Below are positions 1 through 34,516 of a DNA stretch of 34,516 nt, one piece after another (the first letter of the stretch is position 1; every line of letters starts with the position of its first letter). The position numbers were made by a program, and so were the translations under genes. The stretch is from NCBI GenBank assembly GCA_014728075.1, contig WJMG01000020.1, positions 1 through 34,516 on the forward strand. Direction: 5' to 3'. The notes under the pieces were generated by a model. That model saw nothing but the letters and a program-made list of their open reading frames with translations, did not search any database and was not told the origin of the DNA. This stretch comes from Candidatus Omnitrophota bacterium. Its GTDB lineage: Bacteria > Omnitrophota > Gorgyraeia > Tantalellales > Tantalellaceae.

Positions 1-2
1 AC

Positions 3-335
3 GCCGGCGTAAAAGAGCTTCTTTCGGACGAGGATGTTCTTTCCGTTATAAAGAAAATGGCAAAACAGAGGAAAGAATCCATCGAAAAGTTCAGGGAAGG
101 CGGTCGGCAGGACCTGGTGGACAAGGAGAGCGAAGAACTTAAGATCCTGGAAGGATATCTTCCTGAAGATCTGCCCGAAGACAGGATCGCGGGCATCGTC
201 GATGATATCATAGAGGAAATGGGCGGAGCCACGACGAAAGAAATGGGGGCCGTCATGAAAGAAGCCATGGCCCGTATAAAGGGAAGGGCCGACGGCAGGA
301 CGGTTAACAGGATAGTCAGGGAAAGATTATCCTAA
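3..335 (+). CDS. YqeY/GatB-like domain protein (5' truncated by window edge)
   Basis: Frame stays open upstream of the track's ATG at 57 to the window edge; 'EELKILEGYLPEDL...GATTKEMGAVMKEAMARIKGRADGRTVNRIVRE' is typical of the YqeY family. Confidence 0.85.
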   Translation, partial: AGVKELLSDEDVLSVIKKMAKQRKESIEKFREGGRQDLVDKESEELKILEGYLPEDLPEDRIAGIVDDIIEEMGGATTKEMGAVMKEAMARIKGRADGRTVNRIVRERLS

Positions 336-349
336 AAAAGGAGAGAATT

Positions 350-721
350 ATGGGCAAAAGAATGTGTTTTATGATCTCGATTCTGATAACAGCCGCTTTC
401 TGCTTCTCGATGAACGCTATGGCGGAGAAAAAATCCTTCAAGGAAGCCAGCGGGGACGCTGCCAGGGCAACGGTCAATTATCCGGCCAACCTGGTCAATG
501 AGAGCGTGAATACTGTAGGTAAAGCGGTAAAAGGCACTGCCGATATGGTGGCTGATACCGGAAAAGCCGTGGGAAAAACAGTGACCGGACAGCCCGGGTC
601 GGCCCCGGATATAGTCACGGCCCCCGTTAAAGGATCGGCCGAAACTGTCAAGAACGCCGCCGTGGATACCGTTGAGACCCCGGTAAAAGCGGGCAAAAAA
701 ACAGCCGAACAGAACAGATAA
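350..721 (+). CDS. Small secreted protein with repetitive amphipathic (LEA/apolipoprotein-like) segments
   Basis: Signal peptide MGKRMCFMISILITAAFCFSMNAMA; repeated 'VNTVGKAVKGTADMVADTGKAVGKTV' pattern; RBS-like 'aaaggagaga' upstream. Confidence 0.7.
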   Translation: MGKRMCFMISILITAAFCFSMNAMAEKKSFKEASGDAARATVNYPANLVNESVNTVGKAVKGTADMVADTGKAVGKTVTGQPGSAPDIVTAPVKGSAETVKNAAVDTVETPVKAGKKTAEQNR

Positions 722-825
722 CAGCAATTAACAGCACAGGCGAAGGGCCGACGGCCGCTTTAACATCAAAGAGGTTCACCGGCCCTTAGCTTTATATCCC
801 GGAAAAAGACCGGTTCTATCCGCAA

Positions 826-2052
826 ATGGAGTTTACCCTATACATAATACTTCTCTTTCTGTCCGCTTTTTTTTCCGGATCCGAAACAGCCTTTCTTTCC
901 ATAGGTAAGATACGCTTCGAACAGCTTCAGAACATGAAGACGCCATCGGCGAAGCGCGTGGTGAAACTGCTTTCCGACCCTCACAAGCTTCTCATAACGA
1001 TCTTAATAGGGAATACTCTCGTGAACATCGCCGCCAGCGCCGTGATGACGGACCTGTGCTATTCCGCGTTCGGGGAAAAAGGGGTGGCGATCTCGATCTT
1101 CCTGATGACCTTCATAGTCCTGGTATTCGGGGAAGTGACCCCAAAAATGCTGGCTATCACCAGGGCGGTGAGCTTTTCTTTTTTCTCATCCCTTCCGCTT
1201 TCCCTGCTCGAAAAGGTCCTTGCCCCTTTCAGGATAGTACTGCACAAAGTAGCGAATACCATAGTCAGAGGAGCGGGTATAAATGTGATCTCCGACCGTC
1301 CCAAAATAACCGAACAGGAGATCCGATCACTTTTCCACCTCGGCAAGAAAAAGGGGATCGTAAAGGAAAAAGAAAAGGATATGATCGAAAGCATACTTGA
1401 ATTCAAGGAACTGAACGCCGCGGATGTCATGACCCCCCGAATAGATATGGTGGCGCTTGACCTTACGATGGACCGCTCCGAACTCATAAGCAGGATCAAG
1501 GACGAAAAATGCTCGCGTCTACCCGTCTATATGCACACTCTCGACAATATCGTGGGCATGATCTACGCGAAGGATTTCCTTATAAACCCGGAACTTCCGG
1601 TCAAGGACCTGATAAAGAGGCCTTACTTCGTGCCCGAAAGCAAACGAATAGACGAACTGCTTAACGAAATGCAGAAACGCCACATTCACATGGCGATAGT
1701 GACGGACGAATACGGAGTAACTTCCGGGCTCGTGACAATAGAGGACATACTTGAGGAAATAGTAGGTGAAATAAGGGACGAGCACGACTTCGAGGAGCCC
1801 AACATAAAAATGATCGACCAGAAGACCCTTGAGGTAAAGGGCCAGACCCATATAGACGAGGTCAACGAGCATATCGCCGGCATAAACATAGAAACGGACG
1901 AGGTCGATACCATAGGAGGGTTCGTGACCCTCGTAATGGGAGAGATACCGCACGCGGGGGATTCCGTTGAGGTCAACGGGTATTCCCTTACGGTCAAGGA
2001 TGTTTCGAAGAACAGGATAACCTCGCTGGTGATCGAGAAAAAAACAGCATGA
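826..2052 (+). CDS. CNNM/CorC (HlyC/CorC) family transporter with CBS pair and CorC_HlyC domain
   Basis: N-terminal DUF21-type membrane region ('FFSGSETAFLSIGKIR'), CBS region ('DVMTPRIDMVALD...SRLPVYMHTLDNIVGMIYAKDF...VTDEYGVTSGLVTIEDILEEIVGEI'). Confidence 0.9.
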   Translation: MEFTLYIILLFLSAFFSGSETAFLSIGKIRFEQLQNMKTPSAKRVVKLLSDPHKLLITILIGNTLVNIAASAVMTDLCYSAFGEKGVAISIFLMTFIVLVFGEVTPKMLAITRAVSFSFFSSLPLSLLEKVLAPFRIVLHKVANTIVRGAGINVISDRPKITEQEIRSLFHLGKKKGIVKEKEKDMIESILEFKELNAADVMTPRIDMVALDLTMDRSELISRIKDEKCSRLPVYMHTLDNIVGMIYAKDFLINPELPVKDLIKRPYFVPESKRIDELLNEMQKRHIHMAIVTDEYGVTSGLVTIEDILEEIVGEIRDEHDFEEPNIKMIDQKTLEVKGQTHIDEVNEHIAGINIETDEVDTIGGFVTLVMGEIPHAGDSVEVNGYSLTVKDVSKNRITSLVIEKKTA

Positions 2053-3035
2053 TAACCATATATACATTAACTGTACTTATCTCGCTTTTCCTGATGGCGT
2101 TTTTTACGGCTTCGGAAATGGCCTGTACGAGCGTTAACCGTATCAGGATAAAAGCCATGTCGGAGGAAGGGAACAAAAGGGCCGAACGCCTTGCGAAGTT
2201 CCTGGGGAACGAAGGCCTTTTCCTGGGTACCACGCTTGTCGGGACCAATATAATGACCGTGGTCTCGTCCGCGCTGGCTACCAGGATATTCACCGAATAT
2301 TTCGACCCGTCGCTGGCTCCCGCTCTGGCAACCGCTCTGATGGTACCGGTAACGCTCATAGCGGGTGAGGTCGTGCCGAAAATGATAGCCGGCCACTATT
2401 CCACGGGTTTCGCTATGAGCGCCGTGGTGCCCTTGACGAGTTTCCTGCGCATTTTAAGACCCGTGATATTCCTGGTTAATTCTATCGCTAAGATCCTTCT
2501 TTTCCCTTTCAGGGGACAAAGAGAATCATGGGACACCAATTTCTCAAAGACAGACCTCAAAAAGATCCTTCTTACCGGCCATGAATTCGGTGAAGTAGAG
2601 GCCGACGAGGTCGAGCTTATACACAAGGTCCTCGATTTCGGCGGGAAAACGGTGGAAAAGATAATGATACCGCTTTACATGGTCTCGTCACTTAACGAGA
2701 ACGAAAAGGGCGACGACCTTAAAAGGCTGGTCTCGCTCACGGGTTATTCCCGGATACCCGTTTATTCGGGGAATAAAAGGAACATAGTGGGAATAGCGAA
2801 CATATACGACCTTCTCTTTAACGGGGAAGAAGACAGGGAAAGCGTCCCGGTCAAGAAATTCATGCGGGAGGTCGTTGATGTAAGGTCGGATGACGGACTT
2901 GACATAGCGCTTGCCCGCCTCAGGCACCGGAAACAGCCGATGGGTGTCGTCACCGGCACCGACGGACGGATCGTCGGTATCATCACCATAGAAGACATGC
3001 TTGAAGAGATAGTGGGAGAAATAGAGGACAGGTGA
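2049..3035 (+). CDS. Second CNNM/CorC-type protein (DUF21 + CBS), overlapping the previous gene (ATGA)
   Basis: 'MAFFTASEMACTSVNRIRIKAM', 'GYSRIPVYSGNKRNIVGIANIYDLL', 'IVGIITIEDMLEEIVGEIED'; 4-nt overlap with upstream CDS. Confidence 0.88.
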   Translation: MITIYTLTVLISLFLMAFFTASEMACTSVNRIRIKAMSEEGNKRAERLAKFLGNEGLFLGTTLVGTNIMTVVSSALATRIFTEYFDPSLAPALATALMVPVTLIAGEVVPKMIAGHYSTGFAMSAVVPLTSFLRILRPVIFLVNSIAKILLFPFRGQRESWDTNFSKTDLKKILLTGHEFGEVEADEVELIHKVLDFGGKTVEKIMIPLYMVSSLNENEKGDDLKRLVSLTGYSRIPVYSGNKRNIVGIANIYDLLFNGEEDRESVPVKKFMREVVDVRSDDGLDIALARLRHRKQPMGVVTGTDGRIVGIITIEDMLEEIVGEIEDR

Positions 3036-3039
3036 TCTC

Positions 3040-3717
3040 ATGAATCTGGTATTCGTCATACCTCTTATCGCTATATTGACCATATCGGCTTTTATCGTCA
3101 AGATAGCGACCGTTGCCCTGAACCTTACGGGCATGGACAACAAAAGGGCTTTTTTTCAGGCGCTTTCGGCTTTCACGGGTACGGGGTTCACTACCCGTGA
3201 CTCCGAGCTGATCGTCACCAACGATGTCAGGCGCAAGATCATAATCATGCTGATGATACTCGGGAACGCGGGGCTCGTATCGGTGATAACTACCCTCACG
3301 CTGTCCTTTTTTACCGGAGACGGAAGCATAGCGCAGACACTGCTGAACATAACGATCATTCTACTGGCGATATTACTTCTCATAAGGTTGTCCCTTAACA
3401 AGGGGCTGGCCAGGAAATTGACGAAAAAGATCCAGAACAAGCTCGTAAAAAGCTCCACCTTCACCAAAAGGCCGGTCGAAGAGATCCTGCGCCTGGCGGA
3501 AGGTTACGGGATAGCCGAAGTCACGCTCAAGGACGATTGCGCGGACATCGGCAATACCCTTCTGGACTCGTCTTTCAGGCAGAACGACATACTTATAATC
3601 GCCATCGAAAGAGCGAACCAGGTAATACCGGCGCCTCACGCCACTGATGTCCTGAGACCCAACGACACGCTTATCTGCTACGGAAAACTTTCCAACATAT
3701 CCAAGATAGCAAAGTAA
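3040..3717 (+). CDS. Membrane protein with C-terminal TrkA-C (RCK_C-like) domain
   Basis: Hydrophobic N-terminus with 'SAFTGTGFTTRDSE'; C-terminus 'YGIAEVTLKDDCADIGNTLLDSSFRQNDILIIAIERANQVIPAPHATDVLRPNDTLICYG' matches the TrkA-C pattern. Confidence 0.8.
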   Translation: MNLVFVIPLIAILTISAFIVKIATVALNLTGMDNKRAFFQALSAFTGTGFTTRDSELIVTNDVRRKIIIMLMILGNAGLVSVITTLTLSFFTGDGSIAQTLLNITIILLAILLLIRLSLNKGLARKLTKKIQNKLVKSSTFTKRPVEEILRLAEGYGIAEVTLKDDCADIGNTLLDSSFRQNDILIIAIERANQVIPAPHATDVLRPNDTLICYGKLSNISKIAK

Positions 3718-3726
3718 ACGGGTTTC

Positions 3727-3754
3727 TTGACAACTGGCATTTTTATGATATCTT
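3727..3754 (+). promoter_or_regulatory. Sigma70-type promoter, TTGACA-16-TATCTT
   Basis: TTGACA 3727-3732, TATCTT 3749-3754, upstream of the lipoprotein ORF. Confidence 0.5.
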
Positions 3755-3786
3755 TTATGTAAAAGCAACACGGCAGGAGGAAAAGA

Positions 3787-3924
3787 ATGAGAAAGGTCCT
3801 GGGTGCGATATCGCTGCTTCTTCTGGTCTCTTTTCTGAGCGGCTGCGGGGAAACCGTTCACGGGATGGTGACCGATACTAAACGCATCGGAAGAGGAGTG
3901 AAAAAGATCTTCGTCAGGGATTGA
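3787..3924 (+). CDS. 45-aa entericidin-like small lipoprotein (not in ORF track)
   Basis: MRKVLGAISLLLLVSFLSGCGETVHGMVTDTKRIGRGVKKIFVRD*: lipobox LSGC, entericidin-like GxxxDxxxxG spacing; strong SD 'ggcaggaggaaaag' immediately upstream. Confidence 0.75.
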   Translation: MRKVLGAISLLLLVSFLSGCGETVHGMVTDTKRIGRGVKKIFVRD

Positions 3925-3946
3925 CATGACAGGAAAAGCAGCATCC

Positions 3947-3981
3947 AAGCCGGCAGCAAAGACCTGCCGGCTTATTTTTTT
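3947..3981 (+). terminator. Rho-independent terminator
   Basis: Perfect 10-bp stem AAGCCGGCAG-(CAAAGAC)-CTGCCGGCTT followed by ATTTTTTT. Confidence 0.88.
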
Positions 3982-4926
3982 ATGGACATATCCTCCAAAC
4001 TTACAGCTATCGAAAAGGCCCTGCCGTTACTTCGCGAACACGGGTCGCGCTGTTCTCTGTGCGCGAGAAAATGCCTCGTCGACAGGTCCGCCGCGGAAGG
4101 CCATTGCCGGGCGGGAACGGGCCCCGTGGTCTATACCTACGGTCCTCATCACGGGGAGGAACCGCCCGTGTCCGGGGAGAACGGTTCCGGTACCGTATTT
4201 TTTTCCTTTTGCGGGATGGACTGTGTCTACTGTCAGAACCACAAGTTCAGCCGGACCGGCGCGGGGGAAAACGCCTCTCCGGAAAGACTGGCCGGCATGG
4301 CCCTGGAGCTGCAGGAAAAGGGCTGTCATAACATAAACCTCGTCAGCCCCACGCATTTCCTCCCGGCGATAGTACACGCGCTCGGGATAGCGTATTCAAA
4401 AGGGCTTGAACTGCCGGTCGTATACAATTCCGGCGGATACGACTCACCCGAAGTGATATCCCTGCTGAAAGGTATAGTGGATATATATCTTCTGGACATG
4501 AGATATTCCGATGATGGGAACGCCGTAAGATATTCCTCCGCCCCCGGTTACACCAGGATCTCCAGGCAAAACCTCATTGAAATGTATTCCCAGACCGGAC
4601 AGCTCAGGATAACGGACGGGACAGCTTCAGGGGGGTTGATAATAAGGCTTCTCGTGCTTCCGGGGGATATCGCGGGATGCGGGGACACGCTTGAGTTCAT
4701 CAGCGCTGCTCTCGGCACCGAAGTCCATCTGAGCATAATGAGCCAGTACACACCTTTGTTCAAAGCGAGGGATATACCTGTTCTGGACCGCAGGATCACC
4801 CGCCGGGAATACGACAGGGTAGTGGATAAAGCGGAACTTCTCGGATTCGTCAACGGCTGGACCCAGCCCTTTTTCGGGGATCCCGAAAAAGGACTTCTCG
4901 GCACCGACCTTGCCCTCGGAAACTGA
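3982..4926 (+). CDS. Radical SAM protein, PflA/PflX-like (COG1313-type)
   Basis: 'CSLCARKCLVDR...GHCRAG' and radical SAM CX3CX2C 'FCGMDCVYCQN'; 'LVSPTHFLPAIVHAL', 'YNSGGYDSPEVISLLKGIVDIYLLDMRY'. Confidence 0.88.
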   Translation: MDISSKLTAIEKALPLLREHGSRCSLCARKCLVDRSAAEGHCRAGTGPVVYTYGPHHGEEPPVSGENGSGTVFFSFCGMDCVYCQNHKFSRTGAGENASPERLAGMALELQEKGCHNINLVSPTHFLPAIVHALGIAYSKGLELPVVYNSGGYDSPEVISLLKGIVDIYLLDMRYSDDGNAVRYSSAPGYTRISRQNLIEMYSQTGQLRITDGTASGGLIIRLLVLPGDIAGCGDTLEFISAALGTEVHLSIMSQYTPLFKARDIPVLDRRITRREYDRVVDKAELLGFVNGWTQPFFGDPEKGLLGTDLALGN

Positions 4927-4962
4927 ATTTCCCGCCCCGATACTGACTTTTTATGTCCTCCT

Positions 4963-4983
4963 GCCCGAACGCGGGCTCGTTTT
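4963..4983 (+). terminator. Short GC-rich hairpin plus T-rich tail; probable terminator of the radical SAM gene
   Basis: GCCCG-AACG-CGGGC followed by TCGTTTT. Confidence 0.5.
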
Positions 4984-5017
4984 CCGAGGCAAAAATCGGA
5001 TTTACGCAAAATATGAG

Positions 5018-5045
5018 TTGAAATACTTTTAATAATAGATATAAT
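5018..5045 (+). promoter_or_regulatory. Sigma70-type promoter of the carA operon, TTGAAA-16-TATAAT
   Basis: TTGAAA 5018-5023, TATAAT 5040-5045, in an AT-rich intergenic region just after a terminator-like hairpin. Confidence 0.75.
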
Positions 5046-5055
5046 ATCTATGCGC

Positions 5056-5124
5056 TGTCCGAACAATGATGTTCCGGCCGACACCGATGTCTTAATTATG
5101 GGAAACTCTTCCCGCTACATCATT
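5056..5124 (+). promoter_or_regulatory. Candidate structured 5' leader of carA with two mutually exclusive folds
   Basis: AATGATGT (5065-5072) is complementary to ACATCATT (5117-5124), enclosing GACA-CCGA-TGTC (5080-5091) and GGGAA-ACTC-TTCCC (5100-5113). The alternative hairpin TGTCCGAACA-ATGA-TGTTCCGGCCGACA (5056-5083) shares the 5' arm. Confidence 0.45.
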
Positions 5125-5145
5125 TTAACAGGTTAAGGGATATAT

Positions 5146-6228
5146 ATGAATGCAAAGATAGTTTTCGAGGACGGAAGGACCTTCACCGGCCGCGCCTTCG
5201 GCGCTACCGGCAAAAGATCCTTCGGTGAGATAGTTTTCAACACGAGCATGTCCGGTTACCAGGAAATAATCACTGACCCTTCCTACAAGGGCCAGATCGT
5301 GACAATGACATACCCCCACATAGGTAATTACGGCGTGAACGATGAGGACATCGAATCCCCCGTGCCTCAGGTTGAAGGCTTCATCGTACGGGAACTCTGT
5401 GAAAACCCGAGTAATTTCCGCTCAATAATGAACCTCGACAGTTATCTGAAAGAACACGGTGTTATCGGTATAACGGATGTGGATACCCGGGCCATAACGA
5501 AGCACATCCGCAGGGAAGGCGCTATGAAGGGAGTCATAGCTCCCGGCGTGGAGGACCCCGAAAAGCTGAAGGAAGAAGTAAAGGCATTTCCGGGCCTCTC
5601 CGGACGGGACCTGGTCAAGGATGTCACCTGCCCTGAAGCTGTTGACTGGAACCGGGAGGGCAAATACAGGGTCGCCGTACTTGATTGCGGCGTAAAACAC
5701 AATATTCTCAGGCATCTCGAGAAACGAGGGTGTGTTGTGAAAAGGTTCCCCGCTTCTGCTTCATCCGGGGAGATCATGGGATTTTCCCCCGACGGCATAT
5801 TCCTTTCTAACGGCCCGGGGGATCCCGCCGGCGCCCCGTATGTATACGAGACCATAAAAGAGCTTCTGGGTAAAGCACCTCTTTTCGGCATATGCCTCGG
5901 GCACCAGATGCTCGGGCTTGCAATGGGAGGCAGGACCTATAAACTTAAATTCGGGCACCACGGGGGAAACCAGCCCGTTAAGGACCTGGAAACCGGAAAA
6001 GTGAGCATAACCGCCCAGAACCATTGTTTCTGCGTCGATATCGATTCCGTCCGGGACAAGGACCTGAAAATAACACACATCAACCTTAACGACGATACCG
6101 TGGAAGGCCTTGAAAGCGAGAAATTGAATTTCTTTTCCGTTCAGTTCCATCCCGAAGCGGGGCCCGGACCGAACGACGCCTGTTACCTTTTTGACAAGTT
6201 CATCGAAAACATGAAAAAGGGGAAGTAG
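5146..6228 (+). CDS. carA: Carbamoyl-phosphate synthase small subunit (glutaminase)
   Basis: 'FEDGRTFTGRAFGA...GEIVFNTSMSGYQEIITDPSY', GATase motif 'FGICLGHQMLGLA', 'QFHPEAGPGPND'. Confidence 0.97.
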   Translation: MNAKIVFEDGRTFTGRAFGATGKRSFGEIVFNTSMSGYQEIITDPSYKGQIVTMTYPHIGNYGVNDEDIESPVPQVEGFIVRELCENPSNFRSIMNLDSYLKEHGVIGITDVDTRAITKHIRREGAMKGVIAPGVEDPEKLKEEVKAFPGLSGRDLVKDVTCPEAVDWNREGKYRVAVLDCGVKHNILRHLEKRGCVVKRFPASASSGEIMGFSPDGIFLSNGPGDPAGAPYVYETIKELLGKAPLFGICLGHQMLGLAMGGRTYKLKFGHHGGNQPVKDLETGKVSITAQNHCFCVDIDSVRDKDLKITHINLNDDTVEGLESEKLNFFSVQFHPEAGPGPNDACYLFDKFIENMKKGK

Positions 6229-6234
6229 ACCGAA

Positions 6235-9200
6235 ATGCCTAAAAGAGAAGACATAAAAAGCATTCTTATAATAGGGGCCGGCCCCATCATAATAGGGCAG
6301 GCCTGTGAATTCGATTATTCGGGCTCCCAGGCCTGTAAAGCGCTTAAACAGGAGGGGTACAAGGTCATACTCGTCAACTCCAACCCGGCCACCATAATGA
6401 CCGACCCCGAGATGGCCGACAGGACCTACATAGAACCCGTGACCCCGGAAGCGGTAGAAAAGATCATAGCCGTCGAGAGGCCGGACGCCCTGCTTCCTAC
6501 ACTGGGCGGGCAGACCGGACTTAATACCGCCATGAAGCTTTTCGAAAACGGGGTGCTTGACAAATACAATGTCGAGATGATCGGCGCCGATGAAAAAGCC
6601 ATTAAGAAAGCCGAAGACCGGGAGGACTTCAAGGCCGCCATGCAGAAGATAGGACTGGACCTTCCCAAAAGCCTTCTCGCTTACAACATGGAAGAAGCGC
6701 TTATTGCCGCCGAAAAGATCGGGTTTCCGCTTATTATCCGGCCCAGCTACACCCTGGGAGGGACCGGCGGCGGACTGGTGTACAACATGGAAGAATTCGA
6801 GAAGACGGCTGCCCTGGGTCTTCAGAACAGCATGATAAACGAGATCCTCATCGAGGAATCTATAATGGGCTGGAAAGAATACGAACTGGAGGTCATGAGG
6901 GATAAAAAAGACAATGTCGTCATAGTGTGCTCCATAGAGAATATAGACCCGATGGGCATACACACCGGCGACAGCATCACGGTAGCTCCCCAGCAGACGC
7001 TCTCAGACAGAGAATACCAGAAAATGCGCGACGCTTCGATAAACATCATCCGGGAGATCGGCGTGGAGACCGGAGGTTCCAATATACAGTTCGCGGTCGA
7101 TCCCGTAACCGGACGCATGGTCGTTATAGAGATGAACCCGCGCGTTTCCAGGTCTTCGGCCCTCGCCAGTAAAGCTACCGGTTTCCCCATAGCCAAATTC
7201 GCCGCCAAACTGGCGGTCGGATATACCCTTGACGAGATCCCCAACGACATAACCAGGGAAACCCCGGCGTCGTTCGAACCGACAATAGACTATTGCGTGA
7301 CCAAGATACCCCGTTTCACTTTCGAGAAGTTCAAAGGCGCCGATCCCACACTGGGCATATCCATGAAATCCGTCGGTGAGACCATGTCGATAGGAAGGAG
7401 CTTCAAGGAATCCTTTCAGAAGGGGCTCAGAGGCCTGGAGACAGGCAAAACAGGACTCGTTACTATAAAAGCCGCCGAAAAAGCAAGTGACGAGGAGCTG
7501 GAGAAAGCCATAAACAAAGCAGGCGCCGAACGCATCTTTTTCGTCAAGGAAGCCTTCGTCAGGGGATACTCCCTTGACAAGGTACAACAACTCTCGGGCA
7601 TCGACCCGTGGTTCCTTCACGAAATATCCGGGATCGTTGAACACGAAAAAGAGCTCAAAAACGAATTTTCCGGCATAGACATCTCGAAGCCCGCGGAAGA
7701 CGGGCTTAAAGCGTCTCTGCTGAAAGCGAAAAGAGCGGGTTTCAGCGACGCCCAGCTCGCGGCCCTCTGCGGGGCAACGGAACTGGAGTTCCGTGAGTTC
7801 CGCAAGAACTCGGGAGTAACGGCGGTCTACAAGCTCGTCGATACCTGTGCCGCCGAATTCGAGGCCTATACCCCTTACTATTATTCGACATACGAGGACG
7901 AATGCGAGGTCGTACGGTCGGACCGTAAAAAAATAATGATACTTGGAGGCGGCCCCAACAGGATAGGCCAGGGTATCGAGTTCGATTACTGCTGCTGTCA
8001 CGCGTCTTTCGCCCTCAAGGAAATGGGGTTCGAGACCATCATGGTCAATTCCAACCCCGAAACCGTTTCGACGGATTACGACACTTCCGACAAACTCTAC
8101 TTCGAACCGCTCACTTTCGAGGATGTGATGAACATAATCGAAAAAGAGAAACCGGACGGCGTTATCGTCCAGTTCGGCGGCCAGACCCCGCTTAACCTTT
8201 CGGAAAAGCTGAAAAAAGCCGGTGTGAATATCATAGGGACCTCTGTCGAGTCCATAGCGCTCGCGGAAGACCGCGAGAAGTTCAAAGAACTCCTGGCGAA
8301 GAACGACCTGAAACAGCCTTCCAACGATATCGCTAATTCCGCTGAAGAGGCCATGGAAAAAGCCCTGAAGATAGGCTATCCTGTGGTTGTGAGGCCCTCT
8401 TATGTGCTGGGCGGCAGGGCTATGAGGATCGTTTACGACCGCGAGTCCCTGGAAGAGTTCATGGAAGAAGCCGTTCAGGTATCTCCCGGACAACCCGTAC
8501 TTCTGGACAAGTTCCTCCAGAACGCCATCGAGATCGATGTCGACGCCCTGGGAGACGGGGAAGATGTCGTAATAGGCGGCATAATGGAGCATATCGAGGA
8601 AGCGGGTGTTCATTCCGGAGATTCGGCATGCGCTCTGCCTCCGCACACCGTATCGGACGAGGTGATAGAGGAAATACGCAGAGAGACGAAGGTCCTGGCC
8701 TCCGCCCTTGACATAAAAGGCCTTATGAACATACAGTTCGCGGTGCAGGGGAAAGATGTCTATATACTCGAGGTGAACCCCCGCGCTTCCAGGACCGTTC
8801 CTTTCGTTTCCAAAACCACCGGTATTCCCATGGCCAAGCTGGCCTCCAAGATAATGGCCGGCTCAAAGATCAGGGACCTGAAAATAAAGGACCCCATGCG
8901 CGGGCTTAATTACACCAGCGTCAAAGAGTCGGTGCTTCCCTTTACGCGGTTCTCCGGGGTGGATATAATCCTGGGGCCTGAGATGATGTCAACGGGTGAG
9001 GTCATGGGTGTTTCCCGCGATTTCGGGGCCGCCTTCGGAAAGGCTCAGTCCGGCGCGGGTCAGATACTTCCGTCTTCCGGCACCGTTTTCGTCTCGGTCC
9101 AGGACTCGGACAAGCGCAACATAGTTTTCGTGGCGAAAAAACTTTACGATATGGGGTTCAAGATCGTCGCCACTTCCGGCACCGCCAAGATACTGAACAG

Positions 9201-9486
9201 CAACAGTATAGAAGTGGAAGCGGTCAAGAAAATGCACGAAGGGCGGCCGAATGTCATGGACCTTGTTAAGGACGGCAAAATAGACCTGATAATAAATACG
9301 CCTTCCGGAAAAGCGCCGCATAAGGACGGAGCGCTCATCCGCAGCATAGCCGTCATGAGGGGTATCCCGTGCATTACCACCCTTGCCGGAGCGCAGGCCT
9401 CCGTGAACGGAATAGAATCTTTATTAAAGAAAGAAACAGAAGTACGGTCGTTGCAGGAATATTATGCCTCACAGCTCAAAGGATAA
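6235..9486 (+). CDS. carB: Carbamoyl-phosphate synthase large subunit
   Basis: Duplicated ATP-grasp halves ('[29 protein letters not shown]', '[28 protein letters not shown]') and a C-terminal MGS-like domain. Confidence 0.98.
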
Positions 9487-10867
9487 AAAGGAATATTGCG
9501 GTGTCTTCGGCATTTTCGGCCACAAGCTTGCCGTAGAACTTACCTATCTCGGGCTTTATTCGCTTCAGCACCGCGGCGAGGAGTCCTGCGGCATAGCCGT
9601 TTCCAACGGCAGGAAGATCGAACAGCTCGCGGGCATGGGCCTTGTTTCCGATGTCTTCACGGAAACCGCCCTTAAATCCCTGAAGGGAAAGACCGCTATA
9701 GGGCATGTAAGATATTCGACTACGGGATCAAGCATATTGCGTAACGCCCAGCCTTTCGTAATAAGCCACAATAAGATCTCTTTTTCCATCGCCCATAACG
9801 GCAACCTGACCAACGCGGTGAAATTACGCAGGCGCCTCGAAAGGGAAGGCGCGATATTCCAGACAACTATGGATTCCGAGATCGTCCTTCATTTACTTGT
9901 AAGGTCAAAGAAGACTAAATTCGAGGACCGGCTCATAGATGCTCTGGGCGCCTGTGAAGGCGCTTTCACGATGCTGTTCCTTACGCCGGACAAGCTCATA
10001 GGGGTAAGGGACCCCAACGGCTTCCGGCCTTTATGCCTCGGGAAAAAGGACGGGAAATATGTCCTGGCGAGCGAAACCTGCTCTCTTGACCTTATAGACG
10101 CCGAATTCGTCAGGGATGTCGAGGCGGGTGAGATCGTGATAATCTCCCGCGACGGTCTTCGCTCGATAAAACCCTTCGAAGGGAAAAGGCTTTCGCCCTG
10201 CATATTCGAATTCATCTATTTCGCCAGGCCCGACAGCCACATTTTCGGCGACAATGTCCATAAGGCCAGAAAGAGGCTGGGACGCAAACTCGCCGAAGAA
10301 CATCCCGCTGACGCGGATATAGTCATGTCGATACCCGATTCCGGGAACGACGCGGCTCTGGGATATTCCGAACAAAGCGGCATTCCTTTCGAGATAGGCA
10401 TGATAAGGAACCATTACATAGGGCGCACCTTCATCCAGCCGTCACAGGAAATGCGGAAACACGGTGTAAAAATAAAGCTTAATCCGATCCGTGACGCCCT
10501 CAGGGGAAAAAAGGTCGTAGTGGTCGAGGATTCCATAGTCAGGGGCACCACCACCTGCGGCAGGATAAAAGCCATCAGGGAAGCCGGGGTCAGGGAGATC
10601 CACATGCGGATAAGCTGCCCTCCGATAAAATTCCCCTGTTTTTACGGCATTGATTTTCCCAGCAGAAAAGAGCTGATAGCCAACCAGATGAAGTCAGTGG
10701 ACGAGATCGCCGCGTTCATCGGTGTCGACAGCCTGAAATACCTCAGTCACGAGGGAATGCTTGAAGCCGTCGGCCCGTGCCAGGACAGCTTCTGCAGCGC
10801 CTGCTTCTGCGGCGACTACCCGACGAAGGTCAGCAGAAAAGCGGTCAAGTCGCCTTTCGAAAAATAA
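9464..10867 (+). CDS. purF: Amidophosphoribosyltransferase (Fe-S type, with N-terminal propeptide)
   Basis: '[10 protein letters not shown]...[16 protein letters not shown]', PRTase motif '[13 protein letters not shown]'; Cys pattern '[15 protein letters not shown]', '[10 protein letters not shown]', '[12 protein letters not shown]' as in B. subtilis-type PurF. Overlaps carB by 23 nt. Confidence 0.96.
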
Positions 10868-10885
10868 GAACCGGAAGGAAGAAAA

Positions 10886-12523
10886 ATGGCAAAATACATC
10901 TTTATAACCGGCGGTGTCGTTTCGAGCCTGGGGAAGGGGATAGCTTCGGCCTGCATAGGCAAACTTCTCGAATGGAGCGGTTATAAGATCGCCATAATCA
11001 AATGCGATCCTTACATCAATGTCGACCCCGGCACCATGAACCCTTACCAGCACGGAGAGGTCTATGTTACCGACGACGGGGCGGAAACCGATCTTGACCT
11101 GGGGCATTATTTCCGGTACACGAACTCACCGTTGTCCCAGATAAGCAATATAACCACGGGCAAGGTCTACCAGAATGTGATAAACAAGGAAAGACGAGGT
11201 GATTTTCTCGGAGGCACGGTCCAGGTCATACCGCACATCACCAACGAGATAAAACACAATGTGCGGCAGGTAGAGAAAAAATACGATGTCGATGTGGTCA
11301 TCGTCGAAATAGGCGGCACCACGGGTGATATAGAAGGGCTGCCTTTCCTCGAATCAATACGGCAGCTGAAGAACGAGCTGGGATACAGGAACGCGATCAA
11401 TATACACCTTACGCTCATCCCTTTCATCAAAGCGGCCGGAGAAATAAAGACCAAGCCCACGCAGCATTCCGTGGGAAAACTCCGTGAGATAGGCATACAG
11501 CCCGAGATCCTTATTGTCAGGACCGAAAAACCCATAGACCGGGGCGCCAGGGCCAAGATAGCCCTTTTCTGCAATGTCGACCAGGAATGCGTCCTCGAGG
11601 CACGGGATGTGAAAGACATATACGAAATACCCCTGAATTTCAGGAGCAAAGGCTTTGACAGGATAATCCTGAAAAAACTGGGCCTTAAAAAGAAGGACGG
11701 GAAAAAGGCGGTCCGTAAGTGGGAAAAGGTGGTCGAAGTACGCCGTAACGCGACCGAAAAGGTAAGGATAGGCGTCGTCGGAAAGTATATAACTCTCCAG
11801 GACGCGTATAAATCCATCGACGAGGCCCTTCATCACGGCGCGGTCGGCGCGGGGCTTGACCTCGACCTCGTCAAGCTCGAATCGGACGACTTCCATAAAA
11901 AGACGAAAAAACAGCTGGACGAGGCGTTCAAGGGTATATCCGGCGTCCTGGTCCCCGGCGGATTCGGCATAAGGGGTATAGAAGGGAAGCTGGCGGCGGC
12001 AAAATACGCCAGAGAGAACGGGATCCCTTATTTCGGGATATGCCTGGGCATGCAGATCGCCGTGATCGAGTTCGCGAGGAATGTTTGTAAACTCCGCGGG
12101 GCGAACTCCACGGAATTCAGGAAAAATGTGAAATATCCCGTTATTTCCATGCTCACCGAGCAGGAGAACATCAAATGGATGGGCGGGACTATGAGGCTCG
12201 GAAAGTATAAATGCAAACTAAAAAAAGGCAGCCTCGCGCGTAAAATATACGGGAAGGATACGGTCTGGGAGAGGCACCGCCACCGTTACGAGTTCAACAG
12301 CGGGTTCAAGGAGCTTTTCCAGAAGAAAGGAATGAAAATAAGCGGAGTGCATCCCAGGGGCAGCCTCGCCGAGATCATCGAGATAAGCGGCCATCCGTGG
12401 TACCTGGCCGTCCAGTTCCATCCCGAGTTCAGATCCAAGCCGGACGCCCCGCATCCCTTATTCAGGGAATTCGTGAAAGCGGCCGGAAAGATATCGCGTA
12501 AAAAAGAAGGAAAGGCGGCTTAA
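10886..12523 (+). CDS. pyrG: CTP synthase
   Basis: 'KYIFITGGVVSSLGKGIASACIGKLLEWSGY', 'CDPYINVDPGTMNPYQHGEVYVTDDGAETDLDLGHYFRY', C-terminal GATase 'GICLGMQ'. Confidence 0.98.
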   Translation: MAKYIFITGGVVSSLGKGIASACIGKLLEWSGYKIAIIKCDPYINVDPGTMNPYQHGEVYVTDDGAETDLDLGHYFRYTNSPLSQISNITTGKVYQNVINKERRGDFLGGTVQVIPHITNEIKHNVRQVEKKYDVDVVIVEIGGTTGDIEGLPFLESIRQLKNELGYRNAINIHLTLIPFIKAAGEIKTKPTQHSVGKLREIGIQPEILIVRTEKPIDRGARAKIALFCNVDQECVLEARDVKDIYEIPLNFRSKGFDRIILKKLGLKKKDGKKAVRKWEKVVEVRRNATEKVRIGVVGKYITLQDAYKSIDEALHHGAVGAGLDLDLVKLESDDFHKKTKKQLDEAFKGISGVLVPGGFGIRGIEGKLAAAKYARENGIPYFGICLGMQIAVIEFARNVCKLRGANSTEFRKNVKYPVISMLTEQENIKWMGGTMRLGKYKCKLKKGSLARKIYGKDTVWERHRHRYEFNSGFKELFQKKGMKISGVHPRGSLAEIIEISGHPWYLAVQFHPEFRSKPDAPHPLFREFVKAAGKISRKKEGKAA

Positions 12524-12524
12524 A

Positions 12525-13733
12525 ATGTCGGAAAACGATAGGGTACAAAAAGCGATGCAGCATTTCGGCCGGCTCGTTTCGGAACAGATGGAAAGGGTTG
12601 AAAGAATGAAGAAGGACGACTCCTGGACGGAATATTCGTCCTTAAGGCCCGTCAGAATAGGCGTTTGCTGGGGAGACGGTATCGGAAAGATGATATCCGT
12701 GCACGCCGAGCGTGTTCTGCGGCACATGCTGAAAGATGAGGTAGAGAACGGAAAGGTCGAATTCAGGACAATCCAGGGCCTTACCATCGAGAACAGGGCC
12801 GCGCAGAAAAAGGCAATACCCGACGATGTGCTGGAAGAGATAAAGGCATGCCATGTCATTTTAAAGGGCCCCACCACGACACCGCAGGCCGGGGACGAAT
12901 GGCCGAACATAGAAAGCGCAAATGTGGCCATGAGAAGGGAGCTTGACCTCTTCGCCAATGTCAGGCCCGTAAAGGTTCCTTCCGAAGGAATAGACTGGTG
13001 TTTTTTCCGGGAGAATACTGAAGGAGCCTATGTCCTGGGCTCAAGAGGACTGGATGTTGACGACGATATCAGCATCGACTTCAAGGTCATAACGGAACAG
13101 GGCGCGGAACGGATAATACGCATGGCTTTCGAATACGCGCGGGCGAACGGCATCAAGAGGGTCACCGCCGTGACAAAAGCCAATGTGGTCAAATCCACCG
13201 ACGGAAGGTTTTCCCGTGCCGCCGCGCGGATAGCGCGTGAATACGAAAAATACGGCATAGAACAGGACGAATGGTACATAGACATAATGACGGCTAAACT
13301 TCTGGACCCCGCCAGGAGAAAGGATTTCAGGGTCATGGTCCTGCCTAACCTTTACGGTGACATACTCACGGACGAAGCCGCGCAGATCCAGGGCGGGGTA
13401 GGTACAGCCGGCAGCGCCAACATCGGCAGAAGATGGGCCATGTTCGAGGCCATACACGGAAGCGCCCCCAGAATGGTAAAAGAAGGCCGGGATATTTACG
13501 CCGACCCGTCCTCCATGATCAGGGCCAGCGCCATGCTCCTCCGTCACATAGGTTTTCCCGAAAGAGCGGACAAACTGGAGATGGCCCTCGAGGTCTGCGG
13601 TCAGTTCGAACGCAAACTGAAGATAACCGGACGCGACACCGGAGCTACAGGCGAGGAGTTCACTACCTATCTTCTTGACGAGATAAACAGCGGCAGCCTC
13701 TCCTCGAAATGGAATGAATTCACTCAAAAATAA
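12525..13733 (+). CDS. icd: Isocitrate dehydrogenase family protein (isocitrate/isopropylmalate dehydrogenase superfamily)
   Basis: 'ESANVAMRRELDLFANVRPVK', 'FRENTEGAYV', 'NLYGDILTDEAAQIQGGVGTAGSANIG'; Ser-x-Asn in the substrate loop favours IDH over IPMDH. Begins 1 nt after the pyrG stop. Confidence 0.88.
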   Translation: MSENDRVQKAMQHFGRLVSEQMERVERMKKDDSWTEYSSLRPVRIGVCWGDGIGKMISVHAERVLRHMLKDEVENGKVEFRTIQGLTIENRAAQKKAIPDDVLEEIKACHVILKGPTTTPQAGDEWPNIESANVAMRRELDLFANVRPVKVPSEGIDWCFFRENTEGAYVLGSRGLDVDDDISIDFKVITEQGAERIIRMAFEYARANGIKRVTAVTKANVVKSTDGRFSRAAARIAREYEKYGIEQDEWYIDIMTAKLLDPARRKDFRVMVLPNLYGDILTDEAAQIQGGVGTAGSANIGRRWAMFEAIHGSAPRMVKEGRDIYADPSSMIRASAMLLRHIGFPERADKLEMALEVCGQFERKLKITGRDTGATGEEFTTYLLDEINSGSLSSKWNEFTQK

Positions 13734-13744
13734 CGGAAAAGATA

Positions 13745-15304
13745 ATGTCAAAAATAGCTAACAGAGATAAAGAAGGTATCCTGGTCATCGACTTCGGGTC
13801 CCAATATGTCCAACTTATCGCCAGGAGGATACGCGAGAACAAGGTCCACTCCACTGTAGTCCCGCCGACGATATCCATCGATAGGATCAGGGAGATCAAC
13901 CCTTACGGCATAATACTGTCCGGAGGCCCTTCAAGCGTTTACGACAGATCCGCTCCGTCCTTTGACCCGCGCGTACTGGAACTCGGCCTGCCGATACTTG
14001 GCATTTGCTACGGAATGCAGCTTCTGGGCAGGCTTGCCGGCGGGAACATACTCAAAAGCGGTAAACGCGAGTACGGAAGGACCGAGGTGAAATTCGACAG
14101 AAGGAACCCGCTGTTCAGGGGCATATCCCCGGCAAGCGTGACATGGATGAGCCACAGGGACAAAGTTGACGGGCTCCCCGACGGGTTCCGCGCGATCGGA
14201 AAAAGCGACAACACGAAATGCGCCGCTTTCATGAACTACAAAAAGAACATTTACGGCGTCCAGTTCCACCCCGAGGTCGTGCATACCGTGAACGGAAAGA
14301 AAATACTCAAGAATTTCCTTTTCGGGATCTGCGGCTGCAAACGCACCTGGACGATGAAATCCTTCATACAGAAAAAGATCGACGATATCACCGACCAGGT
14401 CGGGAGCCAGGATGTCATCCTGGGCCTGTCCGGTGGAGTGGATTCCACCGTAAGCGCCGTCCTTCTCCACAGGGCTCTGGGCAAAAAACTTCATTGCATC
14501 TTCGTTAATAACGGCCTTCTGCGCAAGGGTGAAGTCGACAGGGTAAAAAAACTCTTCACCCGCAACATCAAGCTGGACCTCAGGGTAGCGGAATCGGAAG
14601 ACCTCTTCCTGAAGGCGCTGAAAGGAGTTACCGACCCGGAGAAAAAGAGAAAGATCATCGGCCGGACCTTCATCAAGGTGTTCGATGACAAAGCCAGGTC
14701 CATAAAGAACGCTTCGTTCCTCGCCCAGGGAACACTTTATCCGGATGTTATCGAATCCCAGACATTTTTCGGAGGTCCCAGCAAGACCATAAAGAGCCAT
14801 CACAATGTCGGAGGCTTGCCGAAAAAAATGGGACTGAAGCTCGTGGAGCCCCTGAGGGACCTCTTCAAGGACGAGGTAAGGGAAGTGGGAAGAGAACTCG
14901 GCCTGGCGGACGAAATGGTCGACAGGCAGCCCTTTCCGGGGCCCGGCCTGGCGGTAAGGATCGTGGGTGAAATAACCAGGGAAAGGCTTAACATGCTGAG
15001 AGAGGCCGACTGGATAATAGTGGATGTAGCTAAACGGTCAGGCATATACCGCAAGACATGGCAGACCTTCGGAGTACTGCTTCCGGTCAAAAGCGTTGGC
15101 GTGATGGGGGACGACAGGACTTACGAGAACACCATCGCTATCCGTTCGGTGACGAGCGTCGACGGCATGACCGCCGATTGGGCGAAAGTGCCCTATCATG
15201 TACTCGGGGAAATGTCCAATAAGATCATCAACCAGGTAGAAGGCGTCAACCGGGTCGTTTTCGATGTAAGCTCAAAACCTCCCAGCACTATAGAGTGGGA
15301 GTAA
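13745..15304 (+). CDS. guaA: GMP synthase (glutamine-hydrolysing)
   Basis: 'VIDFGSQYVQLIARRIRE', 'GICYGMQLL', PP-loop 'GLSGGVDSTVSAVLLHRALG', C-terminal 'NRVVFDVSSKPPSTIEWE'. Confidence 0.98.
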   Translation: MSKIANRDKEGILVIDFGSQYVQLIARRIRENKVHSTVVPPTISIDRIREINPYGIILSGGPSSVYDRSAPSFDPRVLELGLPILGICYGMQLLGRLAGGNILKSGKREYGRTEVKFDRRNPLFRGISPASVTWMSHRDKVDGLPDGFRAIGKSDNTKCAAFMNYKKNIYGVQFHPEVVHTVNGKKILKNFLFGICGCKRTWTMKSFIQKKIDDITDQVGSQDVILGLSGGVDSTVSAVLLHRALGKKLHCIFVNNGLLRKGEVDRVKKLFTRNIKLDLRVAESEDLFLKALKGVTDPEKKRKIIGRTFIKVFDDKARSIKNASFLAQGTLYPDVIESQTFFGGPSKTIKSHHNVGGLPKKMGLKLVEPLRDLFKDEVREVGRELGLADEMVDRQPFPGPGLAVRIVGEITRERLNMLREADWIIVDVAKRSGIYRKTWQTFGVLLPVKSVGVMGDDRTYENTIAIRSVTSVDGMTADWAKVPYHVLGEMSNKIINQVEGVNRVVFDVSSKPPSTIEWE

Positions 15305-15355
15305 GCCTTCGGGCGAGTGCACTTGAAGTTGAGAAGGTAACGGAAAGAAACATCT

Positions 15356-15435
15356 TACTCGTTTTGCGGTCCGGGCCGCCGGACCGTTTTCCCCGGCGGA
15401 TATTCTTTGCGGCCTGCCTGCCGTAAGAACGAGTA
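15356..15435 (+). promoter_or_regulatory. Structured leader/intergenic RNA between guaA and purL
   Basis: Outer stem TACTCGTT (15356-15363)/AACGAGTA (15428-15435) enclosing the perfect hairpin CGGTCCGG-GCCG-CCGGACCG (15367-15386) and a weaker GGCGG/CC(T)GCC hairpin. Confidence 0.45.
15367..15390 (+). terminator. Terminator/attenuator-like hairpin
   Basis: Perfect 8-bp GC-rich stem with GCCG loop followed by TTTT; the T tract is short. Confidence 0.45.
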
Positions 15436-15465
15436 TTGTAAATACCAGAGAGGTAAAAGGGAGGC

Positions 15466-18342
15466 ATGAAACATTACAGGATAGAAGTAAAGGATAAACC
15501 CGGGATATACGACGCGGTGGCCGAGGGACTGATGGTCGACATCAGGGACCTGGGCATACGCAGCGTGAAAGATGTGGATTACATACAGGCCTATACTTTC
15601 ACCGGGACGCTGACCCGCAAAGACCTTAAGAAGATCGCCGACGAAATACTTACCGACAAGGTGTCACAGCAGCGGAACATCGCCGGGGGGTTCCCCGGCC
15701 CGGAGAAAGGACGCTCCGTGGAGATCGCGTATAACGCTGGGGTTATGGACCCTGTCGAGGAAAGCGTGCTGAAAGCGGTTAAGGATATCGGCATAAAGGG
15801 CGTGGATTCGCTCAGGACCTCTAAAAAATATATCCTGAAAGGCGCCGTTACCCGTAACGACGCCCGTGTAATAGCCGAGCGATTATTATACAACAAGGTG
15901 ATACAGCATGTCGTGACCGGAAGCGAAGAAGAGAAAGAGATCAAACCTTATCGCTTTGAAAGGGTTGAAGTGGACATCCTGGGAATGGGGGACGCGGCGC
16001 TCAAAAAGCTCAGCATAAAAGGCCAGCTTTACCTCAGTCTTCCCGAAATGCGGGCCATACAGGATTATTTCCGCAAACTCGGCCGGAACCCGACCGACTG
16101 CGAGCTCGAAACGCTTGCCCAGACCTGGAGCGAACACTGCAAGCACAAGACCATGATGGGCGCCATCGACCAGGACGGCAAAAAGTTCAAGAACCTTCTT
16201 AAGGAAACCGTAATGAAGGTCACCCGGGAGCTGAAAAAGCCATGGTGCGTATCGGTCTTCAAGGATAACGCGGGGATAATAGAATTCGACCGCCGCAACA
16301 ATATATGTTTCAAGGTGGAGACACATAACCATCCGTCCGCGCTGGAACCCTACGGGGGTGCTGAAACCGGTGTAGGAGGCGTAATAAGGGACCCTATGGG
16401 GACCGGGCGGGGGGCAAGGCCCATAATCAATACCGACATATTCTGTTTCGGCCTTCCGGACATGGCCGCTTCGAAAGTCCCCAGAGGAGCCCTTCATCCC
16501 AAAAGGGTCCTTAAAGGCGTGGTAAGCGGCGTCAGGGACTACGGGAACAAGATGGGCATACCAACGGTCAACGGGGCGGTATGTTTCGATGAACGATATA
16601 CCGGCAATCCGCTTGTCTTTTGCGGAAATGTAGGCATCATGCCGAAAAAATACTCGACAAAAAAGGTCTCGCCCGGAGAACTCATCGTTGCCGTAGGAGG
16701 AAGGACCGGGAGGGACGGGATACACGGCGCGACCTTTTCCTCCGCCGAACTCACTCACGAATCGGAAACGGTATCGTCCACCGCCGTCCAGATAGGGAAC
16801 CCCATAACCGAAAAAAAGGTCCTCGACACCCTCGTTGTCGCGAGGGACCTCGACCTTTACACCGCGATCACCGATTGCGGCGCAGGGGGATTTTCCAGCG
16901 CCGTCGGCGAAATGGGCGAGGAGACCGGGGCCGAAGTGCACCTGGACAAGGCCCCTCTTAAATACAAGGGCCTCAAGCCCTGGGAAATATGGGTCTCGGA
17001 GGCTCAGGAACGGATGGTGCTTTCCGTTAAGCCTTCCAGGCTCGAACGCCTGATGAAGATATTCGAAAGCGAGGAGGTCGAAGCCACCGTCATAGGCAAA
17101 TTCACCGATACCGGGAAGCTCCGTCTGTTTTACGAGAAAAAACAGGTTGCCGAACTGGACATGGATTTTCTTCACGGAGGCCTTCCCAAAACATCCCGGA
17201 AAGCGGAATGGAAACCGGTCCGGCAGAACAAAAACTCGCTTCCCCGCAGGAAAAAGGATTACACGGGCGACCTGAAAAAGATCCTCTCCAGCTGGAATGT
17301 ATGCAGCAAAGAATGGATAATCCGGCAATACGACCACGAGGTCCAGGGGGGCAGCGTACTGAAACCCCTCGTGGGCCCCGATCACGACGGCCCGGCGGAC
17401 GCTTCGGTCACCCGTCCCGTCTTCAACAGCAACAGGGGAATAGCGCTTTCGAACGGTATAAACCCCCTTTACGGGGACATAGACCCTTACTGGATGGCCG
17501 CCAGCGCCATAGACGAAGCTTTGCGTCAGATAACCGCTGTAGGAGGAGACCTGTCCAGAACGGCGCTTCTGGATAACTTCTGCTGGGGAAACACCGAAAA
17601 ACCGAGGCAGCTGGGCGGCCTGGTGAGAGCCTCCCGGGCATGCTACGACATGGCACGGGTTTTCAAGACACCTTTCATCTCGGGGAAAGACAGCCTGAAC
17701 AACGAGTTCAATACCGGGAAAAAGACAGTTTCCATACCGCCCACGCTCCTTATCTCGGCCATATCGGTTGTCCGCGATGTCCGTAAGACCATATCTTCCG
17801 ATGCCAAAAAAGCGGGAAACCTTCTCTATGTCGTCGGAAAGACCTATCAGGAACTGGGCGGATCCCATTACCATCTGGTCAACGGCAAAAAGGGAGGGGT
17901 AGTCCCGCGCGTGGATCCCGTCAGGGCTTATGATACCATGTCTAAACTCTCCGGGGCGATAACCGACGGGCTGGTCGTTTCCGCTCACGACTGTTCCGAG
18001 GGGGGAATAGCGGTAGCCGTTGCCGAAATGCTGTTCGCCGGAGGCCTGGGAGCCGACATATCCGTTAAACGGGTCCCTAGGCCGGCTTCTTTGGACCGTG
18101 ACGATGTGATACTCTTTTCGGAATCCAACTCCAGGTTCATAGTGGAGATAGATCCCTCGCGGGAACAGGAGTTCCTGAAAAGGATGAAAAAGGTTCCGGC
18201 GGGTTTTCTGGGGACCATAAAGAAAAAGAAAGACCTCGTAGTGACCGGAGCCGGCGGCAAGACCGTAATAAGCTGCGGCACCGCGGCTCTTAAGAATAAC
18301 TGGAAAAAACCTTTCAAAAGGCTGATGCATGAAAAACGCTAA
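15466..18342 (+). CDS. purL: Phosphoribosylformylglycinamidine synthase, PurS-PurL fusion with two N-terminal PurS-like units
   Basis: Two PurS-like repeats at the N-terminus, then 'NPTDCELETLAQTWSEHCKHKTM', 'FKVETHNHPSALEPYGGAETGVGGVIRDPMGTGRGARPI', 'GKDSLNNE'. Confidence 0.96.
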   Translation: MKHYRIEVKDKPGIYDAVAEGLMVDIRDLGIRSVKDVDYIQAYTFTGTLTRKDLKKIADEILTDKVSQQRNIAGGFPGPEKGRSVEIAYNAGVMDPVEESVLKAVKDIGIKGVDSLRTSKKYILKGAVTRNDARVIAERLLYNKVIQHVVTGSEEEKEIKPYRFERVEVDILGMGDAALKKLSIKGQLYLSLPEMRAIQDYFRKLGRNPTDCELETLAQTWSEHCKHKTMMGAIDQDGKKFKNLLKETVMKVTRELKKPWCVSVFKDNAGIIEFDRRNNICFKVETHNHPSALEPYGGAETGVGGVIRDPMGTGRGARPIINTDIFCFGLPDMAASKVPRGALHPKRVLKGVVSGVRDYGNKMGIPTVNGAVCFDERYTGNPLVFCGNVGIMPKKYSTKKVSPGELIVAVGGRTGRDGIHGATFSSAELTHESETVSSTAVQIGNPITEKKVLDTLVVARDLDLYTAITDCGAGGFSSAVGEMGEETGAEVHLDKAPLKYKGLKPWEIWVSEAQERMVLSVKPSRLERLMKIFESEEVEATVIGKFTDTGKLRLFYEKKQVAELDMDFLHGGLPKTSRKAEWKPVRQNKNSLPRRKKDYTGDLKKILSSWNVCSKEWIIRQYDHEVQGGSVLKPLVGPDHDGPADASVTRPVFNSNRGIALSNGINPLYGDIDPYWMAASAIDEALRQITAVGGDLSRTALLDNFCWGNTEKPRQLGGLVRASRACYDMARVFKTPFISGKDSLNNEFNTGKKTVSIPPTLLISAISVVRDVRKTISSDAKKAGNLLYVVGKTYQELGGSHYHLVNGKKGGVVPRVDPVRAYDTMSKLSGAITDGLVVSAHDCSEGGIAVAVAEMLFAGGLGADISVKRVPRPASLDRDDVILFSESNSRFIVEIDPSREQEFLKRMKKVPAGFLGTIKKKKDLVVTGAGGKTVISCGTAALKNNWKKPFKRLMHEKR

Positions 18343-19126
18343 GACACTTGTGCTGCGAACGGCCGGCACCAACTGCGACAGGGAAACGGCTTACGCTTTC
18401 GAAAAGGCCGGTTCCGTAACGGACCTTATACACATAAACCGGCTTATCGGGAAAAAGGACCTTTTGTCACGATATCACATACTCGCTATACCCGGCGGGT
18501 TCACCTACGGCGACGATGTGGCAAGCGGCAAAATACTGGCGAACGAACTGCGTTTTTCGCTGAAAGAACAGATAAACGCTTTTGTCCGCGGCGGGAAACT
18601 GATAATAGGCATATGCAACGGTTTCCAGGTACTCGTGAAAATGGGCCTTCTTCCGGGGATAACCGGAAGCCTTAATGTGGAAGCCACTCTGGGCCTGAAC
18701 GATAACGGTGTTTTTACCGCGAAATGGATACACCTTAAGACAGCGCCCGAAAAGACCCACTGCGTATGGGCCAAAGGCCTGCCCGGCATATTGGACATGC
18801 CCATAGCTCACGCCGAAGGCAAATTCATACCACGCACGGGCTCGGTGCTTAAGAGGCTCCGGGACAACGGTCAGATCGTTTTCCGCTATACGGACAGTTC
18901 CGGTACGGCCGCGGGGCCTCCGTATAATCCGAACGGCTCGGTGGACGATATAGCCGGTATATGCGACCCGACCGGAAGGATACTCGGCATGATGCCGCAC
19001 CCCGAAAGGCATATCACGCCTCTGCACCATCCGAACTGGCGAAGGCATAAGGGAGAGGGGGACAAACTCGGTACGGGTATGCAGATCTTCCGCAACGGTG
19101 TAAAATACATTAAGGACAATTTTTGA
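18329..19126 (+). CDS. purQ: Phosphoribosylformylglycinamidine synthase glutaminase subunit
   Basis: 'LRTAGTNCDRETAYAFEKAG', 'IPGGFTYGDDVASGKILA', 'GICNGFQVLVKMGLLPG', 'MMPHPERH'; overlaps purL by 14 nt. Confidence 0.96.
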   Translation: MKNAKTLVLRTAGTNCDRETAYAFEKAGSVTDLIHINRLIGKKDLLSRYHILAIPGGFTYGDDVASGKILANELRFSLKEQINAFVRGGKLIIGICNGFQVLVKMGLLPGITGSLNVEATLGLNDNGVFTAKWIHLKTAPEKTHCVWAKGLPGILDMPIAHAEGKFIPRTGSVLKRLRDNGQIVFRYTDSSGTAAGPPYNPNGSVDDIAGICDPTGRILGMMPHPERHITPLHHPNWRRHKGEGDKLGTGMQIFRNGVKYIKDNF

Positions 19127-19151
19127 TATACCAATACAAGGAGGGCGTGTA

Positions 19152-19538
19152 ATGTCTGAAAATTATGAAGAAAAAAGGGAATTCTTAAGGGTTGACCTTG
19201 AAAAGCCCCTGAATTTCAAGACCCTCAAAGGCGAAAAGCTCGTGACCAGACCGGATGTCCTCTCGCGGAACATCAGCGCGTCGGGCCTCCTGCTCAGGAC
19301 TTCCACTGAATCCTCCATACCTCCGTTATCTTCGATAGTATGGATAGAAGTAGACGACAAGATAATGAACATATGCGCCGAGATAGAAGAAGATCTGATA
19401 ATCCACAAGAACGGGATATTCGGACGGGTAGTGAGGATAGCCGAGGGCGAGGAAGGCAAGTCGTACGATGTGGGTATCTGCTTTCTGAGAAAGAAGGACA
19501 TGGCCCCCGAAGACATACAGTCTCTCATTTCCGAATAA
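19152..19538 (+). CDS. PilZ-domain-like protein
   Basis: 'EKREFLRVDLEKPLNFK...NISASGLLLRTSTES...VWIEVDDKI...GRVVRI...YDVGICFL' fits the PilZ pattern (RxxxR-like start, NxSxxG). Confidence 0.75.
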   Translation: MSENYEEKREFLRVDLEKPLNFKTLKGEKLVTRPDVLSRNISASGLLLRTSTESSIPPLSSIVWIEVDDKIMNICAEIEEDLIIHKNGIFGRVVRIAEGEEGKSYDVGICFLRKKDMAPEDIQSLISE

Positions 19539-19552
19539 AAAGAGGAGCTGAA

Positions 19553-19825
19553 ATGGAAACCCTGAAAAATTTCCTTATAGGAATTATCGTAGTGGTCCTT
19601 TCCCTGATACTTCTTCCCGTAGTGCTTCTCATGTGGCCGCTCATTATAGGCATAGGATCGATAATACTGTCTCTTATGCTGGCTGTCCTTTTTGTCGTGC
19701 TTCTTTTCTACCTCATCGTACTGATAGGTTTCCTGGTCCGACAACTGGTCCGCCGAAAGGAACTGGCTCCCGACAGTGATATCGGGGAGATCGAGCAAAA
19801 CCCCGGAGAAGATAAAGAAGATTAA
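19553..19825 (+). CDS. Small two-helix membrane protein (track start at 19340 is too far upstream)
   Basis: METLKNFLIGIIVVVLSLILLPVVLLMWPLIIGIGSIILSLMLAVLFVVLLFYLIVLIGFLVRQLVRRKE...; SD 'agaggagctgaa' precedes ATG 19553. Confidence 0.7.
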   Translation: METLKNFLIGIIVVVLSLILLPVVLLMWPLIIGIGSIILSLMLAVLFVVLLFYLIVLIGFLVRQLVRRKELAPDSDIGEIEQNPGEDKED

Positions 19826-19845
19826 GGCAAAGCTTGGGGCAAAGA

Positions 19846-19863
19846 TACGGCAGGCCTGCCGTA
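19846..19863 (+). repeat. Perfect 18-bp palindrome
   Basis: TACGGCAGGCCTGCCGTA, flanked by GGGGCA/TGCCTC that extends the inverted repeat. Confidence 0.8.
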
Positions 19864-19890
19864 CCCGTGCCTCTGAGCTAATCGGACAAC

Positions 19891-20163
19891 ATGGATGACA
19901 GAAGATACGAAATGTATTCCCGCAGGCAGAAAAAGGAATTCGAGGATATCTGTTCAAGGTGCGGAGAATGCTGCGGCGCGAAGGACGACCCCTGCGTCAG
20001 CCTGGCGATGACGAAAGACGGAAAATACTGCTGCCGTGATTATAAGAACCGTCTGGGCCCCCGGAAGACCGTATCGGGCAAAAGCTTTACCTGCGTAACC
20101 ATACGGGAACACATAAACAGCGGTACATTACGGCCCGGCTGCGCTTATCGAAACCTTAAATAA
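19891..20163 (+). CDS. Small cysteine-cluster protein (YkgJ/YcgN-like metal-binding type)
   Basis: 'ICSRCGECCGAKDDPCVSL...KYCCRDYKNR...SFTCVTIREHINSGTLRPGCAY'. Confidence 0.65.
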   Translation: MDDRRYEMYSRRQKKEFEDICSRCGECCGAKDDPCVSLAMTKDGKYCCRDYKNRLGPRKTVSGKSFTCVTIREHINSGTLRPGCAYRNLK

Positions 20164-20172
20164 GACCCCGAA

Positions 20173-21435
20173 ATGACACAATTCAATATAAGCAGAGAGG
20201 AAATACTGGAATACCATCTGGGCGGCAAGGTCGGGCTTGCCCTGCTTAAACGCCTGGAGAACCAGCGGGACCTGAGCCTTGCGTACACTCCCGGAGTATC
20301 CCAGGCGTGCCTCGCCATCCGTGATAACGAAAAACTCTCTTACGAACTTACTTCAAAAGGGAACCTGGTGGCCGTAGTTACGGACGGTACCGCCGTGCTC
20401 GGGCTCGGTAACATAGGGGCCCGCGCATCCATACCGGTAATGGAGGGCAAGGCGGTGCTTTTCAAGGCTTTTGCCGGAGTTGACGGCTGGCCTGTGCCCC
20501 TGGAAAATGTCTGCGGGGACGACGGCCGCACGGATGTGGAAAAATTCGTTGAAGCCGTCTCGAGCCTTGCCTGCATGTACGGGGGCATCAACCTCGAGGA
20601 CATAGCCGCTCCGGCCTGTTTCGAGATAGAGGACAGGCTTGATTCACTTCTCGATATACCTGTTTTCCACGATGACCAGTGGGGTACCGCGATAATCACG
20701 CTCGCGGCGCTGGAGAACTATTGCGTACTTTCCGGAAAGGACATAAAAAAGATACGGGTCGTCATAAACGGCGCCGGCGCGGCGGGTCTGAGAATAGCGG
20801 AAATGATAAAGGCCGCCGGTGTTTCAGACTGCTGCGTATGTGACTCAAAAGGCCTGATACACACGGAAAGAAATGACGCGAACAAATACAAGAAGGCCCA
20901 CGCCGTACCTTTTGACGGCAGGGCGGGTCTCGCGGAAGTCCTTTCCGGCGCGGATGTTTTTATCGGGGTTTCCGTGGCGGATTGCCTTACGGAAGAAATG
21001 GCGTCGACCATGTCGGACTTTCCCGCGGTATTCGCCATGGCCAACCCTGACCCCGAAATACGGCCTGAAGCGGCGGCAAAGGCGTTCGAGGGAAGGGAAT
21101 ATGTAATGGCGACCGGTCGCTCCGACTTTCCTAATCAGATCAACAATGTCCTGGGTTTCCCTTTTATCTTCAGAGGCGCTCTCGATGTCAGGGCTACTTC
21201 GATAACCATGGGCATGAAAGTAGCCGCCGCCCGGGCCCTTGCGGCCCTCGCCAGGGAAAGCTCCGTGCCCGCCGCCGTTAAGAACGCTTACGGCAAAGAC
21301 TTCAGTTTCGGCCCGGATTACCTTATACCGACGCCCTTCGATCCCAGAATAAGATCCCGCGAATCCCGTGCCGTGGCGGAAGCCGCGGTTGCTGAGGGCG
21401 TCGCCGGAATAAAAAAGATACCTGCCTACCGATAA
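20173..21435 (+). CDS. NAD(P)-dependent malic enzyme, short form without PTA domain
   Basis: 'LSLAYTPGVSQACLAI', 'VVTDGTAVLGLGNIGARASIPVMEGKAVLFKAFAGVDGWPV', 'IPVFHDDQWGTAIITLAAL', 'RSDFPNQINNVLGFPFIFRGALDVRA'. Confidence 0.95.
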   Translation: MTQFNISREEILEYHLGGKVGLALLKRLENQRDLSLAYTPGVSQACLAIRDNEKLSYELTSKGNLVAVVTDGTAVLGLGNIGARASIPVMEGKAVLFKAFAGVDGWPVPLENVCGDDGRTDVEKFVEAVSSLACMYGGINLEDIAAPACFEIEDRLDSLLDIPVFHDDQWGTAIITLAALENYCVLSGKDIKKIRVVINGAGAAGLRIAEMIKAAGVSDCCVCDSKGLIHTERNDANKYKKAHAVPFDGRAGLAEVLSGADVFIGVSVADCLTEEMASTMSDFPAVFAMANPDPEIRPEAAAKAFEGREYVMATGRSDFPNQINNVLGFPFIFRGALDVRATSITMGMKVAAARALAALARESSVPAAVKNAYGKDFSFGPDYLIPTPFDPRIRSRESRAVAEAAVAEGVAGIKKIPAYR

Positions 21436-21463
21436 TTAAACATAAAAAAGTCAGCTAATTTTC

Positions 21464-21491
21464 TTGAAAACATTCCTTTTTTTTATATAAT
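21464..21491 (+). promoter_or_regulatory. Sigma70-type promoter, TTGAAA-16-TATAAT
   Basis: TTGAAA 21464-21469, TATAAT 21486-21491, AT-rich gap before the 1322-aa ORF. Confidence 0.7.
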
Positions 21492-21529
21492 TAGAACAAT
21501 AAACAGTTTGTTTTAACAGGGGCTATATT

Positions 21530-24500
21530 ATGTTTTCAAGATATTCATGCAATAAAAGATTTTTTATCATACTCATTACGGTGATCTGCTTCCTTTGTAC
21601 GAACATGGCCCCCGCAAAAGCCATGCCGAACCGTAACCTGGGCCCCCAGAGCATATTCAACCCTTTATTTTACAGCGACATCGGACATAAAGCGCTTGTA
21701 AAACACTTCTATCGGTTAAGCACTATTAAAGAACCTTCCGGCGATCACGATATTTTTGCCAGCATACGGGGGATCCCTCTCAGGTTATGCTTTTCGGAAA
21801 AACTTTCACATCTTCCCGGAAAACCGGTAAAATGCGTTCTGGGCAATGATGTTTATCTCGTGATATCCGTTCCTCCCAGAGCTAATTACCCTGGCCGGGA
21901 TATACTCGTTCTAACCCCTGCCGAATACTGCAACGAAGCCGCCGGGATGACAGGCGGGATCAAAACGCCCGGGGACGAACTCGAACGACTTGCCTCTACG
22001 GTCCCTGCGGCTGCCGGGACCCGTTCATTGAGCCCCGCGGACGCGGGCGCCGTCAGGCTTTTAAGTTTTCTGGGATCCGCCGGCTTCAGGGAATTGAGCC
22101 GTTCGATATACAGGCTCCTGGCGTCCGGCAGGGTCTTTCTCTCGGAAAGACCGGACGGGGCCCCTGCGGCAGAGAACACCATATGCCTGCGGGGGGAGGC
22201 CGGCCGGACCGGATACCTGCTTCTTGAAGAGGTCCTGAAAACCTCCGGGTTCGGGAACAGTGCCCTCGGAGAGGCGGAAAAGGCTTTTGAAAGGTTCATC
22301 TCCACCGGGGCGTATGACCTTGAAAGAGAATTCCCCGCGCTTTACGACCTTTTTTCTTCGGTCTTCGGTACCGGAGGCTTCACATTCCCGGACAACTCTC
22401 CGCGGGACGAACACGAAAAAGGCCCTTACGGGCCTTACTTTCAGCCGCCCATAGCTTCGGACACCGAAAGAGCCCCGGACCACAGGCTGCTTAACGCCGT
22501 TCTCAGGACCGCCATAAAACACGGCTTGACAGAGCGTGAAAGGTTCACTCCTTTCGTCCGTCCACCCGGCAGGAGGGATTTTATCGAAGTGTATTCGTAC
22601 GGTCCCGTTACCTCAAGCATTCCGAACGGGCCCAGATTATGGCTCATGAACCACATAATCTGGCAGGCCATCCAGGAAGGTCTTCTGGTGGAAAAGAAAA
22701 GCGACGGTCTTTTCTTTCCGGAAGTGAAAGGGATAACCGTGTGGATACCGTCGAAAGGCACCGCCTCCGCCAATTTCAGGGAACTTTATTTCTCTTTATC
22801 CGAAAAGGCCCGCGGAGAGGTGCGAGAGGCCTTCACCGGTACGGCCAGGAAAAAAAGAGCGGTGTTCCTCAATGAGACAGGCGCCCTTTTCAAGACCAGC
22901 CTCGACGAGCTTGAAAAAGACAGCTGTTATCAGAACATGGACACCTTCACGGCCTTCACTCTTGAGAGTTCCTCTCCGAGAAAGGCCATGGACAGGCAGA
23001 TAAACCGAATACTGCTTAAAAGGAGGATAGCCGCTCTCAGGCTCGGATATCCTTCCTGGGAAAGCATGCCCGCGAACGAGAAACGGGCCGCGATCAGGAA
23101 CGGAAACTCTTATATGTTCAGGCATTTCGGGGACCTGTACGGCGTTTTTACCGACGAGATGCGCAGGGAAGTGGAGGAACTTTTCGCCAAAGAATGCCTC
23201 GGCGACGGAGTGCCTTTGCGGCATGTCAGCAACCTGTTCGCCGACAGCGTGGGCAGGCTCCCCAACATAAGCGGGCACGCCGGCATAAGGAATTCCCGCA
23301 TACATGTAGTGAACGGCACGGGAGACCTAGACGGTCTTATCGCCCATGAAATGAGAGAAATGCTTTTCCATCAGCACTGGATAGCGGGAGTGTCCCCTTA
23401 CGCCAAGTGGGAATATATTCCCGACGAAGAAAAGGACGAAATAGTCGAAAAAGCCCGTTTTATCAAGGAACGGGCTCCCGGCAAAAGGATTCTCAGAAAG
23501 GCCGACCCCGCCTATGGAGAATTCGCCGTCGAAGCCCATACGAGAGCACAGCGCTTCCATCCGGTGCTTAACAGAAAAATACGCGGGGAGCGACTTTCGG
23601 AAGGAACCGAAAAGAAGGAAGACCCGTCGGACTTTTTCCATCCGCCCGCTGCGGCGGGAGGGAAAAAAGGTCCTTACGGGGACAGCCTCCCGGCGCGGGA
23701 AAGCCCGGATATGCCTTTCTCACGGGTGAATGTGGAAAGATACGACCTCCCACTGTCCATCGCGCCCGATGGAGCCAACATCATAGATATCATCGTTTCT
23801 TCTATCAGGTCCACGCTCGGGGAGGACACGCAGTTCGTTCTGATACCCCACGGAAGCCTGCTTTACCTCAGGGATGAAAAAGAAAATATATTATGGGACC
23901 TTGTCTCCGACATGGACTTCGATATCGTGTTTTTCGAAAAGGAAGAATTGCCCCGCGGGACTTATAGGGCCATATGGCTTAACATCAACAGGGAAATGCA
24001 AAATAAAGGCCTGCGCCAAATCCCTGAGGTCGACATAAGCCTCCATCGCATCGACACGGAGAGAGAGGACCCGTTCGACGAGTACGCGCATTATTATCTG
24101 AACCTTTTCACGGAGGTCTTCGCCACTGAAAAAGCCCTGAGGGAATATGACCGATATCTCCGCGCTCCGGACCTTTTGGAGAACATCGAGGAGCATTACC
24201 GGTCACTGTCCACGCTCAGCGACGGAACGATACGGTCACAGAAACTCAATACACCGTTTTTGCGGCGGATAAAAAAACTTAAACGGCTAATACACCTCGC
24301 GTGGATGCGGCGGGACCTGACTGCCCTGGACGGTTTCATCGAGGAACTTACGGACCTTGTCTATGAAAGAAAAAGCGGACCGGACGAGAAAGAATTCGAC
24401 GAAAGGCTTAAAGAGGCGGCGGGGCTCGTGACCCCGGAAAAGGGACGGAAAATGGTAGACCGCATAATCAAGATGAACAAAAAAACGGTCAAGACAGCCC

Positions 24501-25498
24501 TGACTTCCCTTGATAACCGGGACCGGAAGGCGCGGAAAGGGGGAGCTTCCGTCAAAAACACCTCCGCCCGCCGGGGAAGTGGACCCTCCGCGACGGCTTA
24601 CGGCAAAGAACGCGCTGCGCCGCACGATATCTGGGACCTTTTGAACTTTTCCCGCACCACCATGACCGTTAAGGAAATAGCTGCCGCTCTCACGGCCGGC
24701 ACTGCCGAGGTGAAAGCGCATCTGAATATCCTGAAGTCCCTTGGACTCGTCCTTTCCGGCGGCAAAAACCCCGGCGGGAACGGCGCGCCCGCTTACTCGC
24801 CGGTGATGATCGAACGCGAAGACGCGGCTGAAATAAGCCGTTCACTGGCCTCCATCGGCGCCGATGAAGGCTCGAAAATCCCATCGTCCTCCATGTCCCG
24901 GATCCTCCGGGCTACCGAGAAAAAATGGCCTCCGATCCTGCTTTCGTGGCTCTTTTCAGCGGCGCGAACGGCCCCGGCCGTGAACGGAAAGGTTTTAATA
25001 GCGGTGGAAACCTCATGGATACCGTCCTCCCAGAAGCCTTATGCCCAGAAGCTTCTGGTCGAGCTTGAACGGAACCTTCCGGAAAACTGCGCGATAATAC
25101 GCGGAAGCGGCCGATCCTTCTACGGTTCGCTTTCCGATAAGATCTCCGGAGGATCTATATCCCCGGAGAATGTCGTCATACTCGGCAATGTACTCCATAA
25201 AGATAACGGCTTTTCCGAGAATATTTCAGGCCGGGGCCCTGAGGTCCCTTTTACGGCCTGGATAGACGGATCACGACTCGACGACAACTGCTATGTCCGC
25301 CTTTTCGAGATGATGTTGATAGCGGGCAGATACGCTTTTACCGGAAAATGGGACCGGCGCCGGCACCCTTTTATCGGCGTTGAAATGATAGGGCGAAGAG
25401 CGATAGTGCTCACCCCTCTTCCCGACGCAGCCCCCATCGACCCGCAGCACCTCAAGGAGATCTACAAGGCTCTTCTTAAAGCGCTCCGCTCGGCCTGA
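21530..25498 (+). CDS. Giant secreted multidomain protein (1322 aa) with nucleotidyltransferase-like and winged-HTH-like segments
   Basis: Signal peptide 'FFIILITVICFLCTNMAPAKA'; 'FVLIPHGSLLYLRDEKENILWDLVSDMDFDIVFF...PEVDISLHRI' resembles the Pol-beta NTase signature; 'HDIWDLLNFSRTTMTVKEIAAALTAGTAEVKAHLNILKSLGLV' resembles ArsR/TrmB-type HTH. Confidence 0.8.
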   Translation: MFSRYSCNKRFFIILITVICFLCTNMAPAKAMPNRNLGPQSIFNPLFYSDIGHKALVKHFYRLSTIKEPSGDHDIFASIRGIPLRLCFSEKLSHLPGKPVKCVLGNDVYLVISVPPRANYPGRDILVLTPAEYCNEAAGMTGGIKTPGDELERLASTVPAAAGTRSLSPADAGAVRLLSFLGSAGFRELSRSIYRLLASGRVFLSERPDGAPAAENTICLRGEAGRTGYLLLEEVLKTSGFGNSALGEAEKAFERFISTGAYDLEREFPALYDLFSSVFGTGGFTFPDNSPRDEHEKGPYGPYFQPPIASDTERAPDHRLLNAVLRTAIKHGLTERERFTPFVRPPGRRDFIEVYSYGPVTSSIPNGPRLWLMNHIIWQAIQEGLLVEKKSDGLFFPEVKGITVWIPSKGTASANFRELYFSLSEKARGEVREAFTGTARKKRAVFLNETGALFKTSLDELEKDSCYQNMDTFTAFTLESSSPRKAMDRQINRILLKRRIAALRLGYPSWESMPANEKRAAIRNGNSYMFRHFGDLYGVFTDEMRREVEELFAKECLGDGVPLRHVSNLFADSVGRLPNISGHAGIRNSRIHVVNGTGDLDGLIAHEMREMLFHQHWIAGVSPYAKWEYIPDEEKDEIVEKARFIKERAPGKRILRKADPAYGEFAVEAHTRAQRFHPVLNRKIRGERLSEGTEKKEDPSDFFHPPAAAGGKKGPYGDSLPARESPDMPFSRVNVERYDLPLSIAPDGANIIDIIVSSIRSTLGEDTQFVLIPHGSLLYLRDEKENILWDLVSDMDFDIVFFEKEELPRGTYRAIWLNINREMQNKGLRQIPEVDISLHRIDTEREDPFDEYAHYYLNLFTEVFATEKALREYDRYLRAPDLLENIEEHYRSLSTLSDGTIRSQKLNTPFLRRIKKLKRLIHLAWMRRDLTALDGFIEELTDLVYERKSGPDEKEFDERLKEAAGLVTPEKGRKMVDRIIKMNKKTVKTALTSLDNRDRKARKGGASVKNTSARRGSGPSATAYGKERAAPHDIWDLLNFSRTTMTVKEIAAALTAGTAEVKAHLNILKSLGLVLSGGKNPGGNGAPAYSPVMIEREDAAEISRSLASIGADEGSKIPSSSMSRILRATEKKWPPILLSWLFSAARTAPAVNGKVLIAVETSWIPSSQKPYAQKLLVELERNLPENCAIIRGSGRSFYGSLSDKISGGSISPENVVILGNVLHKDNGFSENISGRGPEVPFTAWIDGSRLDDNCYVRLFEMMLIAGRYAFTGKWDRRRHPFIGVEMIGRRAIVLTPLPDAAPIDPQHLKEIYKALLKALRSA

Positions 25499-25525
25499 CC
25501 CGAAAGCCTTAATATCATCGTTGAA

Positions 25526-25554
25526 TTGTTATATTCGCTGTTTTAATATATAAT
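25526..25554 (+). promoter_or_regulatory. Sigma70-type promoter, TTGTTA-17-TATAAT
   Basis: TTGTTA 25526-25531, TATAAT 25549-25554; strong SD 'gaaggggggg agaggaa' precedes the next ATG. Confidence 0.6.
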
Positions 25555-25578
25555 TATACTTGAAGGGGGGGAGAGGAA

Positions 25579-26574
25579 ATGGACCGTAATTTTACACCCG
25601 AAAAAGCTTTAAGCAAATTTCAGGAGATCCTCAAGAAGGAATTTTCCAGACGCGGTTTCGTCAAGGCCCTCTTTTTCGCCGCGCTGGCGTTACTTTCAAG
25701 AAGCTTTTTTCCGAAAAGGGTTTTTGCGCTCCCCCGGGAAACAGCCGGGCGCGCGGGAAAACGGATAAAGGCCGCTCACGACCTCGCAGTGGTAAAAGGC
25801 AAAGACCCGTACACCAACACCGAAAAAGCGGTGAACGCCCTGGGAGGGATGGGACTTTTCGTAAAACCCGGTGATGTGGTGGTGGTAAAACCCAACATAG
25901 CCTGGGACCGTACCCCTCAACAGGCCGCGAACACCGATCCCGGCGTAGTGGCGGCGCTCGTATCCATGTGCTACGCCGCCGGGGCTAAAAAGGTAAAAGT
26001 GTTCGATATAACCTGCAACAACGAACAGCGCTGCTACAGCAACAGCGGAATAGCCGAAGCGGCCAGGAACAAGGGCGCCAGTGTGTTCTTCGCCGACAGC
26101 TGGAACATCGTTAAGGCCCGATTTCCTTACCCGAGCCAGATGGAAGGCTGGCCTATCGTCAGGGACGCGGTCGAATGCGATGTCTTCATTAATGTCCCCG
26201 TCCTTAAACACCACGGGCTGACCGGACTGACGCTCTCGATGAAGAACCTGATGGGAGTGTGCGCCGGGACACGGGGGCTCATACACATCAATATAGGCCG
26301 GAAGCTGGTCGACCTTACCGATTATATCTCCCCGGACCTGACCGTGATCGACGCTTCCCGTGTGCTGGTAAGGCACGGGCCAAGCGGAGGCAGCCTCGAA
26401 GATGTGGTCGCGATGGACACGGTGATCGCCGGCACGGACCCCGTGCTCGCCGACACATACGCGTGCACGCTGGTCGACCGGGACCCGATGTCCGTACCTT
26501 ACATAAAAGAGGCAGTTTCACGCAAGTTCGGATCGACCGATATTGCCGGGGCCGATATACTCAAGACAGGATAA
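25579..26574 (+). CDS. DUF362-domain protein with Tat-like signal
   Basis: 'FSRRGFVKALFFAALALLSRSFFPKRVFA' Tat-like; 'VVVKPNIAWDRTPQQAANTDPGVVAALVSMCYAAGAKKVKVFD', 'VFINVPVLKHHGLTGLTLSMKNLMGV' typical of DUF362. Confidence 0.88.
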   Translation: MDRNFTPEKALSKFQEILKKEFSRRGFVKALFFAALALLSRSFFPKRVFALPRETAGRAGKRIKAAHDLAVVKGKDPYTNTEKAVNALGGMGLFVKPGDVVVVKPNIAWDRTPQQAANTDPGVVAALVSMCYAAGAKKVKVFDITCNNEQRCYSNSGIAEAARNKGASVFFADSWNIVKARFPYPSQMEGWPIVRDAVECDVFINVPVLKHHGLTGLTLSMKNLMGVCAGTRGLIHINIGRKLVDLTDYISPDLTVIDASRVLVRHGPSGGSLEDVVAMDTVIAGTDPVLADTYACTLVDRDPMSVPYIKEAVSRKFGSTDIAGADILKTG

Positions 26575-26578
26575 GACC

Positions 26579-28108
26579 ATGCGGATCTTTTCACGAAAAG
26601 CGGCATTTCTAAGAAAGCTCTCACAGGGTTTTTTCCTGCTGCTTTTCATCTACATACTGTGGTCCACGACTTACCCGCTTACCGGGGCCCTTCCTCCCGA
26701 GACCTTTTTCCGCACCAACCCGAACATCATGCTCTTTACATCACTGAGCGAGCGGCTCTGGCTGCCCGGGACCTTTTTCGCGGTGATCATGCTTCTGCTT
26801 ACTCTGATACTCGGCCGTTTTTACTGCGGATGGATATGCCCGCTGGGGACCCTTATAGATATGTCGGGGAAAAGGGGGAGGAACAAGGCCGTCGTCCCTC
26901 AGAGGCTCAATTTCAGGCTTAATAAGGCCAAATACGCCGTTACGGCGCTTATCCTTCTGGCCGCGGCATTCTCACTGCAGATAGCCTGGGCGCTTGACCC
27001 TATGGCCATAGTCGGCAGGTTCGTTTCCCTGAACCTTATCCCGGCCGTAACGCTTTCCGTGGAGAAGGCCTTTATCTTCCTGGTCCGTGACATGGGATGG
27101 AGCGACCCTTTTCTTGAGGTGTACAGGCACCTGAAGAACTCTTTCCTCGGGGTCAGGGTCCATTTTTTCGCGAATTCACTTATCATCTTTTCGTTCATCG
27201 CGGCCATACTTGCCTCTGCTTTCTTCGTCAGTCGCTCCTGGTGCAGGTATTTGTGCCCCCTTGGAGCGTTATATTCGCTTTTTTCAAAAGCGCCGCTTCT
27301 GCGCCGCAAAGTAGAGAAATGCACGAATTGCGGGGCCTGCGCGTCCGTCTGCCGAATGGGCGCCATTAAGAACGACCTTTCATACGACAGCGGGGAATGC
27401 GTATTGTGCATGGACTGCGTATATTCCTGCCCGGTCGGGGGCACGCGTTTTTCTTTTCGCAAAGGGCCGGCCGCCGGAGAAGAGAACAAGGAGGGAATGG
27501 GCCGCAGGGAATTTCTCATAGTTCTGGCAGGCGCGTTCCTCTCCATAGGGCAGAGGCACAGGAAAAGGGGGGCGGGAAAAAAAGACCGGCCGGTGATACG
27601 CCCTCCCGCGGCCCTGGAGGAAGAGGACTTCACCGACAGGTGCATACGCTGCGGGAACTGTATGAAGGTATGTCCTACCAATGTCATACAACCCGCCTTC
27701 CTGGAATCCGGGGCCAGGGGCATATGGACCCCGCACCTCGTGAACAAAATAGGCTATTGTGAGTATTACTGCGATCTTTGCGGCAAAGTATGCCCGACGG
27801 AAGCCATCCCGCCCCTGCCGGTCGAAAAGAAAAAACACATCCGCCTGGGCACCGCTTATGTTATCAAGCAACGGTGCCTGGCGTGGAACGACGGTTTGAA
27901 GTGCATGGTGTGCGAAGAGCACTGCCCCGTGCCGCAGAAGGCCATCAAACAGGACATCGTGGAGATCAACGGAGAGCGGGTCAAAAGACCGGTCGTGGAG
28001 CCCACGCTCTGCATAGGCTGCGGGATCTGTGAGAACAAGTGTCCCGCCAGGCCGGGCAGAGCGATAAAAGTGGACCCGAGAACCGCCGAAAGAACGAAAG
28101 CCGGATGA
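26579..28108 (+). CDS. NapH-like polyferredoxin / 4Fe-4S membrane protein
   Basis: TM helices with 'YCGWICPLGTLIDM' and 'WCRYLCPLGALYSLFSK'; multiple CxxCxxCxxxC clusters. MRIFSRK start at 26579 is preferred over the track start at 26543, which overlaps DUF362. Confidence 0.88.
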   Translation: MRIFSRKAAFLRKLSQGFFLLLFIYILWSTTYPLTGALPPETFFRTNPNIMLFTSLSERLWLPGTFFAVIMLLLTLILGRFYCGWICPLGTLIDMSGKRGRNKAVVPQRLNFRLNKAKYAVTALILLAAAFSLQIAWALDPMAIVGRFVSLNLIPAVTLSVEKAFIFLVRDMGWSDPFLEVYRHLKNSFLGVRVHFFANSLIIFSFIAAILASAFFVSRSWCRYLCPLGALYSLFSKAPLLRRKVEKCTNCGACASVCRMGAIKNDLSYDSGECVLCMDCVYSCPVGGTRFSFRKGPAAGEENKEGMGRREFLIVLAGAFLSIGQRHRKRGAGKKDRPVIRPPAALEEEDFTDRCIRCGNCMKVCPTNVIQPAFLESGARGIWTPHLVNKIGYCEYYCDLCGKVCPTEAIPPLPVEKKKHIRLGTAYVIKQRCLAWNDGLKCMVCEEHCPVPQKAIKQDIVEINGERVKRPVVEPTLCIGCGICENKCPARPGRAIKVDPRTAERTKAG

Positions 28109-29145
28109 AGATAGTTTCCCGGGGAAATGAAAACGAACTCTCTGTGAGCTTTATCTCCTCCGGCGGCGCGGAGGTAAGGTTTTCAGGGTATCCTTATCCC
28201 CGCGGGGCCCGTGAAGACGGGGTCCCGCTGTTCGTTTCGCGCGTCTCTCCCGCGGGCTGCCCGCCCGGCCGCTTTGACGGTCCGGAAGAACTTTTCGCGC
28301 CTTACCCGGCCGCGGCACCGATCTACATGGACTTTATCCTCAACAGGGGCTTAAGGCCCAAAAGGTCCGGCGTGGCGGCCATAACGGATAAGGACCTTAT
28401 AAGAAAAGGGGATATTTCGGTAAGGCTCGCGGGATGCCGATGGGGGGACAGGGCTTTTTCGTATGAGATAAGCGCCGGGAACAAGACCCTGATCTACCGT
28501 GACATCGGAACGGACCCGCGCCGGGATGAAAACCCCGGCATCACTATTCTGGGAGGAAGCCCCGGATCTTCTTTTCAGGCGGAAAAGATATTGACCACCC
28601 TGGAGGAAGCGATGCGCGGCAAAAAGCGTACTGTTTTCCTCCTGCATTCCGGCAGGGACATTCAGGCAGCCACCGCGGGATTCCTGGCCTGCGAAAAAAC
28701 AGGGAGTATGTTCGTTCCGGACCTTCACACTGCCTTTCTGGCTGAAACGGTAAGAAGATCACCCATGCGTACGCCTTTTCCGGGATCCTCCAGTCTCATA
28801 CGGATAAAATTCTCCAGAGAACAGGCTGACGAGCTCAAAAATAAAGGCTACGGACCGCTTCTGATGTCCTACAGCCGTTACAGGACCGATCGTTTCGGCA
28901 TCGAGCCGCTGAAATGCAGCGCCCTCGTGGTCACGGGTGACACCGCGATGATAACGGATCTTGCGAAAAAGACCCGCAGGGAGACCCTGCTCCTGGACTT
29001 AAGGACGGGGGAGAACACCCGGCCGCTTCCCGAAAAGATCAAGAACACTCTTAAACCCATAGACCTGCGCCCCTCTTTCCACGGTCTCCCCGGAGACCGG
29101 TCCGGTATAAGAGCGCCTGGACCCGGAAAGGAATTAGAATTGTGA
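28105..29145 (+). CDS. Uncharacterised protein resembling a degenerate metallo-beta-lactamase/beta-CASP protein
   Basis: ATGA overlap with upstream CDS supports start 28105. 'RTVFLLHSGRDIQAATAGFLACEKTGSMFVPDLHTAFLAETV' and 'LIRIKFSREQADELKNKGYGPLLMSYSRYRTDRFGIEPLKCSALVVTG' resemble beta-CASP segments; no HxHxDH motif. Confidence 0.6.
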   Translation: MKIVSRGNENELSVSFISSGGAEVRFSGYPYPRGAREDGVPLFVSRVSPAGCPPGRFDGPEELFAPYPAAAPIYMDFILNRGLRPKRSGVAAITDKDLIRKGDISVRLAGCRWGDRAFSYEISAGNKTLIYRDIGTDPRRDENPGITILGGSPGSSFQAEKILTTLEEAMRGKKRTVFLLHSGRDIQAATAGFLACEKTGSMFVPDLHTAFLAETVRRSPMRTPFPGSSSLIRIKFSREQADELKNKGYGPLLMSYSRYRTDRFGIEPLKCSALVVTGDTAMITDLAKKTRRETLLLDLRTGENTRPLPEKIKNTLKPIDLRPSFHGLPGDRSGIRAPGPGKELEL

Positions 29146-29341
29146 ACCCGCCGGGCAAGACCCGGGACGAAAAACACCGCCGATAACTGCCGCGCCTTTT
29201 CCGGGAATAACGGTATGCTGATGGACACGGCGCCCCTTCACGAAACGATCCCCCGGAAAGACCCGGCAGGAATTTTCCGGGGACTGAGGCACGGAAAAGA
29301 CGGATGACTGACGGGGCGTACCGCACCGTTGTCATAAAAGC

Positions 29342-29370
29342 TTGCAAAATAAGGCATTTGGGGTTATATT
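29342..29370 (+). promoter_or_regulatory. Sigma70-type promoter, TTGCAA-17-TATATT
   Basis: TTGCAA 29342-29347, TATATT 29365-29370, directly upstream of the exonuclease ORF. Confidence 0.5.
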
Positions 29371-29377
29371 TACCTAG

Positions 29378-30235
29378 ATGATATGTAACCCCGCTACATC
29401 AGAGACAGCTAATAGTATTATGGAAATCGATAATGTCACTTTTACGGTCCTGGATGTGGAGACTACGGGCCTGTACCCGCATTGGGGGGACAGGATCTGC
29501 GAAATAGGGGCCCTTAAAGTCTCCCCGAAAGGCGAAAGAAAAACTTTCGAAATGCTCGTAGACCCGGAAAAGCCCGTTTCACCGGGAGCGTACGCCGTTA
29601 ACAGGATATCCAGCGATATGCTCAACGGAAAACCCCGCATCGCCGAGATAATCGACGAATTCATGGATTTCATACGGGATACCGTTATAGTCGCCTATAA
29701 CGCCCGGTTTGACATGGGGTTCATCGATTCCGCGCTGGGAGAGAACAGGAACCAGCTTACCGGCTACTACATTGTCGACGCGCTTCAGCTTGCGCGGAAC
29801 CTTTTTCCCTCTATAGGTAAATACAATCTGTCCTCGGTAGCCCGCTACCTGGACATACGGATCCGCGACGAGCACAGGGCGATGGCGGATGTGGAGACCA
29901 CCTGGGAAGTCTTCCGTAAGGAACTCGAGCTCCTGAAAGAAAAAGGCATAAAGAAGGTCAGGGATATTTCCAGTGTCTATATCGCCAACGCTACAGGCAA
30001 AGAAAGCTCCGACAGCGATATGGAGTTGCTTCTGCAGAACGCCATAGTGGACAGTACGCCTCTGAAAATACGCTACAGGTCCATATGGGACAATAAAGTG
30101 AGCGTCCGCACCATAACGCCTAAAGCCTTGAAGGAATCTTACCTCGTAGCGTACTGCCATCTACGGCAGGCCAGAAGGAATTTCCGTTTGGACTGTATCC
30201 TCCATGTGGAGGAAGACCCGTTAACTATAAGATAG
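29378..30235 (+). CDS. DEDDh (DnaQ/PolC-type) 3'-5' exonuclease with C-terminal WYL-like domain
   Basis: 'VLDVETTGLYPHWGDRICEIGAL', 'YNARFDMGF', 'HRAMADVETTW' (Exo I-III). C-terminal 'LKIRYRSIWDNKVSVRTITPKALKESYLVAYCHLRQARRNFRLDCI' resembles WYL. Start may instead be 29420. Confidence 0.85.
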   Translation: MICNPATSETANSIMEIDNVTFTVLDVETTGLYPHWGDRICEIGALKVSPKGERKTFEMLVDPEKPVSPGAYAVNRISSDMLNGKPRIAEIIDEFMDFIRDTVIVAYNARFDMGFIDSALGENRNQLTGYYIVDALQLARNLFPSIGKYNLSSVARYLDIRIRDEHRAMADVETTWEVFRKELELLKEKGIKKVRDISSVYIANATGKESSDSDMELLLQNAIVDSTPLKIRYRSIWDNKVSVRTITPKALKESYLVAYCHLRQARRNFRLDCILHVEEDPLTIR

Positions 30236-30247
30236 AAGGAGGCACGA

Positions 30248-30973
30248 ATGCTGCGTTCGGGAAACCCGGCACTTAAAGGCGAAATATTTTCAAGGACCTA
30301 CTCCGGGGCCGGCGGCGGAACTATGACCCTTCAGGGTACCGTCAACAAGACATTCATACTTCTGCTGCTGGCGGCGCTCTCGGCCGGTTTTGTATGGTCC
30401 AACCCCGGGGCCATGATGGTTTTCACCATGCCGGCGCTTATTGTGGGTTTGATCCTTGCGGTCGTGCCCATATTCAAGAAAGAATGGGCGGGCATAACGG
30501 CTCCTTTTTACGCCCTGGTCGAAGGCGTCGTGATCGGAGGGGTTTCTTATTTTTTCGAGGCCCAGTATCCCGGTATCGTTATCAAAGCCGTTGCCTTGAC
30601 CTTCGGAACGCTGTTCTGCCTTCTCATCGCTTACCGTTCCGGACTTATAAAAGCCACGGAAAATTTCAAGCTCGGGGTCATTGCGGGTACGGGCGCCGTC
30701 GCCATTTTTTATTTCATTTCCCTGATCCTCAGCTTCTTCGGGGTGAGGATGACGGTCATTTACGGCGGAGGTCCGGTGGGCATATTGTTCAGCCTGGTAG
30801 TTGTGACCATCGCCGCGCTTAACCTGGTCCTCGATTTCGACTTCATAGAGACCGGGGTCGAGAGGAAAGCCCCCGGGTTCCTTGAATGGTACTGCGCTTT
30901 CAGCCTCATAGTGACCCTGATCTGGCTTTATTTCGAGATATTACGACTCCTTTCCAAGCTACAGAGACGATAG
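30248..30973 (+). CDS. Bax inhibitor-1/YccA-like multispanning membrane protein
   Basis: 'RSGNPALKGEIFSR...GTMTLQGTVNKTFILLLLAALSAGFVW' and about seven hydrophobic segments as in this family. Confidence 0.85.
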   Translation: MLRSGNPALKGEIFSRTYSGAGGGTMTLQGTVNKTFILLLLAALSAGFVWSNPGAMMVFTMPALIVGLILAVVPIFKKEWAGITAPFYALVEGVVIGGVSYFFEAQYPGIVIKAVALTFGTLFCLLIAYRSGLIKATENFKLGVIAGTGAVAIFYFISLILSFFGVRMTVIYGGGPVGILFSLVVVTIAALNLVLDFDFIETGVERKAPGFLEWYCAFSLIVTLIWLYFEILRLLSKLQRR

Positions 30974-31017
30974 TTTTCCCCAAAACTCTAGTTAATCCAT
31001 TAAAAAGCTATTTATGC

Positions 31018-31046
31018 TTGATTTTATCTGTTGTTTTATATATAAT
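31018..31046 (+). promoter_or_regulatory. Sigma70-type promoter, TTGATT-17-TATAAT
   Basis: TTGATT 31018-31023, TATAAT 31041-31046, upstream of ATG 31072. Confidence 0.7.
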
Positions 31047-31071
31047 AAGTTAAGCAAATAAAAGGTTATAT

Positions 31072-34000
31072 ATGAAGATCATTTCTATCCTTATAATTTT
31101 AAGTTTGATATTCCAGCCTCTGCCTTCTTTAGCGGAACAGAAGATCTCGACCCTTTCGCCATGGACAGGATTCCAAGATAGCGGCGGGCCATCTAATATC
31201 GCTATATCGCTTATCTCCCGATACATCGAAGAGAACGGTATATATGCGCGGACACTTGATGATATCCAGCGCCTTCTGTTGAATAGTAATGCGCCCGCGA
31301 AGGTCACTCTCACCCGGAGGCCCGGTGAAATAATCGTAGAGGCCGGGGAGAGCAAAGAGGCAATAAGGTTCTTTGACCCCCGATTAGCCCCATTCGTTAC
31401 TCCTTTCGGGGATATCGAGCGTCTCTCGACGCGCGTGGTGAACGATTCGCTTTACATGCAGCATATCCGCAGCGAACTGGTACTAAACTCTACGAATGCG
31501 ATGTTCACCGAACAGGATCACGCGTTCTGTGATCACCTTATAGAATTCGCCAGAAAAAAGATCGAGCAGACGGACGAGCTGGACCCGGGGATGCCCGTAG
31601 CCGCCATGATAGTTGACGGGAACGGTAAGATAATAACCGAATCGATACGCAAGGACCACTACTCCTCCACAAAATACGGCGTAAAAGCCCTCCACGCCGA
31701 GGTAGCGGCAGTATATGAAGCACAGGAAGCGGGATTTACTGACTGGTCCAACGCCACAATATATGTCACCATGGAATCGGGCTTCAACAGCCTTAAAGAG
31801 CTTATAACCCTTTACGGCTTCGGCAGGGTCGTTTACATCCTTCCAAAAGATCTCCGCATAGACCCGGCCGATACCGCTGACACTCCGAAAACCCTTATAA
31901 AATGCCCCGACAAAAGACTTCGAGAAAAAATGAGAGCGCTCATAAAGCAACCCGATGTTTCGGACATACCCGATATAAACGAACTTATTTACGCGGACCT
32001 TAACGGATCCGCCGACAAAAGCACCCGATCTACGGACCTTATACAACCCGAAATGTTCAAGAAATTATTTCTTCCCCATAAGATCCTTGTCTGGGAATTC
32101 AATACCCGTTACCGGAGGATGTTCTTTTCTAAAAAGAAACCCGATGAACACCCCCTTATCGTGGATAAGGAAGAAGATGGAGATAGCTCCGGGGAAAAAG
32201 AGGTTCCCCGGGTGATCCCCATACATCCCAGCATGATAAAAAGGTTCTGGAACCCGATATTCGCTGAAGAGATATCCATATCCAGATATCTGGGCCGGAT
32301 GCTTATGTCCGAATTCAGAGACTTCGCGCGGGAACAGCACATGCATGAGACCGAAAAACAGTCCCGCGAAAAGAGCCTGGCGGATTTCGAAGCGATATCA
32401 CCGCTGCTCGAAAAAGTCATTGACCTGCGTGAACTTAAGATACTTTACCACCTTCTTAAGCAGAGAAGAACAGAAGCTGCTCGTCAGAAGAACAATGCCG
32501 ATGCCGTATTCACGGATTTCGATCATCTTATGGAAAAGATAAACCTCCCCGGCAGGGACCAGGAACTCATACGCTCTCTGAAGAACGACCACAACAGGGG
32601 TCTGCGTGAGATAAAGACCCTTTATCAGGGTATAGTATCCGACAAAGGCCTGGAAGCATCTTTTAAACGCCTTTATGACAAGTTCGCAAAACAAGAACAT
32701 ATACTGCTGGTAATAGACGATTATGAAAGCTTTTCCGAATTCCGATCGGATATTCTTTCGAAACAGATCCTTCCGGACGGCGCGGTGATCCAATACTACC
32801 ACGACCTTTTCCCTTCGGCGGTCACCGAAAAACCCATGGTGGACATGCATATACACTCGACTTACTCAGATGGGGACACCTCGCCGGATATGCTTCTCAA
32901 GAAAACCTCGGAGATGGGGCTTTACGCGATCTCTATAACGGATCACGATACGCTCGACGCCTATCTTGATCCCGAAAACACCGACATCTTCAAACTGGCC
33001 GAAGAAGCCGGGGTTAAAGTGACAGCCGGAAGCGAAATAAGCAGTTTGTGTTATAACGACTGTTTTGATGACGGGTATTACTTTACCGACATAATCGCAC
33101 TTTTCCCCAGGGGAAAAGGAGAGACCGACTCAAGCTACCGTAAAAGGCTCAAGAAAACGAACAGATACATAGAGGCTTTCCGCAGCCAGTTCCGTAAATG
33201 TATCATGTCATCGTTTTTCCGCCTTAAGACGGAATACAGGAAATTCTACGACCTTTCGGTAAAGGAAATGCTCGAGGAAGCGATCGAACGGGACACATAC
33301 AACGGTTTCCATACGGAACAACTCAGCAGCTATATAGACATGGACAGGATAGAGGAAGAGGCTTACTGGATGGAAATGCTGTCCGACAAGGAATTTCGCG
33401 GAAAAATGCCCAAATGCATGGCAGATTTCATGACTCCCCTTACGCACATTGTATCCAAAGTCGGGCCTGAGAATATAACCGGGGACATCAACACTGAGGC
33501 GGTTGAAAACGCGGTCAACGAAACCCGTGAGGCCTTAAAGGAGGAAGGCCCCGAAAAACAGGAAGAAGCGGCCAGGAAGACCCTCCTGGAGACCACCGCC
33601 AAGGAACTTAACTATTATATATTGTCCAAAAAGAACCATTATTTCGGCCTGCCTGACACTACAATGACCGCCGAATCACTTGTTTCGGACGAGACTTCGC
33701 CCGGGAAGACATGGGGGCTGCTTTCAACGGAGGACATACTTTCTCTGATAAAGAAAGAAAAGGGTTACGCCATACTGGCCCACCCGGAGGGGCAATGGCG
33801 ACAGATGGGTTCACGGAAATTTGAATTGTGGGTAAAAGAAATGAAAAAGGCCGGACTTTACGGCATAGAAGCTTTTTCCCGGGGACACACGGGGACCCTT
33901 TCTCTCTATTTCAACGGCCTCGCCAAACAGAACGGCCTTATTACCACAAACGGCAGTGACTTTCACGGGGAAAAAACCCCGCATGCCCGGAGGGAGCTCG

Positions 34001-34516
34001 CGGTAGGGTACAAAGACTCCGTGGGCAACCAGACCACCGTTGACAAAATACGAAGCCTGATATACCTTGACGAGCATAACGGCGATGCCGGAGACCTCCC
34101 CCAGATCATACCTTTTTCCACCAATAAATTCTCCGACATAATATCGACCTGGTCAGACCTTCCCAATACCGAAAGAGATATACACCTTGAATCCTCAGGA
34201 CAGGACAGGACCTTAAACCTGGCGGAAGCGATAAACTCAACACCTTATCCCGAACATAAAGTTCCACATTTCAACCCGAAGAATTACAGGAAAGTATATG
34301 ACCTTCAAAGAAGAATAGCCGCGGCGGACTATCCCTGGAGCGGTTCGAGCGAGGCGATGGAGGATATCCTGCGGGAAGCGTTTCCCAACGAGCATCAAAC
34401 ACACTTGATGAACTATGAACAGTCAAGATCTAACGACAGAAAAGGGGCAAAGCTCAATCTGATAAGAATGTTATGGACAAAACACAACGCGATAATCGGC
34501 ACGGTTTCCATAGAGG
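31072..34516 (+). CDS. Giant secreted protein, 3' truncated by window edge: deaminase-like domain + helical linker + PHP domain (absent from ORF track)
   Basis: Open from ATG 31072 to window end (at least 1148 codons). Signal peptide MKIISILIILSLIFQPLPSLAEQ; deaminase-like 'MPVAAMIVDGNGKIITE...ALHAEVAAVYEAQ...ATIYVTMES...FGRVVY'; PHP 'VDMHIHSTYSDGDTSPDMLLKKTSEMGLYAISITDHDT', 'AILAHPEG', 'GLITTNGSDFHG'. Confidence 0.88.
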   Translation, partial: MKIISILIILSLIFQPLPSLAEQKISTLSPWTGFQDSGGPSNIAISLISRYIEENGIYARTLDDIQRLLLNSNAPAKVTLTRRPGEIIVEAGESKEAIRFFDPRLAPFVTPFGDIERLSTRVVNDSLYMQHIRSELVLNSTNAMFTEQDHAFCDHLIEFARKKIEQTDELDPGMPVAAMIVDGNGKIITESIRKDHYSSTKYGVKALHAEVAAVYEAQEAGFTDWSNATIYVTMESGFNSLKELITLYGFGRVVYILPKDLRIDPADTADTPKTLIKCPDKRLREKMRALIKQPDVSDIPDINELIYADLNGSADKSTRSTDLIQPEMFKKLFLPHKILVWEFNTRYRRMFFSKKKPDEHPLIVDKEEDGDSSGEKEVPRVIPIHPSMIKRFWNPIFAEEISISRYLGRMLMSEFRDFAREQHMHETEKQSREKSLADFEAISPLLEKVIDLRELKILYHLLKQRRTEAARQKNNADAVFTDFDHLMEKINLPGRDQELIRSLKNDHNRGLREIKTLYQGIVSDKGLEASFKRLYDKFAKQEHILLVIDDYESFSEFRSDILSKQILPDGAVIQYYHDLFPSAVTEKPMVDMHIHSTYSDGDTSPDMLLKKTSEMGLYAISITDHDTLDAYLDPENTDIFKLAEEAGVKVTAGSEISSLCYNDCFDDGYYFTDIIALFPRGKGETDSSYRKRLKKTNRYIEAFRSQFRKCIMSSFFRLKTEYRKFYDLSVKEMLEEAIERDTYNGFHTEQLSSYIDMDRIEEEAYWMEMLSDKEFRGKMPKCMADFMTPLTHIVSKVGPENITGDINTEAVENAVNETREALKEEGPEKQEEAARKTLLETTAKELNYYILSKKNHYFGLPDTTMTAESLVSDETSPGKTWGLLSTEDILSLIKKEKGYAILAHPEGQWRQMGSRKFELWVKEMKKAGLYGIEAFSRGHTGTLSLYFNGLAKQNGLITTNGSDFHGEKTPHARRELAVGYKDSVGNQTTVDKIRSLIYLDEHNGDAGDLPQIIPFSTNKFSDIISTWSDLPNTERDIHLESSGQDRTLNLAEAINSTPYPEHKVPHFNPKNYRKVYDLQRRIAAADYPWSGSSEAMEDILREAFPNEHQTHLMNYEQSRSNDRKGAKLNLIRMLWTKHNAIIGTVSIE

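Follow-up and report, generated by a model that had tools for sequence, protein, structure and literature searches.

A 1322-residue protein encoded by an uncultured Candidatus Omnitrophota bacterium is a mosaic of modules shared with other Omnitrophota proteins, and it ends with an unnamed alpha/beta domain that also forms the C-terminal end of its other carriers. It is best read, tentatively, as an exported, modular, effector-like enzyme, a nucleotidyltransferase (NTase) that would act outside the cytoplasm of the producing cell and possibly on prey. Whereas the modules, their sharing and the placement of the end domain are direct observations, we infer the activity, the acceptor and the destination of the protein, as well as the role of its C-terminal domain. 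Large mosaic proteins are already known in Omnitrophota, and PMC10066038 describes the giant ones as poorly understood and containing few recognised domains.

The ORF was recovered exactly as given in the first-pass annotation, on a contig (C4 of genome G000) that is spanned entirely by the window, i.e. the whole stretch of DNA analysed (34,516 bases). Its codon-position GC is coding-like over the full length and similar to that of the neighbouring genes. The features of the gene and of its product are the following:

21464–21491, plus strand: sigma-70-like promoter TTGAAA-16-TATAAT, 11/12 positions in a consensus scan, 38 bases 5' of the ATG
21530–25498, plus strand: ORF of 1322 aa, ATG start, stop included, coding-like codon-position GC
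21530–21622, plus strand: predicted Sec-type signal peptide, aa 1–31, cleavage predicted between AKA and M (sequence and hydropathy)
21608–22252, plus strand: N-terminal module, aa 27–241, common to the tandem paralogues of contig C24 and to locus L045 (hhalign)
21638–21667, plus strand: post-signal box LGPQSIFNPL, family form LxPxSxF, enriched in carriers of the C-terminal domain
22442–23641, plus strand: unnamed His/Glu-rich middle module with a putative metal site, aa 305–704 (identity to two giant proteins)
23738–24064, plus strand: candidate Pol-beta-type NTase core, aa 737–845, with GS 775–776, D794/D796 and D835 (alignment, AlphaFold, Foldseek)
24077–24373, plus strand: helical region following the NTase core, aa 850–948, with a KxLKxLxxLA motif (alignment, model)
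24623–24850, plus strand: winged helix-turn-helix, aa 1032–1107 (AlphaFold model, fold matches)
24929–25495, plus strand: new C-terminal alpha/beta domain, aa 1134–1322, up to the last residue (profile in 73 distinct carriers, AlphaFold)

The promoter-like site is a consensus match and by itself no evidence of function; the downstream DUF362 gene has a separate promoter-like site of its own, identified by the same kind of scan. The ORF is flanked by genes encoding a malic enzyme and a DUF362/polyferredoxin pair, and examination of the neighbouring genes identified no secretion gene, immunity gene or partner adjoining it. Positions 25579–28108 comprise the DUF362 gene, whose product displays a twin-arginine-like N-terminus (SRRGF), and after it a polyferredoxin (NapG/NapH-like 4Fe-4S) gene. 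An initial search of the genome contigs using the whole protein as query retrieved no relative.

Export signal, post-signal box and C-terminal domain

The clear signal peptide that had been claimed for this protein is borne out. Indeed, its start, MFSRYSCNKR-FFIILITVICFLCTNMAPAKA followed by M, has the standard Sec layout, with a basic n-region, a hydrophobic core (mean KD 2.22 across 19 aa) and a c-region carrying an AxA-type site (AKA). Inspection of the sequence revealed neither a twin arginine nor a lipobox, and the protein has no other TM-like segment, the next best hydropathy being 1.16. The presence of a Sec export signal is thus well supported by sequence and hydropathy. The hydrophobic start may also be an uncleaved membrane anchor, although the AKA site favours cleavage instead.

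Among the 49 carriers of the C-terminal domain whose start falls inside the fetched stretch, 40 display a strong hydrophobic N-terminal segment, versus 44 of 92 neighbouring ORFs; the other nine lack it, and some of their starts may be misplaced. Hydrophobicity alone is a weak test because membrane proteins pass it too, and the LxPxSxF box is what discriminates: a hydrophobic start combined with an LxPxSxF-like box is found in 32 of the 49 carriers versus 7 of the 92 neighbouring ORFs, most of these seven being incomplete copies or probably belonging to the family themselves.

The C-terminal end, which the first-pass annotation had left as a further domain without assignment, is a real domain conserved across carriers. 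The AlphaFold model of aa 1031–1322, built on a 57-row alignment, has a pLDDT of 91.4 and a pTM of 0.89, and in this model aa 1134–1322 appear as a separate, Rossmann-like alpha/beta domain. This domain has no match in Pfam and no convincing fold match in the PDB or among viral folds; when the two-domain model (aa 1031–1322) was searched against the viral library, only the winged helix was found again. A SAM methyltransferase identity suggested by Foldseek (E about 1e-3) was rejected, the TM-scores being 0.16–0.2 and the rmsd 13–17 across the two-domain model, and the matches to AroB and solute-binding proteins are too weak for assignment as fold relatives.

The domain stops 0–2 residues before the stop codon in 72 of 73 distinct carriers. 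Its profile detects it in 42 of 292 genomes of the host's class, including 18 of the 19 genomes from the family of the window, and matches this genome 10 times. Across a sample of the phylum, 23 genomes carry it, all but one belonging to the host's class, and the eight named loci with this domain all come from Omnitrophota. As a conserved unit that closes many different proteins with signal peptides within one lineage, it recalls the C-terminal sorting domain of T9SS. The latter is, however, a small beta sandwich, a fold absent from the present model, whereas the Omnitrophota domain is a Rossmann-like alpha/beta unit of about 190 aa, and no machinery was identified for it.

Constant ends and exchangeable middles

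Four paralogues carrying the C-terminal domain are arranged in tandem on contig C24 of the same genome, and the N-terminal 240 residues or so of the 1322-aa protein are homologous to theirs (hhalign E 2.4e-8, score 62.8, the maximum of 100 shuffles being 22.6). The next module, aa 305–704, displays 34–35% identity to two giant proteins, a 4664-aa one encoded by contig C24 and a kinase-bearing one from genome G011; these giants carry HATPase/HD and protein-kinase domains. Conserved residues of this module are APDHR, GHAG and HExxEMxxHQ (APDHR at aa 315 and HEMREMLFHQ at aa 606 in the 1322-aa protein), and it may be a metal-binding enzyme. As the N-terminal module is common to the C24 paralogues and the middle matches giants, modules are therefore exchanged among export-signal proteins.

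The middle of the 1322-aa protein has no match in the middles of the other 72 carriers. These carry passengers as diverse as methyltransferases, an M20 peptidase, a GH130-like domain and HTH domains, and one of them (L038) has what read as PAS/GGDEF/EAL-like repeats. The middles of the C24 array (L033:9194-19824, L034:13845-16604) contain an unnamed repeat (AEHExxEHN ... NENFVKL ... AIHTIRGHFPVN ... ERGxxLYVNLLAM) without any match in Pfam. The family thus keeps its N-terminal module and its C-terminal domain and exchanges what lies between them, an arrangement that the first-pass annotation had not recognised. The two termini resemble a reusable carrier into which different enzymes can be swapped.

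The nucleotidyltransferase-like domain and the winged helix

The first-pass annotation had recognised in the middle of the protein the Pol-beta NTase layout hGS...DxD...hDh. The fold and the residues of this layout stood, whereas the strict spacing and a significant profile link to known members did not. Indeed, the motif pair hG[GS] then Dh[DE]h is present as HGS (774–776) and DMDF (794–797), the histidine preceding G775 fitting the first hydrophobic position only loosely; G775-S776 correspond to 23852–23857, D794-x-D796 to 23909–23917 and D835 to 24032–24034. The published strict pattern, hG[GS]x(9,13)Dh[DE]h (PMC11646218), does not match the protein, because the spacer between GS and DxD has 17 residues instead of 9–13. 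The domain is therefore described as divergent and NTase-fold rather than as a canonical Pol-beta member. A relaxed pattern including the third acid, chosen after the sequence had been seen, occurs once in 137,031 ORF residues, in the 1322-aa protein.

Direct searches with the NTase segment at E<=0.001 found no relative in Pfam, the PDB, phages, viral contigs or the 292 genomes of the class. A looser search retrieved two true relatives, both giant proteins (L133, a 10,764-aa frame, and L134, a 2,609-aa frame), in which GS and W..[LIV]SD[ILM]D align in register. The resulting three-row profile then found L143, L144, L145, L146, L148 and L152, so that iterated profiles define a family of GS...W...DxD domains with eight further members in Omnitrophota proteins, mostly large. 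Among the other candidates, L132, a weak match, was discarded as a radical-SAM-like protein, and L135–L139 as looking like chance matches. The long spacer is common to the homologues as well. All nine rows of the alignment have the first glycine and eight have a DxD-type pair, and the helical part beyond contains a KxLKxLxxLA motif. Four sequences retain the third acid, namely the 1322-aa protein (EVDISLHR), L146 (HVDVCLRP), L152 (HVDIAVVP) and L148 (ELDIHDGP); the remaining five have lost it. This count was obtained by reading the sequences rather than from a computed column because MAFFT misplaces this stretch. The conservation of the catalytic aspartates thus holds for the DxD-type pair and not for the third one.

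The NTase homologues whose start is visible (L157, L159, L160 and L164) also have, by eye, a hydrophobic signal-like beginning; in L159 and L160 the motif that follows is SxLR[LV]PL rather than LxPxSxF and may represent another type of box. The C-termini of L157, L158 and L166 resemble the C-terminal domain by eye and failed in hhalign. Upstream of L158 (G239, contig 42), an SMC-like ORF has its Walker A motif GPNGCGK directly followed by CLSGSSEVCLADGS..., which looks like an intein at the P-loop.

In hhalign, the NTase profile places GS on GS and DxD on DxD of canonical NTP_transf_2 members, but the alignment is not significant and no better than that of a control profile. Canonical NTP_transf_2 (PF01909) itself has no match in the genome under study, whereas a search of 39 genomes found it in 29. 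The conserved W that precedes DxD recalls LicD; an identity with LicD (PF04991) was rejected, as neither the NTase segment nor this genome has a PF04991 match.

The AlphaFold model of the domain (pLDDT 66, pTM 0.63) is mostly at 70–90 in its core and poor mainly in the last 45 residues. It contains the NTase alpha/beta core, with elements in the order helix, strand, GS, strand with DxD, helix, strand with D: GS lies right after strand 1, DMD enters strand 2 and D835 stands at the start of a later strand (model 100–108), all three acids being placed as in the Pol-beta fold. The top seven Foldseek matches in the PDB are all nucleotidyltransferases (7uy4 twice, 1no5, 7aer, 6sxj, 5yep and 2rff); with E-values of 0.014–0.056, they are support rather than proof. 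The nearest folds are those of ANT(3'')(9)/AAD(9), HI0073 and MntA. The domain shares with Pol-beta-type NTases the whole succession of elements, including the helical part that follows; it differs from them by its spacer, by the lack of any significant sequence or profile match, and by its location inside an exported 1322-aa mosaic. Confidence in the NTase assignment is moderate because no sequence profile significantly links the domain to known NTases; aa 737–845 nonetheless very probably have the NTase fold.

On sequence and model, catalytic competence is slightly favoured. A catalytically dead NTase, whose fold would be kept as a binding or scaffold part, would account for the missing third aspartate in five of nine homologues, for the spacer and for the lack of a profile link to canonical members; it is unlikely, as GS, both DxD acids and the third aspartate are all retained in this copy, on the expected strands.

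The winged-HTH-like segment proposed at about 24630–24800 is confirmed by the structure model. Pfam gives only a weak HTH_5/ArsR match (E 0.0055, below the cut-off), and the model of aa 1032–1107 displays the three helices and beta wing of ArsR/MarR-like proteins and matches winged helices, including 1q1h (rmsd 1.9, 59 columns) and CzrA 1r1u, with a probability of 1.00. Across the 73 carriers, the C-terminal domain is not consistently accompanied by a winged helix. This observation counts against a membrane-tethered or cytoplasmic regulator whose start would not export, the NTase, winged helix and C-terminal domain forming an internal regulatory or nucleotide-sensing unit. The NTase and the winged helix are of cytoplasmic type, as are many of the passengers found in other carriers (methyltransferases, HTH), in keeping with such a regulator. 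It is nevertheless quite improbable: the basic n-region and AKA site, in standard orientation, would put the remainder outside, and the hydrophobic start with its LxPxSxF box is common to carriers with unrelated middles.

Possible role and relation to known systems

In the exported-effector reading, the front of the protein would consist of the Sec signal, the LxPxSxF-like box and the N-terminal module, and its back of the Rossmann-like C-terminal domain; the exchangeable middle would here comprise the His/Glu-rich module, the divergent NTase with its helical part, and the winged helix adjoining the back domain. The protein would leave the cytoplasm via Sec, and the NTase would move a nucleotide from an NTP to an acceptor outside the producing cytoplasm. 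This acceptor would most plausibly be in or at a neighbouring prey or host cell, a potential supplier of NTP, and the C-terminal domain might serve all carriers for sorting, docking or ligand binding. For an enzyme that consumes NTP outside the cytoplasm, the simplest source would be a neighbouring cell. The toxin-like character raised in the first-pass annotation is likewise conjectural. Several points count against this reading: unless a partner cell provides it, NTP outside the cytoplasm has no evident source; a DNA-binding-type winged helix is odd in an exported protein; the adjoining genes include no recognised secretion gene, immunity gene or partner; and nine of the 49 carriers lack a strong hydrophobic start. 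A predatory or parasitic lifestyle has been proposed for the phylum, and prey-directed roles for its gigantic mosaic proteins, in PMC10066038 and PMC12419801, respectively; this literature is context, not proof, for a prey-directed role.

The enzyme could instead be self-directed, being exported and acting on the cell's own periplasm or surface (e.g. surface glycans or lipids), and its C-terminal domain would then serve for retention. The signal peptide without further membrane segment would suit such an enzyme, and some NTase-fold enzymes do act on glycans, for example FKRP, clade 6 (PMC11646218). However, the periplasm is not expected to contain free NTP, this genome and 38 of 39 relatives lack LicD (PF04991), with one sub-threshold match, and the NTase segment has no Pfam match, so that this alternative is rather doubtful.

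Like the giant mosaic proteins described in PMC10066038 and PMC12419801, some of which share the aa 305–704 module, the protein belongs to Omnitrophota and is large and multidomain, with enzyme or signalling domains; unlike them, it is mid-sized, with a single N-terminal hydrophobic segment and a defined, shared C-terminal domain of which these descriptions make no mention. It also resembles polymorphic toxin systems (PMC3482391), which combine a constant trafficking part with exchangeable enzymes and include RelA/SpoT-like NTase-fold toxins. However, polymorphic toxins have a variable C-terminal toxin domain and an adjacent immunity gene, whereas here both ends, including the C-terminus, are constant and the middle is variable, and no immunity-like gene was recognised beside the malic enzyme and DUF362/polyferredoxin genes. 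A bolder proposal, which we hold as speculative and somewhat unlikely, is that the signal region with its LxPxSxF box and the domain at the very C-terminus would form a dedicated Omnitrophota export or delivery chassis for swappable cytosol-type enzymes, probably used against prey; such a chassis would be a new kind of effector carrier, equipped with its own new sorting domain.

The C-terminal domain, the post-signal box and the NTase branch were not found in domain and structure libraries or in a limited literature search, which is not the same as being unpublished. The NTase would add a very divergent branch, unusual in its exported context, to a superfamily whose members range from antibiotic-modifying enzymes to toxins and antitoxins. 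Together, the exactly C-terminal domain and the post-signal box provide a handle to list such proteins genome by genome, to predict exported enzymes and to allow direct tests of their localisation.

Follow-up and report, generated by a model that had tools for sequence, protein, structure and literature searches.

At the right end of the window, by which is meant the whole 34,516-nucleotide stretch of DNA analysed here, a long open reading frame (ORF) combines a signal-peptide-like start with a deaminase-like fold and a PHP phosphoesterase domain. The locus raises the question of what kind of protein this is, where it would act, and whether the fusion of two such folds behind an export signal is as exceptional as the preliminary description had held.

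Layout of the Long ORF

The ORF was read from the ATG at 31072, its first possible start codon, to the last base without a stop, over 1148 codons, as had been described before. The extension of the contig suggested earlier for recovery of the 3' end was not possible, since contig WJMG01000020.1 itself stops at 34516, inside the gene, and the 3' end is missing. The following features were recognized:

31018 to 31046, + strand: promoter-like site TTGATT-17-TATAAT upstream of the gene, sigma-70-like (consensus scan, 10 of 12 matches)
31072 to 34515, + strand: whole ORF, at least 1148 codons in a single frame, truncated by the contig end
31072 to 31134, + strand: putative signal peptide MKIISILIILSLIFQPLPSLA, cleavage expected after Ala21, aligning with the leaders of other long ORFs
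31132 to 31521, + strand: N-module common to long Omnitrophota ORFs (profile match, residues ~21–150)
31153 to 31173, + strand: leader motif LSPWTGF, a form of LAxxSxF (leader alignment; enrichment in independent leaders)
31483 to 31950, + strand: deaminase-fold domain, about residues 150–262
31951 to 32829, + strand: charged linker, presumably helical, without family match
32833 to 34071, + strand: PHP phosphoesterase domain with an enlarged insertion, residues 588–1000
34072 to 34515, + strand: C-terminal part without family match, broken off by the contig end

The protein thus runs from the signal peptide (residues 1–21) through LSPWTGF, the N-module, the deaminase fold, the linker and the PHP domain to a tail. 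The promoter-like site is weak on its own, with one found where 0.7 were expected.

GC content by codon position was lowest at position 2 in all seven successive 164-codon blocks of the ORF, which argues against an internal frameshift or a junction of two genes, and by this measure no internal frameshift was seen along 31072–34515. An artefact of assembly or frame joining separate genes, a danger named in the preliminary description, could draw on the contig end lying inside the gene, but is very improbable: the frame is uniform and the codon-position bias constant to the end, the relatives of the PHP domain (L036) and of the deaminase fold (L114) are likewise embedded in long ORFs of other genomes, and the leader and N-module are found again where other long ORFs begin.

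Profile libraries gave no family match for residues 22–146, the linker or the last 140 residues, and the defence-system library (PADLOC) gave no match. The start of a GNAT domain in the last 100 residues, proposed from likeness by eye, was supported by neither Pfam nor PDB; a GNAT domain is present in the deaminase relative L114. A scan of the genome contigs with the whole protein found no relative. The search for co-occurrence of the two enzyme folds in related genomes, as earlier proposed, was equally negative: no relative of the same architecture was found, and the pairing of deaminase and PHP occurred in no other genome searched, so that the exact architecture rests on one gene.

Two other genes of the window have their own points of note. 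A PurL-like protein of 958 aa (15466–18342) has a PurS domain fused on its N-terminal side (PF02700 at residues 85–148, then FGAR-AT linker and AIRS domains), and the ORF at 29378–30235 starts as a DnaQ-like exonuclease and has a C-terminal part that is WYL-like by eye.

A Deaminase Fold Without Zinc Cysteines

The CDA/TadA-like module of the preliminary description held as a fold, but probably not as a working enzyme. Pfam dCMP_cyt_deam_1 matched residues 159–235 above its curated cut-off (E = 7.2e-7). An AlphaFold model of residues 138–293, for which the alignment consisted of nine embedded and stand-alone Omnitrophota deaminases, had a pTM of 0.80, and the structural comparison that had been called for returned deaminases from the PDB: Foldseek matched the model to dCMP deaminase, TadA, and guanine and cytosine deaminases at E values of about 1e-6 to 1e-5, with 62 PDB matches at E up to 1e-3, the best among those listed being deaminases. 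The predicted deaminase fold is therefore well supported.

In the deaminase superfamily, both cysteines of the PCxxC motif bind the catalytic zinc. Here the HAE motif is present at residues 208–210, and the PCxxC (NCxxC, SCxxC) of relatives is replaced by SGFNS, within ESGFNS at residues 235–240, so that both zinc cysteines are gone. The alignment is free of gaps at this site, and the loss therefore occurred by substitution. Both cysteines are kept in the deaminases of L039, L040, L077, and L114, and the closest relative, a leader-bearing ORF of 1480 aa from another genus with 40% identity, has HAE and SCHAC. With both zinc cysteines lost, the domain is probably catalytically dead, and it would most likely serve as a binding or structural module. 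It thus has the fold and the HAE of the cytidine deaminase superfamily (dCMP deaminase, TadA, guanine/cytosine deaminase), but differs in lacking PCxxC, so that no zinc site is expected, and in being fused between the N-module and a PHP domain.

The PHP Domain

Residues 591–694 matched the Pfam PHP family above its curated cut-off (E = 1.5e-9), and the NCBIfam model of 3',5'-nucleoside bisphosphate phosphatase, NF041577, matched with E = 3.4e-20 and added the second half of the domain (residues 886–969). Both equivalog cut-offs were missed, with 72 bits against 400 for NF041577 and 54 bits against 375 for RNase RNM. The motifs named in the preliminary description were all present, with DMHIHSTYSDG at 32842, ITDHDT at 32935, AHPEG at 33778, and GSDFHG at 33952, and in the alignment of Omnitrophota PHP domains the metal ligands H593, H595, D600, H625, E655, H904, D963, and H965 stood in conserved columns. 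The claim that the motifs are intact has to be qualified at the ninth ligand, the His of the VHILG strand, which is D673 here and Glu in the PHP domains of the giant ORFs L036 and L042. An acidic residue may likewise serve as a metal ligand. The helical insertion said to split the domain is there, but it belongs to the usual layout of the RNase AM / bisphosphate-phosphatase type, in which an insertion between the PHP halves is normal, and is about twice as long here.

Solved relatives of the domain are 3e0f, 2yb1, and 7ug9. Its motifs, eight metal ligands and insertion between halves are those of RNase AM (YciV/Rnm) and nucleoside-3',5'-bisphosphate phosphatase; it differs from them in being embedded in a leader-bearing multidomain protein, in the Asp at the ninth ligand, in the length of the insert, and in scoring far below the equivalog cut-offs. 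Judged from the retained ligands, the domain is probably a working phosphoesterase.

The closest relative is the PHP domain of the long ORF L036 (1672 aa), which is 33% identical over the two halves together with the insert, and the two were joined in the tree with full support. The PHP domains of giant ORFs fell outside the stand-alone Omnitrophota PHP proteins (93/84) and had long branches; stand-alone PHP proteins of 298 and 299 aa are encoded in the organism's own genome too. In L036 (4083–9098 of G014:C8), the stretch LSSKSLTGQATNDERRTTN is repeated within the one long ORF, and probably represents the translation of an interspersed DNA repeat.

Lost zinc cysteines, a changed ninth PHP ligand, the long branches of the giant-ORF PHP domains and the lack of a same-architecture relative among the genomes searched are also what would be expected of a decaying fusion, in which duplicated domains accreted under weak selection, the deaminase is already dead and the PHP domain is on the way. 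This alternative is quite unlikely, however, in view of the absence of stops and frameshifts, a codon-position bias that does not fade toward the end, eight intact PHP ligands, a deaminase fold that is still predicted, and an N-module conserved across genera.

A Leader Common to Long Omnitrophota ORFs

The hydropathy scan agreed with the signal-peptide-like start described earlier, in that the N-terminal hydrophobic segment was the only one above threshold in the protein. When the first ~50 residues of long ORFs were aligned, the leaders had a basic start, a hydrophobic core, often an end of the SWA, SFA or SLA type, and then L[AS]xxSx[FN]. Of 25 leaders, 24 had a positive charge before the core (+1 to +10), and 23 a zero or negative charge after it.

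A profile of the leader (signal peptide plus LAxxSxF) was searched against the organism's own genome and 59 Omnitrophota relatives; some of the best matches are training rows. It matched at 14 loci in the own genome, 12 of which start ORFs of 999 to 10,567 aa, including two of 10,544 and 10,567 aa, while the other two run off contig ends. Matches were found in 52 of the 59 relatives, and of the best 150 of these, 115 lie at the beginning of an ORF of 700 aa or more (median 1411). The claim that an exported fusion of deaminase and PHP is exceptional thus did not hold in this form: comparable leaders stand in front of many other cargoes in long ORFs.

Because the full profile itself contains LAxxSxF, it would make a test of the motif circular, and the search was repeated with the signal-peptide part only. 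Among 26 leaders that were not training rows, 5 then showed the strict motif within 45 residues; shuffled sequences gave an expectation of 0.39 and reached at most 4 in 2000 runs, and the motif occurred in only 1.7% of downstream windows. The LAxxSxF motif is real, but it marks only a subset of leaders. Some of the longest ORFs have another downstream motif in its place, IPYDLA..QE-like. Such leaders form a second subclass, in which a signal peptide ending in WA is followed by an IPY[DN]LA..QE-like stretch in ORFs of up to about 12,900 aa (L157, L160, L163, L172, L173, and others).

The window itself holds another long ORF of the leader-bearing kind:

21530 to 25498, + strand: long ORF of 1322 aa, the second with a leader; NLGPQSIFNP follows its signal peptide

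It matched the leader profile with E = 1.1e-14, as a training row, and contained no Pfam family above cut-off. In another genome (L114, 2021–9701 of G136:C34), adjacent long ORFs have almost identical signal peptides (KRHSTWMRTTALVLVCLFT[VI]NT) but differ in their cargo, a pattern resembling that left by copying of the 5' end.

The N-Module

Residues 22–146, which had passed unnoticed in the preliminary description, are a shared module. It directly follows the signal peptide at the start of the long ORF here and recurs in other genera. Its profile matched the gene itself with E = 1.6e-51 (a training row). Within the class, 15 of 248 sampled genomes contained it, and within the phylum sample 16 of 392, mostly immediately behind a hydrophobic leader with which an ORF of about 760 to 3000 aa begins; a 5311-aa ORF of genome G433 counts among the profile matches. 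A scan of the genome contigs with the module gave four loci, all from Candidatus Omnitrophota. Membership of the present gene in the set defined by leader and N-module is near certain.

The module was modelled as two helices followed by five strands, with pLDDT mostly 74–95. It had no match in Pfam or PDB; a profile search against PDB sequences gave only E values above 0.3, and a model of N-module plus deaminase, which was poor outside the N-module, matched no PDB fold. In L078 (G097:C7), the N-module is split into residues 42–95 and 454–519, with an HD domain between the halves.

Cargo of the Sister ORFs

What follows the N-module varies from ORF to ORF. The cargo comprises radical SAM domains with B12-binding plus methyltransferase or HAD domains; adenylate kinase; LpxC; PPDK; HD plus GT2; NTP transferase plus methyltransferase; HAD domains plus inositol monophosphatase (IMPase); a methyltransferase with an intact deaminase; and, as weak matches, GH130 and phosphoribosyltransferase. 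Leader-bearing ORFs of the own genome add histidine kinases with PAS and receiver domains, glutamate dehydrogenase, a CofD-like protein, an M20 peptidase and, in one ORF, RHS repeats. By simple hydropathy, the leader is the sole hydrophobic segment in most proteins with the N-module. At L138 (673–12341 of contig C84, own genome), two leader-bearing PAS/histidine-kinase/receiver ORFs of 2088 and at least 1721 aa are adjacent, and a simple hydropathy scan found no internal hydrophobic segment in either.

A constant N-terminal part with exchangeable enzymes is also the plan of polymorphic toxins, in which a constant trafficking part precedes exchangeable C-terminal enzymes (PMC3482391). The protein could accordingly be an effector against other cells, with nucleic-acid-directed enzymes as warheads. 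Some deaminases of the sister ORFs are related to MafB19-deam by profile, the RHS repeats of one own-genome ORF would suit such a role, and deaminases do occur among polymorphic toxins. A host-dependent lifestyle, as proposed for the phylum (PMC10066038), would suit it too. This explanation is nevertheless improbable. Most of the cargo is metabolic (LpxC, PPDK, glutamate dehydrogenase) rather than toxic, and the deaminase fold lies near the N-terminus rather than at the C-terminal tip, its zinc ligands gone. Polymorphic toxins pair a toxin tip with an immunity gene; here the gene is cut before its C-terminus, the 3' flank with a possible immunity gene lies beyond the contig end, and PADLOC gave no hit.

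Likely Export and Possible Place of Action

Export of the protein is likely, judging from the leader. By the positive-inside rule, the charge distribution should place the enzymes behind such leaders, including those that use ATP, SAM or NAD, outside the cytoplasm. The doubt raised earlier, whether the segment might be an anchor rather than a signal peptide, does not decide the location, since an uncleaved anchor of such a charge pattern also puts the body outside.

The sister cargo pulls in another direction. Adenylate kinase, PPDK, histidine kinases, radical SAM enzymes and glutamate dehydrogenase need ATP, SAM or NAD, which are unexpected in the periplasm, and this need speaks against export, unless the proteins are delivered into another cell. 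If there were no export, the leader would be a membrane anchor or an unused signal, with the enzymes at the membrane on its cytoplasmic side; this would suit the cofactor needs of the sister cargo and the PAS/histidine-kinase/receiver chains, in which hydropathy showed no inner membrane segment. It is rather unlikely all the same, as the leader charges predict the body outside, cleaved or not, and cleavage sites of the SWA, SFA or SLA type stand at the end of many leaders.

The explanation we favour, and hold to be moderately probable, is that the gene belongs to a lineage-specific family of giant leader-bearing enzyme proteins of the Omnitrophota, with the PHP domain as its working part. In this family, a Sec-type signal peptide and then the LAxxSxF motif, here also the N-module, would stand ahead of gene-specific enzyme domains. 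The PHP domain would most likely be a metal-dependent phosphoesterase of the RNase AM / nucleoside-3',5'-bisphosphate-phosphatase type, and may dephosphorylate nucleotides or the ends of RNA outside the cytoplasm, be it in the periplasm, at the cell surface or in a partner cell. The changed ninth PHP ligand and the one-gene architecture of deaminase and PHP count against this explanation.

Relation to Known Giant ORFs and Export Signals

Giant ORFs of the Omnitrophota are already known. They were defined by a length above 20 kb, have few annotated domains and poorly understood roles, and are described mostly through adhesion domains and membrane helices; the authors connect them with a lifestyle that depends on a host (Seymour et al., 2023; PMC10066038). 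Their role is likewise left open in PMC11573180. The present gene shares with them the phylum and the character of a long, poorly annotated ORF. It differs from the giant ORFs as described there in having no inner membrane segment, and in its leader motif, N-module and enzymes; its length, cut short by the contig end, is at least 3.4 kb. A shared leader is not mentioned in the accessible part of PMC10066038, and no description of a shared leader or N-module of Omnitrophota ORFs was found in the open-access papers searched, mainly titles and abstracts. The leader motif, the N-module and the enzyme cargo are what is added here.

In Plasmodium, the PEXEL, a short motif a few residues after the signal peptide, marks many unrelated cargo proteins. 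A short motif behind the signal peptide and a large set of unrelated cargo are found here too. The likeness is one of analogy only: there is no homology, the motif is another one, and processing and host delivery are not part of it. A bolder reading, which we regard as doubtful, takes the common N-terminal part, made up of signal peptide, LAxxSxF motif and in some proteins the N-module, as an address by which exchangeable enzymes of cytoplasmic type, those dependent on ATP, SAM or NAD included, are exported, possibly into a host or prey. It would then be a bacterial equivalent of the export codes that target proteins to a host, with the deaminase/PHP protein as the member that processes nucleotides or RNA.

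The shared leader and N-module offer a handle by which giant genes of this kind can be listed from sequence and the question of their destination becomes testable. If the proteins leave the cell, those among them that depend on ATP or SAM would have to work inside a different cell or be supplied in some unusual way, and our view of the way of life of these tiny, probably host-dependent bacteria would have to change.
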